Made by a program: the position numbers and the translations under genes
Shown: positions 1-64,000 of the stretch, one piece after another
Numbering within the stretch: position 1 is the stretch's first letter
How the letters are laid out: each line of letters opens with the position of its first letter
The notes under the pieces: generated by a model
Database searches by the model: none
What the model was told of the DNA's origin: nothing
The model's input: the letters and a program-made list of their open reading frames with translations, nothing else
NCBI RefSeq assembly: GCF_018130825.1
Contig: NZ_JAFCJS010000002.1
Coordinates: 372,001 to 436,000, forward strand
From: Bradyrhizobium liaoningense
GTDB lineage: Bacteria; Pseudomonadota; Alphaproteobacteria; Rhizobiales; Xanthobacteraceae
Reading direction: 5' to 3'
DNA length: 64,000 nucleotides

Positions 1-486
1 GTTGCCCGACATGCCGTAGGAGAGCTTGTCCGGCTCCTTCTTGGCCGCGGCGAGCAGATCGCCGAGCGTCTTGTAGGGGCTGTCCTTCGCCACCACGATC
101 GCGAGCGGCGAGGAAGCGACTTCGGTGATCGCGGTGAAATCCTTGAACGTGTCGTAGGGCACGCTCGGATAGATGAACTGGTTGAGCGGATGGCCGCTGG
201 CGACCAGGATCAGCGTGTAGCCGTCGGGTGCGGCCTGCGCCAGCGTCTGCGACGCCACGATGCCGCCGGCGCCGGGACGGTTGTCGATCACCGGCTGCTG
301 GCCCCAGGTTTTTGCGAGTGCCTGTCCCAGCGTGCGGGCGAGGACGTCGACCGCACCGCCCGCGGCGTAGGGCACGAGGATGTGGACCGGCTTGCTCGGA
401 TAATTGTCGGCCTGCGCGGCGCTGCCCGCCAGCAGCAGACCGGCGCCCAGCATCAAGCCGGCGATCTTCTTGTTCAAACCCAGCAT
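1..486 (-). CDS. Bug/TctC-family periplasmic substrate-binding protein (partial, N-terminal 162 residues)
   Basis: The reverse strand reads a signal peptide (MLGLNKK, a hydrophobic stretch, then GSAAQA and DNYPSKPV), followed by hallmarks of the Bug (TctC) family: ILVPYAAGGAVDVLAR near residues 36-51, an NRPGAGG loop and the PDGYTL segment. The C-terminal half lies beyond the left edge. Such proteins deliver carboxylates to tripartite tricarboxylate transporters, or act as orphan receptors; no TctA/TctB permease is visible. AAGGAG sits about 8 bases before the ATG at 486, which fixes the start. It is divergent from a TetR regulator and next to a 2-pyrone-4,6-dicarboxylate-type pathway, so an aromatic-derived di- or tricarboxylate is a reasonable ligand, by inference only. 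Confidence 0.9.
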   Translation of the reverse strand, partial: MLGLNKKIAGLMLGAGLLLAGSAAQADNYPSKPVHILVPYAAGGAVDVLARTLGQALAKTWGQQPVIDNRPGAGGIVASQTLAQAAPDGYTLILVASGHPLNQFIYPSVPYDTFKDFTAITEVASSPLAIVVAKDSPYKTLGDLLAAAKKEPDKLSYGMSGN

Positions 487-578
487 TCCCAGCACTCCTT
501 GCGGGCATTCCGTCCCTGACGGCGGTCTCTGAGCCGCTCCGGACGATACCCATGGTTTTTGTTGACGAGACCTGATCT

Positions 579-596
579 TTTGTACGATAGTACAAA
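579..596. promoter_or_regulatory. Perfect palindrome, probable TetR operator
   Basis: TTTGTACGATAGTACAAA has two perfect 7-base arms (TTTGTAC/GTACAAA) around GATA. It ends 4 bases before the TetR ATG at 601 and lies between that gene and the divergent Bug gene. A TTGACG hexamer at 562-567 could be the -35 element, which would place the palindrome over the -10 region. Autorepression and control of the divergent gene are inferred. Confidence 0.75.
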
Positions 597-600
597 TCAC

Positions 601-1311
601 ATGGTACGCAAGCCCACCAGCAAGGAATCGGCCCGCAAGCCGAACATGCGCGAGGCGATCCTCGCCGCGGCCGAGGAGCTGTTTGCCACCAACGGCTTCA
701 ATGCCGTCTCGGTGCGCGACATCGCGCAGGCTGCCGGGGCCAATCCCGGCAGCGTCACCTATCATTTCAAGACCAAGGACGGCCTGCTGCTGGAGATCTA
801 CCGGCGGCATTGCGGGCCGATGAACCTGCGCCGTTCCGAGCTGCTCGCCGCCGCAAAACGCGTGCGTGATCTGCAGGACCGGCTGGAGGCGATCGTGCGC
901 GCCTATGTGGTGCCGGCCTTCACCTCGGGCAGCGATCTCGCCGGCGGCGGGGCACGCTTCACGCGGTTGCGCGCGGTGATGTCGGCTGAGGGCAATGAAG
1001 TCGCGCGAAAAATCATCGCGCAGACCTTCGATGACACCAGCCACGCCTTCATCGACGCGATCCACGAGAGCCTGCCGCACATTCCGCGCACCGACATCGT
1101 CTGGCGCAGTCATTTCCTGCTCGGCGCACTCTATTACTCGCTGGTGACGCCGGACCGCGTCTCGCGCCTGTCGCGCGGCGAGGCCGACGGCAGCGACGCC
1201 GCGGGCGCCATCGAGCAATTGGTGCAGGCGACCGTCGCCGCATTCCAGGCGCCGGCGCTGGACCAGGCCGCACCGGCACGCCGGCGGCCGGTCGTCAGCA
1301 GCAAGACTTGA
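601..1311 (+). CDS. TetR/AcrR family transcriptional regulator
   Basis: The 236-residue product begins MVRKPTSKESARKPN and has a classical TetR DNA-binding domain: REAILAAAEELFATNGF, then VSVRDIAQAAGANPGSVTYHF with the HTH recognition helix around residues 40-60. The C-terminal half is a divergent ligand-binding domain. An in-frame TTG upstream at 559 exists but its leader would read through the palindromic operator, so the ATG at 601 is preferred. The gene precedes the amidohydrolase/DctA/LigK gene run and is divergent from a Bug protein, so it probably senses an aromatic acid or an intermediate of that pathway. The specific ligand cannot be told from sequence. Confidence 0.88.
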   Translation: MVRKPTSKESARKPNMREAILAAAEELFATNGFNAVSVRDIAQAAGANPGSVTYHFKTKDGLLLEIYRRHCGPMNLRRSELLAAAKRVRDLQDRLEAIVRAYVVPAFTSGSDLAGGGARFTRLRAVMSAEGNEVARKIIAQTFDDTSHAFIDAIHESLPHIPRTDIVWRSHFLLGALYYSLVTPDRVSRLSRGEADGSDAAGAIEQLVQATVAAFQAPALDQAAPARRRPVVSSKT

Positions 1312-1386
1312 AAGAAACCGACCGAGGGGAGGCGCGTAACAGCGCTTTTGCTCGCAAGCGGGCCATGTAACAGGGTGCTTTAGGAA

Positions 1387-2343
1387 ATGAACAGGCGGGA
1401 GTGCTTGCATCTCTTGACCGGATTGGCCGGTGCCGCGCTTGCGGGCGAGGCGCGCGCGCAAAGCGCTGAGAAGGCGATCCCGACGATCACGCCGCCGGAC
1501 CCCAATCCCAAGACGCCGTCCTTCAAGCTGCCGGCGAAATCCTGCGATACCCATACGCATATCTTCGGGCCGGCGGCCCGCTATCCCTTCGCCGAGAAGC
1601 GGCCCTACAACACCGCCGATGCGCCGCTGGAGACGTTCCGCAGCGTGCACGAGAAGATCGGCGTCGAGCGCTGCGTGATCGTCAACGCCACCGTGCACGG
1701 CACCGACAATCGGGTCGTCACCGATGCCATCGCCCAGAGCGAAGGCGCCTACAAGGGCATCGCCAACGTCAGCGACGAGACGACCGAGAAGGAGCTTGCG
1801 GCGCTCGACAAGGGCGGCATCTGCGGCTGCCGCTTCGCCTTCCTCAAGCGCCTCGGCGGCGTTGGCGACATGACCAAGTTCCAGCGCATCGTGCATCGCG
1901 TCGCCGAGCTCGGCTGGCACATCGACGTCTATTTCGAGCCGGGCACGATTGCCGAATTCGCGCCCATCCTGACGGCGCTGCCGACGCCTTACGTGATCGA
2001 TCACATGGGCACGGTGCAGGCGGGGAAGGGGTTAGATGATCCCGGCTTCACTGCGCTGCTCGATCTGCAGAAGAAGGACGAGAAGTGCTGGGTCAAGATC
2101 ACGGGCCTGGAGCGCGCTTCCAGCACCGGCAAGCCGTTCCATGACGCCGTGCCGTTCGCGAAGGCGCTGATCGACAACGCGCCCGATCGCGTGCTCTGGG
2201 GCACCGACTGGCCGCATCCCAATGTCAAGGTCATGCCTGACGACGGCGAGATCGTCGACCTCATTCCTCTCTTCGCGCCCGATCCCAAGGTCCAACAAAA
2301 GCTGCTGGTCGACAATCCGGCGCGCCTGTTCAAGTTCACCTGA
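1387..2343 (+). CDS. LigI-like amidohydrolase with Tat-type signal (putative exported 2-pyrone-4,6-dicarboxylate hydrolase paralogue)
   Basis: The N-terminus NRRECLHLLTGLAGAALAG followed by ARAQ has the twin-arginine plus hydrophobic pattern of a Tat signal peptide. The mature part (318 residues in total) matches the 2-pyrone-4,6-dicarboxylate lactonase family of the amidohydrolase superfamily: CDTHTHIFGP (metal HxH), VNATVHGTDN, CRFAFLKRLGG, DHMG and the late WGTDWPHPN with the catalytic Asp. The next gene is a close paralogue without a signal. Family members hydrolyse PDC to 4-oxalomesaconate in the cytoplasm, so a signal-bearing copy is unusual. The RBS (AGGA just before the ATG) is weak. 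An alternative substrate, such as another lactone, is possible. Confidence 0.85.
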   Translation: MNRRECLHLLTGLAGAALAGEARAQSAEKAIPTITPPDPNPKTPSFKLPAKSCDTHTHIFGPAARYPFAEKRPYNTADAPLETFRSVHEKIGVERCVIVNATVHGTDNRVVTDAIAQSEGAYKGIANVSDETTEKELAALDKGGICGCRFAFLKRLGGVGDMTKFQRIVHRVAELGWHIDVYFEPGTIAEFAPILTALPTPYVIDHMGTVQAGKGLDDPGFTALLDLQKKDEKCWVKITGLERASSTGKPFHDAVPFAKALIDNAPDRVLWGTDWPHPNVKVMPDDGEIVDLIPLFAPDPKVQQKLLVDNPARLFKFT

Positions 2344-3227
2344 TGACAATGATGTACACGCCGACCATCCCGCCGCCCGATCCGAACACGCGCACGCCGA
2401 AGTTCAAGCTGCCAAAACTGTCATGCGACGCGCATTGCCACATCTTCGGGCCCGGCTCGAAATATCCTTACGCGCCTGACCGTTCCTACACGCCGCCTGA
2501 CGCGCCGCTGGAGGATTTCAGGGCGCTGCACGCCAAGCTCGGCGTGGAGCGTGCGGTGATCGTCAATGCCAGCGTGCACGGCACCGACAACACGGTGGCG
2601 CTCGATGCCATCGCCGAGAGCAATGGCGCCTATCGTGCGGTCGCCAATATCGACGACACCATCACCGAGCGCGAACTTCGCGTGCTGCATGAGGGCGGTT
2701 TCCGCGGCTGCCGCTTCAATTTCGTCCGCCATCTCGGCGGCGTTCCCGACAAGCGCGTGTTCGACCGCATCGTCGCGATGGTCACGCCGCTCGGCTGGCA
2801 CATCGATCTGCATTTCGATGCGATCGACCTGCCTGAATATGCCGACATGCTGACCAGGCTGCCGCTGAGCTACACCATCGACCATATGGGCCGGGTGAAG
2901 GCCTCGGAGGGGCTCGACCAGCTTCCGTTCAAGATCCTGATCGAGCTGATGCAGCGCGACGAGAAGTGCTGGGTGAAGATCTGCGGGTCCGAGCGGGTCT
3001 CCTCAGCCGGTCCGCCCTTCACGGATGCGGTGCCGTTCGCGCGCAAAATCGTCGAGACCGCGCCCGACCGCGTCATCTGGGGCACCGACTGGCCGCATCC
3101 CAACGTCAAGGTGATGCCGAACGACGGCGACCTCGTCGACCTGATCCCGCTGTTCGCGCCGGAGCCGGAGTTCCAGCAAAAAATCCTGGTCGACAACCCC
3201 GCGCGCCTGTTCGAGTTCGACCGATGA
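2343..3227 (+). CDS. ligI: 2-pyrone-4,6-dicarboxylate hydrolase (LigI-like amidohydrolase)
   Basis: This 294-residue protein has the usual LigI length and no signal peptide. Visible motifs are CDAHCHIFGP near residues 27-36 (the HxH motif), NASVHGTDN, FRGCRFNFVRHLGG, TIDHMGR, and WGTDWPHPNVKVMPNDG near the end, which carries the catalytic Asp. LigI opens the lactone 2-pyrone-4,6-dicarboxylate to 4-oxalomesaconate, the substrate of the hydratase encoded at 4595-5308. Its ATG overlaps the previous stop codon by one base (TGATG) and its own stop overlaps the DctA start (ATGA), so translation is coupled. The family call is firm; the exact substrate rests on family and neighbourhood. Confidence 0.88.
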   Translation: MTMMYTPTIPPPDPNTRTPKFKLPKLSCDAHCHIFGPGSKYPYAPDRSYTPPDAPLEDFRALHAKLGVERAVIVNASVHGTDNTVALDAIAESNGAYRAVANIDDTITERELRVLHEGGFRGCRFNFVRHLGGVPDKRVFDRIVAMVTPLGWHIDLHFDAIDLPEYADMLTRLPLSYTIDHMGRVKASEGLDQLPFKILIELMQRDEKCWVKICGSERVSSAGPPFTDAVPFARKIVETAPDRVIWGTDWPHPNVKVMPNDGDLVDLIPLFAPEPEFQQKILVDNPARLFEFDR

Positions 3228-4525
3228 CGGCGATCACGATCGACAAGCCGCGCGGCCGCGCCTGGTGGAAGGAGCTCTGGATCCAGGTGCTCATCGCCAT
3301 GGCGGCCGGCATCGCGCTTGGGATCGTGAGCCCCGAGGCGGGCGCCAAGATGCAGCCGCTCGGCGATGCCTTCATCAAGGCGATCCGGATGCTGATCGCG
3401 CCGATCATCTTCTGCACCGTCGTGCACGGCATCGCGCACATGGCCGACATGGCGCGGGTCGGGCGCGTTGCGGTGAAGGCGATCGTCTATTTCGAGATCA
3501 TGACCACGATCGCGCTGATCATCGGGCTCGTGGCCGTGAACCTGATGCGGCCCGGCGTCGGCATGAACATCGACCCCGCCAGCATCAATGCCAGCGCGAT
3601 CGAACCTTACGTCAAGCAGACCGGCGTCATCGGCTTCGTGCCGTTCCTGTTGAACATCGTGCCGGCCACGTTCATCGGCGCCTTTGCGGAAGGAAACATC
3701 CTCCAGGTGCTGTTCATTTCCGTGCTGTGCGGGTTCGCGCTGGTGCAGCTCGGCGAGAGGGCCGCGCCGCTGGTCCATCTGATCGACATCGCCGCCAAGA
3801 TGGTGTTCGCGGTGGTCGGCTTCGTGATGTGGGCGGCGCCGATCGGCGCGTTCGGTGCCATTGCGTTCACGGTGGGAAAGTTCGGCGTGGGCTCGCTGGC
3901 CTCGCTCGGCAAGCTTCTCGGCGGCTTCTATCTGACTTGCCTGGTCTTCATCGTCGTGGCGCTCGGACCGGTGGCCCGGCTCTGCGGCTTCTCGCTGCTC
4001 AAGCTGATCCGTTACATCTGGGAGGAGCTGCTGATCTGCATCGCCACGACCTCGTCGGAGACGGTGCTGCCGCGGATGCTAACCAAGCTGGAGAAGGCCG
4101 GCTGCGAAAAGAGCGTGGTCGGGCTGGTGATCCCGACCGGCTATTCCTTCAACCTCGACGGCACCTGCCTCTACCTCGCGGCGGCCTCGGTATTCCTGGC
4201 GCAGGCGACCAACACGCCGTTCGGGCTCGCCGAGCAGATCGAGCTCTTGCTGATCCTGCTCGTGACCTCCAAGGGCGCGGCGGGAATCGCAGGCGCGGCC
4301 TTCGTCGTGCTGGCGGCGACGCTGTCGGCGACCGGCACCATTCCGGTGACCAGCGTGGCGCTGGTGCTCGGCATCCACCGCCTGATGTCGCAGGGGTTGA
4401 CGCCGACCAATCTGATCGGGAACGCGGTTGCGACCATCGCGATTGCCAAATGGGAGGGCGCGCTCGACGGCGAGCGGTTGCAGCGCGTGCTCGATGGCGA
4501 GGAACCGGTGGCCGCTGCGGCGTGA
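3224..4525 (+). CDS. dctA: C4-dicarboxylate transport protein DctA (DAACS family symporter)
   Basis: The product has 433 residues, about normal for DctA. It has the family pattern of multiple membrane helices, a serine-rich hairpin segment (IATTSSETVLPRMLTKLEKAG near residues 275-295) and the substrate-binding signature GYSFNLDGTCLYL. It imports succinate, fumarate or malate with protons or sodium, and some relatives take up aromatic-derived carboxylates or orotate. The ATG at 3224 overlaps the preceding ligI stop (ATGA); longer upstream in-frame starts would read through ligI and are rejected. Its position inside the PDC/oxalomesaconate gene run suggests import of a pathway substrate rather than housekeeping succinate transport, by inference. 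Confidence 0.93.
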   Translation: MTAITIDKPRGRAWWKELWIQVLIAMAAGIALGIVSPEAGAKMQPLGDAFIKAIRMLIAPIIFCTVVHGIAHMADMARVGRVAVKAIVYFEIMTTIALIIGLVAVNLMRPGVGMNIDPASINASAIEPYVKQTGVIGFVPFLLNIVPATFIGAFAEGNILQVLFISVLCGFALVQLGERAAPLVHLIDIAAKMVFAVVGFVMWAAPIGAFGAIAFTVGKFGVGSLASLGKLLGGFYLTCLVFIVVALGPVARLCGFSLLKLIRYIWEELLICIATTSSETVLPRMLTKLEKAGCEKSVVGLVIPTGYSFNLDGTCLYLAAASVFLAQATNTPFGLAEQIELLLILLVTSKGAAGIAGAAFVVLAATLSATGTIPVTSVALVLGIHRLMSQGLTPTNLIGNAVATIAIAKWEGALDGERLQRVLDGEEPVAAAA

Positions 4526-4594
4526 AATGAACCTGCTGCCGGCATGAAGCAGTCGGCCTATGATGCTTACGAACGAAAGAGGGGAGTTTGTCCC

Positions 4595-5308
4595 ATGAAA
4601 ACAGGTCTTGTCGTCACCGCCCATCCCGGCGATTTCGTCTGGCGCGCCGGCGGCGCCATCGCGCTGCATGCGAAGAAGGGCTATCGCATGAAGATCGTGT
4701 GCATGTCCTTCGGCGAGCGTGGCGAGAGCCAGTTCGCCTGGAAGGAAAAGGGCGCGACGCTGGAATCGGTCAAGGCCGGCCGCAAGGACGAGGCGGAGCG
4801 GGCGGCCAAGCTGCTCGGTGCCGAGATCGAGTTCTTCGACTGCGGCGATTATCCGCTGAAGCTGACCGAAGCGCATTTCGACCGCATGGTCGATATCTAC
4901 CGCGAGCTCAATCCGAGCTTCGTGCTGACGCATGCGCTGGAAGACCCCTATAATTTCGACCATCCGAACGCGGCGCATTTCGCCCAGGAAACGCGCGTGG
5001 TCGCGCAGGCGATGGGCCACAAGCCCGGCGCGCAGTACAAATATTCGGCGCCGCCGGTGTTCCTGTTCGAGCCGCACCAGCCCGAGCAGTGCAATTACAA
5101 GCCGGACACGATCCTCAAGATCGACGAGGTCTGGAAGGAGAAGTACGAGGCGTTCCAGATCCTCGCCGCGCAGAAGCACCTCTGGGGCTATTACGAGCGT
5201 GTCGCACTCAACCGCGGCATCCAGGGCAGCCGCAACACCGGCGTGCCCATGACCTATGGCGAGGCCTATCAGCGCCTGTTCCCGACCGTTGCGGAGGAAT
5301 TGGCATGA
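4595..5308 (+). CDS. galB: PIG-L family hydratase, GalB-like 4-oxalomesaconate hydratase
   Basis: The 237-residue product starts [21 protein letters not shown]. The AHxxDFVWRxGG stretch replaces the usual PIG-L AHPDDE motif and is typical of the GalB subgroup, zinc-dependent hydratases that convert 4-oxalomesaconate to 4-carboxy-4-hydroxy-2-oxoadipate. The second metal motif DHPNAAHF is present. A purine-rich GAAAGAGGGGA is about 10 bases before the ATG at 4595. A longer in-frame start at 4544 lacks such a site. It sits directly upstream of the matching aldolase, with a 4-base overlap (ATGA), which supports the assignment. A generic deacetylase role is the alternative. Confidence 0.82.
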
Positions 5309-5988
5309 AGCCCGTCGTCGTTCGCAACATCAAGCGTGCCGATCCCGCCGGCATGGCGGAGTACGGCGTCTCGACCGTGCACGAGGCCTATGGCCGCCTC
5401 GGCCTGATGAAGCCTTATCTGCGTCCCGTCTGGGCGGGTGCGTCGATCGCCGGTCCCGCCGTCACCGTGCTGGCGCAGCCCGGCGACAACTGGATGATCC
5501 ATGTCGCGGTCGAGCAGTGCAAAAAAGGCGACATCCTCGTCGTCGGCTGCACCACCGACAATACCGACGGCATGTTCGGCGAGCTGCTCGCGACCTCACT
5601 GCAGGCGCGCGGCGTGCAGGGGCTGATCATCGATGCCGGCTGCCGCGACGTCAAAGCGCTGCACGAGATGAACTTTCCGGTGTGGTCGCGCGCGGTCTCG
5701 GCCAAGGGCACGGTCAAGGCCACGCTCGGCTCGGTCAACATCCCCGTGGTTTGCGCCGGCGTCAACGTCGATCCCGGCGACATCATCGTCGCCGATGACG
5801 ACGGCGTCGTGGTGGTGCCGAAGCGCTATGCGACCGAAGTCGCCGAGAAGGCGAAGAAGCGCAACGCGGACGAGGGCGGCAAGCGCAAGCGGCTGGCTTC
5901 GGGCGAACTCGGCCTCGACATGTACAGCATGCGCGAGGCGTTGGCGAAGGCCGGCCTCGTCTATGTCGAAAATCCCGAGGATGTCTAA
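5305..5988 (+). CDS. ligK: 4-carboxy-4-hydroxy-2-oxoadipate aldolase / oxaloacetate decarboxylase (LigK/GalC, RraA fold)
   Basis: This 227-residue protein has the RraA-like fold of the LigK/ProA/GalC aldolases: [12 protein letters not shown] near residues 17-29, a [17 protein letters not shown] segment, [25 protein letters not shown] (the substrate and metal-binding G-x-R-D) and [20 protein letters not shown]. It cleaves 4-carboxy-4-hydroxy-2-oxoadipate to pyruvate and oxaloacetate, the last step of the 4,5-cleavage pathway, and typically also decarboxylates oxaloacetate. It follows galB with an ATGA overlap. Together with ligI and galB this gives a continuous route from PDC to central metabolites. 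Confidence 0.9.
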
Positions 5989-6012
5989 AGCGAAGACAAG
6001 CGGAGCGGGCGG

Positions 6013-6882
6013 ATGGATCGTCTCAAGCTGAAGGCCGTGCTCGGCAGTCACCCCCATGTCCAGGCGGTGAAGAGCGGCGTGCTCCGCTCCGACCTCTTCG
6101 ATCTCGACTTCATCGAGTACACGCCGACCAACACCGCGTTCAAGCCGATGGTGCGCGAGCAGGCCTTCGACGTCTGCGAGATGGCGATCGTCACTTACCT
6201 GATGGCGAAAGCCCACGGCAAGCCGCTGGTGCTGCTGCCGGCGACCATGATGGGCCGCTTCCAGCATTCCTATGCGCTGTACAATCCCGCCCGGGGAACG
6301 CTGGGGCCGTCCGATCTCGAAGGCAAGCGGGTCGGCATCCGCTCGTTCACGACCACGACGGGCGCCTGGATCAGAGGCATCCTCGCCAACGACTACGGCG
6401 TCAATCTCGACAAGATCCGCTGGATCACGTTCGAGGATCCGCATGTTGCCGAATATGTCGACACCACCGAGCGTGCGCCGAAAGATAAGAAGGTATTGCA
6501 GATGCTGCTCGACGGCGAACTCGACGCCGTGCTCGGCGAGACCTCCAACGATCCCAAGCTGAAGCCGCTGTTCCCCGATCCGGCCGCGGAGGCGGCGAAG
6601 TGGTACGAACGCCGCGGCGTCGTCCCGGTCAATCATCTCGTGGTCGTGACCGAGCAGCTCGCGAAATCGCGTCCTGACGTGGTTGCGGGCGTCTATGATC
6701 TGCTCAAGCGGAACAAGGAGCAGGCGGGGCCCGCGGCGACGCCCGACCTCGTTCCGTTCGGGATCGAAGCCAACAGGAAACCGCTCGAGCTCATCGTCGA
6801 CTATGCATTCCAGCAGGCGCTGATCCCGCGCCGCTATGCGGTCGAAGAACTGTTCGACGCGACGACGCGAGGATTGAACTGA
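6013..6882 (+). CDS. Periplasmic-binding-fold protein, 4,5-dihydroxyphthalate decarboxylase-like
   Basis: The 289-residue protein has no signal peptide but a type II binding-protein fold. Recognisable stretches are FDVCEMAIVTYLMAKAHGKP, YNPARGTLGPSDLEGKRVGIRS and GAWIRGILANDYGVNLDKI, all matching the 4,5-dihydroxyphthalate decarboxylase (Pht5-like) family. In phthalate degradation that enzyme yields protocatechuate, which can enter the 4,5-cleavage route whose lower enzymes are encoded just upstream. A cytosolic decarboxylase acting on a phthalate-like or hydroxylated dicarboxylate is therefore plausible. A solute-binding role is less likely without an export signal. Its stop overlaps the next start by one base. 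Confidence 0.68.
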   Translation: MDRLKLKAVLGSHPHVQAVKSGVLRSDLFDLDFIEYTPTNTAFKPMVREQAFDVCEMAIVTYLMAKAHGKPLVLLPATMMGRFQHSYALYNPARGTLGPSDLEGKRVGIRSFTTTTGAWIRGILANDYGVNLDKIRWITFEDPHVAEYVDTTERAPKDKKVLQMLLDGELDAVLGETSNDPKLKPLFPDPAAEAAKWYERRGVVPVNHLVVVTEQLAKSRPDVVAGVYDLLKRNKEQAGPAATPDLVPFGIEANRKPLELIVDYAFQQALIPRRYAVEELFDATTRGLN

Positions 6883-7805
6883 TGGCAGGTGATCCCAGGC
6901 GCTGGCAGATCGGACTGGTCGGCTATGGCGAGGTCGGCCGTATCCTGGCCGAGGATTTGCGCCAGCAGGACATCAAGGTCTCGGCCTATGACATCAAGCT
7001 CGGCGGCGAGCAGGGCGCGCCGCTGAAGGAGCATGCGGCCAAGTTCGGAGTGACGCTCGCCGCCTCTCATGCCGAGCTGACCGCGAAATCCGATTTCATC
7101 ATCTCTGCCGTCACCGCAAGCCAGGCCGTCCCCGTCGCCACGGCCTGCGCGAGCGCGATCAACCAGGGCACCTGGTTCCTCGATTTCAACTCGGCCTCTC
7201 CAGGTGGCAAGCAGCGCGCCGCGGCACTTATCGATGGCGCTGATGGCCGCTATGTCGAGGGCGCGGTGATGACCTCGGTGCCGCCATATCGCATCAAGGT
7301 GCCGCTGCTGCTCGGTGGGCCCGGCGCGAGGGAGCTGGAGCCGCTGCTGAACGCGATCGGCTTTGCGGCGAAGGTTGCCAGCGACAAGCTGGGTGTGTCC
7401 TCGGCGGTGAAGATGTGCCGCAGCATCATGATCAAGGGCCTCGAGGCCATGGTCATCGAGAGTTTCACCACCGCGCGCGCCTATGGTGTCGAAGATGCCG
7501 TGCTGGCGTCACTCACCGAGACATTCCCCGCCATCAACTGGGAGAAGCAGGGCGCCTACTTCTTCCAGCGCGTGATCGAGCACGGGCGCCGCCGGGCCGA
7601 GGAGGTGCGGGAGGTCGCCGAGACCGTGCGCGAGGCGGGACTGACGCCGTGGTCGGCGCAGGGCACGGCCGAGCGGCAGGCCTGGGTGGCCGATCTCGCC
7701 GATGAGGGGCTGTTCGGACCCAAGGGGACCAGGGAGTTTGCCCGCAGCGCGGACTGGCGTACCGAAGCGGATCGGATCCTCGCGAAGATCAACCGCGCGA
7801 AATAG
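6882..7805 (+). CDS. NAD(P)-dependent oxidoreductase, 6-phosphogluconate/hydroxyisobutyrate dehydrogenase-like with DUF1932 domain
   Basis: The 307-residue protein has an N-terminal Rossmann domain (IGLVGYGEVGRILAEDL, residues 10-26) and the C-terminal helical DUF1932 domain (SVAVKMCRS-type segment, here SSAVKMCRSIMIKGLEA). A catalytic Lys of the beta-hydroxyacid dehydrogenase class fits the K in SAVKMC. It is the last gene of the plus-strand catabolic run and overlaps the previous stop (TGATG). It may oxidise or reduce a hydroxy acid of the pathway. It is not the Gfo/Idh-type LigC semialdehyde dehydrogenase, so its exact step is unknown. Confidence 0.8.
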   Translation: MAGDPRRWQIGLVGYGEVGRILAEDLRQQDIKVSAYDIKLGGEQGAPLKEHAAKFGVTLAASHAELTAKSDFIISAVTASQAVPVATACASAINQGTWFLDFNSASPGGKQRAAALIDGADGRYVEGAVMTSVPPYRIKVPLLLGGPGARELEPLLNAIGFAAKVASDKLGVSSAVKMCRSIMIKGLEAMVIESFTTARAYGVEDAVLASLTETFPAINWEKQGAYFFQRVIEHGRRRAEEVREVAETVREAGLTPWSAQGTAERQAWVADLADEGLFGPKGTREFARSADWRTEADRILAKINRAK

Positions 7806-7817
7806 GGCGGCTCCGGC

Positions 7818-8132
7818 TCAGGATTTCGCCGCGCAACAGCCCGTGAGCTCGTCGCGGGCGCGGTCGATCAAATCGATCAGGTTTTTGGCCTGCCGGACGA
7901 CTTCGGTCGTGCGCTCAGTGCGGAATTCGGCAAGGATCATGCGAATGCACTTGTCGGCGGTCTCGAGCGTCCACAGCATGCGGGCCATCTCGTCCTCGGA
8001 GCGGACCGCCGCGATATCGAGGCCAGACAGGACTTCGCCGATACCATTCAGTCGCTTGATGGCGGTCTCGGCGGGCGTCCCGGCCCGAACGGAGCGAGAA
8101 TTGATGCTGCTGAATGCGCTGAACACGTCCAT
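7818..8132 (-). CDS. Hypothetical small protein (104 aa)
   Basis: The protein starts MDVFSAFSSINSRSVRAG and is largely helical and charged (EDEMARMLWTLETADKCIRMILAEF), ending TGCCAAKS. There is no signal peptide or membrane segment. It is convergent with the DUF1932 dehydrogenase, with 12 bases between the stops. Codon use agrees with neighbouring genes, which supports a real gene. The function is not recognised. Confidence 0.6.
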   Translation of the reverse strand: MDVFSAFSSINSRSVRAGTPAETAIKRLNGIGEVLSGLDIAAVRSEDEMARMLWTLETADKCIRMILAEFRTERTTEVVRQAKNLIDLIDRARDELTGCCAAKS

Positions 8133-8298
8133 GCTTCCCGGTTGAATGCAGACATCAGTGCGGTCTCACTAAGACCGGCACCGCGGGACTTGCATTGCGT
8201 GCAGCTATCGGGGAATCGGAGAGAATCTACTATCCGGGAGAGTACCGGATTCGGAATTTTGGAACGGCGAACGGTAATGGAGTGAAGGTTGCTGCGGG

Positions 8299-9504
8299 TT
8301 AGCCCGACTTTCGCGCAATCCTGCCATGCGCGGCGACAAGCCTGCCTTCCTTATAGACGGAGCGCCCCTGCGGTACGGCGACGATGGCCTCGGGCACGTG
8401 CTCCGCATTGAGCGTCACGAAGTCGGCCTTCGCCCCGACCTGCAGGCCGTAGCCTTCCAGCCGCAGTGCCTTGGCACCCGATGCGGTGACGACGTCGAAT
8501 GCGGCGCGCAGTTCCTCGTCGATATTGAAGCCGGAGCGATAGCCGAGCGTCGTCGCCCGCCGCAGCATGTCGCCATCGCCATAGGGCCACCAGGAATCGC
8601 GGATGTTGTCGTTGCCGCTGAAGACGGTGACCCCGGCCTTGCGCAGGGCAAGGATCGGCGGAAACGGCCGCGCGCCCGGCGCGTTGGTCATGATCGCGAC
8701 GCCGGAGCGGGCGAGAACATCCGCGATCTTCTTGAGGTAGTCTGCCGTGATATCGCCGAGCCCGTAGGCATGGCTGACCGCCACGTGGCCCTCCATGCCG
8801 AGCGCGCGCGTGCGCGCCGCGATCTGCTCGATCTCGAAGGCGCCGAGTGTACCCATGTCGTGCAGGTGGATGTCGACATCGACGCCGCGCCTGCCGGCGA
8901 CGCCAAACACGACGTCGAGATGCTTCTCGACGTCGCGATCGAAACTCGCAGGGTCAAGCCCGCCGACGAGGTTGGCGCCGAGACCAATGGCTTCGTCGAG
9001 CAGTTGCGGGGTGCCCGGGCTCGACAGGATTCCGCTCTGGGGAAAGGCGACGAGCTGGATGTCGATCAGGCCTTTGTATTCCTCGCGCACGCGCAGGATC
9101 GTTTCGAGCGATTTCAGGCCGACCGAACCGTCGACCATGACGTGGCTGCGCATCTGCGTGGTACCATGGCCGATGCAGAGATCGAGTTGGTTGCGCGCGC
9201 GCACGTCCATCGGCGCTGACACGGCCATGTTCTCGGCCTGGAAGGCGACGCGCTCATGCACGTTGAAGCCGTCAGTGCACGGCTTGTGTGGCCGCCAGGC
9301 GTCGCCATAGAAGCTGGTGTCGAGATGGATGTGGCCCTCGACGAAGCCGGGAACGACGAGCGCATCCTTGAGGTCGACCGTCTCGGCGCCGGCCGGCGGC
9401 TGGTCAGCAGGTGCAATCGCAGCGATGCGGCCGTTCGTGACCGCGATGTGCTGGCGGGTGCCGCCATCGAAGCGCGCGTTCAGGAAGATTGTGTCGAAGG
9501 CCAT
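8299..9504 (-). CDS. Amidohydrolase family protein, cytosine-deaminase-like
   Basis: The 401-residue product has the metal-binding signature GFVEGHIHLDTSFYGDAW near residues 55-72, VDIHLHDMG for the third metal/substrate His, a HAYGLGD segment and SGNDNIRDSWWPYG with the late catalytic Asp. This is the cytosine deaminase / N-acyl-D-amino-acid amidohydrolase-like layout. It probably hydrolyses an amidine or amide of an N-heterocycle. It lies 71 bases downstream of a second amidohydrolase on the same strand and is probably co-transcribed. GGAGGAACCC is just before the ATG. The specific substrate is not evident. Confidence 0.85.
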   Translation of the reverse strand: MAFDTIFLNARFDGGTRQHIAVTNGRIAAIAPADQPPAGAETVDLKDALVVPGFVEGHIHLDTSFYGDAWRPHKPCTDGFNVHERVAFQAENMAVSAPMDVRARNQLDLCIGHGTTQMRSHVMVDGSVGLKSLETILRVREEYKGLIDIQLVAFPQSGILSSPGTPQLLDEAIGLGANLVGGLDPASFDRDVEKHLDVVFGVAGRRGVDVDIHLHDMGTLGAFEIEQIAARTRALGMEGHVAVSHAYGLGDITADYLKKIADVLARSGVAIMTNAPGARPFPPILALRKAGVTVFSGNDNIRDSWWPYGDGDMLRRATTLGYRSGFNIDEELRAAFDVVTASGAKALRLEGYGLQVGAKADFVTLNAEHVPEAIVAVPQGRSVYKEGRLVAAHGRIARKSG

Positions 9505-9575
9505 TTGGGTTCCTCCGTCGATTGATCGCGGTGATCCTCGCGCAGGCGGCGACGATGGCGCAAGACGTGGGTCGA

Positions 9576-10817
9576 TCAGTTCTGGGGGCGGAACAGCATG
9601 GCCCTTTGCCGCGCAAAGGTCTGCCGGCCACCCCTAAAGCCCATCATGACGTCAGGCAGCTCGGCGATGGCAAAGCGGCTGTCCCTGGTATCGAGCACGA
9701 TGAGGTCGGCGGGATTGCCGACCTTGATGCCGTAATCACCGAGGTTCATCAGCCGCGCCGGCAGGTCAGTGACGAGGTCGAGGCAGGTGTCGAAGTCGCT
9801 GACCGAGGCGTGCGCGACATTGGCGTAGAAGTTCGCCATCCGCAGCAGCGAGGCATCGCCGAACGGCGTGAAGGGATTGAGCACGTTGTTGGTCGCGACC
9901 GAGCACAGCACGCCATCGCCGGCGAGCTTGTGGGCGAGCGTCAGCCCGCGCGGCGCATTGTGGGTGGCCTCGCGCCCCATCAGGTAGAGATCGGTCGCGG
10001 GCAGCACCGTGACGGCAACGCCTGCTTTGGCCAGTTGCGCGGTGGCGGCTTTCATCCGCTCCGGCGGCAATGCCGAGAGTTTTGTGGCATGGCCGATCGC
10101 CACGCGTCCGCCGTAGTTGCGCCGCTCGGTGAGGCGGCAGACCTCGTCGAGGTGCCACCAGGAGGGATCGAGATCGAAGTCGAGATGGAGATCGACGTCC
10201 ATGTCGAATTCCTCAGCGAGATCGAAGATGCGCGCGAGATGGGCGTTCGGGTCGGTGTCCATGTAGGGACAGCCGCCGATGACCTCGCCGCCGTTGCGCA
10301 GCGCCTGGATCAGCAGGTCCTCGGCACCGGGATCGTTGGTGAGGCCTTCCTGCGGGAAGACGCAGAGTTCGAGATCGATCGCCCAGGCGTAGTCACGCTT
10401 GAGCGCCTGCACCGCCTCGAAGCCGCGCAGGCCAATGCGCGGGTCAATTTCAACATGTGTGCGCATGCGCGTCGTGCCGTGCACGATTGCCCGCTCCAGC
10501 ACGCGAGCGCCGCGTGCGTAGACGTCCTCGACCGTGAAATCCTTCTTCATGCCGGCGACGGCGCGGATCGCCTCCGAGACACTGCCGTGATCGTGCCCGC
10601 AGCGGCCGAGCAGGCAGGCCTTGTCGAGATGGATGTGGGTGTCGACGAAGCCGGGCAGGGCAAGGTGGCCGCCGACATCGACCTCGACGGTCTCGCAGGC
10701 GAGCTTTGGCGCGATCGCGGCGATACGTCCGTCCTTCACGCCGATATCGACGGGTGCGGCGGATGAGCGCAACAGCGCGTTGCGGAAGATCAGGTCGAGG
10801 GCGGCTTGGGTGGTCAT
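9576..10817 (-). CDS. Amidohydrolase family protein, cytosine-deaminase-like (second copy)
   Basis: The 413-residue product shows GFVDTHIHLDKACLLG near residues 55-70, HLDFDLDPSWWHLDEV, VAIGHATK, and SVATNNVLNPFTPFGDASLL with the terminal metal-binding region, where the usual Asp is replaced by Asn in the TNNV segment. It belongs to the same superfamily branch as the neighbouring 8299-9504 gene but is clearly diverged from it. It is divergent from a SnoaL-like gene across a 148-base region with a TGCATGCA palindrome. A role in pyrimidine, hydantoin or s-triazine-type hydrolysis is inferred from family and from the nearby ABC importer. Confidence 0.84.
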   Translation of the reverse strand: MTTQAALDLIFRNALLRSSAAPVDIGVKDGRIAAIAPKLACETVEVDVGGHLALPGFVDTHIHLDKACLLGRCGHDHGSVSEAIRAVAGMKKDFTVEDVYARGARVLERAIVHGTTRMRTHVEIDPRIGLRGFEAVQALKRDYAWAIDLELCVFPQEGLTNDPGAEDLLIQALRNGGEVIGGCPYMDTDPNAHLARIFDLAEEFDMDVDLHLDFDLDPSWWHLDEVCRLTERRNYGGRVAIGHATKLSALPPERMKAATAQLAKAGVAVTVLPATDLYLMGREATHNAPRGLTLAHKLAGDGVLCSVATNNVLNPFTPFGDASLLRMANFYANVAHASVSDFDTCLDLVTDLPARLMNLGDYGIKVGNPADLIVLDTRDSRFAIAELPDVMMGFRGGRQTFARQRAMLFRPQN

Positions 10818-10910
10818 GGCGCGGATTCAGCTGTGGTAGTCTAGCGAAAGCTGAGGGGGCGGGCAGCTCCAGATTGTGTGCAGTCGAGGCATCAGATTGT
10901 CCAAAAAATA

Positions 10911-10918
10911 TGCATGCA
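10911..10918. promoter_or_regulatory. TGCATGCA palindrome in the divergent promoter region
   Basis: An 8-base perfect palindrome, followed by CTTTGG, lies between the divergent amidohydrolase (start 10817) and SnoaL-like gene (start 10966). The same core recurs twice in the GntR/ABC promoter region, followed by GTTTGG and CTTTTG. It is a candidate GntR operator. Confidence 0.6.
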
Positions 10919-10965
10919 CTTTGGGGGCCGAATTGTAGAATGCCGGCACTTTCGGAGAATTCGCC

Positions 10966-11382
10966 ATGTCCGCTCCCGCCAAAGCCGAACGCCCGATGAC
11001 CGACGCCGAGATCGTGGAGGCCTACCTGACGGCCTCGATGATACCCGATCCCGACGCCGCCGCGGCCTACATGAAGCCGGGCACGGTGATCACGTTCACC
11101 GGCGGGCGCGAGTTCGACCATCCGCGCGGGCCGACCGGCTTCAACGCCAAACGCTACCGCTGGGTCAAGAAGAAGATGGACCGGTTCGACGTCTGCCCCG
11201 GCGCCGACGAGACCGTCGTCTACAGCGTCGGCACGCTCTATGGCGAGTGGATGGACGGCACCCCGTTCGAGGGCAATCGCTATGTCGATCGGTTCGTCGT
11301 GAGGGGCGGGCAGATCGTCAAGATGGATGTCTGGAACGACAGCGCCGAGCGCATCCTCGTTCAGCGCGGCATTGAAACCTAG
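10966..11382 (+). CDS. SnoaL-like / nuclear transport factor 2 fold protein
   Basis: The 138-residue protein fits the small NTF2/SnoaL-like fold by size and pattern: an N-terminal helix pair (TDAEIVEAYLTASMIPDPDAAAAYM), then beta strands ending in FEGNRYVDRFVVRGGQIVKMDVW, which is the typical final strand pair. Such proteins bind small molecules and may be isomerases, hydratases or accessory proteins. GGAG lies about 8 bases before the ATG. It is convergent with the GntR gene with a 4-base overlap of the 3' ends, and may share the TGCATGCA-linked regulation. Confidence 0.75.
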   Translation: MSAPAKAERPMTDAEIVEAYLTASMIPDPDAAAAYMKPGTVITFTGGREFDHPRGPTGFNAKRYRWVKKKMDRFDVCPGADETVVYSVGTLYGEWMDGTPFEGNRYVDRFVVRGGQIVKMDVWNDSAERILVQRGIET

Positions 11383-12137
11383 CCTCTTCGCGCGACTTTC
11401 GGCAGCTTGACGACGCGGTCGCCCGTCACCTCGTCGGCGTAGGGCGCGAGAATATCGAGGAGATCACGGCCGCGCTGCGGAGTGGGGGCGACCAGCGCGC
11501 GATTGGCCACGGAATCCAGGTGATGATGCATCAAGTCCATCACCTTGGCCTCGTCGCCCTTGGCAAGCGCTGAGATGATGGCGCGGTGCTCGTTGATGGC
11601 GCATTCGGTGGAATGCGGCCGGCTGTAGAGCGACAGGGTCAGGCAGCAGCGATAGGCGACCTCGCTGACATAGCGCACCAGGATCGGGCTGTTCGTCATG
11701 TGCGCGAGCAGGATGTGGAATTCGGTCGCGAGGCGGATCGAGACCGCATCCGTGCCGCCGCGGGCGCGATCCTCGGCATCGACATGGGCATTCAGCTCGG
11801 CGATCTGCGCCTTGGTCAGCTTGCCCGCGAGCTGACGGACGACGAGGCGCTCGAGCTCGATGCGGATGTCGAAGGCATCGCGCGCCTCCTGCCAGCTCGG
11901 CGTCGCCACCACCGCGATCCGGTTGCGGCGGAGCTCGACGAGGCCTTCCGCGGCGAGCTGCCCCAGCGCGTGACGGGCAATGGTGCGGCTGACGCCGAAG
12001 CGTTCGCCGAGCGCATCCTCCGGCAGCTTGGCGCCGGGCTCTAGCGCCTGCTCGATGATGGCGCGCCGGAGCGCGCGGCAGATCACGCTGACCTTGTCCG
12101 ACGATTCAGAAGTCTTGCTGCTTGCGCGCGCCGCCAT
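11379..12137 (-). CDS. GntR family transcriptional regulator (FCD type)
   Basis: The 252-residue protein has an N-terminal winged helix (VICRALRRAIIEQALEPGAKLPEDALGERFGVSRTIARHALGQLAAEGLVEL, about residues 18-70) and an all-helical FCD effector domain with the ligand/metal His residues in EFHILLAHM and NEHRAIISALAKGD. The ATG at 12137 is chosen because AAGGA precedes it by 7 bases; longer upstream readings run into the divergent ABC gene. It is divergent from the ABC importer operon and flanked by TGCATGCA palindromes, so it probably controls that operon and the nearby amidohydrolases. Confidence 0.88.
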   Translation of the reverse strand: MAARASSKTSESSDKVSVICRALRRAIIEQALEPGAKLPEDALGERFGVSRTIARHALGQLAAEGLVELRRNRIAVVATPSWQEARDAFDIRIELERLVVRQLAGKLTKAQIAELNAHVDAEDRARGGTDAVSIRLATEFHILLAHMTNSPILVRYVSEVAYRCCLTLSLYSRPHSTECAINEHRAIISALAKGDEAKVMDLMHHHLDSVANRALVAPTPQRGRDLLDILAPYADEVTGDRVVKLPKVARRG

Positions 12138-12206
12138 CGGCGAATCCTTGAGGGGAGGGTCGAAACCACTCTTTAGCACGGCCCTTCGCCAATTCCGCGC
12201 TCCAAT

Positions 12207-12214
12207 TGCATGCA
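12207..12214. promoter_or_regulatory. TGCATGCA palindrome upstream of the GntR regulator
   Basis: The core lies within CCAATTGCATGCAGTTTGG, so the symmetry extends partly beyond the core (CCAA left, TTGG right). It is 70 bases upstream of the GntR start and about 115 bases upstream of the ABC ATPase start. It is a candidate binding site for the adjacent GntR protein. Confidence 0.62.
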
Positions 12215-12310
12215 GTTTGGTGTCCGGATTGCCTAAATGGAATCCGCTCAATCGGCGGCTCATTTGGCCAATCCATTGATTTTGCGGGAGGCGACCGCTG
12301 GCATTCAGCT

Positions 12311-12318
12311 TGCATGCA
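12311..12318. promoter_or_regulatory. TGCATGCA palindrome directly upstream of the ABC operon
   Basis: This is the third copy of the core, in GCTTGCATGCACTTTTGC, only 12 bases before the ATPase ATG at 12330. A repressor bound here would block transcription or initiation of the importer operon. The function is inferred from position and recurrence. Confidence 0.6.
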
Positions 12319-12329
12319 CTTTTGCTGTG

Positions 12330-13193
12330 ATGCGCATGCAACCCAATATCCAGTTTGACGGCCAGCCCGTTCCCGAAGGGGCTGCCGCGACCGCCATCGA
12401 GCTGTCCGAGGCCTCCGTGACCTTCGGACGCGGCGACCGCGCCGTGCCCGCGCTGGCGAAGACCAGCTTGAGGATCGCCGACGGCGAGTTTGTCGCACTG
12501 GTCGGCCCGTCCGGATGCGGCAAATCGACCATTTTGCGTCTCGTCAGCGGCCTGGTGCAGCCGACCAGCGGCGTCGTCATCGTCGGCGGGCGCGAGGTTG
12601 CGGCGCGGGCGATGCGGGTCGGCATGGCCTTCCAGAACCCGACCATGCTGCCGTGGATGACGATCGAGCGGAACATCATGCTGCCGCTGAAGATCGTCGA
12701 GCCGTTCCGCTCGAACTTCCGCAGGCTGCGCAAGACCGAGTTTCGCGACAAGGCCAACGCGCTGCTGGAGCAGGTCGGCCTCAAGGGCTTTGGCAATCGT
12801 TATCCCTGGCAGCTCTCCGGCGGCATGCTCCAGCGCGCCAATCTCTGCCGCGCGCTGATCCACGAGCCGCGCATGCTGCTGCTCGATGAGCCGTTCGGCG
12901 CGCTCGACCAGTTCACCCGCGAGGAGCTGTGGGCGATCCTCCAGAACCTCTGGATGACGCACAAGCCGACCGTGCTGCTGGTCACGCATGATCTGCGCGA
13001 GGCCGGCTTCCTTGCGAGCCGCATCTGCGTGATGAGCGCACGTCCCGGCCGCATCCTCGACGACAGCCGCGTCGAGTTCGCGCGCCCGCGCACCGTCGCC
13101 ATGACCTTCGAGCCGGATTTCGTCGCGCTGAACCAGAAGCTGCGCGCCTTCATCGAGGATGCGCGCAGCGCGGCCCAGCAGGGAGCAGGCTGA
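12330..13193 (+). CDS. ABC transporter ATP-binding protein (nitrate/sulfonate/pyrimidine type)
   Basis: The 287-residue ATPase has Walker A GPSGCGKST near residue 60, a Q-loop (MAFQNPTMLPWMT), the signature LSGGMLQRANLCRALIHEP, Walker B LLLDEPFGALD and the switch His in LLVTHDLREA. The signature has LSGGM rather than LSGGQ, as in several members of this subfamily. It energises the permease at 13193-13969. The ATG at 12330 is preferred to an upstream start at 12237, because the upstream stretch contains the likely operator. It overlaps the next start (TGATG). Confidence 0.92.
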   Translation: MRMQPNIQFDGQPVPEGAAATAIELSEASVTFGRGDRAVPALAKTSLRIADGEFVALVGPSGCGKSTILRLVSGLVQPTSGVVIVGGREVAARAMRVGMAFQNPTMLPWMTIERNIMLPLKIVEPFRSNFRRLRKTEFRDKANALLEQVGLKGFGNRYPWQLSGGMLQRANLCRALIHEPRMLLLDEPFGALDQFTREELWAILQNLWMTHKPTVLLVTHDLREAGFLASRICVMSARPGRILDDSRVEFARPRTVAMTFEPDFVALNQKLRAFIEDARSAAQQGAG

Positions 13194-13969
13194 TGTTCGG
13201 GATCGATATCAGGCAGAAGGCGTGGTCGGCGGGACTGATCGTGCTGTTCTTCGTCGCCTGGGAGCTGTTCTGCCTGATGACGGGCATGTCGGACCTGGTG
13301 CTGCCGCGGCCCTCGCAGGTGTTCGTGACGCTGGTCCAGCGCTTTCCGGTGCTGTGGCCGCACATCGTGCAGACGCTCGCCACCACCATGTTCGGCTTCG
13401 TCCTTGGCGTTGCGCTCGGCGTCGCCCTTGGCGCGATCATCGGCGTGTCGAAGACGGCCTATGACACCTGCTATCCGCTGCTGATCGGCTTCTCCTCGAT
13501 CCCCAAGGTCGCGGTGGTGCCGATCTTCGTGCTGTGGTTCGGCTCCGGCACCGTGCCGGCGGTGCTGACGGCGCTGTCGATCTGCTTCTTCCCGATCGTC
13601 GTCAACATCGCGACGGGCTTGGCGACCACCGAGCCCGAGCTCGAGGACGTCCTGAAGGCGCTGGGCGCCAGCAAGCTCGACATCCTCTGGAATGTCGGCC
13701 TGCCCAGGACCATGCCCTTCTTCTTCGCCTCGCTGAAGGTCGCGATCTCCTACGCCTTTGTCGGCGCGGTGCTGTCGGAGACGGTCGCCTCCAACCGCGG
13801 CATCGGAAATGTCATGATGACCGCGTCCTCCAATTTCAACGTGCCACTGGTGTTCGCCGGCCTGTTCGTGCTCGCCGGCCTCGGCGTCGCGCTTTACGTC
13901 GTGTTCTCGCTGATCGAGGGACAGGTCACCGGCTGGGCCACGCGCAAGAACGACGTGATCGCCACCTGA
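13193..13969 (+). CDS. ABC transporter permease (SsuC/TauC-like)
   Basis: The 258-residue inner-membrane protein has about six hydrophobic segments and the binding-protein-dependent permease EAA loop region (EPELEDVLKALGASKLDILWNVGLPRTMPFF, about residues 142-172), which contacts the ATPase. It resembles permeases for sulfonates, nitrate and thiamine-pyrimidine precursors. It is translationally coupled to the ATPase and followed after 39 bases by the binding protein. Confidence 0.92.
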   Translation: MFGIDIRQKAWSAGLIVLFFVAWELFCLMTGMSDLVLPRPSQVFVTLVQRFPVLWPHIVQTLATTMFGFVLGVALGVALGAIIGVSKTAYDTCYPLLIGFSSIPKVAVVPIFVLWFGSGTVPAVLTALSICFFPIVVNIATGLATTEPELEDVLKALGASKLDILWNVGLPRTMPFFFASLKVAISYAFVGAVLSETVASNRGIGNVMMTASSNFNVPLVFAGLFVLAGLGVALYVVFSLIEGQVTGWATRKNDVIAT

Positions 13970-14008
13970 AGTCTTGAACCGTCACGCAACGAAGCTGAGG
14001 AGGTCTCG

Positions 14009-15034
14009 ATGTTGAGAAAAGTAACTGCCGCGCTGCTGGGATTGGCCCTGTCCGCGGGCGCGGCTAGCGCCGAGGACATCACGATCAAGTTCACGCTGGG
14101 CTGGAAAACCCAGGGCAGCGATGCCGCGTTCTTCTATGCCAAGGACAACGGCTACTTCAAGGATGAGGGCCTCAACGTCGTCATCGACCAGGGCGAGGGC
14201 TCCGGCGCCACCGTCACGCGCGTGATGTCCGGCGCCTATGACGCCGGCTTCGGCGACGTCAACGCCATCATCCAGAACGCCTCGACCAAGCCGCAGGAGG
14301 CACCCGTCATGGTCTACATGATGTGGAACCAGCCGCCGTTCGCGATCGTCGCCAAGAAGACCAGTGGCATCAACACCATCAAGGACTTCGAGGGCCACAC
14401 CCTCGGCGGCGCGCAGGGTACGCCGACGACGCGCCTGTTGCCGGTGTTCACGCGCAAGAACGGGCTCGACGGCGAGAAGATCAAGATCTCCAACATGGCG
14501 CCGAACCTGCAGGAGCCGATGCTGATCAAGGGCGACATCGATGCTGCGCTCGTCTTCAACATCACCAGCTATTTCAACCTGGTGCTCAACCGCCAGGACC
14601 CGGACAAGGATTTTAAATGGTTCTCCTTCGGTGAGTACGGCCTCGATCTCTACTCCAACGGCGTGATGGTCTCGAAGAAGCTGATCGCGTCGAACCCGAA
14701 GGCGGTGGCCGGCCTCGTCCGCGCCATCAACAAGGGCGCGATCGCGGTCGCCAAGGACCAGAATGCCGGTATGAAGGCGGCGCTGAACTACGACAACCTC
14801 ATCAATGCCGATGTCGAGAAGCGCCGGCTGCAATATTCCTTCGAGAAGCTGATCGTCTCGCCCGAGATGAAGGAGATCGGCATCGGCGACATCAAGGACG
14901 ACCGCATGACCCGCGCCATCGGCATCGTGGTCGAGGGCTATCAGCTCGCCCGCGCGCCGACGCCGGCCGAGGTGTTCTCGCGCGAATTCCTGCCGCCGCG
15001 CGCGGAGCGGGAGCTGGTGTATACTGCCAACTGA
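14009..15034 (+). CDS. ABC transporter substrate-binding protein (NMT1/THI5-like)
   Basis: The 341-residue product has a signal peptide (MLRKVTAALLGLALSAGAASA, cleavage likely before EDITIKF). The mature domain reads TLGWKTQGSDAAFFYAKDNGYFKDEGLNVVIDQGEGSG and VMSGAYDAGFGDVNAII, typical of the NMT1/SsuA-like family that binds pyrimidine precursors, sulfonates or other small nitrogen or sulfur compounds. GAGGAGG lies 8 bases before the ATG. It completes a three-gene importer. The ligand may be the substrate of the flanking amidohydrolases, by inference. Confidence 0.9.
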   Translation: MLRKVTAALLGLALSAGAASAEDITIKFTLGWKTQGSDAAFFYAKDNGYFKDEGLNVVIDQGEGSGATVTRVMSGAYDAGFGDVNAIIQNASTKPQEAPVMVYMMWNQPPFAIVAKKTSGINTIKDFEGHTLGGAQGTPTTRLLPVFTRKNGLDGEKIKISNMAPNLQEPMLIKGDIDAALVFNITSYFNLVLNRQDPDKDFKWFSFGEYGLDLYSNGVMVSKKLIASNPKAVAGLVRAINKGAIAVAKDQNAGMKAALNYDNLINADVEKRRLQYSFEKLIVSPEMKEIGIGDIKDDRMTRAIGIVVEGYQLARAPTPAEVFSREFLPPRAERELVYTAN

Positions 15035-15061
15035 TCTTCAACGGGTCTTGGAGAGACGGTC

Positions 15062-16495
15062 ATGGCCACGGAGATTTCGGCAACCAGCCTGTTCCGTGGC
15101 CCTGACCGCGGCGTCAGCGACAACGTCGTGCTGCGGCACGATGGGGGCGTCATCACCGATATCGCGGAAGGAGCGGGGCCGGGACCGCGCTCTTTCGTCA
15201 TCCCGGCCTTCGTCAACGCCCACGACCACGCCCGCGCCACCGCATCGTCCTTCGGCGCGGTCGGCATGCCCCTGGAAAGCTGGATCCTGCGGACTGCGCT
15301 CGGCACGCCGGTCGATCCCTACCTCGCTGCTGCCTCTGCCTTGGCCCGTTCGGCCAAGGCCGGCTGCGCCGCCATGATGGTGCATTACACGCGGCCGAGC
15401 GGGACGATGCCCTTGGTCGACGAGGCCAAGGCCATTGCGAAGGCCGCGTCCGACGTCGGTATCCGCATCGCGTTTGCGCTGGCCGTGCGCGACCAGAATC
15501 CGATCGTCTACGGTGATGCCGAGCCGGTGCTCGCAGGGCTTCCCAGGGAGGATCGCAAGACCATCGAGGATCTCTTCGTTCGCGCACCGATGTCGCCAAG
15601 AGCGTATATCGAGCTGACCGACGCCATTGCCTCAGGGATCGCAGGCCCGATGGTGGACGTGCAGCTTGGTCCTGCCGGCGTGCAGTGGTGCTCGAAGCCG
15701 CTGCTGGAGGCGGTGGCGGAGAATTCCGCGCGGACCGGCCGCCGCATTCACATGCATCTGTTGGAAACCGTGTACCAGCGCGCCTGGGCCGACCAGAACT
15801 TTCCGGACTTGGTGCGCTGGCTCCGCGACATCGGCTTCCTCTCCGAGCGGCTGACGCTGGCGCATTGCATCCACGCCCGTCCCGAGGAGCTCGAGATGAT
15901 CGCCGCCTCCGGCGCGCGCATCGTCACCAATTTCAGCTCGAACATGCATCTGCGCTCGGGCCTTGCCCCGATCGCCGCCGCATACAAATGCGGCTGCGCC
16001 ATCGCTGTCGGCGTCGACGGGCTGGCGCTGGACGAGGACGACGACGTCCTGCGCGAGATGCGGCTGGTGCAGATGGTCCATGGCGGTCTCGGCTTCAAGG
16101 CGACATGGACGCCGGCCGAGATGTTCTCGCTCGCCATCCGCAACGGACGCCAAGCCACCGGCGCGCCGGGAAGCGGGGAGCTCGCGGCCGGCAATCCGGC
16201 CGACTACGTCGTGATCGATCTCGACCGGCTCGACCGCGACCGGATCATGCCCGTCGATCCCATGGCGCTGCTGTTCGCACGCGGCAATGCGTCGCTCGTG
16301 AAGGAGGTCGTCGTCGCCGGCAAGACGATCGTCAGGGACGGGGTCGTGGCAGGTGTCGACCTGCCGGCCGTCGAGCAGGAGTTGCGGGCGATGTACCGCG
16401 CCAATGTCGGCAAGCTCGAAAGCTTCCAGCGGATATGGCCGCCTCTGTCGGAACGGCTGAGCGGCTGGTTCGAGCAGCAGCTGACCTGTCAATGA
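15062..16495 (+). CDS. Amidohydrolase family protein (chlorohydrolase/deaminase-like)
   Basis: The 477-residue protein has FVNAHDHARATASSF near residue 50, with HDH in place of the usual HxH-plus-spacer, then HMHLLET for the substrate/metal His and LTLAHCIHARPEEL. A late GVDGLALDEDDDVL region supplies the Asp. This is the layout of the TrzN/SsnA/guanine-deaminase branch of metal-dependent deaminases. GGAGAG precedes the ATG. It follows the ABC binding protein by 27 bases and probably forms the last gene of that operon, so it may act on the imported compound. Confidence 0.84.
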   Translation: MATEISATSLFRGPDRGVSDNVVLRHDGGVITDIAEGAGPGPRSFVIPAFVNAHDHARATASSFGAVGMPLESWILRTALGTPVDPYLAAASALARSAKAGCAAMMVHYTRPSGTMPLVDEAKAIAKAASDVGIRIAFALAVRDQNPIVYGDAEPVLAGLPREDRKTIEDLFVRAPMSPRAYIELTDAIASGIAGPMVDVQLGPAGVQWCSKPLLEAVAENSARTGRRIHMHLLETVYQRAWADQNFPDLVRWLRDIGFLSERLTLAHCIHARPEELEMIAASGARIVTNFSSNMHLRSGLAPIAAAYKCGCAIAVGVDGLALDEDDDVLREMRLVQMVHGGLGFKATWTPAEMFSLAIRNGRQATGAPGSGELAAGNPADYVVIDLDRLDRDRIMPVDPMALLFARGNASLVKEVVVAGKTIVRDGVVAGVDLPAVEQELRAMYRANVGKLESFQRIWPPLSERLSGWFEQQLTCQ

Positions 16496-16637
16496 GGCGC
16501 CTGTCCTTGGCCGCGATGTATATAAAAAGGCGATAACTGCTAAAACCTGCCTCGTCTGGCGCCGGCTGCATCTATGCGCTATCAGCTCCGCGATTGCGTC
16601 TCGACACCAGTCGATGACCCCCTTGAGGAGCCCTCCG

Positions 16638-17546
16638 ATGCGTCTTTCTACCATTGTTCTGGCCGTGACATGTCTTGCCGGCGCAGCCTCAGCCGAAGAC
16701 CTCACGGGCACGCTCCAGAAGGTGAAGGAGACCAAGAAGATCACGCTGGGCTATCAGGAGGCCTCGGTCCCGTTCAGCTATCTCGACGGCAACCAGAAGC
16801 CGGTGGGCTTCGCCATGGACATCTGCCTCAGGATCGTCGATGCCGTGAAGAAGCAGCTCGGCATGCCCGATATTTCCGTCGAGACCCTCGCGGTGACGTC
16901 GTCGAACCGCATCCCGCTGATGGTCAACGGCACGCTCGATCTGCATTGCTCGGCGACCACCAACAATGCCGACCGCCAGAAGCAGGTCGCCTTCACCAAC
17001 ACGCATTTCCTCAGCGCGACGCGGTTCGCGGCCAGGAAGGCGGCGAACATCAAGACCATCGACGATCTCAAGGGCAAAGCGGTCACGGCGGTTGCGGGAT
17101 CGGTGAACCTGACCCAGCTCGCCAAGGTCAACACCGAGCGCAATCTCGGCATCAACATCATGCCGGCCAAGGACCAGGCCGAGGCCTTCCTGCTGCTGGA
17201 GACCGACCGCGCTCAGGCCTACGCGCTCGACGATGTCCAGCTCGCGGTCGCGATCGCGCGCTCGAAGGACCCGCAAGCCTTCATGATCAGCGAGGAGACG
17301 TTCTCCAAGCCCGAGCCTTACGGCATCATGCTGCGGCGGGAGGATGCACCGTTCAAGACGCTGGCCGATCGCGCCACCGCGGAGCTCTATGCGAGCCCGG
17401 AGATCGAGGTGCTCTACCGGAAGTGGCTGGAATCCCCGACGCCGCCGAACGGTCTCAACTACAACGTCCCGATGTCGGCAGCCTTGCGCAATGCCTTCAA
17501 GAAGCCGAGCTCGAGCGCCGATCCTGACGTCTACGTCGTGAACTAA
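16638..17546 (+). CDS. Amino-acid-type periplasmic substrate-binding protein (PBPb / SBP family 3)
   Basis: The 302-residue protein has a signal peptide (MRLSTIVLAVTCLAGAASA) and the family 3 layout: KKITLGYQEASVPFSYLDGNQKPVGFAMDI near residues 35-65, TSNRIPLMVNGTLDLHCSATTNNADR, and KAVTAVAGSVN. It resembles glutamate/aspartate GltI-type receptors. GAGGAG about 8 bases upstream supports the ATG at 16638 over an in-frame ATG at 16614. No partner permease or ATPase is adjacent, so it is an orphan receptor or uses a distant transporter. Confidence 0.88.
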   Translation: MRLSTIVLAVTCLAGAASAEDLTGTLQKVKETKKITLGYQEASVPFSYLDGNQKPVGFAMDICLRIVDAVKKQLGMPDISVETLAVTSSNRIPLMVNGTLDLHCSATTNNADRQKQVAFTNTHFLSATRFAARKAANIKTIDDLKGKAVTAVAGSVNLTQLAKVNTERNLGINIMPAKDQAEAFLLLETDRAQAYALDDVQLAVAIARSKDPQAFMISEETFSKPEPYGIMLRREDAPFKTLADRATAELYASPEIEVLYRKWLESPTPPNGLNYNVPMSAALRNAFKKPSSSADPDVYVVN

Positions 17547-17555
17547 GGCGGGGCG

Positions 17556-18782
17556 TCAGCGCATCCGCGGCGTGTCGAGGAGCTGGCCTGCCAGCGCCGC
17601 GCCGATTGTCGCGATCGCGGCCATGACAAGCGCCCAGGCGACGAACAACCGATGACCGATCAGCGCACCGCTCAAGAGCGGCGCGCTGATATTCGCGCCT
17701 GACATCAGCGACTGGTTGAGGCCCATGATCATGCCCTGGCGGTTGATCGCGGTCGAGCGCGACAATTCCGCCGTCAGCGTGCTCCGCGCAAACATGGTGC
17801 CGACGATGATCAGTGTCAGGTTGACTGCGAGCAGGCCGACATTGTTCTCGGCTCCAAGGCCTGCAAAGCCGAGGGCCATGCAGGCGAATGCCGCCATCAC
17901 GATGCTGCGGTCGGATGCGATGAGGTTCACGCGTGTAATCAGGAGGCCCTGCACGACCATGTTGATGAAGCCGGCGTAAGCAAAGATCCAGCCGAGTTCG
18001 CGCGCGCCGAAGGCATGGCCGTCCCAGGAGAACCGCGCCGACAGGAACAAGCCGATCTGCGACAGAAACATCGAATTGACGAAGAAGAACACGATGAGCA
18101 GGCCGAGCAGGCGCCAGGCGTAGCGCATGCCGAACAGGCTGCGGGTCAGCGTCGGCTCGGGCACGCGATGCTGGTAGAGCGGCTCGGACGCCGGATGATC
18201 CGGCGGGAGCAGGGCGATTGTCGCGGCGATGCTGATCACGGAGAGTGCGGCCGCGGCCCACACCGGTGCGGTCTGGCCGTAATGGACGAGGAAGCTCGAC
18301 AGCGCCGGCCCGAGCAGGAGCCCGGTCCCGATCGCCCCGCTGGTCATGCCGAGCGCCTGCTTGCGGGTTGCGGGCGCGCTGTGCTCGGCGGCATAGGCAT
18401 GCGCGACCGAGATATTGCCGGAGGTCAGGCCATCGATGATCCGGGCCACGAACACGAGTGTCAGATTGCCGGCGAGCGCGAGCAGGACGAATCCGGTGAG
18501 CGTTCCGATCTGGCTGACGACCAGCACCTTTCGCCGTCCGTAGCGGTCCGAGAGAATCCCGACCACGGGCCCGGCGATGAGCTGGCAGACGGCGTAGACC
18601 GAGATCAGCGCGCCGAGCAGGAACGGCGTGGCGCCGAGCCGCTGCGAATAGAACGGCAGCAAGGGCAGGATGATGCCCATCCCGGTGGCATCCACGGCCA
18701 CGACCACGAAGGTCGGGACCAGCGTCAGCGCGCTGTGTCCGGCCATCGTCTCCGCTGCATGTGCCGGGGAACCCGGTCCCAT
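17556..18782 (-). CDS. MFS transporter, TetA/DHA1-like multidrug efflux
   Basis: The 408-residue membrane protein has about twelve hydrophobic segments and DHA1 motifs: motif A GILSDRYGRRKVLVVSQIG near residues 80-98, and motif C-like GAIGTGLLLGPALSSFL. It opens with VDATGMGIILPLLPFY, as in tetracycline and bicyclomycin pumps. It is divergent from a MarR regulator across a short region holding a palindrome, so MarR control is likely. The substrate is unknown. Confidence 0.88.
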   Translation of the reverse strand: MGPGSPAHAAETMAGHSALTLVPTFVVVAVDATGMGIILPLLPFYSQRLGATPFLLGALISVYAVCQLIAGPVVGILSDRYGRRKVLVVSQIGTLTGFVLLALAGNLTLVFVARIIDGLTSGNISVAHAYAAEHSAPATRKQALGMTSGAIGTGLLLGPALSSFLVHYGQTAPVWAAAALSVISIAATIALLPPDHPASEPLYQHRVPEPTLTRSLFGMRYAWRLLGLLIVFFFVNSMFLSQIGLFLSARFSWDGHAFGARELGWIFAYAGFINMVVQGLLITRVNLIASDRSIVMAAFACMALGFAGLGAENNVGLLAVNLTLIIVGTMFARSTLTAELSRSTAINRQGMIMGLNQSLMSGANISAPLLSGALIGHRLFVAWALVMAAIATIGAALAGQLLDTPRMR

Positions 18783-18835
18783 GGCGCCTGTCCTCGTTCG
18801 CTTTTGCGTGATCGCCGCTGCGATGCCGGGGTATA

Positions 18836-18848
18836 TAGTTGTAAACTA
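18836..18848. promoter_or_regulatory. Palindrome in the MFS/MarR divergent promoter, probable MarR operator
   Basis: TAGTTGTAAACTA has 5-base inverted arms (TAGTT/AACTA) around GTA. It lies 26 bases before the MarR ATG at 18874 and 54 bases from the MFS start, and overlaps a TATAGT-like -10 element. Such sites are typical of MarR autorepression. Confidence 0.65.
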
Positions 18849-18873
18849 ATAGTTCGTGTCCTATCTAATTTGC

Positions 18874-19347
18874 ATGGCTCCCTCGCAGGCTCATATCCAC
18901 GCCGAAATCGGCCGGCTCATCGCGCGCCTGGGGCGGATGTGGCGGCGCGAGTCGGATTCTGCTCTGTCCGAGCACGGCCTGTCCTATGCGACCGCGATTC
19001 CGCTGCTGGTGCTGTCGCGCCAGGGCGAGAATGTCCGGCAAGGCGTGCTCGCGGATGAGCTCGGCATCGAAGGGCCGTCGCTGGTGCGCCTGATCGATCT
19101 GCTCCAGGCCGAGGGTCTGGTCGAACGCCGGGAAGATCCGACCGATCGTCGTGCCAAAACGTTACATTTGACGAAAGCGGGCGCGGCCAAGGTCGAGGAG
19201 ACCAACCGGGTGCTGCGCCGGGTGCGGGCCAGCCTCCTGAAGGATATCGGGCCCGAGGAACTTGCGATAACATTCGAGACTCTTCAGCGCATCGAACAGC
19301 GGGCCAGTCGCCTGCAAGACGTCAAGACTGGTCCCGAAGCGAAATAG
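18874..19347 (+). CDS. MarR family transcriptional regulator
   Basis: The 157-residue protein starts MAPSQAHIHAEIGRLIARLGRMWRR. It has the MarR winged helix (QGVLADELGIEGPSLVRLIDLLQAEGLVERREDPTDRRAKTLHLTKAG, about residues 54-102), with the conserved D-R wing. It leads a FUSC/DUF1656/HlyD efflux operon with 2 bases to the next start, and is divergent from an MFS pump. A likely role is repression of both until a phenolic or other acid binds. An upstream GTG at 18856 is an alternative start. Confidence 0.9.
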   Translation: MAPSQAHIHAEIGRLIARLGRMWRRESDSALSEHGLSYATAIPLLVLSRQGENVRQGVLADELGIEGPSLVRLIDLLQAEGLVERREDPTDRRAKTLHLTKAGAAKVEETNRVLRRVRASLLKDIGPEELAITFETLQRIEQRASRLQDVKTGPEAK

Positions 19348-19349
19348 CC

Positions 19350-21398
19350 ATGCGCGCAGACGAGACGTTCCTGGTCCGCCATGCGGACCTCATTTTTGCT
19401 TTGAAGACGTTCGCCGCGTCGATGCTGGCGCTCGTCATCGCGCTCGCGATGGACCTGCCGCGGCCCTATTGGGCGATGGCGACCGTCTACATCACCTCGC
19501 AGCCGCTGGCGGGGGCCACCAGCTCGAAAGCGTTCTTCCGCGTGATGGGCACGCTCGTCGGTGCCGTCATGACGGTGGCGATGGTGCCGAACCTGATCGA
19601 TGCGCCGGAACTGCTCAGCCTTGCCATCGCGCTATGGGTCGGGCTTTGTCTCTATCTGTCGCTGCTCGACGGCACGCCGCGCAGCTACGTCTTCATGCTG
19701 GCCGGATACACGGTGGCGCTGATCGGTTTCCCCGCGGTGTCCGAGCCCGGCGCCATCTTCGATACCGCGGTGGCAAGGCTCGAGGAGATTTCGCTCGGCA
19801 TCATCTGCGCCAGCCTGGTCTCGACCATCGTGTTCCCTCGCAGCGTCGCGCCTGCCGTGGCCCACCGCGTCGATAGTTGGTTGGCGGACGCGCGCCGTCT
19901 CAGCCAGGTCGTGCTGCTGCGCGAGGGCACCAATGAGACCCGCCGCGGCAAGCGCCTCAAGCTTGCGATCGACATCGTCGAGATCGATACGCTCTCCACC
20001 CATCTTGCCTATGACCGGTTGACCGACCGCAATGCGGTGACGGGCCTCGGCGAGATCCGGCTCCGGATGTTGACGCTGCTGCCGGTGATCGCCTCGATCG
20101 AGGACCGGCTGGCTGCGCTCGGGGAGGACGCGCTGCGCCGGCAGCCCGAGCTGAAACAGCTGGTCGATGATCTTGCGCAATGGATCGTCAGCGACGTCTG
20201 CGCGCGGCAGCCGGCCGACCGGATCCGCGCCGCGATCGCGGAGCAGCAGGCGGTGCTCGACGACAGCGCCTCCTGGGAGCGGATCATCACCACAAGCCTG
20301 CTGTTGCGGCTGCGCGAACTCGTCGACCTCTCGCGCGACTGCCGCGAGCTGACCGAGGCGATCGCTGCGAACCGCAACGTCTCGGCTCTCAATCTTGCCT
20401 TCCATTCCGAGGCCGGCGCCGCGCCCGTGCGTCACAGGGATCGCGGTCTTGCGCTGTGGTCGGCGGCTGGTGCCGCCATTGCCATCCTGATCTGCTGCGC
20501 ATTCTGGATCGGGACCGGCTGGCCGGACGGTGCGTCGGCGCCGATGATGGCGGCGGTCGCCTGCTCGTTCTTTGCCGCGCAGGACGAGCCGGCGCGCTTC
20601 ATCCGCAGCTTTGGCCTGTGGTCGCTCGTCGCCATCGTCGTGGTCGCGATCTACCTGTTCGCACTGGTGCCCGCGATCTCCCATCTCGAGGTCCTGATCG
20701 TCGCGCTGGCGCCGACCTTCCTGGTCTATGGCTTCCTGATCAGCCGGCCGGCGACGGCGGGCACCGGCATGGCGCTCGCGGCGAACACTGCGACGCTGCT
20801 GGCGCTGCAATCGACCTACAGTGCGGATTTCGCCTCCTACGCCAATTCCGCCGTCGCCTTCTTCGTCGGCGTCGTCATCGCCGAGCTGGTGACGCGGATC
20901 GCGCGCGGGGTGGGCGCCGAATGGATCGCCAACCGCCTGGTGCTGTCGAGCTGGAAGACGCTCGCGGTCGCTGCCGAACGCCGCGGCAAGCGCGACCGCG
21001 CCGAGTTCGCCGGCCTCATGCTGCACCGGCTCGGGCTGCTGGTGCAGCGTATCGCCTTCCTCTCGGAGAGTGACCGGCGCGACGCCGACAGCCTGGTCCA
21101 GCTCCGCATCGGCATCAACATCATCGACCTGCGCCGCGCCCGCTACGGGCTTGCGGCATCCACCATTGCCGTCATCGACGACATGCTCGATCAGCTCGCC
21201 AAGGCCTGCCGCAGCTATGCGGGGAATGGAATGCCGGGCGAGCTGCTGACGAGCGTCGACCGGGCGCTGGCCCAGGCGGTGAAGGATCCCAATGACAGCG
21301 CGCGCGAGGACGCCCTGATCGGGCTCGTCGGCATCCGCCGCGGCCTGTTCCCGGACGCGCCGGCCTATCGGCCGCGCGCGGAGAGTGTTGCAGCATGA
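19350..21398 (+). CDS. FUSC family protein (AaeB-like efflux membrane component)
   Basis: The 682-residue protein has two blocks of hydrophobic segments (residues 10-150 and about 365-510) separated by soluble helical regions. This is the FUSC/AaeB architecture (DLPRPYWAMATVYITSQPLAGATSSKAFFRVMGTLVGA in the first block). AaeB-type proteins export hydroxylated aromatic acids with an AaeA adaptor. It overlaps the DUF1656 gene start by 4 bases (ATGA), and MarR is 2 bases upstream, so this is one transcription unit. Confidence 0.92.
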   Translation: MRADETFLVRHADLIFALKTFAASMLALVIALAMDLPRPYWAMATVYITSQPLAGATSSKAFFRVMGTLVGAVMTVAMVPNLIDAPELLSLAIALWVGLCLYLSLLDGTPRSYVFMLAGYTVALIGFPAVSEPGAIFDTAVARLEEISLGIICASLVSTIVFPRSVAPAVAHRVDSWLADARRLSQVVLLREGTNETRRGKRLKLAIDIVEIDTLSTHLAYDRLTDRNAVTGLGEIRLRMLTLLPVIASIEDRLAALGEDALRRQPELKQLVDDLAQWIVSDVCARQPADRIRAAIAEQQAVLDDSASWERIITTSLLLRLRELVDLSRDCRELTEAIAANRNVSALNLAFHSEAGAAPVRHRDRGLALWSAAGAAIAILICCAFWIGTGWPDGASAPMMAAVACSFFAAQDEPARFIRSFGLWSLVAIVVVAIYLFALVPAISHLEVLIVALAPTFLVYGFLISRPATAGTGMALAANTATLLALQSTYSADFASYANSAVAFFVGVVIAELVTRIARGVGAEWIANRLVLSSWKTLAVAAERRGKRDRAEFAGLMLHRLGLLVQRIAFLSESDRRDADSLVQLRIGINIIDLRRARYGLAASTIAVIDDMLDQLAKACRSYAGNGMPGELLTSVDRALAQAVKDPNDSAREDALIGLVGIRRGLFPDAPAYRPRAESVAA

Positions 21399-21601
21399 GA
21401 CATGTGATCGACATCTATGGCGTGCTGGTGCCGGCGCTGCTGCTGTGGATCATCATCGCCTACGTCCTCAGCGCGCTGTTGCGCCGCTTGATGCAGCGCT
21501 TCGACCTCTATCGCCTGGTCTGGCACCGCGCGCTGTTCGATTTCGCCATTTTCGTCTGCCTGCTCGGCGGCGTCGTCTATCTCTCGGAGTACCTCACATG
21601 A
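21395..21601 (+). CDS. DUF1656 small membrane protein (AaeX-like)
   Basis: The 68-residue protein has two transmembrane segments (about residues 10-28 and 47-64) and the DUF1656 pattern IDIYGVLVPALLLWIIIAYVL. Members are always found between FUSC and HlyD genes in aromatic-acid efflux operons. Both its start and stop overlap neighbouring genes by ATGA, showing tight translational coupling. Confidence 0.9.
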   Translation: MRHVIDIYGVLVPALLLWIIIAYVLSALLRRLMQRFDLYRLVWHRALFDFAIFVCLLGGVVYLSEYLT

Positions 21602-22464
21602 AGGGCAATCTTGCCTGGCTCGGCCGTATCGCGCTGACCGTCATAGCCGTCGTGCTTGCACTCGTCGTCGGACGCGAGCTCTGGGTCTATTACATGGAAT
21701 CGCCCTGGACCCGTGACGGCCGCGTGCGCGCCGACGTGGTCCAGGTCGCGCCCGATGTCTCCGGGTTCGTCACGGAGGTGCTGGTCAAGGACAACCAGAA
21801 GGTCCGCCGCGGCGACGTTCTGTTCCGGATCGACCGCGAGCGTTTCGCCCTGGCGCTGCGGCAGGCCGATGCGTCGGTTGCCGGTCATCAGGCCACGCTT
21901 GACCAGGCCAATGCCGATCTGAAGCGCTACAGCACGCTGACGACCGATGCGGTGTCGCAGCAGAAGCAGGAGCAGGTGCTGGCCACCCAGCTGCAGGCCA
22001 AGGCGGCCTTCGATGCGGCCGTCGCCGACCGCGCCGTGGCCCAGCTCAATCTCGACCGCAGCGAGGTCCGTGCCTCCGTGAACGGCGTGATCACCAACAT
22101 GGACCTGCGCCCCGGCGCCTATGTCACGGCCGGGAAGGGCGTGATGGCGCTGGTCGACACCGACACGCTGCATGTCGAAGGCTATTTCGAGGAGACGAAG
22201 CTCGCGCGCATCCGCGTCGGCGACAGGGTGCAGGTGCGCCTCATGGGCGAGAAGACCACGCTCACCGGTCATGTCGAGAGCATCGCCGCCGGCATCGAGG
22301 ACCGCGACCGCGCGGAAGGCGCGAGCCTGCTCGCCAACGTCAACCCGACCTTCAGCTGGGTGCGGCTCGCGCAGCGCGTGCCGGTGCGGATTGCGCTGGA
22401 CAATGTTCCGGGCAACGTGTCGCTGGTCGCCGGCCGCTCCGCGACGGTGGAGGTATTGGACTAA
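21598..22464 (+). CDS. HlyD family periplasmic adaptor (AaeA-like)
   Basis: The 288-residue protein has one N-terminal membrane anchor, then SPWTRDGRVRADVVQVAPDVSGFVTEVLVKDNQKVRRGDVLFRID, the lipoyl/barrel-sandwich start typical of AaeA/EmrA-like adaptors. A short hairpin and a second lipoyl half (RSEVRASVNGVITNMDL) follow. It bridges the FUSC component to an outer-membrane channel that is not encoded nearby. It is the last gene of the MarR operon. Confidence 0.92.
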   Translation: MKGNLAWLGRIALTVIAVVLALVVGRELWVYYMESPWTRDGRVRADVVQVAPDVSGFVTEVLVKDNQKVRRGDVLFRIDRERFALALRQADASVAGHQATLDQANADLKRYSTLTTDAVSQQKQEQVLATQLQAKAAFDAAVADRAVAQLNLDRSEVRASVNGVITNMDLRPGAYVTAGKGVMALVDTDTLHVEGYFEETKLARIRVGDRVQVRLMGEKTTLTGHVESIAAGIEDRDRAEGASLLANVNPTFSWVRLAQRVPVRIALDNVPGNVSLVAGRSATVEVLD

Positions 22465-22572
22465 CGCTGCGAGCAGATGATCGCGCTTGGCCTGGGGAAA
22501 ACCGGCGACGAGCGTTTCAATGCCAAATCGTAAGGCTAATCCTGACTCGCGTGTGTTGAGTCGGGGGACTGT

Positions 22573-22644
22573 ATGGGCGTTTGGTTTTTAGTCCTAGCAG
22601 CCTGCATCGTCGGCACGTTGCTCCTGTTGGCGTTCTGCCGATAG
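22573..22644 (+). CDS. Tiny putative membrane peptide (23 aa)
   Basis: ATG at 22573 to TAG at 22644 encodes MGVWFLVLAACIVGTLLLL followed by AFCR: a single hydrophobic helix with a basic C-terminus. A GGGGG run ends 5 bases before the ATG. It is the first of three very short membrane-like reading frames in this otherwise empty 660-base region. Size alone makes chance possible. Confidence 0.4.
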   Translation: MGVWFLVLAACIVGTLLLLAFCR

Positions 22645-22765
22645 CGCCGATTGCAGATGCAATTGTTGCCGCGAAGCATCAGCGAGCCGCGGAATAGCGG
22701 TTCCAGACCGATGGTTTTTGACTGTGCATGGATGAACGCGTTCACTTCCGGGATCGGAGGCGGAC

Positions 22766-22846
22766 GTGAGCTGGTTGTTAGTGTTTCTCATTGCCGCAAG
22801 CGCAGTCGTTCTGATCGCCCATGCGATTGACGCGATGCGTTCTTGA
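22766..22846 (+). CDS. Tiny membrane protein with HAIDAMR tail (26 aa)
   Basis: GTG at 22766 to TGA at 22846 encodes MSWLLVFLIAASAVVLI followed by AHAIDAMRS. GGAGG is 5 bases before the GTG. The single hydrophobic helix ending in AHAIDAMR closely parallels the 30-residue peptide at 31974-32066, which ends AAHALDAYR. Two independent copies with good ribosome sites argue for a real, unnamed small membrane-protein family. Confidence 0.55.
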   Translation: MSWLLVFLIAASAVVLIAHAIDAMRS

Positions 22847-22971
22847 TACGGCCTGTGACTCGGTTTCGTCGGTAGCTAGGTAAGAGCCGAAAATGTTCCG
22901 AGGCGGGCGAGCGTCAATTTGAGGAACCTGGCCCTGCGAGCCAGGGTTGTCACAGCAGGAGGAATACGATC

Positions 22972-23076
22972 ATGCTTGCGTTCTATCTGCCGTTCATCAT
23001 TTTCGGAGCGATGCTCGAAGCGATTTCGAATCAGAATGTATCTGCGCCCATCCAGGAGCCGCCAAGCTTCGACTAG
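22972..23076 (+). CDS. Small putative membrane protein (34 aa)
   Basis: ATG at 22972 to TAG at 23076 encodes MLAFYLPFIIFGAMLEAIS followed by a polar proline-containing tail (APIQEPPSFD). AGGAGG sits 9 bases upstream, a near-ideal ribosome site. The first 18 residues can span a membrane. Its function is unknown. Confidence 0.5.
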   Translation: MLAFYLPFIIFGAMLEAISNQNVSAPIQEPPSFD

Positions 23077-23105
23077 ACGCCGATCCCTTGGCGCAGTCTC
23101 TAGTA

Positions 23106-23123
23106 CCGACGCACCAGCGTCGG
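23106..23123. terminator. Short hairpin between convergent genes
   Basis: CCGACGC-ACCA-GCGTCGG forms a perfect 7-pair GC-rich stem with a 4-base loop, placed between the last tiny plus-strand reading frame and the stop of the minus-strand acyl-CoA dehydrogenase at 23125. There is no strong U-tract, so termination is only likely. Confidence 0.5.
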
Positions 23124-23124
23124 C

Positions 23125-24336
23125 TTAGATATTCGAGTATTTCTTCAGCTCGAATCGCGCGATCTGGTTCCTGTGAACCTCGTCCGGTCCGTCGGCAAGA
23201 CGCAGCAGGCGCGCGGTGGCGTAGGCTTGCGTCAAGCCGAAATCATTCGAGGTGCCGCCGCCGCCATGGGCCTGGATCGCCCAGTCGATGATCTGGCAGG
23301 CCATGTTGGGCACGGCGACCTTGATCATGGCGATCTCGGCTTTCGCGACCTTGTTGCCGACCGTATCCATCGCGTAAGCCGCGTTCAGCGTCAGCAGCCG
23401 GGCCTGCTCGATCATGATGCGGGCTTCCGCGATGCGCTCCTGCGTCACCGTCTGCTCCGAGACCGGCTTGCCGAAGGCGATGCGGCTGCGGACGCGGCGG
23501 CACATCTTTTCCAGAGTGCGTTCGGCGAGCCCAATCAGCCGCATGCAATGGTGGATGCGGCCGGGGCCGAGGCGGCCCTGCGCGATCTCGAAGCCGCGGC
23601 CTTCGCCGAGCAGCATGTTCGCCTTCGGGACTCGCACATTGGTGAAGACGACCTCGGAGGCCCGATCAGGCACGCCGTAGAAACCGAACACGGGCAGGGG
23701 CCGCTTGACCTCGATGCCCGGCGTGTCCATCGGTACCAGGATCATGGATTGCTGATTGTGGCGGTCGGGATTGCCAGGATCGGTCTTGCCCATGAAGATG
23801 CAGATCTTGCAGCGCGGATCGGTCGCGTTGGTCGTGTACCATTTGCGGCCGTTGATGACGTAGTGGTCGCCGTCGCGCACGATCGAGCTCTCGATATTGG
23901 TCGCATCCGATGATGCGACCGCAGGCTCTGTCATGGCGAAGCAGGAGCGGATTTCGCCCGCGAGCAGCGGCTTCAGCCAGCGCTCCTTGTCCTGCTCCGA
24001 CCCGTAGCGCTCCAGCACCTCCATGTTGCCGGTGTCGGGCGCGGAGCAGTTGAACACTTCGGGCGCCAGGTGCGAGCGGCCCATCACCTCGCAGAGCGGG
24101 GCATATTCGAGATTGGTGAGCCCGGCGCCATGGCGGGACTCCGGCAGGAACAGATTCCAGAGACCTTCAGCGCGCGCCAGCGGCTTCAGCTCCTCGACGA
24201 CCGGATAGACCTTCCACGGTCCGAGCTCTTCCGCCTCGCGATAGAATCGCTCCTCGTTAGGATAGATGTGCCGGTCCATGAAACTCTCGAGCTTGCGCTT
24301 GAGCTCGACGACTTTGGGCGACATCGGGTAGAGCAT
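23125..24336 (-). CDS. Acyl-CoA dehydrogenase family protein (ACAD10/11-like)
   Basis: The 403-residue flavoenzyme shows the ACAD signature [17 protein letters not shown] (residues 133-149), [27 protein letters not shown], and the FAD/substrate segment [41 protein letters not shown] near the C-terminus. It desaturates an acyl-CoA at C2-C3. Its length suits the bacterial family closest to human ACAD11. The downstream acyl-CoA ligase on the same strand suggests a small beta-oxidation-like set. Confidence 0.92.
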
Positions 24337-24368
24337 GTTTCGTCTCCTTGATCGGGCGGCAGCAGGGC

Positions 24369-25487
24369 CTATGCGACTTCGAGGTAGTCCGGCCCCGGCA
24401 GCGTCGGGAAGGGTGCCGTCGGCAGCGTCTGGTACCAGAACGCGACCGAGGCGATGTCGTCCTGCAGCGGAAGATATTTTCCGTCGCTGGCGCCGGGCAG
24501 CCAGCCCAGCGCCTGGATGGTCACGCGCAGATCGCTTCGGAAGCGGACGGGATCGGGGATGTGCCAGCGATAGAGGCCAAAGCGCTGCTGCGACCGGTAA
24601 ACGCCGTCGGGACGGATCACCTGCGGCAGGCCGGCATAGGGCGTGGTGAATTCCTGATAGCGCGATTGCTGGAACGGGGCCTGGCCGCCATGGGCGACAT
24701 GGGGATCGAAATTATAGGCGCCGCAGAAATAATCCTCGGTGCCGGTGCCGCAGATGGTCGGGAATGCGCCGTCGCCGTCGATGAAAAATTTGATCTCGCC
24801 TTCGCCCCACCAGCCATTGTTGTGGACGCCCCAGGCCATGTAGGTGCCGACATAGTGGCCCGCACCCTCAACGCCATCGAGGATGGTGTAGACCTCCTTG
24901 AAAGGAAGCGGGTTGGTGCGGCGGAACTGGACATGGAAATAGGCGCACTCCTCAGGGACATCGGTCAGCGTGTAGTTGATCTGGTAGTAGATCGTGACCT
25001 GCTCCTCGCTGCGGTTCTCCAGCGTGAAGCGCGCGCGTTTGCGGAACGGCATTTCCCAATAGCAGTTGAAGGCGCGGCCGGGATTGACGCAGACCGCGAG
25101 CGAGGAGACCTGCGCGAACTCCTCCCAGCCGCAGGCGAAGAAATCACCGGCCGGACATTCCACGCTCGGCTGTGTCTGATCGTCCCAGTAGACGCGCAGG
25201 ATCGAGTGGCGCAGGCGTCCGCGCGCCAGCGTCATCCAGATTTGCTGGATCGCGCCCTGGCCCTCGATGTCGGCGAGCGTGAACGTCGTGCCGGGCTCGA
25301 TGACGACGTAAGGAGAGACCTTCCAGCCCTGGCCGAGATCGCGGGCCTGACGCGCGGCGGGGCCGTCGACGGACATGCCGCCCTTGCCCTTCTCGCCGGT
25401 GAAGTTCTCCGGGCTGATCGAGCGCGTCAGCGCATTCGACAGGCGCGACAGGTTGCCGAGATGCATGCCCAATCCGGAAAACGTCAT
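24369..25487 (-). CDS. DUF2961 / glycoside hydrolase family 172 protein
   Basis: The 372-residue protein matches DUF2961, now GH172, whose known members act on fructofuranose dianhydrides and arabinofuranosides. Visible segments are [22 protein letters not shown] near residues 63-84, [27 protein letters not shown]-like text at about 133-158, and [26 protein letters not shown] near residue 240, which carries the Glu/Asp of the conserved GTGTEDY motif. No signal peptide is seen, so it acts in the cytoplasm. No other sugar genes are adjacent, so its role between two acyl-CoA genes is unclear. Confidence 0.85.
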
Positions 25488-25580
25488 GATGTCCTCGATG
25501 CGGGGTTAGCGATGACCCCGTATATCGCCCCCGAATTGACCAAAACATGAAGATGATCGCGTTCGCGAAGATCTGCTTCG

Positions 25581-25661
25581 TAGCCCGGATGGAGCGCAGC
25601 GCAATCCGGGGTCGTGCGTCATGGCAAGATTCCCGGATTACGCCGCGCTCCATCCGGGCTA
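25581..25661. repeat. Interspersed palindromic repeat, copy 1 (TAGCCCGGATGGAGCGCAGC type)
   Basis: The outer 30 bases form an imperfect inverted repeat (TAGCCCGGATGGAGCG to CGCTCCATCCGGGCTA) around a variable centre. The same arms recur at 44067-44151. It lies between the GH172 gene and the acyl-CoA ligase. Confidence 0.85.
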
Positions 25662-25686
25662 CGAGGTCGACGCCTTTGCGCGCGGC

Positions 25687-27312
25687 TCATGCCACGCGAT
25701 ACTCCTTAAATCGTTCGCGCAGCGCCGATTTGAGCACCTTGCCGGTGCCGGTCATCGGGAATTCGTCGAGGAATTCGACGGCGTCCGGCAGCCACCAGCT
25801 CGCGATCTTCGGCCGCATGTGGTCGAGCAGCGTCTTGCCGTCGACGGTCGCGCCTTTCTTGCGGACGACAAGGAGGAGGGGGCGCTCCTGCCATTTCTCG
25901 TGCGCGATGGCGACGACCGCGGCTTGCAGCACGTCGGGGTGAGACAGGGCGATATCCTCGAGCTGGATCGAGGAGATCCACTCGCCGCCGGACTTGATCA
26001 CGTCCTTGGAGCGGTCCGTCAGCGTGACGTGGCCCTGCGGATCGATCACGGCCATGTCGCCGGTGATCAGCCAGCCGTCGCGGTCGAGGCCCTCGTCAAG
26101 CTTCATGTAGCCGGAGGCGACCCACGGCCCGCGGGCCCGCAAATGGCCGACCGTCTTGCCGTCGCGCGGCAGCTCATCGCCGGCATCGTCGACGATGCGC
26201 AAGGCGGTGCCGAAGCAGGCGCGGCCGGAGACCTGGCGCCGGTCGAACTTCTCCTTGTCGCCGAGATGCTCCGAGCCCGGCCGCAGGCCCGGCATCGAGC
26301 AGCCCAGCGCCTCGGTCATGCCCCAGGCCTGGATATAGTCGACATTGTATTCGCGCTTGAGCTTCTCGACCATGGCGCGCGGCGGGGCCGAGCCGGACGA
26401 TAATGTCGCGCGCAGCGTCGAGAATCTGTTGCCGGTGCGCCCGAGCCAGTCGAGCAGGATCAGCCAGAAGCTCGGTACGCCCGCCGACAGCGTCACCTTC
26501 TCGCCTTCGAGCAACTCGTACAGCTTGTCGGGTTCGTAGTTGCGGCCGGGCAGCACCAGCTTGGAGCCGGTGTAGGGCGCGGTGAACGGCATGTTCCAGC
26601 CATTGCCGTGGAATAGCGGCGCCATCGGCATCATCACCTCGCGCACGCCTTCGACATGTCCCGGCAGGAAGTCGAAATTGCAGCAGGTCATGGTCTGCAG
26701 GATCGCGGCACGGTGCGAATAGATCACGCCCTTGGGATTGCCCGTCGTGCCCGAAGTGTAGCAGATGGTGGACGCCGATTTTTCGTCGAACTCCGGCCAG
26801 GTGAAGCCGGCGTCGTCTTCCTTCTCCAGCAATTCCTCGTAGCAATGCACGTTGGCAAGCTTCGTCTCCGGCATCCGCTCGCGCGATGACATCACGACAT
26901 AGGCTTCGATCGTCTTCAGTTGCGGCGCGATCGCTTCGACGATCGGCAGCGTGGCGCGGTCGATGAACAGCAGGCGGTCTTCGGCGTGGTTGATGATGTA
27001 GACGAGCTGCTCGGGAAATAGTCTGGGATTGACGGTGTGCAGCACGTAGCCCATGCCGGGCGCCGCATAGAACATTTCGAAATGCCGGTGCGTATTCCAG
27101 GCCAGCGTGCCGACGCGGTCGCCTTGCTTCATGCCGAGCCGTTTCAAGGCCAGCGCCATGCGCTTGATGCGCGGATGAGCGTCCGCGTAGGTATAGCGAT
27201 GGATGTCGCCCTCGATTTCGCGCGCGACGATCTCGGCCTCGCCGTGATAGTCGGCGGCATACTGGATCAGGCCGCTGATCAGCAGCGGCATGTCCATCAT
27301 TAATCCCTGCAT
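25687..27312 (-). CDS. Long-chain acyl-CoA synthetase / AMP-binding protein
   Basis: The 541-residue ANL-superfamily enzyme has the P-loop [12 protein letters not shown] near residue 185, AWGMTEALG (motif A5), [33 protein letters not shown] (motifs A7/A8) and the C-terminal [15 protein letters not shown] with the catalytic Lys. It adenylates a carboxylic acid and transfers it to CoA. The ATG at 27312 is preferred because GGAGGAAG lies 3-10 bases upstream; a longer start at 27333 would overlap that site. It is divergent from a Baeyer-Villiger-type monooxygenase. Confidence 0.93.
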
Positions 27313-27491
27313 GGTCTTCCTCCGGATTGCCACGTCGTTGCATGGCGTAGGCTTGTGATTTGTGCGGAGGGTAGCGGAACGTCACGCGGCGTTCACGCAA
27401 AAAACAGCGGACGTGATTGCATGCGTCACTTTTTCGGGGCTAATTTGAGGTTGAGCTGCCGGCGAAGCAGCGTCCGCCGTGGAGGAAATGA

Positions 27492-29336
27492 ATGTCAGCG
27501 GAAAGACACAAGACCGGCACAGCCGGCGCAGCTACGGTCGATATTTCCGCACTCCGCGCGCGCTATCGCGACGAGCGCGACCGCCGTCTGCGCGCCGAAG
27601 GCAAGGCGCAGTATGTCGAGGTCACCGGCGAATTCGGCCGCTATCTCGACGATCCCTGGGCCGATCCCGGCCTTGCGCGCGAGCCCGTCAGCGAGCAGGC
27701 CGAAGTGTTGATTGTCGGCGGCGGCTTTGGCGGGCTGCTCTGCGGCGCGCGCCTGCGCGAAGCGGGCATCGCGGATTTTCGTATCGTGGAAAAGGCCGCG
27801 GATTTCGGCGGTACCTGGTACTGGAATCGTTACCCTGGAGCGGCCTGCGATACCGAGAGCTACATCTATCTGCCGCTGCTGGAAGAGACCGGCTACATGC
27901 CGGTGCGCAAATATGCGCGGGCGCCGGAGATCTACGAGCACTCGCGCCGCATCGGCCGTCACTTCTCGCTCTATGAGCGCGCGCTGTTTCAGACCGTCAT
28001 CTCGCGGATGACCTGGCAGGAGCAGGAGGCACGCTGGCTGGTCGAGACCGATCGCGGCGACCAGATCCGCGCGCGCTTCGTCATCCTCGCCGGCGGTCCG
28101 CTGAGCCGTCCGAAGCTGCCGGGCATTCCCGGCATTGAAACTTTCAAGGGCCACAGCTTCCACACCAGCCGCTGGGATTATGCGTACACCGGCGGCAGTG
28201 CGGAGGGTGATCTCACCGGTCTTGCCGACAAGCGCGTCGGCATCATCGGCACCGGCGCCACCGCCGTGCAATGCGTGCCGCATCTCGGCCGCTCCGCGAA
28301 AGAGCTCTATGTCTTCCAGCGCACGCCCTCGGCGATCGGCGTGCGCGACGACCGGCCGACGGATCAAGCCTGGGTGCAGGAGCTCAAGCCCGGCTGGCAG
28401 CGCGAGCGCATGGACAATTTCACCGCCGTGATCTCCGGTGAGCCGTTCGAGCGGGATCTGGTGCAGGACGGCTGGACTGGCCTCCTCGGCGAGATCCTGC
28501 TGGCGCCGCGCCGGCAACCGCAGCCGGTGAGCTCGATGGAGGAGGCGCTGAAAGTCATTGAGCAGGCCGACTATCGCAAGATGGAGGAGATCCGCGCCCG
28601 CGTCGACGCCGTCGTAAAAGATGAAGCAGCCGCGGCGGCGCTCAAGCCCTGGTACAAGGCGTTCTGCAAGCGGCCGTGCTTCCACGACGAATATCTCGAC
28701 ACTTTTAATCAACCCAACGTCCATCTCGTCGACACCAAGGGGCAGGGTGTCGAGCGCATCACGGAGAATGCGGTTGTGGTCGACGGCAAGGCCTACGAGC
28801 TCGACTGCCTGATCTATGCCAGCGGTTTCGAGGTCGGCACCGATTATGCGCGGCGCATGGGCTTTGAGGTCTACGGCCGCGACGGCATCAGCCTGTCCGA
28901 GCGCTGGCGCGACGGCGTCAAGACGATGCACGGCTTCTACAGCCGCGGCTTTCCGAACTGCTTCCTGATCGTCACGGTGCAGGCCGGCCAGAGCGCCAAC
29001 TTTCCGCACATCATCGACGAGCAGTCTCAGCACATCGCCTATGTCATCGATCAGGCGCGCAAGCGCGGCGCCAGGACGCTGGAGCCGACGTCAGCTGCCG
29101 AGAACGCCTGGGTCGATGAGGTGGTCAAGGCCGCGCTCGGCCGCCAGACCTATCTCGCCGAATGCACGCCCGGCTATTACAACAATGAAGGCGTGTTCGA
29201 TCCCATCGCGGCCAGAAACAGCCAGTACTGGCGCGGGCCGGTGGCGTTCCTGCGGATGCTCGAGAAATGGCGCAAGGAGGGCAATCTGGGCGGATTGGAG
29301 TTGGCTTACGGGACCGCCGCGGAGGCCCGGGCTTGA
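27492..29336 (+). CDS. Flavin-containing / Baeyer-Villiger-type monooxygenase
   Basis: The 614-residue protein has an N-terminal extension, the FAD Rossmann motif VLIVGGGFGGLLCGARL (residues 75-91), the BVMO fingerprint FKGHSFHTSRWDY near residue 220, and the NADPH Rossmann motif VGIIGTGATAVQCVPHL. GTWYWNRYPGAACD matches phenylacetone- and steroid-type BVMOs. It oxidises ketones to esters or lactones with NADPH and O2. GGAGG lies 9-13 bases upstream. It overlaps or abuts the shikimate-dehydrogenase-like gene, so the two are co-transcribed. Confidence 0.92.
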   Translation: MSAERHKTGTAGAATVDISALRARYRDERDRRLRAEGKAQYVEVTGEFGRYLDDPWADPGLAREPVSEQAEVLIVGGGFGGLLCGARLREAGIADFRIVEKAADFGGTWYWNRYPGAACDTESYIYLPLLEETGYMPVRKYARAPEIYEHSRRIGRHFSLYERALFQTVISRMTWQEQEARWLVETDRGDQIRARFVILAGGPLSRPKLPGIPGIETFKGHSFHTSRWDYAYTGGSAEGDLTGLADKRVGIIGTGATAVQCVPHLGRSAKELYVFQRTPSAIGVRDDRPTDQAWVQELKPGWQRERMDNFTAVISGEPFERDLVQDGWTGLLGEILLAPRRQPQPVSSMEEALKVIEQADYRKMEEIRARVDAVVKDEAAAAALKPWYKAFCKRPCFHDEYLDTFNQPNVHLVDTKGQGVERITENAVVVDGKAYELDCLIYASGFEVGTDYARRMGFEVYGRDGISLSERWRDGVKTMHGFYSRGFPNCFLIVTVQAGQSANFPHIIDEQSQHIAYVIDQARKRGARTLEPTSAAENAWVDEVVKAALGRQTYLAECTPGYYNNEGVFDPIAARNSQYWRGPVAFLRMLEKWRKEGNLGGLELAYGTAAEARA

Positions 29337-29341
29337 GCGGC

Positions 29342-30145
29342 ATGATCCCGGCTCCATCAGGCGCCACGCGGCTCCACGTCATCGTCGGCGATCCCATCGC
29401 GCAGGTGCGCTCGCCGGCGGGCGTGTCGGCCGCCTTTGCCGCGCGCGGGCACGACGGCATCCTCGTGCCTGTCCAGGTCGCGCCGGAGGACTTGCCGGAT
29501 TTCCTTTCGGTGGCAACGCGGCTGAAGAACCTCGACGGGATCGTCGTGACCATCCCGCACAAATTCGCCTGCTACCAGGCTTGCACGAGCGCGACGTCGC
29601 GCGCGCATTTCCTGCGGACCGTCAACCTGATGCGCCGGCGTCCCGACGGCGCATGGCATGGCGACATGGTGGACGGCCTCGGCTTCGTCGGCGCGGCACG
29701 GGCGAAGGGGATCGATCCGAAGGGCATGCGGGCCCTGCTTGTCGGAGCGGGCGGTGCGGGATCGGCGATTGCACTTGAGCTGGTGGAGGCCGGTGTCCGC
29801 GAGCTTGCGATCCATGACAGTGCAATCGGGCGCCGCGACACACTGGTCGGCCAGCTCAACAGGCTGGGCAAAGCGTCGGTGCGGATCGGCTCGGCGGATC
29901 CGGCCGGCTTCGACTTCGTCGCCAATGCCACCCCCGCCGGAATGAAGGATGGCGACCCGCTGCCGGTCGACGTCGCGCGGCTGGCGCCATCGACCTATTG
30001 CGGCTGCGTCATCACCAAGCCCGACGTTTCACCGTTCATCGCAGCCGCCCGCAGGATCGGTTGCGTGACCGGGACCGGCACGGACATGTACCGGCAGCAT
30101 CAGAGCATCATGGTGGATTTTCTGCTGGGAGCGGAGGGAACGTAA
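29342..30145 (+). CDS. Shikimate dehydrogenase-like protein (AroE/YdiB family)
   Basis: The product from the ATG at 29342 has 267 residues. It has the shikimate-binding SPAGVSAAF near residues 23-31, VVTIPHK with the catalytic Lys, and the NADP Rossmann motif LLVGAGGAGSAIALEL. The usual NxxR basic cluster is replaced (IHDSAIGRRD), so cofactor preference may differ. A TTG at 29333 has better spacing to GGAGG (29321-29325) and would overlap the monooxygenase stop (TTGA), so it may be the true start. Coupling to a monooxygenase rather than to aromatic biosynthesis genes suggests a catabolic quinate/shikimate-like or unrelated hydroxy-acid dehydrogenase. Confidence 0.85.
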   Translation: MIPAPSGATRLHVIVGDPIAQVRSPAGVSAAFAARGHDGILVPVQVAPEDLPDFLSVATRLKNLDGIVVTIPHKFACYQACTSATSRAHFLRTVNLMRRRPDGAWHGDMVDGLGFVGAARAKGIDPKGMRALLVGAGGAGSAIALELVEAGVRELAIHDSAIGRRDTLVGQLNRLGKASVRIGSADPAGFDFVANATPAGMKDGDPLPVDVARLAPSTYCGCVITKPDVSPFIAAARRIGCVTGTGTDMYRQHQSIMVDFLLGAEGT

Positions 30146-30263
30146 GGCGCGTGTCAAGGGCTTTGCTTGGATTGATTGTATCCGGCGGGACTTGAGCGAT
30201 TGCAACGGACGTAGGATCATGCGCTCGCGCGAGCCGGTCGCGCACCAGCAAGAGGAACGCGCA

Positions 30264-31079
30264 ATGATCAGGGGCAGGACAGTCGCAACGGCGGTGCTTG
30301 GCGCGACCGCGCTGCTGCTCTCCCTGCCCATGGCCGAGGCTGCCACTTGCGGCAACGGGCCCGCCGGCTTCGAGGCCTGGAAGCGCGAGTTCAGCGCTGA
30401 GGCGCAAGGAAAGGGCATCGGTCCCACCGCGCTCTCGGCGCTGATGCAAACCAATTACGCCAGTGCCACCATCGCGGCAGACCGTGGCCAGCGCAGCTTC
30501 TCGCTGTCGCTCGACCAGTTCCTCGCCAAGCGCGGCGCGACGACGATCGTCGCCAAGGGCCGGCAGCTCAAGCAGTCGCAGGCCGCCTTGTTCGCCTCGA
30601 TCCAGCAGCGTTACGGTGTCCCGCCCGGGCCGCTGATCGCGATCTGGGGCATGGAGACCGGCTTCGGCAGCCAGCGCGGTAACCAGAACATGCTCTCCTC
30701 GATCGCGACGCTCGCCTATGACTGCCGCCGTCCCGAATTCTTCACCGACCAGCTCTATGCCGCGCTGAAGCTGATCGACCGCGGTACCCTGTCGGGATCG
30801 ACCCGCGGCTCCATGCACGGCGAGGTCGGCCAGACCCAGTTCATGCCCAAGAACATCCTGGCCTATGGCACCGGCAATCTCGAGGTCGCCGCCAATGCGT
30901 TGAACTCGACTGCGAATTTCCTGAAGGCCCATGGCTGGCGTGCGGGAGCCGGTTACCAGCCGGGAGAACCGAATTTCGCCGCCATCGAGGCATGGAATGC
31001 TGCCGGCGTCTATCAGAAGGCGATCGCACTGATGGGCCGGCAGATCGACGAGGGAGGAGGGGCGGCGGCCTCGCGCTGA
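30264..31079 (+). CDS. Lytic murein transglycosylase (MltB/GH103-like)
   Basis: The 271-residue protein has a signal peptide (residues 1-27, ending AEAA) and the SLT_2/MltB core: FEAWKREFSAEAQGKGIG, RQLKQSQAALFASIQQRYGVPPGPLIAIWGMETGFGS with the catalytic Glu at about residue 131, then MHGEVGQTQFMPKNILAYG. It cleaves peptidoglycan to 1,6-anhydromuropeptides. It lacks the C-terminal peptidoglycan-binding domain of longer relatives. GAGGA lies before the ATG at 30264. It stands alone. Confidence 0.9.
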   Translation: MIRGRTVATAVLGATALLLSLPMAEAATCGNGPAGFEAWKREFSAEAQGKGIGPTALSALMQTNYASATIAADRGQRSFSLSLDQFLAKRGATTIVAKGRQLKQSQAALFASIQQRYGVPPGPLIAIWGMETGFGSQRGNQNMLSSIATLAYDCRRPEFFTDQLYAALKLIDRGTLSGSTRGSMHGEVGQTQFMPKNILAYGTGNLEVAANALNSTANFLKAHGWRAGAGYQPGEPNFAAIEAWNAAGVYQKAIALMGRQIDEGGGAAASR

Positions 31080-31230
31080 GAAGTCACGCGAACCGGCGTC
31101 CACTTCGCTCGAAAACGCTCTTGCTCAGCAAGGCGTGATACACTGGTGCGAGAAAGTTGTTGCTATCGGGAACCGACGGCACGAGGTTTGCTTTGATCCG
31201 TTTCAGGGCTGGGCATGAGGAGACTCAACT

Positions 31231-31452
31231 ATGGCAACCCAGATCGTGATGGACCAGACTGGCGACACCCGCCACGAGTTTGATCCTGGCAATGCCGAAG
31301 CGCTGGCGCGAGCCGAACAGCGCTTTCGGGAGTTGACCGGAGCCGGCTTCACCGCCGCCTACCGAACCGGACCCGGCGAAGTCACCCGTATCAAGTCGTT
31401 CGATCCGACCGCGCAGGAAACGCTGTTCTATCCCCGCTTGGTCGGCGGCTGA
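31231..31452 (+). CDS. Hypothetical protein (73 aa)
   Basis: The 73-residue protein (MATQIVMDQTGDTRHEFDP) has a helical ARAEQRFRELTGAGFTAAYR segment and ends IKSFDPTAQETLFYPRLVGG. A short gap separates it from the 140-residue hypothetical gene, with which it probably forms an operon. No domain is recognised. GGAG about 10 bases upstream supports the ATG. Confidence 0.65.
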   Translation: MATQIVMDQTGDTRHEFDPGNAEALARAEQRFRELTGAGFTAAYRTGPGEVTRIKSFDPTAQETLFYPRLVGG

Positions 31453-31464
31453 TCTGAGCTGCTC

Positions 31465-31887
31465 ATGTTCGCGGCATTGTGGTTCCGCGCGCCCGCGCGT
31501 GCCCGCTTGCACGCGCTGCGCGAACTCTACCGGCGCTTCTTCGGCGAGAACACGCCGGATGCGCGGGGCCGCCGGCTTCTGGCCGAATGGCTGACGCCGG
31601 AGCAGCGGGCGCAGTTCGAGCAGCACCGGTATTTCGACGTCATCGGCTGCGATAGCGGCAAGAAGTATCGCATTCACTACGGTACGGCCGCCAATGTCCA
31701 CGAAGTCGACGATGCCGGTCACGCGACAATGGGGTGGTGCTTCGTCCCCTCGGGCTTCCTCGTGCCGGGCGACGTGATGCTGGCGCAGAAGATCGCGCTC
31801 GAGACGGATGAAAAGGCCGCGCTCGCGCTCGCCAACCGGTTTCCGCCGGCAACGCATTCGGAGCACTTTTACCGGCGGCCGTTCTAG
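31465..31887 (+). CDS. Hypothetical protein (140 aa)
   Basis: The 140-residue protein has a helical basic N-terminus (ARARLHALRELYRRFFG), a WLTPEQRAQFEQHRYFDVIG segment and a beta-rich YRIHYGTAANVHEVD part, then VPGDVMLAQKIALETDEKAAL. The EQHRYFDVIGxDSGKKYRI text resembles a compact domain seen in many bacteria next to short partner genes, but no function is known to me. It is 12 bases after the 73-residue gene. Confidence 0.65.
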   Translation: MFAALWFRAPARARLHALRELYRRFFGENTPDARGRRLLAEWLTPEQRAQFEQHRYFDVIGCDSGKKYRIHYGTAANVHEVDDAGHATMGWCFVPSGFLVPGDVMLAQKIALETDEKAALALANRFPPATHSEHFYRRPF

Positions 31888-31956
31888 AGCATGATCCGGA
31901 CCCGAAGGGCCGCGTTAGCGCAAAGTGTGCAGCGGTTTTCCGAAAAGATCATGCTC
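31887..31956. repeat. Interspersed rhizobial repeat (GAGCATGATCCGGA ... GATCATGCTC)
   Basis: GAGCATGATC at the left end and GATCATGCTC at the right end are perfect inverted repeats. The interior carries AAAGTGTGCAGCGGTTTTC, the signature of a very common intergenic repeat of Rhizobiales genomes. It starts at the stop codon of the preceding gene. Confidence 0.85.
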
Positions 31957-31973
31957 AAGCGAAGAGCAAGCGC

Positions 31974-32066
31974 TCAGTAATGCGTGGTGCGATAGGCATC
32001 CAGCGCATGCGCCGCAAAGATGCCGATGCTGCAGAGGGCGAGGAGGCCGGAGATCAGTTCAATCAT
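31974..32066 (-). CDS. Tiny membrane protein with HALDAYR tail (30 aa)
   Basis: ATG at 32066 on the minus strand has a strong GGAGG 7 bases upstream. The 30 residues start MIELISGLLALCSIGIF and end AAHALDAYRTTHY: one hydrophobic helix and a tail nearly matching the 26-residue peptide at 22766-22846 (AHAIDAMRS). Its ATG overlaps the stop of another tiny reading frame (ATGA), so the two are coupled. Confidence 0.6.
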   Translation of the reverse strand: MIELISGLLALCSIGIFAAHALDAYRTTHY

Positions 32067-32146
32067 AGCTCGTCCTCCCGTGGCGACTGCGCGACGAGGT
32101 TCTGGCAGCAGGCATAGTCGTAGATCAGGTCGAGGAGGAATTGCAT
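32063..32146 (-). CDS. Tiny protein translationally coupled to the 30-aa membrane peptide (27 aa)
   Basis: ATG at 32146 to TGA at 32063 gives MQFLLDLIYDYACCQNL followed by VAQSPREDEL, with two adjacent Cys. Its stop overlaps the next start in ATGA. The ribosome site is weak, so the reading frame is supported mainly by the overlap. Confidence 0.4.
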   Translation of the reverse strand: MQFLLDLIYDYACCQNLVAQSPREDEL

Positions 32147-32344
32147 GGTAGCCGTCCCTGTATTTATTTTGACAACGACTTAACCGGCGATCCGTTTCAG
32201 GCGTGTTTCGTCGCATCGGGAAAGAGGTTTCGCGGGGGAACCCGGGGCTGGCTTGAGCACGGCGGACCCGTTACATCGCAATTTCGCTAAATCCTTCTGG
32301 CCGCGCATTCCCGGCAGCGGCGGACCAAATTGCGAGGCAAAATC

Positions 32345-32791
32345 ATGGCGCAGGTCGAGTGGTTCGACGATCTCACCATTGGAATGCGGTTCAAGTCGCC
32401 CGAGGTGGTGGTCACCGAAGCCGATATCAAGCGCTTCGCCGCCGAGTACGATCCGCAGCCGATGCACCTCGACCATGAGGCGGCGAAGGAGACCCTGTTC
32501 AAGGGGCTGGCTGCCTCGGGATGGCACACCGCCGCGATCGCCATGAACCTCGCGATCCAGGCCCGCCCGTTCGGACCGCATCCGCTGATCGGTGCCGGTG
32601 TCGACGGGCTGCGCTGGACCATGCCGGTGCGGCCCAACGACCGCCTGCACCTGGTCGGTGAGGTGATGAGCCTCACGCCTTCGAAGTCGAAGCCGCAGGG
32701 CGTCGCGCTGGTGAAATGGACGATGTTCAACCAGAACGGCGAGGAGGTTTACACCTTCACGCCGATCGCAATCGTGCCGCGACGGGGTTAG
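32345..32791 (+). CDS. MaoC family dehydratase (hotdog fold)
   Basis: The 148-residue protein has the MaoC/R-hydratase pattern: FDDLTIGMRFKSPEVVVTEADIKRFAAEYDPQPMHLDHEAAKET, where D and H of the YDPQPMHLD hydratase motif are the likely catalytic pair, then GLAASGWHTAAIAM. It hydrates 2-enoyl-CoA or a related thioester. An in-frame ATG at 32330 is less well placed than 32345, which has GAGG upstream. No acyl-CoA gene is adjacent. Confidence 0.9.
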   Translation: MAQVEWFDDLTIGMRFKSPEVVVTEADIKRFAAEYDPQPMHLDHEAAKETLFKGLAASGWHTAAIAMNLAIQARPFGPHPLIGAGVDGLRWTMPVRPNDRLHLVGEVMSLTPSKSKPQGVALVKWTMFNQNGEEVYTFTPIAIVPRRG

Positions 32792-32889
32792 GGCGGCTGC
32801 TGGCCGTTTGCCTCGCCCGCTACCCGAAGCCCTTGCGGGTCGCCGGCAGAGATGGTCATCTCGGCGTGGGGAACGCGCTGGAGGCTGAC

Positions 32890-33402
32890 ATGCATCGATC
32901 TGTTCTCGCCGCCGGAATTCTCGCGGGCATCTTGAGCGCAGCTGCCTCGAGCTCGAGGCCCGTGTTCGCGCAGCAATCCAAGGTCGGCGACTGGACCATC
33001 GAGAAGCGTTCCCAGGATACGCATTGCAATGCGAGCCGCGGCTACAAGGACAAGGACGACGAGAACCGCGACTACGTCATCGTCATCACCTATTCCGACA
33101 AGGCGATCGTGATCGTGATGATCTATGACGGCTGGGAATGGGACAAGGTCGGCGAGATCCTCCGGGCCGATGTCGGCACCGATGACGCCGACATCATGAA
33201 GAAAGCGAAGTGGGAGGTCATGGACAAGACCACCGTGCGCGGCATCTTCGAATACGACCAGTCGATCATGGACCGGCTCTCCAAGGCCAAGCGCCTCACG
33301 CTCGATTTCGAGGATGATGACGAGGACAGCATCGAGATGCAGATCCCGCACGCCGGCGAGGCGCTCGCCGCGCTGAAGTTCTGCGAGGAGAACCGAAAGT
33401 AG
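32890..33402 (+). CDS. Hypothetical secreted protein (170 aa)
   Basis: GGAGG lies 5 bases before the ATG at 32890. A signal peptide (residues 1-27, ending VFAQ) precedes a soluble domain with VGDWTIEKRSQDTHCNASRGYKDKD and a strand-rich YVIVITYSDKAIVIVMIYDGWEWDK segment. An acidic stretch (LDFEDDDEDSIEM) precedes the C-terminus, which has one Cys that could pair with the Cys of THCNAS. The function is not recognised; it is probably periplasmic. Confidence 0.72.
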   Translation: MHRSVLAAGILAGILSAAASSSRPVFAQQSKVGDWTIEKRSQDTHCNASRGYKDKDDENRDYVIVITYSDKAIVIVMIYDGWEWDKVGEILRADVGTDDADIMKKAKWEVMDKTTVRGIFEYDQSIMDRLSKAKRLTLDFEDDDEDSIEMQIPHAGEALAALKFCEENRK

Positions 33403-33528
33403 ATTGTCGGCGCCGGCCGCGAAGCCGGTTCGGTATTCGGCGTGATCGCCTTTCACCGCGTCAACGAGACGGTCTTTCGCAAGACCGTGCTCGTTCTGTT
33501 GCTGATCTCGGGAATCTCCCTGATCTAG
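33403..33528 (+). pseudogene. Fragment of a TauE/SafE (sulfite exporter) type membrane protein C-terminus
   Basis: Directly after the previous stop, in the same frame, the text GVIAFHRVNETVFRKTVLV and LLLISGISLI ends with TAG at 33528. This closely resembles the last helix of TSUP/TauE-SafE permeases (RVxExxFRxxVLxLLLxSGxSLL). No start codon or upstream body of such a gene is present, so it looks like a relic left after deletion. Its stop overlaps the RND permease stop on the other strand. Confidence 0.6.
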
Positions 33529-36500
33529 TGCCCTTGGACTTCGTGAAGCCCCTGGACCGGGGCCGCGCTGGTGTCACTGCTGTGATGCACCAGCGGCTTG
33601 TTGCCGGTGATGGTTCTGAGCAGCACATAGAACACCGGCGTCAGGAACAGGCCGAATACGGTGACGCCGATCATGCCGGAGAACACGGCAACGCCCATCG
33701 CACGTCGCATCTCCGAGCCGGCGCCGGTGGAGAGCACCAGCGGCAGCACGCCCATGATGAACGCCATCGACGTCATCAGGATTGGGCGCAACCGCAGCCG
33801 GCTCGCCTCGATCGCGGCGCGGATCGGCGTGCGGCCCGCGAATTCGAGCTCGCGCGCGAATTCGACGATCAGGATCGCGTTCTTGGCGGAGAGTCCCACG
33901 AGCACGATCAAGCCGATCTGGGTGAAAACGTTGTTGTCGCCCTTGGAGATCCAGACGCCGAACATCGCGGCGAGCAGGCCCATCGGCACGATCATGATGA
34001 TCGACAGCGGCAGGGTCAGGCTCTCATAGAGCGCGGCCAGCACCAGGAACACCAAGAGGATCGCCAGCGGGAACACCCAGATGCCGGAATTGCCGGCGAT
34101 GAACTCCTGATAGGTCAGGTCGGTCCATTCGAAGGCAAAGCCGGGCGGCAATGTCTCCGCCGCGATCCGCGTTGCCGCCTCCTGGGCTTGGCCTGACGAG
34201 AAGCCGGGCGCGGCGGCCGCGTTGATGTCGGACGACAGGAATCCGTTGTAGCGGATCGCACGCTCCGGCCCCGCGCTCTGGCGGATCTTGAGCAGCGCCG
34301 ACAGCGGCACCATGTCGCCGGACGACGAGCGCACCTTCAACTGCCTGATGTCGTCGGCACGGGCGCGGAACGGCGCGTCGGCCTGGACATAGACGGAGTA
34401 GGTGCGGCCAAACTTGTTGAAGTCGTTGACGTAGTAGGACCCGAGGTAGATCTGCAGCGTGTTGAACACTTCCGTCACGGGCACGCCAAGCTGCAGCGCC
34501 TTGGTGCGGTCGATGTCGGCGAACAGCTGCGGCACGTTGACCTGGAAGCTCGAGAACACGCCGGCGATCTCCGGTGCCTTCTGCATCGCCGCCATGAATG
34601 CCTTGGTCGCCTCGTTCAGCGCTTCATAGCCTAGGCCGGCGCGATCCTCGATCTGCAGCTTGAAGCCGCCGATGGTGCCGAGGCCGTTGACGGGCGGCGG
34701 CGGGAACATGGCGATGAAGGCTTCCTGGATGCCCGCATACTTCTTGTTCAGCTCGGCCGCGATGGCGGGACCGCTGAGCGAGGGATCCTTGCGCTCGTCG
34801 AACGGTTTCAGCGTCGAGAACACGATGCCGGCGTTGGACGAGTTGGTGAAGCCGGAGATCGACAGGCCCGGGAAGGCGACAGAACTCTCGACGCCGGGCT
34901 GGGTCAGCGCGATGTCGCTCATCTTGCGGATCACCTCTTCGGTGCGGTCGAGCGTCGCGCCATCGGGCAGGCGGGAGAAGCCGACCAGATATTGCTTGTC
35001 CTGGCCCGGCACGAATCCACCAGGCACCTGCTGGAACAGGAAGGCGGTGAGGCCGACCAGCACGATATAGAGGCCCATCACTGCGGCCTTGCCGGAGATC
35101 ACCTTGGTGACGGTGCCGCTGTAGCTGTTCGAGGAGTAGGTGAACGCCCGATTGAAGCGGCGGAAGAACCAGCCAAGGCTCTTCTCCATGACGATCGTCA
35201 GCTTGTCCTTCGGCTCGTTGTGGCCCTTCAGCAGGAGGGCCGACAGGGCCGGCGACAGCGTCAGCGAGTTGACCGCGGAGATCACGGTCGAGATCGCGAT
35301 CGTCAGCGCGAACTGCTTATAGAACTGCCCGGTCAGGCCGGAGATGAAGGCGAGCGGCACGAACACCGCGATCAGCACCATCGCGATCGCGATGATCGGG
35401 CCGGACACCTCGCGCATCGCCTGGTAGGTGGCATCGCGCGGTGACAGCCCGGCCTCGATGTTGCGCTCGACGTTCTCGACCACGACGATGGCGTCGTCGA
35501 CGACGATGCCGATGGCGAGCACCAGGCCGAACAGGCTGAGCGCGTTGATGGAGAAGCCGAACACGTGCATCACCGCAAACGTGCCGACGATCGAGACCGG
35601 CACGGCCAGCAGCGGAATGATCGAGGCCCGCCAGGTCTGCAGGAACAGGATCACCACCAGCACCACCAGCGCGATCGCTTCCAGCAGGGTGTGGATGACC
35701 GCCTCGATCGAGGAGCGCACGAACTGTGTGGGGTCGTAGACGATCTGGTAGGACACGCCCTCCGGCATGTTCTTCTTGATCTCGGCCATGGTGGCGCGGA
35801 CATGGTCGGAAATCTGCAGCGCGTTGGAACCGGGCGCCTGGAAGATCGGGATCGCCACCGCCTGCTTGTTGTCGAGCAGCGAGCGCAGGCCGTATTCGGA
35901 CGCCCCCAGCTCGATGCGCGCGACGTCGCGCAGGCGAACGACCTCGCCGCGCGTACCGGTCTTGACCACGATGTCGCCGAATTGCTCCTCGTTGGCGAGA
36001 CGGCCTTCGGCGTTGACGGAGAGCTGGAGATCGATGCCTTTGACGTTCGGGGAGGAGCCGACCACGCCGGCGGCGGCCTCGACGTTCTGCGACTGGATCG
36101 CCTTGACGATGTCGCTGGCGGTGAGGCCGTGCTCGGCCGCCTTCTGCGGATCGACCCAGACCCGCATCGAATAGTCACCGGCGCCATAGAGCTGGACGTC
36201 GCCAACGCCGTCGATCCGCGCCAGGCGATCCTTGACGTTGAGCACCGCGTAGTTGCGCAAATACGTCATGTCGTAGCGGCCGTTCGGCGACAAGAGATGC
36301 ACGACCATGGTGAGGTCGGGCGAGGACTTCTTGGTGATGATACCGAGCTGGCGCACCACGGCCGGCAGGCGCGGCTCGGCCTGCTGCACGCGGTTCTGCA
36401 CCAGCTGCGTCGCCTTGTCGGGGTCGGTGCCGAGGCGGAACGTCACCGTCAGCGTCATCGCGCCGTCGGTGGTCGCCTGGCTCGACATGTACAGCATGCC

Positions 36501-36725
36501 CTCGACGCCGTTGATCTGCTCCTCGATGGGAGTAGCCACCGTCTCCGCGATCACCTTCGGATTGGCGCCGGGATAGGTTGCGCGCACGAGCACCGAAGGG
36601 GGCACGACGTCGGGATATTCCGAGATCGGCATCGCGAACAGCGAGATCAGGCCGGCGAGGAAGATCAGGACCGACAGCACACCGGCGAAAATCGGACGAT
36701 CGATAAAGAACTTTGAGAGATTCAT
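33525..36725 (-). CDS. RND multidrug efflux permease (HAE1 / AcrB-like)
   Basis: The 1066-residue inner-membrane pump starts MNLSKFFIDRPIFAGVLSVLIFLAGL, as in all HAE1 proteins. It has the proton-relay GIVVDDAIVVVENVERN near residue 410 and the second-half FTQIGLIVLVGLSAKNAILIVEFA with the essential Lys. Periplasmic porter domains lie between helices 1-2 and 7-8. It trades protons for drugs, solvents or bile-salt-like compounds. The adaptor gene is immediately upstream, with a palindromic element between; no outer-membrane channel is encoded here. Confidence 0.96.
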   Translation of the reverse strand: MNLSKFFIDRPIFAGVLSVLIFLAGLISLFAMPISEYPDVVPPSVLVRATYPGANPKVIAETVATPIEEQINGVEGMLYMSSQATTDGAMTLTVTFRLGTDPDKATQLVQNRVQQAEPRLPAVVRQLGIITKKSSPDLTMVVHLLSPNGRYDMTYLRNYAVLNVKDRLARIDGVGDVQLYGAGDYSMRVWVDPQKAAEHGLTASDIVKAIQSQNVEAAAGVVGSSPNVKGIDLQLSVNAEGRLANEEQFGDIVVKTGTRGEVVRLRDVARIELGASEYGLRSLLDNKQAVAIPIFQAPGSNALQISDHVRATMAEIKKNMPEGVSYQIVYDPTQFVRSSIEAVIHTLLEAIALVVLVVILFLQTWRASIIPLLAVPVSIVGTFAVMHVFGFSINALSLFGLVLAIGIVVDDAIVVVENVERNIEAGLSPRDATYQAMREVSGPIIAIAMVLIAVFVPLAFISGLTGQFYKQFALTIAISTVISAVNSLTLSPALSALLLKGHNEPKDKLTIVMEKSLGWFFRRFNRAFTYSSNSYSGTVTKVISGKAAVMGLYIVLVGLTAFLFQQVPGGFVPGQDKQYLVGFSRLPDGATLDRTEEVIRKMSDIALTQPGVESSVAFPGLSISGFTNSSNAGIVFSTLKPFDERKDPSLSGPAIAAELNKKYAGIQEAFIAMFPPPPVNGLGTIGGFKLQIEDRAGLGYEALNEATKAFMAAMQKAPEIAGVFSSFQVNVPQLFADIDRTKALQLGVPVTEVFNTLQIYLGSYYVNDFNKFGRTYSVYVQADAPFRARADDIRQLKVRSSSGDMVPLSALLKIRQSAGPERAIRYNGFLSSDINAAAAPGFSSGQAQEAATRIAAETLPPGFAFEWTDLTYQEFIAGNSGIWVFPLAILLVFLVLAALYESLTLPLSIIMIVPMGLLAAMFGVWISKGDNNVFTQIGLIVLVGLSAKNAILIVEFARELEFAGRTPIRAAIEASRLRLRPILMTSMAFIMGVLPLVLSTGAGSEMRRAMGVAVFSGMIGVTVFGLFLTPVFYVLLRTITGNKPLVHHSSDTSAAPVQGLHEVQGH

Positions 36726-36826
36726 GGCTTTGCCCCTGCGCGAGAGACAGCTCTCCCGTTAGTCCGGAAGGCGGCTGAGCCCGCGCCCGGAATCGAGAAG
36801 TGTTGTCTTGGTCGGTCTATGACGTC

Positions 36827-36864
36827 GTCCTTCCGGGCTCGCATGATGCGCGGCCCGGAAGGAC
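36827..36864. repeat. Palindromic element between the RND adaptor and permease genes
   Basis: GTCCTTCCGGGC and GCCCGGAAGGAC are perfect 12-base inverted arms around a 14-base loop. The sequence type resembles the REP-like extragenic elements of Bradyrhizobium. Inside the operon, a hairpin here could stabilise or attenuate the mRNA between the adaptor and the pump. Confidence 0.7.
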
Positions 36865-36868
36865 GTAA

Positions 36869-38113
36869 CTAACGTTGCACTACGTCCTGATTGCTGTGGT
36901 TCGACGCCTGCTGCGGCCCGCGCGCGCCCATCTGTGCGATCTCCGTCTTGAGGAGGGCGCCGGGACGCACGCGCTGCAAGCCGTTGACGACGATGCGGTC
37001 GCCGGGCTTCAAGCCCGTGGTGACGATGCGAAGACCATCGACCGCGCCGCCGAGCGTGATCGGCCGGTACACCGCGCGGCTGTCGTCGCCGACCGCCATC
37101 ACGAACTTCTTGTCCTGGTCGGTGCCGATCGCACGCTCGTCGATCATCACCAAGGTCTGCTGCTTCGGCTGGCCCATGCGCACGCGGGCGAACTGGCCGG
37201 GGATGAGACGCCCGTCCTCGTTCTTGAACACCGCGCGGACGCGGATCGTGCCGCTCTGGCCGTTGACCTGGTTGTCGATGAGCTGGATGTGGCCTTTCGC
37301 CGAGAGACCGCCTGAAGTCGCCATCTCCACCGGGATCTGGTCGAGCTTGCCGCGCTGGCCGGTGCTATCTGCGATCGAGTTCAGTGCGCGCAGCACGACC
37401 TCTTCATCCGCATCGAAGGACGCGTAGATCGGGTTGACCGAGACCAGCGAGGTCAGCACGGGGGAGGCGGTGCCGGCGGCGACGAGATTGCCGACGGTGA
37501 CCTCGATCTTGCCAACGCGTCCGTCCACCGGTGCGCGCACCTCGGTGTAGTCGAGATTGAGCTTTGCGGTCTGGAGCGTCGCTTCGGCCGCCTTGACGTT
37601 GGCGATCGCTTCGCGATTGGCGTTGTCGCGCTGGTCATAGTCACGCCGGGTGACCACGGCGTTGCCGACGAGCTGCGCACCGCGCTCGAGCTCGCTCTGG
37701 GTGAACACGACGCGCGCTTTCGCAGCCTCGAGCTGGGCGGCGGCCTTGTCGACCTCGGCTGCATAAGGCGCCGGGTCGATCTTGAACAGCACATCGCCGG
37801 CCTTCACCAGCGCGCCTTCGGTGAAGTTGGTGGAGAGGATCGCACCGGCAACGCGCGGGCGCAGCTCGACGCGTTGGATCGCCTCGAGCCGGCCGGAGAA
37901 ATCATCCCACAGCACGGTCTGCTTGGGTTCGATCAGTGCGACCGTGACGGGGACGGCTTGTTCAGCAGCGGCCGCCGTTGCGGTTGCCTGCGCGGCACGG
38001 AAGTAGTGGCCGGTCGCGATCGAGCCGGCTACGGCGAGGGCGCCCACGATGGCGACGCCGCCGAGAAGGCGGCGGATACGGCCGGCGCGGAAGGTATTTT
38101 GGGAGGGGGGCAT
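36869..38113 (-). CDS. RND efflux periplasmic adaptor (MexA/AcrA-like)
   Basis: The 414-residue membrane-fusion protein has an N-terminal anchor, the barrel-sandwich half GRLEAIQRVELRPRVAGAILSTNFTEGALVKAGDVLFKIDPAPY (residues 70-114), a helical hairpin, and the return half LDYTEVRAPVDGRVGKIEVTVGNLV. The C-terminal membrane-proximal domain ends LKPGDRIVVNGLQRVRPGALLKTE. It pairs with the downstream pump. The gene is divergent from the TetR regulator at 38314 and from a palindromic operator. Confidence 0.95.
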   Translation of the reverse strand: MPPSQNTFRAGRIRRLLGGVAIVGALAVAGSIATGHYFRAAQATATAAAAEQAVPVTVALIEPKQTVLWDDFSGRLEAIQRVELRPRVAGAILSTNFTEGALVKAGDVLFKIDPAPYAAEVDKAAAQLEAAKARVVFTQSELERGAQLVGNAVVTRRDYDQRDNANREAIANVKAAEATLQTAKLNLDYTEVRAPVDGRVGKIEVTVGNLVAAGTASPVLTSLVSVNPIYASFDADEEVVLRALNSIADSTGQRGKLDQIPVEMATSGGLSAKGHIQLIDNQVNGQSGTIRVRAVFKNEDGRLIPGQFARVRMGQPKQQTLVMIDERAIGTDQDKKFVMAVGDDSRAVYRPITLGGAVDGLRIVTTGLKPGDRIVVNGLQRVRPGALLKTEIAQMGARGPQQASNHSNQDVVQR

Positions 38114-38129
38114 TTGCGCGCTCCAGATA

Positions 38130-38145
38130 TGTAGTGTTCACTACA
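38130..38145. promoter_or_regulatory. Palindrome in the RND/TetR divergent promoter, probable TetR operator
   Basis: TGTAGTGTTCACTACA has perfect 7-base arms (TGTAGTG/CACTACA) with a 2-base centre. It lies 17 bases upstream of the adaptor start at 38113, so a bound repressor would cover its promoter. The second divergent gene is a TetR regulator. Confidence 0.75.
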
Positions 38146-38313
38146 GATGTGGAGCTGGATATCGCAGCGCAAGATACTTATGTACCGTTCGCTAAGAAAA
38201 TTGTAGCCGCTTACCGCAAGAATGGGAAGGCGAAAGAGAAAATAAAGCGAGAACAATTAGATAGCATCGAGCGTTGATTGGGGCGAAGCGCCGATTGTGA
38301 GGAGACTGAAGAC

Positions 38314-38910
38314 ATGGGCATGGGACGCCCCCGCGAATTCGATGCCGATGTGGCGTTGGACCAGGCGATGGAAGTGTTTTGGCGCCATGGCTATGAGGGC
38401 GCCACGATTGCTCAGCTCACCGAGGCCATGGGCATCAACCCGCCGAGCCTCTATGCCTGCTTCGGCAACAAGGAAGGCCTGCTGAAGGCCGCGCTCGATC
38501 GTTACACCAAGCTGCGCGGCGCCTGGATGGACGAGGTGGTTGCTGCCCCAACCGCCCGCGAGGTCGCCGAGCGGATGCTGATGGGCATCGCCGACAAGCA
38601 GACCGATCCCGCCAATCCGCCCGGCTGCCTGCTCGTGCAGGGCGGCATCGCCTGCGGCACCGGCTCCGAGAACGTCCCCTTCGAGCTCGCCGCCCGGAGA
38701 GCCCAGAACGAGGACCAGCTCCGCGATCGTTTCATTCGGGCCAAGGCCGAAGGCGATCTCAAGCCGACGTCGGATCCCGCCGCGCTCGCGCGCTATGTCT
38801 CTGCGGTGTCCGTCGGCATGGGCGTGATGGCGTCGTCAGGCGCGGACCGCGAAGCGCTGCGACAGGTGGCTGATGTCGCCGTGCAGGCGGTCGAGGCGCA
38901 GTCGGGCTGA
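38314..38910 (+). CDS. TetR family regulator of the RND pump
   Basis: The 198-residue protein starts MGMGRPREFDADVALDQAMEVFWRHGYEGATIAQLTEAMGINPPSLYACFGNKEGLLKAALDRY, a typical TetR HTH of the subgroup with PSLYACFGNK recognition. The C-terminal domain has GCLLVQGGIACGTGSENVPFELAARR. GAGGAG lies about 9 bases before the ATG at 38314; an earlier start at 38278 is less likely. It is divergent from the RND operon with a palindromic operator between, so it is the probable repressor. Confidence 0.9.
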   Translation: MGMGRPREFDADVALDQAMEVFWRHGYEGATIAQLTEAMGINPPSLYACFGNKEGLLKAALDRYTKLRGAWMDEVVAAPTAREVAERMLMGIADKQTDPANPPGCLLVQGGIACGTGSENVPFELAARRAQNEDQLRDRFIRAKAEGDLKPTSDPAALARYVSAVSVGMGVMASSGADREALRQVADVAVQAVEAQSG

Positions 38911-38941
38911 ATTGAAAAGCGATATCAGCGTCGTGGCGCGA

Positions 38942-39550
38942 TCACTTCGCGCCGCCTATGAGCTTCATGATGCTTTCGACGAACTGATCGTCGTCAAGCA
39001 TCTCGGCTCCACCGATCTCGATCGCGTCCTGAAGCTCGACGCGGCTGTGCAGCCAGAATTGCACGAGGGCGCCGGCGGCACAAAACACGAGGCCGGTAGG
39101 CAAATCGCGGCGCAAGAGATCGGCCTGCTGCGCTCTCATGAATAGCGGGACCGCTTTTTCGCTCAGCCGGCGAGAGCGCGATTTGCGCTCGTCGCTCGGA
39201 CCGTCGAGCTGGCGCCAAAGGTTGATCCGGAACGCTTCCGGATGCTCGCGCCAATACCGCAGGTAAGTTCTGAGCGCGGTTGGAATTGACTGTGCATCGA
39301 GCGGCTCAGGGGAGATCGCGTCGCCCACATAGGCGAGAAACTCGCCGGAGGCCTGTTCGCCGACGATATTCCAGAGCTCTTCCTTGCTTTGAAAATGGTG
39401 GTGCAGCAGCCCCTGGGACACCTTCGCGCGCTCCGCGATGTCGCGCATCCGCGTGCCGTGAAACCCCGACTTCGCAAACTCCGTGCGCGCTGCGGCGAGG
39501 ATCGCCTCACGGCCGGCGACAGGGGAGTTGGGGGACCGGCGTGGGCTCAT
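38942..39550 (-). CDS. TetR family regulator of the TonB-receptor gene
   Basis: The 202-residue protein has GREAILAAARTEFAKSGFHGTRMRDIAERAKVSQGLLHHHFQSKEELW near residues 13-60, a clear TetR HTH, and an effector domain with LRYWREHPEAFRINLWRQLDG. The divergent TonB-dependent receptor gene and the double TGACTGGTCA-type sites between them make it the likely controller of receptor expression as well as its own. Its ligand is unknown. Confidence 0.9.
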   Translation of the reverse strand: MSPRRSPNSPVAGREAILAAARTEFAKSGFHGTRMRDIAERAKVSQGLLHHHFQSKEELWNIVGEQASGEFLAYVGDAISPEPLDAQSIPTALRTYLRYWREHPEAFRINLWRQLDGPSDERKSRSRRLSEKAVPLFMRAQQADLLRRDLPTGLVFCAAGALVQFWLHSRVELQDAIEIGGAEMLDDDQFVESIMKLIGGAK

Positions 39551-39592
39551 CTGCTACCTTCTAACTATTCTAAATCGCTTACGAATTTTATA

Positions 39593-39633
39593 TTGACTGG
39601 TCAAGCAGCCAGTGTTGACTGGTCAACCAGTCA
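39593..39633. promoter_or_regulatory. Tandem TetR operators (TTGACTGGTCAA repeated with 22-base period)
   Basis: TTGACTGGTCAA occurs at 39593-39604 and again at 39615-39626. The second copy extends into the perfect palindrome TGACTGGTCAACCAGTCA at 39616-39633 (8-base arms, 2-base centre). Two sites with a 22-base period, about two helical turns, fit two TetR dimers on one face of the DNA. Confidence 0.8.
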
Positions 39634-39656
39634 GTATTTGGAATTGCGTGGGAAAT

Positions 39657-41900
39657 ATGTGGTTGGGGTTGGGAAGCGGTGGTCAGCTCGGATGCGTTTC
39701 GCGAGCTGCGATTATGGTGACGGCATTCGGATTGCCGCTGGACGGCGCCCTGGCGCAGCAGTCGGTCGAACTTCCGGCGGTGTCTGTTGACGCGCCGGCC
39801 AAGAAGAAGAGGAGCAGCAGTGCCCGGGTTGCGCCGCGTCCGCCGGCCCCGGTCGCAGCCACGGTGACAGCCCGCAAACGGCCGGAAATCGAAACCGAAG
39901 TGCCGGTCAGCGTGACGGCGGTGACCGGCGCGAAACTGGAGGACATCTCGAAGACCCGCTCCAACGCCGATCTTGCCCGGAGCGTGCCGAACTTCAATTT
40001 CGTCGATCTCGGCGGTCAGGCTTCGAACCTCGCCAACATCCGTGGCGTCGGATCGTTCTCGCCGGTCTCGCCGGACGACACCTCCGTCGTCTTCTATGTC
40101 GACGATGCCCCGCAGTCGGTCTACGGCATCGCGCCAAATCTTCTCGACACCGAGCGCGTGGAGGTGTTGCGAGGGCCGCAGGGCACGTTGTTCGGCCGCA
40201 ATTCCCAAGGGGGCGCCGTCAACATCGTCTCGCGGCTGCCGACTTTCGACCGCGCGTTTTCGCTCACGGGCGAAGTCGGCACCAAGGGATATGCGCTTGG
40301 CGAGCTGATTGCGAATGCGCCCCTGATCTCGGACGTGCTCGCAGGCCGGATCGCCATGCGCTACGCAAATTTCAACGGCGACGTGCCCAACATCCTGCTC
40401 GGTGGCAACGATGCCGCGACGCAGATCGGGGCATTTCGCGGCAGCCTGCTCTACAAGCCGACGGACCGAACCACCGTCACCTTCAGCGCATCCTACAGCA
40501 AGGACGACGACACGATGCCGCGCTGGCTGCTGCGCGGGGCGCCGAACTTCCCCGTCAGCGCGGTGAACCCGCGCAATGAAGTCGACCGCGAGGGCCAGAA
40601 TTACAATCTGAAGGTCAGACACGATTTCGGGCCGGTCATTTTCGATTCCGTGTCGAATTTTCAGCGGACCAATTCGTTCCAGCGATCCGATCTGACCGAC
40701 TCGCTTGTCTTCGCCAAACTCACTGGCTTGCCCGCCGCCTTCTTCTCCACGCCCGGGGCGGATCTGGCCAAGGTCGGAATTGGCGAGAGCACATGGCTGC
40801 AGGAGCTGCGCCTGTCTGCGCCGCAGGGAAGCGCTGTCAGCTGGACCACAGGCCTCAACCTCTATCGAACCGAAGTCGAGCTCAACAGCGACACGCGATC
40901 GGTCACGCCTGCCTATGCGACCGCAACCGGAATTCGTGACAACAGCTTCGTCACCAACAGCTACGCCGGATTCGGAGAAGTGACGGTGCCGCTGGTGGGC
41001 GCGTTGAAAGGCGTCCTCGGGCTGCGCGCAACGCACGAAGACAAGGCGGCGGCCTATCGTTATCTCGGTGTCGGCACGCCCGGCACGGTTCCGGGCTATG
41101 CCCAGGACCTCAAGCTGAGCGATGATTTTCTCACGGGGCGCACCGGCCTGAGCTACGACTGGGCGCCGGAGGTCATGACTTACGCCACAGTCGCCCGCGG
41201 TTACGTCACCGGCGGCTTTCCTGCAAACTCAGTCAACAATCCCCTGGGCAAGCCGGAAGTCCCGTTCGCCGCCTCGACGAGCTGGACATACGAGACCGGC
41301 TTCAAATCCGAGCTCCTCGATCGCCGCCTGAAATTCACCGGCGCCGCCTTCTTCAACGACGTCAAGAACGGGCACCTGGTGGTCTTCGACGTGCCTTCGG
41401 CATCGTTCACGATCGCCGCGCTCGACTATCAATCCTGGGGTGGCGAGCTCGAAGCCAGCTTGCGCGTGACCCCGAACCTCGATCTGTCCGGCGGCATCGG
41501 CCTCACCCATGCCGAACTCGTCAACGTTCCCGCAGGCAGCGCCACCGGGGCGAAGAACGGCGGGCGCGTCCCGAACGTTGCGCCGGTCACTGCCAATGTC
41601 GGCTTTCAATACCAGGTGTCGGCCGCAGCGTTTCGCTTGAACGGCGATGTCTACGTCCGCGGAAATTATCAGTTCGTCGGAGCGCGCGCCGCCGATGTCG
41701 CCAACAGTTTCGATCTTGCGTCCTACGGCGTCGTCAACGGCCGGATGGGTTGGAAGGTGAGCAATTTCGAAGCCTATCTGTTCGCCAACAATTTGCTCGA
41801 TGAGCGCTACGAGACGTTCGGCCAGAGCTTTGGGACGGTTCAGTCGGTCCGCGTCGGGCAGGGGCGGATCGTCGGCCTGGGCGCGACGTCGCGGTTCTAG
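39657..41900 (+). CDS. TonB-dependent outer-membrane receptor
   Basis: The 747-residue protein (from the ATG at 39657) has a signal-like N-terminus ending LDGALAQQ. A plug domain follows, with VPVSVTAVTGAKLEDISKTRSNADLARSVPNFNF and EVLRGPQGTLFGRNSQGGAVNIVSR (residues 170-195). A long beta-barrel ends in an aromatic C-terminal residue (GLGATSRF). The class resembles receptors for organic compounds rather than classical siderophores. An upstream GTG at 39612 would overlap the operators, and 39714 is a possible shorter start. The TetR gene is divergent. Confidence 0.92.
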   Translation: MWLGLGSGGQLGCVSRAAIMVTAFGLPLDGALAQQSVELPAVSVDAPAKKKRSSSARVAPRPPAPVAATVTARKRPEIETEVPVSVTAVTGAKLEDISKTRSNADLARSVPNFNFVDLGGQASNLANIRGVGSFSPVSPDDTSVVFYVDDAPQSVYGIAPNLLDTERVEVLRGPQGTLFGRNSQGGAVNIVSRLPTFDRAFSLTGEVGTKGYALGELIANAPLISDVLAGRIAMRYANFNGDVPNILLGGNDAATQIGAFRGSLLYKPTDRTTVTFSASYSKDDDTMPRWLLRGAPNFPVSAVNPRNEVDREGQNYNLKVRHDFGPVIFDSVSNFQRTNSFQRSDLTDSLVFAKLTGLPAAFFSTPGADLAKVGIGESTWLQELRLSAPQGSAVSWTTGLNLYRTEVELNSDTRSVTPAYATATGIRDNSFVTNSYAGFGEVTVPLVGALKGVLGLRATHEDKAAAYRYLGVGTPGTVPGYAQDLKLSDDFLTGRTGLSYDWAPEVMTYATVARGYVTGGFPANSVNNPLGKPEVPFAASTSWTYETGFKSELLDRRLKFTGAAFFNDVKNGHLVVFDVPSASFTIAALDYQSWGGELEASLRVTPNLDLSGGIGLTHAELVNVPAGSATGAKNGGRVPNVAPVTANVGFQYQVSAAAFRLNGDVYVRGNYQFVGARAADVANSFDLASYGVVNGRMGWKVSNFEAYLFANNLLDERYETFGQSFGTVQSVRVGQGRIVGLGATSRF

Positions 41901-41922
41901 CGCTGCTTCCCGGAGGATTGAG

Positions 41923-42345
41923 ATGAAGCCCGATGAATTCACGCTGCATGACGTGTCCCGCTTTCCGCTGGTCGTCTTGTTCGGGCGCGCGCTGCCGCGC
42001 GGTTACGGTCCGACCTGGGTCAAGGAGTTCGATGCCTTGTTGAGCCAGGGGCAAGCATTCGCCCTGGTGTTTCCAAACTCCGCCGAGGACGAGGATCACG
42101 AGGACCAGAAGCTGCGAGCCCTGTTCCTGAAGGCGAACAAGGCGCGATTGGCCGAGAGATGCGTGGGCATCTTCAGCGTGGAGCGGGACATGGCGACCCG
42201 CCGCGCCAAACGTGCGCAGGGCAAGGGGCTCGCTGCGGCATTGGGAATACGTTTTCGTATCGCAGCGACGCGCGAGGAGGCGGAACGTCTTGCGGCTCTC
42301 GCGCTCGCCGGACTGTCCGTGCCCGACGATGTCGAAGGCGATTGA
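41923..42345 (+). CDS. Hypothetical protein downstream of the TonB receptor (140 aa)
   Basis: GGAGG lies 6 bases before the ATG at 41923. The 140-residue protein starts MKPDEFTLHDVSRFPLVVLFG and contains EDEDHEDQKLRALFLKANKARLAERCVGIFSVE. There is no signal peptide or membrane segment. The spacing of 22 bases from the receptor stop suggests one operon. It overlaps the start of the next small membrane protein. The family is not recognised. Confidence 0.7.
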   Translation: MKPDEFTLHDVSRFPLVVLFGRALPRGYGPTWVKEFDALLSQGQAFALVFPNSAEDEDHEDQKLRALFLKANKARLAERCVGIFSVERDMATRRAKRAQGKGLAAALGIRFRIAATREEAERLAALALAGLSVPDDVEGD

Positions 42346-42652
42346 CGCGGCCCCGTCATATCTGCGCATCGGCAAGCGGCGTCTGCGCATTCCGAGGCGG
42401 CGCGGAATCCGTATTGCCCTTGGTGTCGCTCTGCTTGTGCGCGGAATGCTTCCACCGGCCGGATTCGTGCTGTTGCCGGCCGCGCTCTCGCTGCTTTCCA
42501 TCGACATTCCGCGCATTCGCCGATGGCGCCGGATCATGACGGTCAGGATTGGGCGAAAGACAGCGAAGGCGGCGGGACGAATCCGCCGAACTCGCGTTCG
42601 ATCAGTCCGGCCAACGCAATCGTCGTCCGATCCTCGAGATACGGCCCGATGA
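42329..42652 (+). CDS. Small basic membrane protein (107 aa)
   Basis: The ATG at 42329 overlaps the preceding gene by 17 bases. The protein starts MSKAIDAAPSYLRIGKRRLRIPRR, has one hydrophobic hairpin (IRIALGVALLV and PPAGFVLLPAALSLLSIDIP), then RRWRRIMTVRIGRKTAK. The SxDIPxxRRWRR segment is typical of small two-helix membrane proteins of Rhizobiales. Its last 110 bases overlap the 3' end of the convergent amidase, which is unusual but not impossible. Confidence 0.55.
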   Translation: MSKAIDAAPSYLRIGKRRLRIPRRRGIRIALGVALLVRGMLPPAGFVLLPAALSLLSIDIPRIRRWRRIMTVRIGRKTAKAAGRIRRTRVRSVRPTQSSSDPRDTAR

Positions 42653-44033
42653 TCTGGACGCCGACCGGCAAGCCTGACTGCGTGCGCTCGATCGTGACGG
42701 CGGTCGCCGGCAATCCGCAGGTCGAAGCGGGGTCCGCCCAGATGAAGCAGGCGTCGGAGTAGTTATAGAGCTTGCCATCGATGTCGAGCTGCCGCGCATC
42801 GAACGGTTCGGAATGATCGTGCGGAAATGCCGGCACGGCGGCGGCCGGGTAGATCACGGCGTCGAATTCGCGGAAGAAGTGCTGCCACCGCTGCTGCAGC
42901 TGCAGGCGGGCCGCATCGGTCGCCAGCCATTCACGATGGATCATGCCCCAGCCGCGGGCGCGCTCGGCCTGCAGGCTCCGGTCATCGGGCGCGAGGGCTG
43001 CGGCAAGTCCTTGCACCTCTGCGAGTGCGGCCGGTGTCAGGCGCGGACTGCGCGCGGCGTTGAGCAGCTTCATGTAAAGCCGCGCAGATTCGGCAAGATC
43101 CGGCAGCGCTGCGCTTGAGCGCGCCACCAGCGCCCCTGATCGTTCGAGCCGTTCGGCTAATCGTCCAATGGCCGAACGCACGGCGCCACCCGTCGGCATC
43201 AGCGGGTGGGTGTCGATCACGAGGATTCTGAAATCCTTGAGCTGGTCATGTCGCGGCGCGGGCAGCGCAAGGCGATAGCCGATGCCGTCGCGCGTCTCGT
43301 CCGGGCCGGCAATCACGTCGAGCGACAATGCAAGGTCCGAGGCGGTGCGCGCCATCGGCCCGACGACAGCGAGATCGCCCTGGCCGGGGACGGGCGGTGC
43401 CGGAGGCAAACTATATCCGCGCAGCGGGACCAGGCCGAGGCTCGGCTTGTGTCCGAACACGCCGCAGAAATGCGAGGGCACCCGGATCGAGCCGCCGATA
43501 TCCGAGCCGATCGAGAGCGGACCGAATCCTGCGGCCAGCGCCGCGCCCGATCCGCCCGAGGAGCCGCCGGGCGAGCGGTCAAGGTCCCACGGGTTGTTCG
43601 TGGTCCCATGGATCTCGTTGTAGCTCTGGAAATCCCGCAGCCCGATCGGGATGTTGGTCTTGCCGATGATGACGGCGCCCGCCGCCTTCAACCGAGCGAC
43701 GACGAGAGCATCTTCCTTTGGTTGAAAATCCCTGAAATGCGGAAAGCCCCATGTCGTCGGCAGGCCGACGACGTTGAACGGTTCCTTCAACGTCACGGGA
43801 ATGCCGAGCAACGGCAACCGCTCACCGCGGCCAAGCGCGGCATCGGCGGCGCGGGCGGCGTCTCTGGCGCGATCGAAATCGCGAACGATGATCGCGTTGA
43901 TCCGCCCGTCCAGTGCCTCGATGCGCGCGACGGTGTGCGCGAGTAGCTCTGACGCAGATATTTTGCGCGCGCGCAGAGCGCTCAGAAGTTCGCCGATCGA
44001 GCCGTAGTTCAGGTCAGTGGCGTCTGCAGTCAT
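42543..44033 (-). CDS. Amidase family protein (amidase signature)
   Basis: The 496-residue enzyme has the amidase-signature core: catalytic Lys in GIPVTLKEPFNVVG, and the glycine/serine box SPGGSSGGSGAALAAGFGPLSIGSDIGGSIRVPSHFCG, with the cis-Ser and nucleophile Ser (GSDIGGS). It hydrolyses amides to acids. The ATG at 44033 is chosen; in-frame ATGs at 44045 and farther upstream are possible but run toward a repeat. Its neighbour at 44302 is an MFS transporter on the same strand. Confidence 0.9.
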   Translation of the reverse strand: MTADATDLNYGSIGELLSALRARKISASELLAHTVARIEALDGRINAIIVRDFDRARDAARAADAALGRGERLPLLGIPVTLKEPFNVVGLPTTWGFPHFRDFQPKEDALVVARLKAAGAVIIGKTNIPIGLRDFQSYNEIHGTTNNPWDLDRSPGGSSGGSGAALAAGFGPLSIGSDIGGSIRVPSHFCGVFGHKPSLGLVPLRGYSLPPAPPVPGQGDLAVVGPMARTASDLALSLDVIAGPDETRDGIGYRLALPAPRHDQLKDFRILVIDTHPLMPTGGAVRSAIGRLAERLERSGALVARSSAALPDLAESARLYMKLLNAARSPRLTPAALAEVQGLAAALAPDDRSLQAERARGWGMIHREWLATDAARLQLQQRWQHFFREFDAVIYPAAAVPAFPHDHSEPFDARQLDIDGKLYNYSDACFIWADPASTCGLPATAVTIERTQSGLPVGVQIIGPYLEDRTTIALAGLIEREFGGFVPPPSLSFAQS

Positions 44034-44066
44034 CGCGCGCTCCATTGTATCCCGGCCGAGACCTTG

Positions 44067-44151
44067 TAGCCCGGATGGAGCGCAGCGCAATCCGGGACAT
44101 GTCCCGACACGGATGCAGGACCCGGATTACGCTATCGCTCCATCCGGGCTA
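44067..44151. repeat. Interspersed palindromic repeat, copy 2 (TAGCCCGGATGGAGCGCAGC type)
   Basis: The left arm (TAGCCCGGATGGAGCGCAGC) is identical to the 25.58-kb copy and the right arm ends CGCTCCATCCGGGCTA. The centre differs (ACATGTCCCGACAC). It is placed between the amidase start and another repeat, in an intergenic region. Confidence 0.88.
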
Positions 44152-44163
44152 CGGGGCTGTGGC

Positions 44164-44283
44164 GCATCCTTCGAGACGCCCGCCTTCGGCGGGCCCTCAG
44201 GATGAGGTCGCGTTTTGTGGCAAGATATCAGACCCTCATGGTGAGGAGCCCGCCGAAGCGGGCGTCTCGAACCATGCAGGCCG
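44164..44283. repeat. Long imperfect inverted repeat (TTCGAGACGCCCGC family)
   Basis: The arms TTCGAGACGCCCGCCTTCGG (from 44170) and CCGAAGCGGGCGTCTCGAAC flank a centre with CCTCAGGATGAGG and CCTCATGGTGAGG. This is a second family of extragenic palindromic sequence adjacent to the copy-2 repeat, so repeats have accumulated between the amidase and MFS genes. It could form a long stem. Confidence 0.78.
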
Positions 44284-44301
44284 TGCTCGTCCGGCAGCCT
44301 C

Positions 44302-45669
44302 TCAGGAGGCTTCCTTGAGGACCGGCGCCGCCGATTCCTCCGCCTTGAGCTCCTCGAGACTGCGATGCCGCGGCTCGATGCCCAGCGCCCAGACCGTGAT
44401 GATCTGCACCACCAAAAGGCCGATCATCAGTGCCATCACGCCGGCGACGCCGCGCGACTCGAACAGCGACACGACGAGGAACGGCGTGATGATCGTGGCG
44501 CCGCGCCCCAGCGTGTTGACGATGCCGGAGGCGCGCAGGCGGACCTCGGTCGGAAACAGTTCGGGGATGTAGATGCCGAACAGCAGGGCGACCAGGACGT
44601 AAATCGGCACCGTCAGCGCAAAGCCAACGGCCGGCAGCAGGATCGGATCCGAGATCATGGGGTAGAGGATGCCCAAGGCCACCGTGATCAGCGACGCGCC
44701 GATGATGGTCGGCTTGCGGCCCCAGCGGTCGGCGGTCAATGCGCCAATGGCCGAGCCGATCGGCGCGCCGAGCGCCATCAGCAGTGAATAGCCGAACGAA
44801 GTCGCAATCGAGAGGCCCTGCTTGACGAAGAAGACGGGCAGCCACGTCACGAAGCCGTAGAGCAGCGTGTTGATCGTGATCAGGCAGACCGAGCCGACGA
44901 TCATCCGCGACAGCAAGGGCGTGGTGAACAGCGTGCCGAGATCGGCCGCGACCGGGGCTGACGTGACAGGCGCGGGAGCGGGCAGGGGCTGGCCCTGCGC
45001 CGCCTCCTTCTCGATGGCCAGCATCAGCGCTTCCGCTTCTGCGGTGCGTCCCACCGCTTCCAGCCAGCGCGGCGATTCCGGCAGCGACTTGCGCATATAC
45101 CAGACGACGAGGGCGCCGACGCCGCCGAGCACGAACATCGAGCGCCAGCCGAATTGCGGCACCAGCACGGATGCGACGAGCAGCGCCACGGGCAGGCCGG
45201 TGACGACGCACACGGTGGTGAAGCCGAGCCATTTGCCGCGGGTGCGGGCGGGCACGAATTCCGTCATCGTCGAATAGCCGACGACGTTCTCCGCCCCTAA
45301 GCCAACGCCCATCACGAAGCGGCAGGCGATCAGGAACGCCATGTTCGGCGAGAACGCCGCGGCGAGGGAGGCAAGGCCGAAGAGTAGCAAATTGAACTGA
45401 TAGGTGAAGCGGCGTCCATAGCGGTCGCCGAGGAAGCCGGTGCCGAACGATCCCAGCATCATGCCGACGAAGGTCGCCGAGATGAACGCTGCGTTCTGGG
45501 CGAGCGTCGAAAAGCCGGTCTTCAGCGTCACGCTGAGCACGGTCCCGGCGATGTAGATGTCGAAACCATCGAAAAACATGCCGATGCCGATCAGCAGCAT
45601 GATGCGGCGATGGAATGGTCCGATCGGCAGCCGATCGAGACGGCCGCCTGCGTTCACCGATGTCGACAT
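44302..45669 (-). CDS. MFS transporter, aromatic-acid/metabolite:H+ symporter type
   Basis: The 455-residue protein starts MSTSVNAGGRLDRLPIGPFHRRIMLLIGIGMFFDGFDIYIAG. The DxFD(I/L)Y segment in the first helix and GDRYGRRFTYQFNLLLFG (motif A) mark the aromatic-acid:H+ symporter/metabolite:H+ family. A cytoplasmic loop (residues about 220-255) separates two six-helix halves. A longer upstream reading to 45861 is rejected because GGGAGAG precedes the ATG at 45669. The adjacent aldehyde dehydrogenase suggests import of an aldehyde-forming or acid substrate. Confidence 0.9.
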   Translation of the reverse strand: MSTSVNAGGRLDRLPIGPFHRRIMLLIGIGMFFDGFDIYIAGTVLSVTLKTGFSTLAQNAAFISATFVGMMLGSFGTGFLGDRYGRRFTYQFNLLLFGLASLAAAFSPNMAFLIACRFVMGVGLGAENVVGYSTMTEFVPARTRGKWLGFTTVCVVTGLPVALLVASVLVPQFGWRSMFVLGGVGALVVWYMRKSLPESPRWLEAVGRTAEAEALMLAIEKEAAQGQPLPAPAPVTSAPVAADLGTLFTTPLLSRMIVGSVCLITINTLLYGFVTWLPVFFVKQGLSIATSFGYSLLMALGAPIGSAIGALTADRWGRKPTIIGASLITVALGILYPMISDPILLPAVGFALTVPIYVLVALLFGIYIPELFPTEVRLRASGIVNTLGRGATIITPFLVVSLFESRGVAGVMALMIGLLVVQIITVWALGIEPRHRSLEELKAEESAAPVLKEAS

Positions 45670-45746
45670 TGACGCTCTCTCCCTTGACTGTTGTTCTGGT
45701 TGATGCGGCCCGCCTTCTGTGGGCGGTGAGCTGCTTCTGGTCTCTG

Positions 45747-47276
45747 CTAGTTCAGTCGCTTCTGATTGGCCGTGTCGCGATACCAGTCGAACGGCTGCTC
45801 GTGGGTCGCGACCATCACGCTCTTGGTGTTGAAATGGTCGTTGAAGCTCTCGGTGCCGCATTCGCGGCCAATGCCGGAATCGTCGACGCCGCCCCAGGGC
45901 GAAGCGGGGTCGAGCCGGTGATGATCGTTGATCCAGACGATGCCGGCCTTGACGTTTGCGGCGACGCGGTGCGCGCGGGCGACGTCGCGGGTGCGGATGG
46001 CGGCGGCCAGGCCAAACGGCGAGTCGTTGGCAAGCCGCAGCGCCTCGGCCTCATCCTTGAACGGTGTCACCGAGGTGAACGGACCAAACACTTCTTCCTG
46101 AAAAATCCGCATGTCGGATTTGACGTCGGCGAACACCGTCGGCTCGACGAAATAGCCGTTGTCATGGCCCGGCACCTTTGCGGCAACGCCGCCGGTGACA
46201 AGACGCGCGCCATCGGCGTGACCATAGCCTGCGTAGGCGAGAACGCGGTCGCGCTGCCTGGCCGAGATCACCGGACCCATCTGGGTGCTGGGATCGAAGG
46301 GATCGCCGACGCGGATCGTGCGGGTCTTGGCCTGCAGCTTCTCGACGAATTCGTCATAGATCGAGGCCTGGACCAGATGGCGCGAGGCGCAGACGCAGGT
46401 CTGACCGGCGCCGATGAAAGCACCGAACGCGGCATAGTTGACGGCGCGGTCGACGTCGAAATCGTCGAACACCATCACCGGCGTCTTGCCGCCGAGCTCC
46501 ATGGTCTGGTGCGCAAACACCTTTGCGGCTGCGCTGCCGGCGATGCGGCCGGCCTCGGTGCCACCGGTCAGGACCAGCTTGTTGATGTCGCAGTGTTCGG
46601 CCAGCATCTTGCCCGCGCTCTGGCCGAGGCCGAGGACGATATTGAAGACGCCGGGCGGAAGGCCCGCTTCGGTGAAGATCTGGGCCAGCTTCAGCGTGGT
46701 CAGCGGCGTGTATTCGGACGGCTTGACCACGGTGACGCAGCCGGTCGCCAGCACCACGGCGAGCGACTTGCACAGGATCATCAGTGGGTGATTGAACGGC
46801 GTGCAGTTGGCGACGATGCCGATCGGAGTGCGGAGCGTGTAGTTCAGATAAGCGCCTTCGACGGGGATCACGGAGTCGCGGCGCGACAGCGCGACGCCGG
46901 CAAAGTAGCGGAAGAAATCGGGCAGGCGGGAGAGCTGGGCGCGGGTCTCGTTGACCGGGCGGCCGTTGTTGAGGGTCTCCAGCCGGTACAGGCTGTCGAG
47001 ATTGGCCTCGAACGCATCGGCGAGCCTGTTGACCAGCCTCGCCCGCGCGCGCGTGTCCATGCCGCCCCAGGCCTCGCCTTCGAACGCGGCGCGCGCGCTT
47101 TTCATGGCGCGGTCGATGTCTTCGGCGGTGGAATTGGGAATGCGGGCGATCACGTCGCCGGTGGCGGGATTGCGGACATCAAGCATCGCGCCGTTGCCGG
47201 CTTCGACTTCACGCCCATCGATGAAATTGCCGTGGATTTCGACGTCGATCGACGCGGGTTTTGACGGGATGTTCAT
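45747..47276 (-). CDS. Aldehyde dehydrogenase family protein
   Basis: The 509-residue enzyme has the NAD-binding CTPFNHPLMILCKSLAVVLATGCVTVVKPSEYTPL, the catalytic Glu in TMELGGKTP and the catalytic Cys in GAGQTCVCASR. It oxidises an aldehyde to the acid. Its ATG at 47276 overlaps the upstream GntR stop (ATGA), so the two are coupled. It is similar in layout to betaine- and aromatic-aldehyde dehydrogenases; the substrate is unknown. Confidence 0.92.
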   Translation of the reverse strand: MNIPSKPASIDVEIHGNFIDGREVEAGNGAMLDVRNPATGDVIARIPNSTAEDIDRAMKSARAAFEGEAWGGMDTRARARLVNRLADAFEANLDSLYRLETLNNGRPVNETRAQLSRLPDFFRYFAGVALSRRDSVIPVEGAYLNYTLRTPIGIVANCTPFNHPLMILCKSLAVVLATGCVTVVKPSEYTPLTTLKLAQIFTEAGLPPGVFNIVLGLGQSAGKMLAEHCDINKLVLTGGTEAGRIAGSAAAKVFAHQTMELGGKTPVMVFDDFDVDRAVNYAAFGAFIGAGQTCVCASRHLVQASIYDEFVEKLQAKTRTIRVGDPFDPSTQMGPVISARQRDRVLAYAGYGHADGARLVTGGVAAKVPGHDNGYFVEPTVFADVKSDMRIFQEEVFGPFTSVTPFKDEAEALRLANDSPFGLAAAIRTRDVARAHRVAANVKAGIVWINDHHRLDPASPWGGVDDSGIGRECGTESFNDHFNTKSVMVATHEQPFDWYRDTANQKRLN

Positions 47277-47926
47277 GACGACCTCTCTTCCACGATGACG
47301 GCATTGCGCTTGAGCGCCGGCAGAACGCGTTTTTCGGTAGCTCCGATATGGGCCTTGATGATGCGCGCGGCGGTTCGCGTCTGGCGCTGCTGCATGGCGT
47401 CGATCAGGGCGACGTGCTCGGCAACGAGCTTCGCCGGGTCGTGGCCCTTCAGATTGGAGATGCTGACGCGGACCAGCCGGTCGGCCTGACCGATCAGGTC
47501 GCACAGCGCCGTCGCCATGCGGCGATTTCCGGACGCATGGGCGAGCGCGGTGTGGAAGCCGCGGTTGTAGGCGATGAAATCCTCGTGGTTGCCGGAGAAG
47601 CGGCGGAATTCGTCGAGCGACTTCAAGACGCTGTCGGGCGCGCTCTCGATGGCTTCGGCGACGCAGGCCGGCTCCAGAGCAAGACGGAAGCGCAGAAGGT
47701 CGTGGGCATCCGAGAGTGAGATCGGCGTGACCCGGTAGCCCTGGCGCGGCTGCACCGTGACGAGGTGCTCGCGCTGCAGCCTCAGTAGTGCATCCCGGAC
47801 CGGTTGCCGGCTCACGTCATAGCGCTCGGCGAGGTCCTGCTCGCGCATTTCATCGCCTGGCGCAAACCGACATGCTAAAATATCAGATCTGAGACGATCG
47901 TAGATATTTTCACGCAAAAGCATCAT
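47273..47926 (-). CDS. GntR family transcriptional regulator (FCD type)
   Basis: The 217-residue protein has an N-terminal winged helix (MMLLRENIYDRLRSDILACRFAPGDEMREQDLAERYDVSRQPVRDALLRLQREHLVTVQPRQGY) and an FCD domain (FRLALEPACVAEAI, NRGFHTALAHASGNRR and a LVAEHVALIDAM His). It probably controls the aldehyde dehydrogenase, with which it overlaps, and perhaps the MFS gene. AAATATC/GATATTT-type inverted repeats lie at 47877-47910 and 47948-47967. Confidence 0.9.
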   Translation of the reverse strand: MMLLRENIYDRLRSDILACRFAPGDEMREQDLAERYDVSRQPVRDALLRLQREHLVTVQPRQGYRVTPISLSDAHDLLRFRLALEPACVAEAIESAPDSVLKSLDEFRRFSGNHEDFIAYNRGFHTALAHASGNRRMATALCDLIGQADRLVRVSISNLKGHDPAKLVAEHVALIDAMQQRQTRTAARIIKAHIGATEKRVLPALKRNAVIVEERSS

Positions 47927-47947
47927 TTCTCTTGGCTCCTTGGCCTC

Positions 47948-47967
47948 AATATCTCAATCGTGATATT
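47948..47967. promoter_or_regulatory. AATATC-N8-GATATT inverted repeat upstream of GntR
   Basis: AATATC at 47948-47953 and GATATT at 47962-47967 are inverted arms separated by 8 bases. A second pair (AAAATATC at 47877-47884, GATATTTT at 47903-47910) lies inside the start of the regulator gene. The shared A(A/T)ATATC half-site suggests GntR autoregulation. Confidence 0.5.
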
Positions 47968-48067
47968 TCAGGTCAAGTGCCAAATGCTTGAATTCCCTGA
48001 CAGTTGATTTATCAGTCGGGGCCTTCGGGGCACGCGAACGGGCAATGAAGTTAGGGAAAGACCGCAC

Positions 48068-48841
48068 ATGGACAGGCTTCTAGCCAACGGGACCGTCAAC
48101 GCCGCGCAATCGGGCGAGGGGCCGCCGCTGTTCCTGTTCCACTCGCTGTTGTCGGATCGCGCGAGCTTTGATGCGATCGTGCCGGAGCTCGAGACATCGT
48201 TTCGCACCATCGTGCCGGAGCTGCCGGGGTTCGGCCGCTCACGCGCGGTCGAAGGCGGCCTTGCTGCGGTCGCGGACCGGATGGCAGAGGCTGTCAAAGA
48301 CGCCGCGGGCGGTGCGCCGGCGATCGTGCTCGGCAATGGCTACGGTGGCTTCGTCGCCTTGCAGATGGCGATCCGGCATCCTGAGATCGCGAGCAAGCTC
48401 GTTCTCGCCGACAGCGGTGCGGCGTTCTCGGAGCCCGGCCGCGAGGCGTTTCGCAACATGGCGAAGGTGTCGCGTGAGAAGGGGCTCGAGGCCATCACCG
48501 AGGTCGCGATGCGTCGGCTGTTCGCGCCCGAGTTTCAGGCGCAGCATCCGGAACTGATGCAGGATCGCCGTGCAGCGTTCCTACGGACGGATCCCGATGT
48601 ATTTCGCGCCGCGTGCGCCGCGTTGGCGAGCCTGGATCTCCGCACTGAGCTTGCCGCGGTGAAGGTTTCAGTGCTCGTTCTGGTCGGTGAGCACGATGAG
48701 GCGACGCCTCCGCCGATGTCGCATGAGCTGGCCGCCGGATTGCCGCGCGCCGAACTGAAGATCATTCCGGGTTGCGCACACGTGCCGCAGCTTCAGGCGC
48801 CGTGGCAGTTTCTCGAAGCGCTCGAGGGCTTCCTGCTCTGA
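48068..48841 (+). CDS. Alpha/beta hydrolase fold protein lacking the nucleophilic Ser
   Basis: The 257-residue protein has the alpha/beta-hydrolase layout: an oxyanion-type LFLFHSLLSDRASFD, a nucleophile elbow VLGNGYGGFVALQ, the acid LVLVGEHDEATPP and the His in IPGCAHVPQLQAPWQF. The elbow reads G-N-G-Y-G, so the usual Ser (or Cys/Asp) is Gly at about residue 91 (codon GGC at 48338). The triad acid and His remain. It may bind without hydrolysis, or act as a lyase- or oxygenase-like member. It is divergent from the GntR gene. Confidence 0.82.
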   Translation: MDRLLANGTVNAAQSGEGPPLFLFHSLLSDRASFDAIVPELETSFRTIVPELPGFGRSRAVEGGLAAVADRMAEAVKDAAGGAPAIVLGNGYGGFVALQMAIRHPEIASKLVLADSGAAFSEPGREAFRNMAKVSREKGLEAITEVAMRRLFAPEFQAQHPELMQDRRAAFLRTDPDVFRAACAALASLDLRTELAAVKVSVLVLVGEHDEATPPPMSHELAAGLPRAELKIIPGCAHVPQLQAPWQFLEALEGFLL

Positions 48842-49250
48842 TCGGCGCTTTGCACCCGGCACCGGAACGAAAGCGCCTTGCGTTCGAAGCAGCGATGCCT
48901 TCCGAAGAGTTAACGGGAGCGGCTCGGCGGCGAACACTCGACCGGCCCTCGTGCGATCCGGCGTCTGTTTTGCCCGACGTGTCAAACGCCCGTGCACGTC
49001 GGGCTCGCGCCATGCCGCGCGAAATTCCTCAATGATTTGTACTGTGCATGGGGTCGTTTTCGCATTTTTTGTTTGAAGGTTCCCCGGGGCGGAACGTCAG
49101 CCGTCAACGTCCGTATCGACACGGCCACCCCTAAGAGTTTTTACACACAGTTCTGGCACGCTCCGCGCGTCAATATCCGCAACCTGCATCGTCGCCTCTC
49201 ATTGTGCGCACGAAAAGACAGGACCCGCGGGCATCGAGGGGGCGTAAGCC
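48842..49250. other. Intergenic region without a supported gene
   Basis: Nothing firm is seen in this 409-base stretch. Short reading frames are of low quality. A T-rich tract (TCGCATTTTTTGTTTG) around 49057-49072 followed by GGTTCCCCGGGGCGGAAC could belong to a terminator or promoter zone. It probably includes the promoter of the MFS gene at 49251. Confidence 0.4.
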
Positions 49251-50468
49251 ATGACTGCACTTGCTTCGGACGCCGGTCGCGCGAGGGCTGGGATCGTGCC
49301 GATCCTGTTGTGCGTCGTTCCATTCAGCCAGATTCCGCTCGATGCCTATACGCCCGGCCTGCCGCAAATGGTGGTGGATCTCGCCGCCGACGCGGCGTCG
49401 ATGCAGAACACCGTCACCGCCTACATGCTCGGCATGAGCTTGGCGCTGGTGCCGGTCGGCATCGCCTCGGACACGCTCGGCCGCCGCAACGTCCTGCTCG
49501 CAGGGCTCTCGGTGCTGATCGCGATGAGCATCGCCTGCGCGCTCGCCACCAGCGCCTCGCTGCTGCTGGGCTTGCGCTTCCTGCAAGGCATCGGCGGCTG
49601 CACCTGTCTCGTCGTCGCTTATGCGGTCGCCGCCGATTGTTTCCGCGGCCGCGAGCTCACCGCGATCTCCGGTCTGCTTGGCGCGGCGTGGGGGCTTGCG
49701 CCGGTGCTGGCGCCGGCCGCCGGCGGCTTCATCGTCGAGCTGACCTCGTGGCGCGGCGTCTTCGTCGTCATTGCCATCGCAGCGGCCATCGCCGCCGCGA
49801 TCGTCGTATTTCTCCTGCCCGAAACGTTGTCGGCCGAGCGCCGCGCGCCGTTCGATCCGCGCCGCACCGCCGGCATCCTGCGTGATGCACTCGTGCGTCC
49901 GGGCTTCCTCGCCTTCGTGCTGGTGTTTGCAGCGGCAGCCAGCGCGCAGCTGGCATTCGGCGTCGTCGCGCCGTTCTTCTACCAGACCGGCCTCGGCTAT
50001 TCCGCTGCCATCTACGGCCTCGTCGCGCTCGGCCTCGGCGGCGTCAATCTCGCCGGCGAGCTCGGCTGCGCGCATTTCGCGCGCTTCATGCCGGCCCGCG
50101 TGATGGGCTTCGGCGCCTTCGCGCTATTCCTCGCCGGTGCCGCGGTCCTGACCGTAACAGGCATGACCCTCGGTCTCGATTTCATGTCGATCACGATCGG
50201 CGGCGCGCTGGTGCTCGGCGGCTGCGGCGTGCTGTGCCCGATGATGTACGGCATGGCGCTCGGCCTGTTCGAGCGCGACCACGGCCTGATCGGCGGCCTC
50301 ATCAGCGCGCTCTGCTATCTCGCCGTCAGCGGCGCCATGGCGATCGCGGCGGTGCTGCCCGAGGCGACGCAGGCGCCGATCGGATGGCTCTATCTCGGCC
50401 TGTGCGCCGTCGCGGGCGCGCTGCTTGCGATCTCGCTGCCCTCGGCGCGGCAGGCCACACAACCTTAA
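49251..50468 (+). CDS. MFS transporter, Bcr/CflA drug-efflux type
   Basis: The 405-residue membrane protein has twelve hydrophobic segments. Its first loop reads DAYTPGLPQMVVDLAADAASMQNTVTAYMLGMSLA, typical of Bcr/CflA (with the conserved D-YxPxLPxM). Motif A-like GIASDTLGRRNVLLAG and GLRFLQGIGGCTCLVVAYAVAADCF follow. It exports drugs or metabolites with protons. It is followed after 15 bases by guanine deaminase, so a purine-related efflux role is possible but not shown. Confidence 0.88.
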   Translation: MTALASDAGRARAGIVPILLCVVPFSQIPLDAYTPGLPQMVVDLAADAASMQNTVTAYMLGMSLALVPVGIASDTLGRRNVLLAGLSVLIAMSIACALATSASLLLGLRFLQGIGGCTCLVVAYAVAADCFRGRELTAISGLLGAAWGLAPVLAPAAGGFIVELTSWRGVFVVIAIAAAIAAAIVVFLLPETLSAERRAPFDPRRTAGILRDALVRPGFLAFVLVFAAAASAQLAFGVVAPFFYQTGLGYSAAIYGLVALGLGGVNLAGELGCAHFARFMPARVMGFGAFALFLAGAAVLTVTGMTLGLDFMSITIGGALVLGGCGVLCPMMYGMALGLFERDHGLIGGLISALCYLAVSGAMAIAAVLPEATQAPIGWLYLGLCAVAGALLAISLPSARQATQP

Positions 50469-50483
50469 GGAAGGAACCAGATC

Positions 50484-51881
50484 ATGGCCACTGTTGGTAT
50501 TCGCGGCACGTTCTTCGACTTCGTCGACGACCCCTGGAAGCACGTCGGCAACGAGCAGGCGGCCGCGCGCTTTCACCAGGACGGCCTCATGGTCGTCTCG
50601 GACGGCGTGATCAAGGCGTTCGGTCCTTATGACAAGATCGCCGCCGCGCATCCGAGCGTCGAGGTCACCCATATCAAGGACCGCATCATCGTCCCCGGCT
50701 TCATCGACGGCCACATTCATCTGCCGCAGACCCGGGTGCTGGGCGCCTATGGCGAGCAGCTCCTGCCGTGGCTGCAGAAGTGGGTCTATCCGGAAGAGCT
50801 CAAATACCGGGATCGCAACTACGCGCGCGAGGGCGTGAAGCGTTTCCTCGACGCGTTGCTCGCCGGCGGCACCACCACCTGCCAGGCCTTCACAAGCTCC
50901 TCGCCGGTCTCGACCGAAGAGCTGTTCGAGGAAGCGAGCCGGCGCAACATGCGCGTCATCGCGGGCCTCACCGGCATCGATCGCAACGCGCCGGCCGATT
51001 TCATCGATACCCCCGAGAATTTCTATCGCGACAGCAAGCGGCTGATCGCGCAGTATCACAACAAGGGCCGCAACCTCTACGCCATCACGCCGCGCTTCGC
51101 CTTCGGCGCCTCGCCGGAGCTGCTCAAGGCGTGTCAGCGCCTCAAGCACGAGCATCCGGATTGCTGGGTCAACACCCACATCTCCGAGAACCCGGCCGAA
51201 TGCACCGGCGTGCTGGTCGAGCATCCGGACTGCCAGGACTATCTCGGCGTCTATGAGAAGTTCGACCTGGTCGGGCCGAAATTCTCCGGCGGCCACGGTG
51301 TCTATCTCTCCAACAACGAGTTCCGCCGCATGTCGAAGAAGGGTGCGGCGGTGGTGTTCTGCCCGTGCTCGAACCTGTTCCTCGGCAGCGGCCTGTTCCG
51401 CCTCGGCCGCGCCACCGATCCCGAGCATCGCGTGAAGATGTCGTTCGGCACCGACGTCGGCGGCGGCAACCGCTTCTCGATGATCTCCGTGCTCGACGAC
51501 GCCTACAAGGTCGGCATGTGCAACAACACGCTGCTCGACGGCAGCATCGATCCCGCGCGCAAGGACCTTGCCGAGGCCGAGCGCAACAAGCTCTCGCCCT
51601 ATCGCGGCTTCTGGTCGATCACGCTCGGCGGTGCCGAAGGCCTCTACATCGACGACAAGCTCGGCAATTTCGAGCCCGGCAAGGAGGCTGATTTCGTCGC
51701 ACTCGATCCGAACGGTGGCCAGCTCGCACAACCCTGGCATCAGTCGCTGATCGCCGACGGCGCCGGCCCGCGCACGATGGACGAGGCCGCGAGCATGCTG
51801 TTCGCCGTCATGATGGTCGGCGACGACCGCTGCGTCGACGAGACCTGGGTGATGGGCAAGCGTCTCTACAAGAAGAGCTGA
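50484..51881 (+). CDS. guaD: Guanine deaminase
   Basis: The 465-residue metal-dependent deaminase has FIDGHIHLPQTRVLGAYGEQLLPWLQKWVYPEE near residues 75-108 (metal HxH plus guanine-deaminase-specific text), NTHISENPAECTGV, GGHGVYLSN, CPCSNLFLGSGLF and SFGTDVGGG with the catalytic Asp. It converts guanine to xanthine in purine salvage or catabolism. AAGGAAGG lies 11-18 bases upstream of the ATG. It is the second gene of a probable MFS/guaD/ABM operon. Confidence 0.95.
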   Translation: MATVGIRGTFFDFVDDPWKHVGNEQAAARFHQDGLMVVSDGVIKAFGPYDKIAAAHPSVEVTHIKDRIIVPGFIDGHIHLPQTRVLGAYGEQLLPWLQKWVYPEELKYRDRNYAREGVKRFLDALLAGGTTTCQAFTSSSPVSTEELFEEASRRNMRVIAGLTGIDRNAPADFIDTPENFYRDSKRLIAQYHNKGRNLYAITPRFAFGASPELLKACQRLKHEHPDCWVNTHISENPAECTGVLVEHPDCQDYLGVYEKFDLVGPKFSGGHGVYLSNNEFRRMSKKGAAVVFCPCSNLFLGSGLFRLGRATDPEHRVKMSFGTDVGGGNRFSMISVLDDAYKVGMCNNTLLDGSIDPARKDLAEAERNKLSPYRGFWSITLGGAEGLYIDDKLGNFEPGKEADFVALDPNGGQLAQPWHQSLIADGAGPRTMDEAASMLFAVMMVGDDRCVDETWVMGKRLYKKS

Positions 51882-51896
51882 AGCGGACGGCCGCCG

Positions 51897-52880
51897 ATGA
51901 GCACATCTCCCGACACAGCCGGCCAGCCGGTCGCCCTCGTCATCCAGCGCCGCATCACGGACGACGGCTTTGCCGCGTTCGCACGCTGGAACGGCGAGGT
52001 CGGCGAGGTGCTCAAGACCTGGCCAGGTTTCCTCGGCCAGGAGGTGGTTCCGCCGCAGCCGCCGGCGCATGTGGACTGGGTGACGATCCTGCGCTTTGCG
52101 AGCCCGGCCGCCGCGCGCGCCTGGCTCCAGAGCGAGGTGCGGGCGAAGCTGATCGCGGACGTGCAACGCTTCTTCGTCGGCTCGGAGGATGTTCATATCC
52201 TGCCCGACACCGGTGTTCAGCGCGACAATGCAGTCTCCGCCGTGATCTCGTTCAAGGTCCCTGATGGGCTCGACGACGCCTTCCTCAAATGGCAGCAGCG
52301 CATCCAGGCCGCCGAGGCCGAGTTCAAGGGGTTTTTGCGCCACAAGATCGAGCGGCCGATTCCGGGCCTGCATGACGAGTGGATCATCATCCTGTCGTTC
52401 GACAGCGATGCCAATCTCAATGCCTGGCTCGACTCGCCGTTGCGGCAGACGCTGCTGAAGGAGGGCGCGCGCTTCAACGCCGGCATGAATGTGAAGCGGG
52501 CGAGCTACGGCTTCAATTTCTGGTTCCCCGCCGGCAAGACGCAGGCCCCCGAGCAAGGACCTGGCTTCATCTGGAAGAGCAACCTCATCGTTCTGCTGGT
52601 GCTTTATCCCGTGGTCTATCTCTGGGGCTATTTCATCAGCCATCCGCTGATCGACAGCCATGGCGTGCCGGTCTGGCTGTCGCTGTTCGTCGGCAACCTC
52701 GTCAGCACCCAGCTGCTCGGCTGGTGGCTCGTGCCCGCCGCCTTCAGGGCGCTCGACTGGTGGGTGGCGCCGAAGGCGGCGATCAGTCGCCAGATCGCGG
52801 GCTATGTGCTGCTTGCCGCGCTCTATGCTGCATCGATGGGCCTGTACGCGCTGCTGCTCGCGTGGCATTGGGGACGGTGA
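51897..52880 (+). CDS. Duplicated-ABM-domain membrane protein
   Basis: The 327-residue protein has two consecutive antibiotic-biosynthesis-monooxygenase-like (dimeric alpha-beta barrel) domains. The first is about residues 12-100 (VALVIQRRITDDGFAAFARWNGEVGEVLKTWPGFLGQEVV) and the second about 105-195 (AVSAVISFKVPDGLDDAFLKWQQRIQAAEAEFKGFLRHKI). The C-terminal 115 residues have three or four hydrophobic segments (IVLLVLYPVVYLWGYFIS, LSLFVGNLVSTQLLGWWLV, YVLLAALYAASMGLYALLLAW). The fused domain pair may bind or oxidise a lipophilic compound at the membrane. It follows guaD by 15 bases. Confidence 0.82.
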   Translation: MSTSPDTAGQPVALVIQRRITDDGFAAFARWNGEVGEVLKTWPGFLGQEVVPPQPPAHVDWVTILRFASPAAARAWLQSEVRAKLIADVQRFFVGSEDVHILPDTGVQRDNAVSAVISFKVPDGLDDAFLKWQQRIQAAEAEFKGFLRHKIERPIPGLHDEWIIILSFDSDANLNAWLDSPLRQTLLKEGARFNAGMNVKRASYGFNFWFPAGKTQAPEQGPGFIWKSNLIVLLVLYPVVYLWGYFISHPLIDSHGVPVWLSLFVGNLVSTQLLGWWLVPAAFRALDWWVAPKAAISRQIAGYVLLAALYAASMGLYALLLAWHWGR

Positions 52881-52932
52881 GGCCGTCCACCGTATTGTCG
52901 CGGAGAGGGACGGTCGCTGGACATCGACGACC

Positions 52933-53835
52933 ATGTTCGCCCTGACATTTCTCGGCACCTCGGCAAGCGTTCCCTCGGCGGAGCGTAATCATCCGGCACT
53001 CCTTGTGGAGGCGGCGGGCCAGCGCATCCTGGTCGATTGCGGTGAGGGCACGCAGCGCCAGCTGCTGCGCAGCGGCGCCGGCTTTCGGCGCCTCGACCGC
53101 ATCCTGCTGACGCACGCGCATCTCGATCACGTGCTCGGCATCCCCGGCCTGTTCTCGACACTGGGCTTGCGGCAGACCTCCGACGTGATGACCATTCACG
53201 GCGGGGAAGGCACGCTCGACATCGTCATCCGTATTCTCGCAGGGCTATGGGGTGCGGGCAGAGCGCCGATTGCGGTGGAGTTCTCAGCCTTGAGCGAAGG
53301 GCAGGTCATCGACGCCGGCGACTTCACCGTCGACTGCTTTCCGGTCCGCCACCGCGACACCGACAGTTTTGGTTTCGTCTTCAAGAGTCCCGCTCGCCGC
53401 CACCTTCGGTCCGATCGCCTCGCGGCGCTCGGTGTCCCCGACGGTCCCTTGCGCGGCGAGCTGGCGCAGGGACGGCCAATCGTCGTCGATGGCCGAACGA
53501 TCGATCCGGAAGATGTCCTGGGGCCGCCGAGCGGCGGCAAAAAGCTCGTCGTGATCGGCGACACCGAGACGACGGATGGACTCTCCAAGCATGTCGCCGA
53601 CGCCGATATGCTGGTGATCGAGGCAACGTTCCTCGATCGCGACGCGCCGACGGCGCGGAATTACGGCCATCTCACCGCGGCAGAGGCGGCGTCCTTTGCG
53701 GCCGCGAACAACGTTGGCCAGCTGGTGCTGACTCACATGTCGGGACGCTATGAGGACGAAGAGATCCGGGCGGAGGCCACAAGGATCTTTCCAAACAGCC
53801 GGATCGCCGCCGACTTCGACCATGTGGTCATCTAG
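52933..53835 (+). CDS. RNase Z-like metallo-beta-lactamase fold hydrolase
   Basis: The 300-residue protein starts MFALTFLGTSASVPSAERNHPALLVEAAGQRILVDCGEGTQRQL, the RNase Z/ElaC N-terminus, and has the zinc motif THAHLDH near residues 59-65, plus VIEATFLDRD and LTHMSGRY in the late His positions. It resembles tRNA 3'-processing endonuclease but may be a phosphodiesterase. The ATG at 52933 is preferred to a much earlier frame start at 52660, which lies within the preceding gene. Its stop is 16 bases from the convergent IclR gene. Confidence 0.86.
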   Translation: MFALTFLGTSASVPSAERNHPALLVEAAGQRILVDCGEGTQRQLLRSGAGFRRLDRILLTHAHLDHVLGIPGLFSTLGLRQTSDVMTIHGGEGTLDIVIRILAGLWGAGRAPIAVEFSALSEGQVIDAGDFTVDCFPVRHRDTDSFGFVFKSPARRHLRSDRLAALGVPDGPLRGELAQGRPIVVDGRTIDPEDVLGPPSGGKKLVVIGDTETTDGLSKHVADADMLVIEATFLDRDAPTARNYGHLTAAEAASFAAANNVGQLVLTHMSGRYEDEEIRAEATRIFPNSRIAADFDHVVI

Positions 53836-53851
53836 TCGCCGCGACCCCCGT

Positions 53852-54697
53852 TCAGCTCGACAATCCCGACTTGATCGCGAGATCCTGCGCCTGGCTCGTC
53901 AGCTGCACCAGTCGCGGCAGCGCCCGGTCGCGAAAGGACGGCATGTCCATCCGCATCGCATCGACGGTGACGCTCAGTCCGGCGACCACCAGACCCTGGG
54001 CGTCGAAGATCGGCGTTGCCAGCGTGCGCAGGCCATAGGCGTTCTCGCCGTCGGAGACGGCATGGCCCTTCTTCTTCACCTGATCGAGCCGGGCGAGCAG
54101 GGCATCGAGGTCGGTGAGCGTTCGCTCCGACAGTTTGACACGAGGGCGCAACTCAAGCCGCGAGATCTGCTCGTCGCGCGCCAGATGCGCCAGCATCACG
54201 TGGCCGAGCGCGGCGCTGTAGGCGGGGATGCGCGTGCCCGGCCGGCGATCCATCTTGTGGCGATCGAGGCCGGCGCCGACGCGGGCGAGATAGACCACAT
54301 CACCGCCGTCGAGGATGCCGAGCGAGGCCGCATCGCCGACCGCAGGCACGAGCTCGCGCAGCAGCGGCTCGACGATGGTCCGCAAGGACCCGTGCGACAG
54401 CACGGTGTATCCGAGATCGAGGCAGGCGACGCCGAGGCGGAACCGGCGGCTCTGCGGAACCGCCTGAAGGTAGCCGAGCTCGATCAGGGTCTGGATCAGC
54501 CGGAACGCGGTTCCGCGGTCGAGATCGGCCCGTGCGGCAATCTCACTCAGGGTGAGCTCGAAGGCCTCGCTGGTGAAACTCTTGAGTACGGCAAACGCCT
54601 TGCCGACCGAAGCGACGTAATTCTTTGGATTTTTCGCTGCCGCTTCAGGTTTGCGCCGTGTGGCCTTGTTCTCAGGCTTGCTCTCGGTCTTGGCCAT
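53852..54697 (-). CDS. IclR family transcriptional regulator
   Basis: The 281-residue protein has a basic linker, then the IclR HTH (VGKAFAVLKSFTSEAFELTLSEIAARADLDRGTAFRLIQTLIELGYLQ, residues 30-80) and the effector domain (GILDGGDVVYLARVGAG, RIPAYSAALGHVMLAHLA, then GLRTLATPIFDAQGLVVAGLSV). PcaR/PobR-like proteins of this family act on aromatic pathways, but here it is divergent from an acid-sugar operon. The ATG at 54697 is preferred over an upstream one at 54790, which would overlap the operator. Confidence 0.92.
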   Translation of the reverse strand: MAKTESKPENKATRRKPEAAAKNPKNYVASVGKAFAVLKSFTSEAFELTLSEIAARADLDRGTAFRLIQTLIELGYLQAVPQSRRFRLGVACLDLGYTVLSHGSLRTIVEPLLRELVPAVGDAASLGILDGGDVVYLARVGAGLDRHKMDRRPGTRIPAYSAALGHVMLAHLARDEQISRLELRPRVKLSERTLTDLDALLARLDQVKKKGHAVSDGENAYGLRTLATPIFDAQGLVVAGLSVTVDAMRMDMPSFRDRALPRLVQLTSQAQDLAIKSGLSS

Positions 54698-54772
54698 TCG
54701 AATGCCCCGCCACGACAGCTGCCCTTGACGCGGCGGCAGCCTGATCTTACCAACGAGGCAGATCATAACAAA

Positions 54773-54789
54773 TGTTCGCATTCCGAACA
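54773..54789. promoter_or_regulatory. Palindromic IclR operator candidate
   Basis: TGTTCGCATTCCGAACA has perfect TGTTCG/CGAACA arms with a 5-base centre, between the IclR start (54697) and the DapA-like start (54816). This is the size and spacing expected for an IclR site controlling both directions. Confidence 0.75.
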
Positions 54790-54815
54790 ATATCGATTTG
54801 ACGATCGGAGGAAGT

Positions 54816-55739
54816 TTGTCGACATCATCGCTGCACCCTCATGGCGTGTTCTCCGCCGCGTTGACGCCCCTCGACGCCGAGCTCGCCCCCGATCATGCGC
54901 GCTTCGTCGCGCATTGCCGCTACTTGCTGGACAAAGGCTGCGACGGCATCGCGCTGCTCGGCACCACCGGCGAGGCGAACTCATTTTCCGCGGCCGAACG
55001 TATGGCCCTGCTCGAGGCGGTGGTGGCCGCGGGCATCGCGCCGCAGCGGCTTCTCCCTGGAACGGGCGTCGCCGCGCTCACCGAGACCATTGCGCTGACG
55101 CGTCACGCGCTCTCGGTCGGCGTCGACACCGTGGTGATGCTGCCGCCGTTCTACTACAAGGGCGTCAGCGACGACGGCATCTACGCGTCTTACAGCGAAG
55201 TCGTGCAGCGCATCGGCGATGCCCGGCTCAAGGTCGTGCTCTATCACATCCCGCAGATGTCGGCGCAGCCGATCTCGCACGCGCTGATCGAGCGGCTGCG
55301 CAAGGCTTATCCGGCCGTCTTCACCGGCATCAAGGATTCCTCCGGCGACTTCGCCAACATGACCGCGATGGTCGAGCGCTTCCCGGGCTTTTCGGTTCTC
55401 GTCGGGGCCGATCCGCTGCTCCTGCCGCTGCTGCGCAAGGGCGGGGCGGGTTGCATCACCGCGACCTCGAACCTCATCGCGCGCGACCTTGCCTATGTCT
55501 ACAAGCATTTTCGCGACAGCGACGATGATGCGGCGCTCAAGGCGGCGCAGGCGCGCATCGTGAAAGCGCGCGAGCTGGTCTCGCGCTTCCCGCAGATGGC
55601 CTCGCTGAAGGCGATCGTCGCCGAGCGCACCGGCCATGCCGGATGGCAACGCCTGCGGCCGCCGCTGGAGTCGCTGCCGCCGGCTCAAGCGAAAGAGCTG
55701 CTTGCGGATGCCGCGGCGTTCGCTGCCGCCACCGTCTAG
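54816..55739 (+). CDS. Dihydrodipicolinate synthase/N-acetylneuraminate lyase family aldolase
   Basis: The product has 307 residues from TTG at 54816, with GGAGG 4 bases upstream; a TTG at 54798 is too early because the ribosome site would fall inside. It has the DapA-family core: GIALLGTTGEANSFSAAER near residues 44-62, VVLYHIPQMSAQPIS with the Tyr, and the Schiff-base Lys in FTGIKDSSGDFANM. It makes or cleaves a 2-oxo acid. As the first gene of the IclR-regulated operon, it may act on an acid-sugar derivative such as 2-keto-3-deoxy acid. Confidence 0.9.
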   Translation: MSTSSLHPHGVFSAALTPLDAELAPDHARFVAHCRYLLDKGCDGIALLGTTGEANSFSAAERMALLEAVVAAGIAPQRLLPGTGVAALTETIALTRHALSVGVDTVVMLPPFYYKGVSDDGIYASYSEVVQRIGDARLKVVLYHIPQMSAQPISHALIERLRKAYPAVFTGIKDSSGDFANMTAMVERFPGFSVLVGADPLLLPLLRKGGAGCITATSNLIARDLAYVYKHFRDSDDDAALKAAQARIVKARELVSRFPQMASLKAIVAERTGHAGWQRLRPPLESLPPAQAKELLADAAAFAAATV

Positions 55740-55766
55740 AATCAGCCCGGGCGACGAGGCGAACCG

Positions 55767-57206
55767 ATGTCCGATTCTTTCCAGGATGCGTTGGCCGGGC
55801 TCGCCGCTATCGTCGGCGGCAAGCACGTCATCGCGTCCGGACCCGACCAGGAACCCTATGTGGTGGACTGGCGCGGGCGCTATCACGGACGTGCGGTCGC
55901 GGTGGTGAAGCCGGGTTCGACCGCCGAGGTCGCCACTGTCGTGAAGTTCTGCGCGGAAAGGCGGCTCGCGATCGTGCCGCAGGGCGGCAATACCGGCATG
56001 TGCGGCGCCGCGACGCCCGACGATCACGCCGGCAATGTCGTGATCCGGCTCGACCGCATGCGCGCCATTCGTGACGTCAGCCCGCTCGCCAACACCGTCA
56101 CAGTGGAGGCCGGCTGCATCCTCGCCGAGGTGCAGAACGCGGCGCGCGACGTCGACCGCTATTTTCCCTTGAGCCTCGGCGCGGAGGGCTCCTGCCAGAT
56201 CGGCGGCAACATCTCGACCAATGCCGGCGGCACCGCCGTGCTGCGTTACGGTCCGACGCGTGATCTCGTGCTCGGCCTGGAGGTCGTGCTGCCCGATGGC
56301 CGCGTCTTCAACGGCCTGCGCGCGTTGCGCAAGGACAATACGGGTTATGCGCTGAAGCAGCTTTTCATCGGCGCCGAGGGCACGCTCGGCATCGTCACCG
56401 CGGCGGTGCTGAAGCTGTTCGCGCCGCCGCGCAGCTCGGCCCTGGCGCTGTTGAAGCTGCAGGGCGTGGAGCAGGCGCTCGAAATCATGCAGCGCCTGCG
56501 CGGCGCGGTCGGCGACCGGCTCGGCAGCCTCGAGATCATGTCGCGCTCGCAGATCGAGGCGATCGCCGCGACGGTGCCGCATGTCACGATTCCCTTCGAG
56601 CTGACGACGCCATGGTATCTGATCGTCGAGCTGACCGACACGCTCGCAGGCGTCGACCTCAACGAGCCGCTGGCCACTGTGCTTGCGGACGCGATGGAAG
56701 CGGGGCTAGCCGAGGACGCCATCTTGGCCTCCAATCTGGCGCAGGCGAAGGCGATCTGGGCTGTCAGGCACAGCGTGTCCGAAGGCAACAAGCGCAGCGG
56801 CTATGTGGTGTCGCATGACAGTGTGGTGCCGCTGGAGCGCCAGGCGGCCTTCGTCAACAATGTCGAGGCGCGGATCAAGGCGGCGGTTCCGCATGCGAAC
56901 GTCGTCATGCACGGCCACATCGGCGACGGCAACATCCACGTTGTGGCCCTGATCGATCGGGTACATTGCCAGGACCCGGATGCGACGGCGAGGCTGGTGG
57001 CTGTGATCAACGAGATCGTCGACGACGAGACCGCGGCGCAGGGCGGTGCGATCAGTGCCGAGCACGGCATCGGAATCACCAATCGCGGCAGGCTTGCGCG
57101 GGTTGCCGATCCGCTCGATATCGAGCTGATGCGCGACATCAAGCAATTGCTCGATCCGAATGGCCTGATGAATCCCGGCAAGATTTTTGGCGCGGGAGCG
57201 AGATGA
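55767..57206 (+). CDS. FAD-binding oxidase/dehydrogenase (GlcD / D-2-hydroxyglutarate dehydrogenase-like)
   Basis: The 479-residue protein has the PCMH FAD motif PQGGNTGMCGAATPD near residues 74-88, then GSCQIGGNISTNAGGTAVLRYGPTRDLVLGLEVVLPDG. The C-terminal FAD-oxidase domain carries HGHIGDGNIHVVAL and AEHGIGITNRGRL, typical of metal-binding 2-hydroxyacid dehydrogenases, ending MNPGKIFGAGA. It oxidises a D-2-hydroxy acid. It follows the aldolase by 27 bases and overlaps the kinase start (ATGA), so the operon order is coupled. Confidence 0.92.
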   Translation: MSDSFQDALAGLAAIVGGKHVIASGPDQEPYVVDWRGRYHGRAVAVVKPGSTAEVATVVKFCAERRLAIVPQGGNTGMCGAATPDDHAGNVVIRLDRMRAIRDVSPLANTVTVEAGCILAEVQNAARDVDRYFPLSLGAEGSCQIGGNISTNAGGTAVLRYGPTRDLVLGLEVVLPDGRVFNGLRALRKDNTGYALKQLFIGAEGTLGIVTAAVLKLFAPPRSSALALLKLQGVEQALEIMQRLRGAVGDRLGSLEIMSRSQIEAIAATVPHVTIPFELTTPWYLIVELTDTLAGVDLNEPLATVLADAMEAGLAEDAILASNLAQAKAIWAVRHSVSEGNKRSGYVVSHDSVVPLERQAAFVNNVEARIKAAVPHANVVMHGHIGDGNIHVVALIDRVHCQDPDATARLVAVINEIVDDETAAQGGAISAEHGIGITNRGRLARVADPLDIELMRDIKQLLDPNGLMNPGKIFGAGAR

Positions 57207-58315
57207 CGATGACGAGCGTCCGGCTGCTTGCTGACGATCTGACCGGTGCGCTCGACACCGCTGCGGAGTTCGTCGGCCTGTGCGGACCGTTCGACGTCAC
57301 CTGGCCGGAAGCACCTGCGGCGTCCGGCTCCGGGAGCCTCGCGATCGACAGCGGTACCCGCGAGCGGTCGAAGGCCGAGAGCGTCGAGATCGTCGGGCAG
57401 CTGGCGCCGCGGCTTCAGGGAGCGACGATCGCCTACAAGAAGGTCGACAGTCTCCTGCGCGGGGCGTGGGCTGCCGAGCTCGGCGCCTGCCTGCGCAGCG
57501 GTCATTGGGCATCCTGCGTGGTCGCGCCCGCCTTCGACTATCAGGGGCGCCGCACCGCAGGCGGCCAGCAATTCGCACGCACGGTGCAAGGCGAGTGGCA
57601 CCGGGTCGGCGACAATTTGCTGGATCAGTTGAGGCAAGACGGCATCGAGGCGCTGCGGGGCAGCTCCGATACGCTGTCGCAGGGCGGCGTTCAGGTGTTC
57701 GATGCCGAGAGCGACATCGACCTCGACCGCGTCGTCGAGATGGGACGGCGGATGCCGGGGCCCGTGCTGTGGTGCGGAAGCGGTGGACTGGCCGGCGCGC
57801 TTGCGCGCAGTCACCGTGCCGATGCGCCGAGCCAATTGAAGTTGCCGGTGCTGGGGCTGTTCGGCTCCGACCAGCCCGCCACTGCATCTCAGCTCGCTGC
57901 ATGCGGCGAAGCGACGATTGAGCTTGCGGAAGGCGAGGGCGCGACGCGCGTCCAGCGCAAGCTCGCCGATGACCGCGTGGCCGTGGTCAAATTCTCGCTC
58001 GCCTGCGGCCTGACGCGCGCTGAAGCGGCGCAGCGGATCGCGCACGAAATGGCGGCATTGATTGGGGCGCTCGATCCGCCCGGCACGCTGATCGTCGCCG
58101 GCGGCGAGACCTTGAAGGCCGCCTGTGTTGCCCTTGGCGCGCACGCGCTTGAGGTGACAGGGCGTGTTGTTCCGGGATTGCCGCGCTCGATCCTGCAAGG
58201 CGGGCGCTGGTCCGGCGTCGACGTCATCTCGAAATCCGGTGCATTCGGTCCCAGCGAGCTGTGGCGTGACCTGCTCCGGGACAATCATCTGCTCAGAATG
58301 GAGAGTCCGATATGA
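57203..58315 (+). CDS. DUF1537 four-carbon acid-sugar kinase
   Basis: The 370-residue protein starts with LLADDLTGALDTAAEF near residues 8-23, the DUF1537 N-terminal signature. It has a middle GSGGLAGALARS and a C-terminal LIVAGGETLKAACVALGA with the nucleotide-binding GGET. OtnK/DtnK-type kinases phosphorylate 3-oxo-tetronate, D-threonate or D-erythronate at O4. The paired PdxA2 gene then oxidises the product. It overlaps both neighbours by 4 bases (ATGA). A long in-frame extension from 56966 lies inside the oxidase and is rejected. Confidence 0.92.
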   Translation: MTMTSVRLLADDLTGALDTAAEFVGLCGPFDVTWPEAPAASGSGSLAIDSGTRERSKAESVEIVGQLAPRLQGATIAYKKVDSLLRGAWAAELGACLRSGHWASCVVAPAFDYQGRRTAGGQQFARTVQGEWHRVGDNLLDQLRQDGIEALRGSSDTLSQGGVQVFDAESDIDLDRVVEMGRRMPGPVLWCGSGGLAGALARSHRADAPSQLKLPVLGLFGSDQPATASQLAACGEATIELAEGEGATRVQRKLADDRVAVVKFSLACGLTRAEAAQRIAHEMAALIGALDPPGTLIVAGGETLKAACVALGAHALEVTGRVVPGLPRSILQGGRWSGVDVISKSGAFGPSELWRDLLRDNHLLRMESPI

Positions 58316-59349
58316 CCTCTCGTCATCTTGCCATCACCATGGGCGATCCGGCCGGGATCGGGCCGGAGATCATCGTCAAGGCCTGCGTCGGGCTGAAGGA
58401 GCGGATCGCGAAGGGCGATCTGCGCCTGCTCGTCATCGGCAGCGGCGCGGCGCTGGAAGGCGCGAAGGCCGCGCTCGGTGCCGACGTCGCGATCCCGGAG
58501 GTGACGGCCGACGATCGCGAATGGCCCAATCTCTGCTACCTGCAGGCCGACGCCGAGGGCGATCCGATCAAGCCCGGCGTGCTCAGCGCCGATGGCGGCC
58601 GCTTCGCCTACAAGGCGATCGAGCAGGGCGTGCGCCTGACGCAGGCCGGCCGCACCGCGGCGATCGTCACCGCGCCGCTCAACAAGGAAGCGCTCAACAA
58701 GGCCGGCTATCATTTCCCCGGTCATACCGAGATGCTGGCGCATCTCACCGGGGTGCGCGGCTCGGTGATGCTGCTCGCCCATGGCAACATGCGCGTCAGC
58801 CATGTCTCGACCCATGTTGCGCTGGAGGACGTGCCGAAGCGCCTGACGCCGGAGCGGCTGCGCATGGTGATCGACCTCACCAACGACGCGCTGCGCCGGC
58901 TTGGCATCGCCAAACCGAAGATCGCAATCGCCGCGCTCAATCCGCATGCGGGCGAGGGCGGCCTGTTCGGCCGGCAGGATATCGACGTGTCGGCGCCGAC
59001 GATCGCGAAAGCGGTCGCCGACGGCCTCGACGTCGTCGGCCCGGTGCCGGGCGACACCATTTTCGTCAAGCTGCGTGCCGGCCAGTTCGATGCCGCGGTC
59101 GCGATGTATCACGATCAGGGGCACATTCCCGTCAAGCTGCTCGGCTTCCAGGTCGATCCCGCGACCGGCCGCTGGCAGGAGCTTTCCGGCGTCAACATCA
59201 CGCTGGGCCTGCCGATCATCCGCACCTCCGTGGATCACGGCACCGCCTTCGATATCGCCGGCAAGGGCATCGCCAACGAGCACAGCCTGATCGAGGCCAT
59301 CGACTATGCCGAGCGGCTGGCCGCCGGCGCCTCCGCAGCCAAATCATGA
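58312..59349 (+). CDS. pdxA2: PdxA2 / 4-phospho-D-threonate or D-erythronate dehydrogenase
   Basis: The 345-residue protein starts ITMGDPAGIGPEIIVKAC (residues 7-24) and has GHTEMLAHLTGV, with the active-site His of the PdxA family. Later metal-binding Asp/His residues fall in VAMYHDQGHIPVKLLG near residue 265. The fused phosphoacid-sugar route with the DUF1537 kinase and a preceding aldolase makes it a PdxA2 rather than vitamin B6 PdxA. It oxidises and decarboxylates 4-phospho-threonate to DHAP and CO2 in known relatives. Confidence 0.9.
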   Translation: MTSRHLAITMGDPAGIGPEIIVKACVGLKERIAKGDLRLLVIGSGAALEGAKAALGADVAIPEVTADDREWPNLCYLQADAEGDPIKPGVLSADGGRFAYKAIEQGVRLTQAGRTAAIVTAPLNKEALNKAGYHFPGHTEMLAHLTGVRGSVMLLAHGNMRVSHVSTHVALEDVPKRLTPERLRMVIDLTNDALRRLGIAKPKIAIAALNPHAGEGGLFGRQDIDVSAPTIAKAVADGLDVVGPVPGDTIFVKLRAGQFDAAVAMYHDQGHIPVKLLGFQVDPATGRWQELSGVNITLGLPIIRTSVDHGTAFDIAGKGIANEHSLIEAIDYAERLAAGASAAKS

Positions 59350-59362
59350 GATCGAACGCACG

Positions 59363-60493
59363 ATGACCAACGCCTTCACGCCCATCGAAATCCAACGCCC
59401 CACGATCCTGGAGTTCGGCAACGGCACGATCACCGCTGCGGCGCGCTTCGCCGAGCGGATCGGCGCCAAGCGACCGCTGGTGATCTCCGATCCGTTCAAT
59501 GCGCGCCGCGTCGACACGCTGGCGCTGCCGGGCGCGGTGAAGGTGTTCGGCGACGTCAAGCCCGAGCCGGACCTGCCGAATCTCGAGAAGGCGGTGGCCA
59601 TGGCGAAGGACGCCAGGCCCGATCTCGTCGTCGGTTTCGGCGGCGGCAGCGCCATGGATCTCGCCAAGCTGATCGCGGTGATGTGCACCAGTGACGTGCC
59701 CTTTGCCGACATCGTCGGGCCGGAGAAGGTCGCCGGCCGCAGCGTCGCGCTGATGCAGATCCCGACCACCTCGGGCACCGGCAGCGAGGCCGGCACCCGT
59801 GCGCTCGTCACCGATCCCGTCAGCCAGAACAAGCAGGCGGTGCAGAGCCGCTTCATGCTCGCCGACATCGCCATCGTCGATCCGGACCTGACGATGACCG
59901 TGCCGAAGGAGGTGACGGCGGCGACCGGCGTCGATGCGCTGGCACATTGCGTCGAGGCCTACACCAGCCGCAAGGCGCATCCGACGATCGATCTCTATGC
60001 GCTCGAAGGCGCGCGGCTGGTGGGGCGCTATCTCAAGCGCGCGGTGGCCGATGGCGGCGACCGCGAGGCGCGTGCCGGCCTGTCCCTGGCCTCGCTCTAC
60101 GGCGGCTATTGCCTCGGGCCGGTGAATACGACCGCGGGTCACGCCGTGGCCTATCCGCTCGGCACGCGCCATCACGTCGCGCACGGCCTCGCCTGCGCGG
60201 TGATCTTCCCGCACACGCTCGCCTTCAACATGCCGGCGGTGGAAGAGAAGACGGTCGCCGTGCTGGGTGCGTTGGGGCTGCCCCAGCAACGCGATCCGAA
60301 GTTCGTGTTCGAGGCGACCTACGCGTTCTGCAAGGATCTCGGCATCGAGATGCGGCTGTCAGCTCTCGGCGTGCCCAAAAGCGATCTCGGCGTGATGGCT
60401 GACGAGGCGCACGCCATCCGCCGCCTGCTCGACAACAACCCGCGTGACCTCAGCCGGGATGCGATCCTGAACATGTACGAGGTCGCGTTCTAA
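59363..60493 (+). CDS. Iron-containing alcohol dehydrogenase
   Basis: The 376-residue protein has a Rossmann-like FGGGSAMDLAKLIAVM near residues 94-109, then IPTTSGTGSEAGTRALVTD, the metal-binding DALAHCVEAYTSRKAHP and HHVAHGLACAVIFPH, typical of Fe-ADH (type III). It reduces or oxidises a hydroxyaldehyde/hydroxy acid. The ATG at 59363 lies 13 bases after PdxA2. A longer start at 59306 would overlap the PdxA2 end. It supports the acid-sugar pathway. Confidence 0.9.
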   Translation: MTNAFTPIEIQRPTILEFGNGTITAAARFAERIGAKRPLVISDPFNARRVDTLALPGAVKVFGDVKPEPDLPNLEKAVAMAKDARPDLVVGFGGGSAMDLAKLIAVMCTSDVPFADIVGPEKVAGRSVALMQIPTTSGTGSEAGTRALVTDPVSQNKQAVQSRFMLADIAIVDPDLTMTVPKEVTAATGVDALAHCVEAYTSRKAHPTIDLYALEGARLVGRYLKRAVADGGDREARAGLSLASLYGGYCLGPVNTTAGHAVAYPLGTRHHVAHGLACAVIFPHTLAFNMPAVEEKTVAVLGALGLPQQRDPKFVFEATYAFCKDLGIEMRLSALGVPKSDLGVMADEAHAIRRLLDNNPRDLSRDAILNMYEVAF

Positions 60494-60540
60494 CGGCTCG
60501 CAACACCCAATCAACAACAGTGAAAGTAGAGGAAACCTCG

Positions 60541-61512
60541 ATGAGATCGATGTGGCTTGGTCTTGTGTCGGCAGTGCTGCTGGCGACGTCACCGGTGCAG
60601 GCGCAGGACGCCTATCCATCCAAGCAGGTGACGGTGATCGTTCCCTTCGCCGCCGGCGGCACCGCCGACATCTTCGCGCGCATGGTCTCGAACCATCTGC
60701 AGGTCAAGCTCGGCAAGCCGTTCGTGGTCGAGAATGTCGGCGGCGCCGGCTCGATCCTCGGCGTGACGCGGCTGGCGAAGTCGGCGCCTGACGGCATCAC
60801 GCTCGGCCTTGCCAGCACCTCCGCGCTTGCGATCAACCCGTCGCTCTATGGGCCGAAGCTGAGCTACCAGCCGGACAAGGATCTGGTGCCGGTCGCCCAG
60901 ATCAGCGTTGTGCCCAACGTGCTCGTGGTGAACCCCAACAAGATCAAGGCCCGCACCGTGCCGGAGCTGATCGCCTATCTGAAGGCCAACCCGGACAAGG
61001 TCTCGTTCGGCTCCGCCGGCGTCGGCACCTCGCAGCATCTGGCCGGCGAGCTGTTTCAGCAGATGACCGGCACCAAGATGGTGCACGTGCCCTACAAGGG
61101 CTCGAGCCAGATGCTGACGGACCTGCTCAGCGGCCAGATCGATCTCGCCTTCGACAACGTGCCGCTGCTGCTGCCGCAGGTGAAGACCGGCCAGCTCGCG
61201 ATGCTTGCGACCGCGACGCCCAAGCGCGCCGACTTCGATCCGCAAGTCCCGGCCGTGGCCGAATTCCTGCCGGGCTTCGAGGCCGTGGCCTGGCACGGCT
61301 TCTTCGTCCCTGCGGGTACGCCGAAGCCGATCGTCGAAAAGCTCTCGGCCGAGATTCGCGCCTTCATGCAGCAGCCGGAGACGGTGCAGAAGATGGCCGA
61401 GCTCGGCGCCTCCGCGGTGGCGGTGGATTCGGAGCCGTTCGCGGCCTACATCGCCTCGGAAACCGCACGCTGGAAGAAGGTGATCGAGGCCGCGAACATC
61501 AAGCTGGAGTAG
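60541..61512 (+). CDS. Bug/TctC-family periplasmic substrate-binding protein
   Basis: The 323-residue protein has a signal peptide ending SPVQAQ, then DAYPSKQVTVIVPFAAGGTADIFARM near residues 23-48, ENVGGAGSILGVTRLAKSAPDGITLGLAS and the long FDNVPLLLPQVKTGQLAMLATATPKR. It binds carboxylates for TTT transporters. GAGGA lies about 8 bases upstream of the ATG at 60541. No TctA/B partner is nearby. As last gene of the acid-sugar operon, it may deliver the acid sugar or serve as a sensor. It is the second orphan Bug protein of this window. Confidence 0.9.
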   Translation: MRSMWLGLVSAVLLATSPVQAQDAYPSKQVTVIVPFAAGGTADIFARMVSNHLQVKLGKPFVVENVGGAGSILGVTRLAKSAPDGITLGLASTSALAINPSLYGPKLSYQPDKDLVPVAQISVVPNVLVVNPNKIKARTVPELIAYLKANPDKVSFGSAGVGTSQHLAGELFQQMTGTKMVHVPYKGSSQMLTDLLSGQIDLAFDNVPLLLPQVKTGQLAMLATATPKRADFDPQVPAVAEFLPGFEAVAWHGFFVPAGTPKPIVEKLSAEIRAFMQQPETVQKMAELGASAVAVDSEPFAAYIASETARWKKVIEAANIKLE

Positions 61513-61692
61513 TGGCGAGGGCGTTCACCCCAAGCTCTGGCTGTCGCGCTTTGATCAGTGGATCGCAGCGCTTGCCAGCCCAGATGCGAGCGGGTAGAAC
61601 GCTGCCACGCCTGAGCCGTGATTTGCGCCAAACGCGCTTCCGGCCACAGTCGGACAAATCAGTAAGATATTGAATTTGTTCGACTATTCCGT

Positions 61693-61766
61693 TGGGGAAT
61701 GGTGTAACGGTAGCACAACAGACTCTGACTCTGTTTGTCTTGGTTCGAATCCAGGTTCCCCAGCCA
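61693..61766 (+). tRNA. tRNA-Gln (anticodon CTG)
   Basis: The sequence folds as a cloverleaf: acceptor TGGGGAA/TTCCCCA, D-arm GTGT-AACGGTAG-CAC, anticodon stem ACAGA/TCTGT with loop CTCTGAC (anticodon CTG), T-arm CTTGG-TTCGAAT-CCAGG. Discriminator G and encoded CCA follow. Its 3' end faces the lower-GC, unfamiliar region, so it may be an integration site. Confidence 0.95.
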
Positions 61767-61967
61767 TCTCCACGGGCGTCCGCTAACTGGCTGTAATTGC
61801 TGCATTCTAGGTGACTGGGTAGCCGGTGTACCCTAACGGCGCCCCCAACGCATGCCCCCAACGCGTAAATCGGCCCACGTTCGCCCCTTCTGGGTGAGCA
61901 ACTAATCGGCGAATCGGTACATTCTCTCACCCTTGCGTCGTACGGAGCTTGGACCGCTGGGGGATGA
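61767..61967. other. tRNA 3'-flank with CCCCCAACGC repeat, no gene
   Basis: The flank has GCCCCCAACGC followed after two bases by a second GCCCCCAACGC, at about 61841-61864. No integrase is recognisable. This could be a degraded end of an integrated element. Confidence 0.4.
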
Positions 61968-62888
61968 ATGACGTTGCTGATCGAGTTTAGTAGCCACTTC
62001 TTTCCGGCCGCATATGCACTTCCCTCTGGCACGCTCTCCACAACATGGGATGAATTGCTTTGGGCTGCGGTTACGATTGGCCGACCAAGTACGTACCATG
62101 TGTTCCGGCATGGAGAGGCCTCGTTTCACGAAGCGATCTTTCGGTTGGCATTGATCCGAATGGCGGTCGAGCAGGACCCGGGCGGATATCTTCGACGCAC
62201 AGATGCCTTTGCCGCCCTCGATCCCACTGAAAAGGGGATGGTGAGCTATTTTCTCGGCATGACAGTTTGTAAGCTTTTTGCGTCCCGCCTTCTCACGGCG
62301 CCTTGGCTGCTTCACTTAGACGTATTCCGCAATGCATTGGGAGCAACGGTTCTTGGGCGATCGCGGCCTGATCTAGTCGGAGAGGACCTGAATGGCCAGT
62401 GGCACGCTTTTGAAAGCAAGGGACGGTCATCAGTCCCTTCAGCAGCTGATCGAGCGAAGGCTAAACTTCAGGCTCAAAGGCTTGTTTCGGTAAATGGGCA
62501 AGGTTGCTCTTTGCATATTGGTTCGTTCGCTTTCTTTCGTTCGGACGTTCTTGAATTCTATTGGCGAGACCCAGAACCTGACGATGTGGAAGCCATTAGG
62601 GTGCCGAGCCCGGATGAAGAATGGCGCTACTATTACGAACCAGCACTGAGTTTAGCGTTGGACGCTGCTGCGTTGGCAAAATCTCCTGATCGAGAGCTAG
62701 CTGACGTCCAGGTGATCATCCATCCCGAAATTCAGCATCTGCTTGTTGCGGGTCGGTGGTTGAGTGCGAAAGAGCTGGCTACGAAGCAACGTGCGGCGCT
62801 CGTCGCTGAGGGTTACCAGCCGGACGGCATCTGGCTAAGCGCCGGCCAGAGCTGGCGGTCGAGATACAGACCAAGGGAACGCAGTTAG
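61968..62888 (+). CDS. PD-(D/E)XK nuclease-like hypothetical protein
   Basis: The 306-residue protein contains RSRPDLVGEDLNGQWHAFES followed by KGRS (residues 131-154): RPD, then about thirteen residues and E-x-K, the layout of a PD-(D/E)XK active site (D135, E149, K151). An upstream Glu (FHEAIFR) may be the helix Glu. The N-terminus (HFFPAAYALP) and C-terminal WRYYYEPALSLALDAA are not assigned. GGGGA lies 3-7 bases before the ATG. Codons are more AT-rich than in the neighbouring operons, which suggests horizontal acquisition next to the tRNA. The role is unknown; a defence or mobile-element function is inferred. Confidence 0.62.
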   Translation: MTLLIEFSSHFFPAAYALPSGTLSTTWDELLWAAVTIGRPSTYHVFRHGEASFHEAIFRLALIRMAVEQDPGGYLRRTDAFAALDPTEKGMVSYFLGMTVCKLFASRLLTAPWLLHLDVFRNALGATVLGRSRPDLVGEDLNGQWHAFESKGRSSVPSAADRAKAKLQAQRLVSVNGQGCSLHIGSFAFFRSDVLEFYWRDPEPDDVEAIRVPSPDEEWRYYYEPALSLALDAAALAKSPDRELADVQVIIHPEIQHLLVAGRWLSAKELATKQRAALVAEGYQPDGIWLSAGQSWRSRYRPRERS

Positions 62889-63183
62889 TGCTTTCTTCTC
62901 GCTTAGACGGGTTGCTTTTCGGCTCAGAATTCCAATAGATTCATGTTCGAGCGATACGCGTCGCTCCGGGGCGTGGAAACCTCGTGCTAGCGGTCGGTGC
63001 CCGCCGGAATGGGTACGGTCTCCTTGACCATTATGGTCGGGGAGCCTGCGACGTATGTCCAGGTTCTCCCGAACTAAAGGTCGTAGGGCCGTCTAGCACG
63101 GTTTCCAACTCCCCGATCACCAGGGCTCAAGAGGCAATTGCTTACGGGGGCGCACCGTGGGCCAGCCTCCGGAGGTTGGAGCG

Positions 63184-63546
63184 ATGGACGCAACGGCGAC
63201 TGCACTCACGGAGAGCAAGAAGAAGGAGGCTGCCGGACGTACCGCCTCGCTGCTCTGGATCGCGACGGGCATCTACTATTTCGCGAGCACCGAAGCTGCG
63301 GCCTTCCTGTCTTGGCAAGCGGCACTGTTCTTCATCGGCGGCATGTTTGGTGCTGCGCTCGTATTCGGAGCCGCAAGTCACTATCTCTTCGCTGCGCACC
63401 AAGACTTCTATCTCAATCGTGCACGCGGCAAGCCCCTGCTGGAGGTTCTTACGGGTCTCGCGAGCCTGTTGGTCAACCTCTTCGAGATAGGGGCACCGAT
63501 AGTGGCCGCGAGGTGGGCCTTCCTGAGCCTCTATGGTTTGACCTGA
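63184..63546 (+). CDS. Small multi-spanning membrane protein (120 aa)
   Basis: GGAGG lies 8 bases upstream of the ATG at 63184. The 120-residue protein has an N-terminal polar segment (MDATATALTESKKKEAAGR), then hydrophobic stretches at about 20-55 (TASLLWIATGIYYFASTEAAAFLSWQAALFFIGGMF, two helices), about 57-72 and about 85-115 (LLEVLTGLASLLVNLFEIGAPIVAARWAFLSL). No family is recognised. It lies 295 bases after the nuclease-like gene; whether they work together is not shown. Confidence 0.6.
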   Translation: MDATATALTESKKKEAAGRTASLLWIATGIYYFASTEAAAFLSWQAALFFIGGMFGAALVFGAASHYLFAAHQDFYLNRARGKPLLEVLTGLASLLVNLFEIGAPIVAARWAFLSLYGLT

Positions 63547-63852
63547 GGCTTGGCTTCGTGAAGGCCTTTGTGGGGGGATAACTCAATCTCGTCCGGTGTC
63601 TGGTCGGTCAATTTGAGCACGGACCTCGAAGTGTCGTCGACATATCCCCTTGGGGGCGGAGACTCGGCGACTGCTGTGCTCGGCAGAGCCATAAAGGAGA
63701 GCCTCTAGGAAGGGGTGGTGATCACTCACCCTCGCTTGAAGGCAACCCACAGAGGAGAGCCAAAAGGTTACGGCTCCAAGCTCTAATCACTCTAAGCTGC
63801 CCCCCCCTATGTTGCTCCTCCATTAGCGGAGGTGTAAGAATTATGTCATTCT
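63547..63852. other. Intergenic region, low coding signal
   Basis: No supported reading frame is seen. It has CCTCC-ATTAGC-GGAGG (63817-63832), a weak hairpin, and an AT-rich end near 63840-63870. The hairpin may terminate transcription of the minus-strand gene that ends at 63853. Confidence 0.4.
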
Positions 63853-64000
63853 AATTATTGATGAAATTTTACTGAGACAATCGCGCACGGCGAGCGGCTC
63901 CAGCGTCGAAAAACGGCCCCCATGGTTTCCTGCGCCACACCCGCGTTGGATTTCGCAACGAGCACCGCATCGTGGAGAGGCAGGGCGGTGACTCCAGCGG
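63853..64000 (-). CDS. C-terminal fragment of an edge gene, weakly family A DNA polymerase-like (partial)
   Basis: The minus strand reads AGVTALPLHDAVLVAKSNAG, then an A-x(4)-M-x(3)-F segment and SVKFHQ, stopping at TAA (63853). The LHDAVLV text followed by a helix and a final V-x-V-x-F resembles the C-terminal HDE-type motif of family A polymerases of phages or plasmids. Only 49 codons are visible and the start is off the right edge, so the identity is tentative. Confidence 0.35.

Follow-up and report, generated by a model that had tools for sequence, protein, structure and literature searches.

TraM and QseM act as brakes on transfer, in rhizobial and agrobacterial plasmids as well as in a symbiosis island, and the control of the level of these two proteins is only partly understood. 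The traJ-II and radC motifs are linked to conjugation or mobile genes. For a further RNA relevant here, sRNA-Xcc1, the part of its description cited here (PMC2996969) reports a transcript of 88 nt, whose ends were mapped and which gave one band on a Northern blot. Integration at a tRNA-Gln gene was reported for a symbiosis ICE of approximately 0.68 Mb, carrying symbiosis genes and, from the cited part of the source, apparently belonging to the genus of the present DNA (PMC9174649).

The stretch of DNA analyzed here (the window) comprises 64,000 nucleotides of Bradyrhizobium liaoningense (contig NZ_JAFCJS010000002.1, positions 372,001 to 436,000). Its right end was read as part of a split island of approximately 14.7 kb at a tRNA-Gln gene, with exchangeable cargo and a putative switch-type leader RNA before a small membrane protein gene; this joint reading, drawn from sequence comparison, is considered moderately probable. 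The preliminary description had seen only a long weakly coding gap before the membrane gene. Instead, this region (62940-63190) was conserved in other genomes, folded better than 200/200 shuffles (z -4.93) and contained a structured RNA whose 3' end coincides with the membrane gene start. The features concerned are the following:

62948-63183, plus strand: structured leader RNA of approximately 235 nt, model core at 62968-63122
62974-62990, plus strand: 5' strands of helices PL (62974-62981) and PM (62984-62990)
63020-63029, plus strand: 5' strand of hairpin H1, CUCCUUGACC
63035-63044, plus strand: shared strand, GGUCGGGGAG
63093-63107, plus strand: 3' strands of helices PM (63093-63099) and PL (63100-63107)
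63109-63118, plus strand: switch strand, CUCCCCGAUC
63184-63546, plus strand: small membrane protein of 120 aa that follows the leader; both relatives found are broken

Two-sided changes were observed at 30 of the 53 pairs of the model, as compared to 16.0 in shuffles, none of which reached this value (0/500). Helix PM retained at least six Watson-Crick pairs in 45/57 loci, with 41 different strands, against a mean of 2.7 and a maximum of 9 in 5000 permutations; this mark was missing in the other 12, including L038 and L039, whose RNAs are the closest to that of the window. This stricter test replaced an initial one with loose windows, which was weak (at least seven pairs in 41% of cross pairs and in 41/51 own pairs). 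In these alignments the partial locus L065 was left out of A2, L090, with a foreign 5' half, was left out of A3, and hits shorter than 90 nt were not aligned. Four weak matches in antisense orientation (E 0.0005-0.005) also came out of the model search and were not counted as members.

The shared strand can pair either with the upstream strand, forming hairpin H1, or with the switch strand, forming H2. Two-sided change was found at 1/10 pairs of H1, not above shuffles (467/500), while its cell count exceeded 500/500 shuffles; in H2, 94.5% of the cells were paired, with two-sided change at only 1/10 pairs. The four strands changed jointly in three loci (L153, L155 and L156). Since one strand has alternative possible partners and four strands change together in these loci, the element is likely to be a switch-like leader RNA. 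Furthermore, in many relatives the switch strand was complementary to the Shine-Dalgarno sequence (GGGGAG), and in some it could form a hairpin with a U-rich run behind it. Neither Shine-Dalgarno pairing nor a terminator-like hairpin was found in the window's own fold, and neither was universal among the members.

The leader was detected by blastn in 29/198 genomes of the family, its own genome included, and by a covariance model in 40/297 genomes of the order. Among plasmids, a TraM-type query returned 354 records, 259 of them typed as conjugative, and a DUF2285-type query returned an overlapping set of 218. The genes that follow the related RNAs were small and mutually unrelated, prominent among them conjugation antiactivators (TraM and QseM-like DUF2285 proteins); the Pfam families detected downstream were Prok-TraM (E 7.2e-30), RovC_DNA-bd (E 1.1e-7) and HTH_3 (E 1.7e-10), and a SymE-like ORF followed the leader of locus L174. 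A conserved, covarying structure thus lies 5' of a coding region, as is looked for in a riboswitch. In the open-access literature on the traM and fseA/qseM leaders and on sRNA-Xcc1, a limited search confined to main texts, no description of the leader RNA was found.

The published view of sRNA-Xcc1 would make the RNA a trans-acting small RNA gene that lies upstream of coding regions by chance. The Rfam entry of sRNA-Xcc1, which appears to be a remote relative of the leader, as an sRNA and its discrete 88-nt transcript (PMC2996969, cited part) agree with this possibility. Nevertheless, the distance to the start codon was nearly constant, with 54-70 nt in 15/17, 10/10 and 6/8 members when the three largest clusters of downstream genes were compared; from the core it was 61 nt in the window and in pAt12D1 and pAtK84b (traM) and 64 nt in pYP1 (before the DUF2285 gene). 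As many members also carry the strand complementary to the Shine-Dalgarno sequence, the trans-acting reading is considered unlikely.

Less probable still is that the conserved stretch is active at the DNA level, with inverted repeats serving, for instance, in recombination, in replication or in the binding of a regulator. That it is carried by mobile elements, and in pYP1 and an S. meliloti plasmid lies close to genes for replication or transfer, would suit such a role, but the complementarity of PM is maintained with 41 different strands and the loops recur in P4b, where we take them to be GNRA- or UUCG-like. The orientation to the next gene was also the same at the loci examined, a weak argument since the design of the ORF search imposed it.

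Under the preferred reading, a switch-like leader, the RNA between the nuclease and membrane genes would belong to a large family whose conserved core senses a signal, both the ligand and the direction of the switch being guesses. Formation of H2 would leave the ribosome-binding site open; formation of H1 would free the switch strand, which would then occlude this site or, among some relatives, fold into a hairpin with a U-rich run after it. The same leader would have been placed before many mobile-element genes, above all conjugation antiactivators such as TraM and QseM-like proteins, and here before a small membrane protein. The step from switch to membrane gene is the least certain, because the window shows no evident Shine-Dalgarno pairing.

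A broader proposal is put forward tentatively, as possible but short of probable: that a new and widespread class of signal-sensing leaders governs mobile-element genes across Alphaproteobacteria, sRNA-Xcc1 being a stable piece of such a leader. This class would precede non-homologous antiactivators (TraM, QseM-like), further regulators, small membrane proteins and a SymE-like gene. That two antiactivators without homology have a structured leader in common points to a shared input at the RNA level and, if the proposal is true, one cellular signal would determine the transfer state across many plasmids and islands that are unrelated to one another.

The DNA that carries this leader in the window begins at the tRNA-Gln gene, where the preliminary description had placed a possible element edge. 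The remaining features of this region are:

61693-61766, plus strand: tRNA-Gln (CTG) with encoded CCA, the integration target, where synteny with relatives stops
61750-61766, plus strand: attL core of 17 bp; its second copy, at attR, lies on the minus strand of contig C1 (L117:14055-14071)
61831-61863, plus strand: three arm-type repeats, (C)CCC(T/C)AACG, with further copies at attR and in related islands (L038, L039 and L041)
61968-62888, plus strand: PD-(D/E)XK-like protein of 306 aa, of a type I restriction-associated family by motif, model and operon context
63855-64000, minus strand: C-terminal end of a backbone protein of the island (424 aa, phrog_4756), whose ORF extends past the window

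The synteny of congeners ran up to the 3' end of the tRNA and differed beyond it. Among the matches listed, those crossing the tRNA stopped at its 3' end or at most about 15 nt away, with the exception of G453 and G529, both of which carry related islands. The tRNA of three relatives (G441, G458 and G407) was followed directly by sequence that, compared by eye, resembled that beyond attR, as expected for an empty site. The lower GC that had been judged by eye was also borne out, with 0.552 and 0.588 in the final two kilobases and 0.615-0.689 in the remaining 62 kb. A search to the right for a direct repeat and an integrase had been proposed. No copy of the tRNA 3' end besides the tRNA itself was found in 80 kb of the same contig (C12:432000-511999), but both features were present on another contig, where attR was first detected through a match of approximately 34 bp. 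Adjoining it, inside the element, was an integrase gene (L117:14150-15565; Phage_integrase PF00589, E 2.2e-11, with DUF6538). A single stray 12-mer in C12:432000-511999 corresponded to flank sequence only. Taken together, these comparisons indicate that the mobile island edge at the tRNA-Gln is real.

The location of attR on a different contig is attributed to an inversion. Two identical IS66 copies of 2514 bp were found in inverted orientation with their 8-bp flanks exchanged (CCGGCGAG and CGATATGA), and because these target duplications are swapped, recombination between the copies appears to have split the island. The right end of the window would thus lie inside the left part of an integrative island of approximately 14.7 kb (plus the 2.5-kb IS66), the halves of which a later inversion placed on separate contigs. 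A complete sister island of 21.7 kb was found in G453, which matched the integrase gene and the 4.8 kb past attR at 89-93%; the leader RNA was absent from it. The related islands of G529 and G397 contained the leader RNA and a broken membrane gene, other DNA replacing the nuclease gene. The cargo on the attL side is the PD-(D/E)XK-like protein, whose family mostly forms the last gene of type I restriction operons; that on the attR side is a NADAR / HAD-like / PRTase-CE / CARF gene set. The island illustrates the exchange of cargo and backbone at one tRNA-Gln site.

A single island of approximately 1 Mb, extending across both contigs and holding attL and attR, is permitted by the contig ends and would recall the size of the published tRNA-Gln symbiosis ICEs (PMC9174649, cited part). 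This reading was set aside because the IS66 flanks turned out to be exchanged; since the sister island in G453 is also compact and no NodC over the cut-off was detected in the genome, we consider it very improbable. NodC was the one nodulation gene sought in considering a symbiosis ICE.

The compact island carries a nuclease candidate. The residues D135, E149 and K151, singled out in the preliminary description, were invariant in 7/7 aligned sequences of the 306-aa family, the signature D..(D/E)xK was found, and the predicted model reached a pTM of 0.84. Motif and model thus agreed with a PD-(D/E)XK-like nuclease, although the fold matches were weak: Foldseek returned nothing at E <= 0.001, and the best VIA Z was 4.2, in rows that we take to be mostly nucleases of this fold. 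At 4/6 other loci the homologue closed a type I restriction operon, and in four loci its gene and the end of hsdS overlapped by 4 nt; Zorya genes adjoined a fifth. We infer that the 306-aa protein is a nuclease acting in restriction; the window copy, an orphan without a restriction operon, may be a relic. The suggested defence role was supported only by context for the nuclease, and not for its pairing with the membrane protein. Relatives on plasmids were remote (26-36% identity, 5 records), and one of them shared a 16.5-kb stretch with a type I R subunit; none were found in viral contigs.

As had been noted, neither window protein matched a named family in Pfam, PADLOC, NCBIfam or PHROGs; the thresholds for the 306-aa family were E <= 10 and, for PHROGs, E <= 1, and among the anti-phage systems catalogued in PADLOC 2023 no family matched either protein at E <= 10. 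Matches of single members among the seven nuclease sequences to KRAB (E 0.003) and DUF1688 (E 0.11), and of the nuclease profile to receptor chains in a PDB sequence search (E 0.11 and worse), were taken as chance. The nuclease would thus be a companion, not yet catalogued, of type I restriction operons.

The membrane ORF was listed at 63157-63546, and the good ribosome-binding site before the ATG at 63184 confirmed the strong site described earlier. Elsewhere, only two matches to this gene were detected in 195 congeners, both partial and broken. A two-gene defence system made up of the nuclease and the membrane protein is highly improbable: the genes are neighbors on the same strand with 295 nt between them and the nuclease family is defence-linked, but the membrane gene was absent from all of the six other nuclease loci searched (0/6), its two broken relatives lack an adjoining nuclease, replaced in G529 and G397, and the leader RNA intervenes. 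The minus-strand fragment at the edge of the window, described as polymerase-like, was not confirmed as such: its only PHROG match was phrog_4756, a family without assigned function, its AlphaFold model was unusable (mean pLDDT 41.6), and no PDB relative was found, the one match having E 0.16.

Compared with known systems, the nuclease is tied to type I restriction-modification operons by the 4-nt overlap of its homologues with hsdS at four loci, and differs in that the window copy stands alone. The island shares integration at tRNA-Gln with the symbiosis ICE, presumably of Bradyrhizobium, and differs in size, approximately 14.7 kb against 0.68 Mb, and in having no NodC above the cut-off (PMC9174649, cited part). 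The traJ-II and radC motifs are likewise structured RNAs, listed for Proteobacteria in the cited part of PMC2864571, but neither matched the leader at E <= 1 or, in one scan, E <= 0.5. With the riboswitches and attenuators that hide a Shine-Dalgarno sequence, the leader shares a conserved core, putative alternative helices and, in many members, an anti-Shine-Dalgarno strand; it differs in being one RNA family, without known ligand, before many unrelated mobile-element genes, and none of the Rfam 15 riboswitches matched in the scans run. Relative to sRNA-Xcc1 (RF02221), the leader is longer (approximately 235 nt), has 5' strands absent from the Rfam model and precedes different genes. Only L174 reached the gathering score of 53 bits; the window scored 27.5 bits, the highest-scoring alphaproteobacterial member 38.6 bits, and the window locus (L046) fell short of E <= 1 among the 18 loci compared. 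Nevertheless, the 87-position Rfam model aligned over its full length with the core in 9/18 loci, at positions that correspond (best E 0.0028), and L174 matched both model R1 (E 1.5e-4) and the Rfam model above its gathering score (61.6 bits). The leader would thus give a cis-acting reading of sRNA-Xcc1, hitherto treated as trans-acting.

The tRNA-Gln, the 306-aa open reading frame (ORF), the membrane ORF and the drop in GC were all found as the preliminary description had them, and the element edge that it suspected at the tRNA-Gln proved to be real, with att borders and an integrase present in the genome (8.08 Mb, 27 contigs, the window being C12:372001-436000). A 3,401-base query across the tRNA matched 146/146 genomes of the genus sample, own genome included, many through the tRNA itself only. 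Among the matches listed, those of the relatives' left flanks through the tRNA ended at its 3' end or at most about 15 nt past it, the exceptions being the relatives G453 and G529. About 100 nt more beyond the tRNA are common to the window, G453, G529 and a third relative, G397, and contain three direct repeats (C)CCC(T/C)AACG. These occur again on contig C1, where the other border (attR) lies, close to a second copy (17 bp) of the 3' end of the tRNA; the sequence past this copy resembles, by eye, that directly 3' of the tRNA in the relatives G441, G458 and G407. A tyrosine integrase (PF00589, E 2.2e-11; DUF6538) adjoins attR. The match to G453 was 93% for 4.8 kb beyond attR and 89% for the integrase gene, and both borders of the G453 island were found on a single contig, 21.7 kb apart. 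As a finding, the island edge is sound but ordinary. Additionally, G397 carries a full tRNA-Gln (L121:13331) and, about 10 kb away, a duplicate of the tRNA's 3' end (L039:3673), with different sequence after each; tandem islands are possible there.

The island part on C12 leads into an IS66-type element. A 2,514-bp stretch there has an exact counterpart (100% identity), in inverted orientation, on C1, 8.7 kb from attR. On the assumption that the terminal inverted repeat, which lies one base in from the limit of the identical stretch, marks the end of the element, CCGGCGAG is found both to the left of the C12 copy and on the attR side of the C1 copy, and CGATATGA at the two remaining flanks. 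Since IS66 elements duplicate 8 bp of their target and the flanks match crosswise, the duplications look exchanged, the pattern that would be expected after recombination between two IS66 copies. Undisturbed, the island would measure, from the coordinates, 5,985 + 8,687 bp, about 14.7 kb, plus the IS.

Three products of the island, namely a 424-aa protein (phrog_4756, no assigned function), that of a 257-aa ORF and a serine recombinase of 255 aa, are shared with the G397 island at 70-79% identity and, in more remote versions (25-39% identity), with that of G529. The 424-aa protein is 86-89% identical in G453, where the ORF list has similar neighbours, and was matched in 14 of 100 relatives. 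The backbone ORFs of 424, 257 and 185 aa kept in related islands (L003:3856-6527) had no Pfam match. The cargo differs between related islands. In the own island, the putative nuclease lies at the tRNA-Gln border (attL), and the attR side encodes NADAR, HAD-like, PRTase-CE and CARF proteins, a set reminiscent of conflict or defence systems; G453 carries a DNA methyltransferase, an uncharacterised 603-aa protein and a protein with two GHKL-type ATPase domains. The two sets are located as follows:

L117:15750-19452 and L118:1317-2582, NADAR/HAD-like/PRTase-CE/CARF gene set adjoining attR on C1
L122:9706-15327, cargo of the complete sister island of G453 (21.7 kb)

A pattern search of 84,980 species, each represented by a single genome, which reaches close relatives only, gave six relatives of the 306-aa protein (49-65% identical), and among 397 genomes of the order it was found in the own genome alone. 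The residues D135, E149 and K151 are invariant in 7/7 sequences. The predicted structure (pLDDT 78.5, pTM 0.84) had no Foldseek match at E <= 0.001; its structural matches were weak (BsaXI, Z 4.2; HamA of Hachiman, 3.8; also Hjc, Exo5 and EcoRV), and most of the proteins matched are nucleases with a PD-(D/E)XK fold. At the loci L007, L008, L009 and L012, the nuclease gene overlaps by 4 nt the end of an ORF in the hsdS position, behind hsdM; two of these loci, L007 and L009, also showed hsdR. Profiles were applied to R and M of both L007 and L009 and to S of L009, the operon assignment of L008 and L012 being by sequence likeness of the ORF starts. A T5orf172 protein (GIY-YIG type) and an Mrr protein follow the homologue in L009; in L010, it lies about 0.8 kb from ZorA1B1C1, and in L011 no defence neighbour was recognised by inspection of the ORFs alone. 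We infer that the 306-aa protein is an accessory nuclease of type I restriction; the protein is uncatalogued, though its kind is known. In a Beijerinckiaceae MAG (L012:9992-13450), a gene that encodes a large serine recombinase and overlaps a tRNA-Gln(CTG) comes after the homologue and the type I restriction genes: another recombinase at the same tRNA type as in the window.

Among the finds in the window, the leader RNA deserves most attention. The gap earlier called weakly coding holds instead this structured RNA, behind which the membrane ORF starts. Positions 62940-63190 fold at -127.2 kcal/mol, versus a mean of -100.9 in 200 shuffles, and blastn with a 239-nt query found the RNA in 29/198 genomes of the family, own included. 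The structure (53 pairs) was defined on 32 aligned sequences, derived from them and then tested: 87.9% of cells pair, versus at most 47.1% when slid, and two-sided changes occur at 30 of the 53 pairs versus 16.0 (sd 2.1) in shuffles that ignore the relatedness of the sequences (0/500 reach that value). Helix PM, misaligned by MAFFT, gave the strongest single result: at least six contiguous Watson-Crick pairs were present in 45 of 57 loci, with 41 different 5' strands, versus a mean of 2.7 loci and a maximum of 9 in 5,000 reassignments of the 3' strands. The two loci whose RNA is closest to that of the window lack this mark.

The covariance model R1 (154 positions, 33 pairs) matched 40/297 genomes of the order, in 28/122 genera and with at most seven copies per genome, and 25/398 genomes of a phylum sample overlapping the former, six of them outside the class. 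On plasmids, a query with the TraM-type leader gave 354 records (259 typed conjugative) and one with the DUF2285-type leader 218 (176 conjugative), sets that overlap in part and come from unevenly sampled sequenced plasmids. An exact 16-mer occurs in 32 viral-contig stretches, and in 16 of these the RNA itself was matched at E <= 1e-4 (17 matches). The RNA was absent at the six nuclease loci (17-21 kb stretches) and from the G453 island. Weaker matches (E 2e-5 to 2e-7) in another alphaproteobacterial family (L166, L167, L170, L173) lie upstream of ORFs resembling ECF sigma factors, and remote members lie near a Type II hammerhead ribozyme (L175:2894-2958) and a C4 antisense RNA (L176:2062-2131).

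In pAt12D1 and pAtK84b, traM starts 61 nt past the core end, the same distance as the membrane gene in the window, and in pYP1 a DUF2285 gene starts at 64 nt. The leader is directly upstream of traM in an S. meliloti plasmid, a helix-turn-helix (HTH) regulator comes next after it in an R. etli plasmid, and the next annotated gene of pOC167 (gene table incomplete) is about 440 nt away. In 76/78 loci, the start of an ORF of 45 aa or more follows the core at a distance of 25-125 nt; the ORFs were picked automatically in this wide interval, and some frames are surely wrong. Single-linkage clustering gave 17 TraM-like, 10 DUF2285-like and 8 HTH proteins, then clusters of 4, 3, 3, 3, 3, 2 and 2, and 21 singletons; starts 54-70 nt after the core were found in 15/17, 10/10 and 6/8 of the three largest. 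The Pfam names, each from one scanned cluster member, were Prok-TraM (E 7.2e-30), RovC_DNA-bd (DUF2285; E 1.1e-7) and HTH_3 (E 1.7e-10); of the ten proteins scanned, six matched no Pfam family, and one more had a match that stayed below the cut-off. Since L079, a member of one half of the 17-protein cluster, had no Pfam family, the TraM likeness of that half comes through phmmer linkage only. Published work presents TraM as a TraR antiactivator (PMC6341043) and QseM as a lone-DUF2285 antiactivator of FseA (PMC10359603); the short DUF2285 proteins behind the leader may act like QseM.

In the proposed switch, the shared strand GGUCGGGGAG can pair in two ways: with an upstream strand, as helix H1, or with the switch strand CUCCCCGAUC, as helix H2. 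When the downstream regions of 32 loci were folded, the switch strand, whole or in part, paired with a Shine-Dalgarno-like GGGGAG, GGGGUG or GGGAG before the ORF in a group including L142, L145, L146, L148, L153 and L155-L159, enclosing a stable hairpin, after which, in several cases, U-rich sequence comes; the other loci did not show this pairing. By eye, L153, L155 and L156 combine a shared strand GGGGUG, a switch strand CACCCC and a Shine-Dalgarno GGGGUG with a matching A in the H1 strand. In the window, both helices fit fully by eye, and no pairing was seen between the switch strand and the ribosome-binding site, which lies beyond a 3' hairpin. Since H1 and H2 vary little by pair statistics (one pair with two-sided change in each), the switch is plausible, not proven.

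The Rfam model of sRNA-Xcc1 matched the core in 9/18 loci (best E 0.0028), none of which reached the gathering score. The window's locus, like eight others, gave no match there; a smaller search scored it at 27.5 bits (E 0.15). A second set, also of 18 loci, includes L174, which exceeded the gathering score (61.6 bits) at R1's own site, five loci that matched under it and twelve that did not match. The ORF behind L174 resembles SymE. An island with a putative nuclease and a switch-like leader RNA is the best overall explanation, held with moderate confidence, slightly reduced by the missing PM mark in the two nearest RNA relatives and by the lack of an sRNA-Xcc1 match at the own locus in the larger search. 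Two reports place sRNA-Xcc1 upstream of symE in integron cassettes (PMC12444791) and describe seven homologues in Xylella, five of them clustered in a genomic island (PMC12189769). As the link between the models runs both ways, the leader RNA and sRNA-Xcc1 likely form one superfamily.
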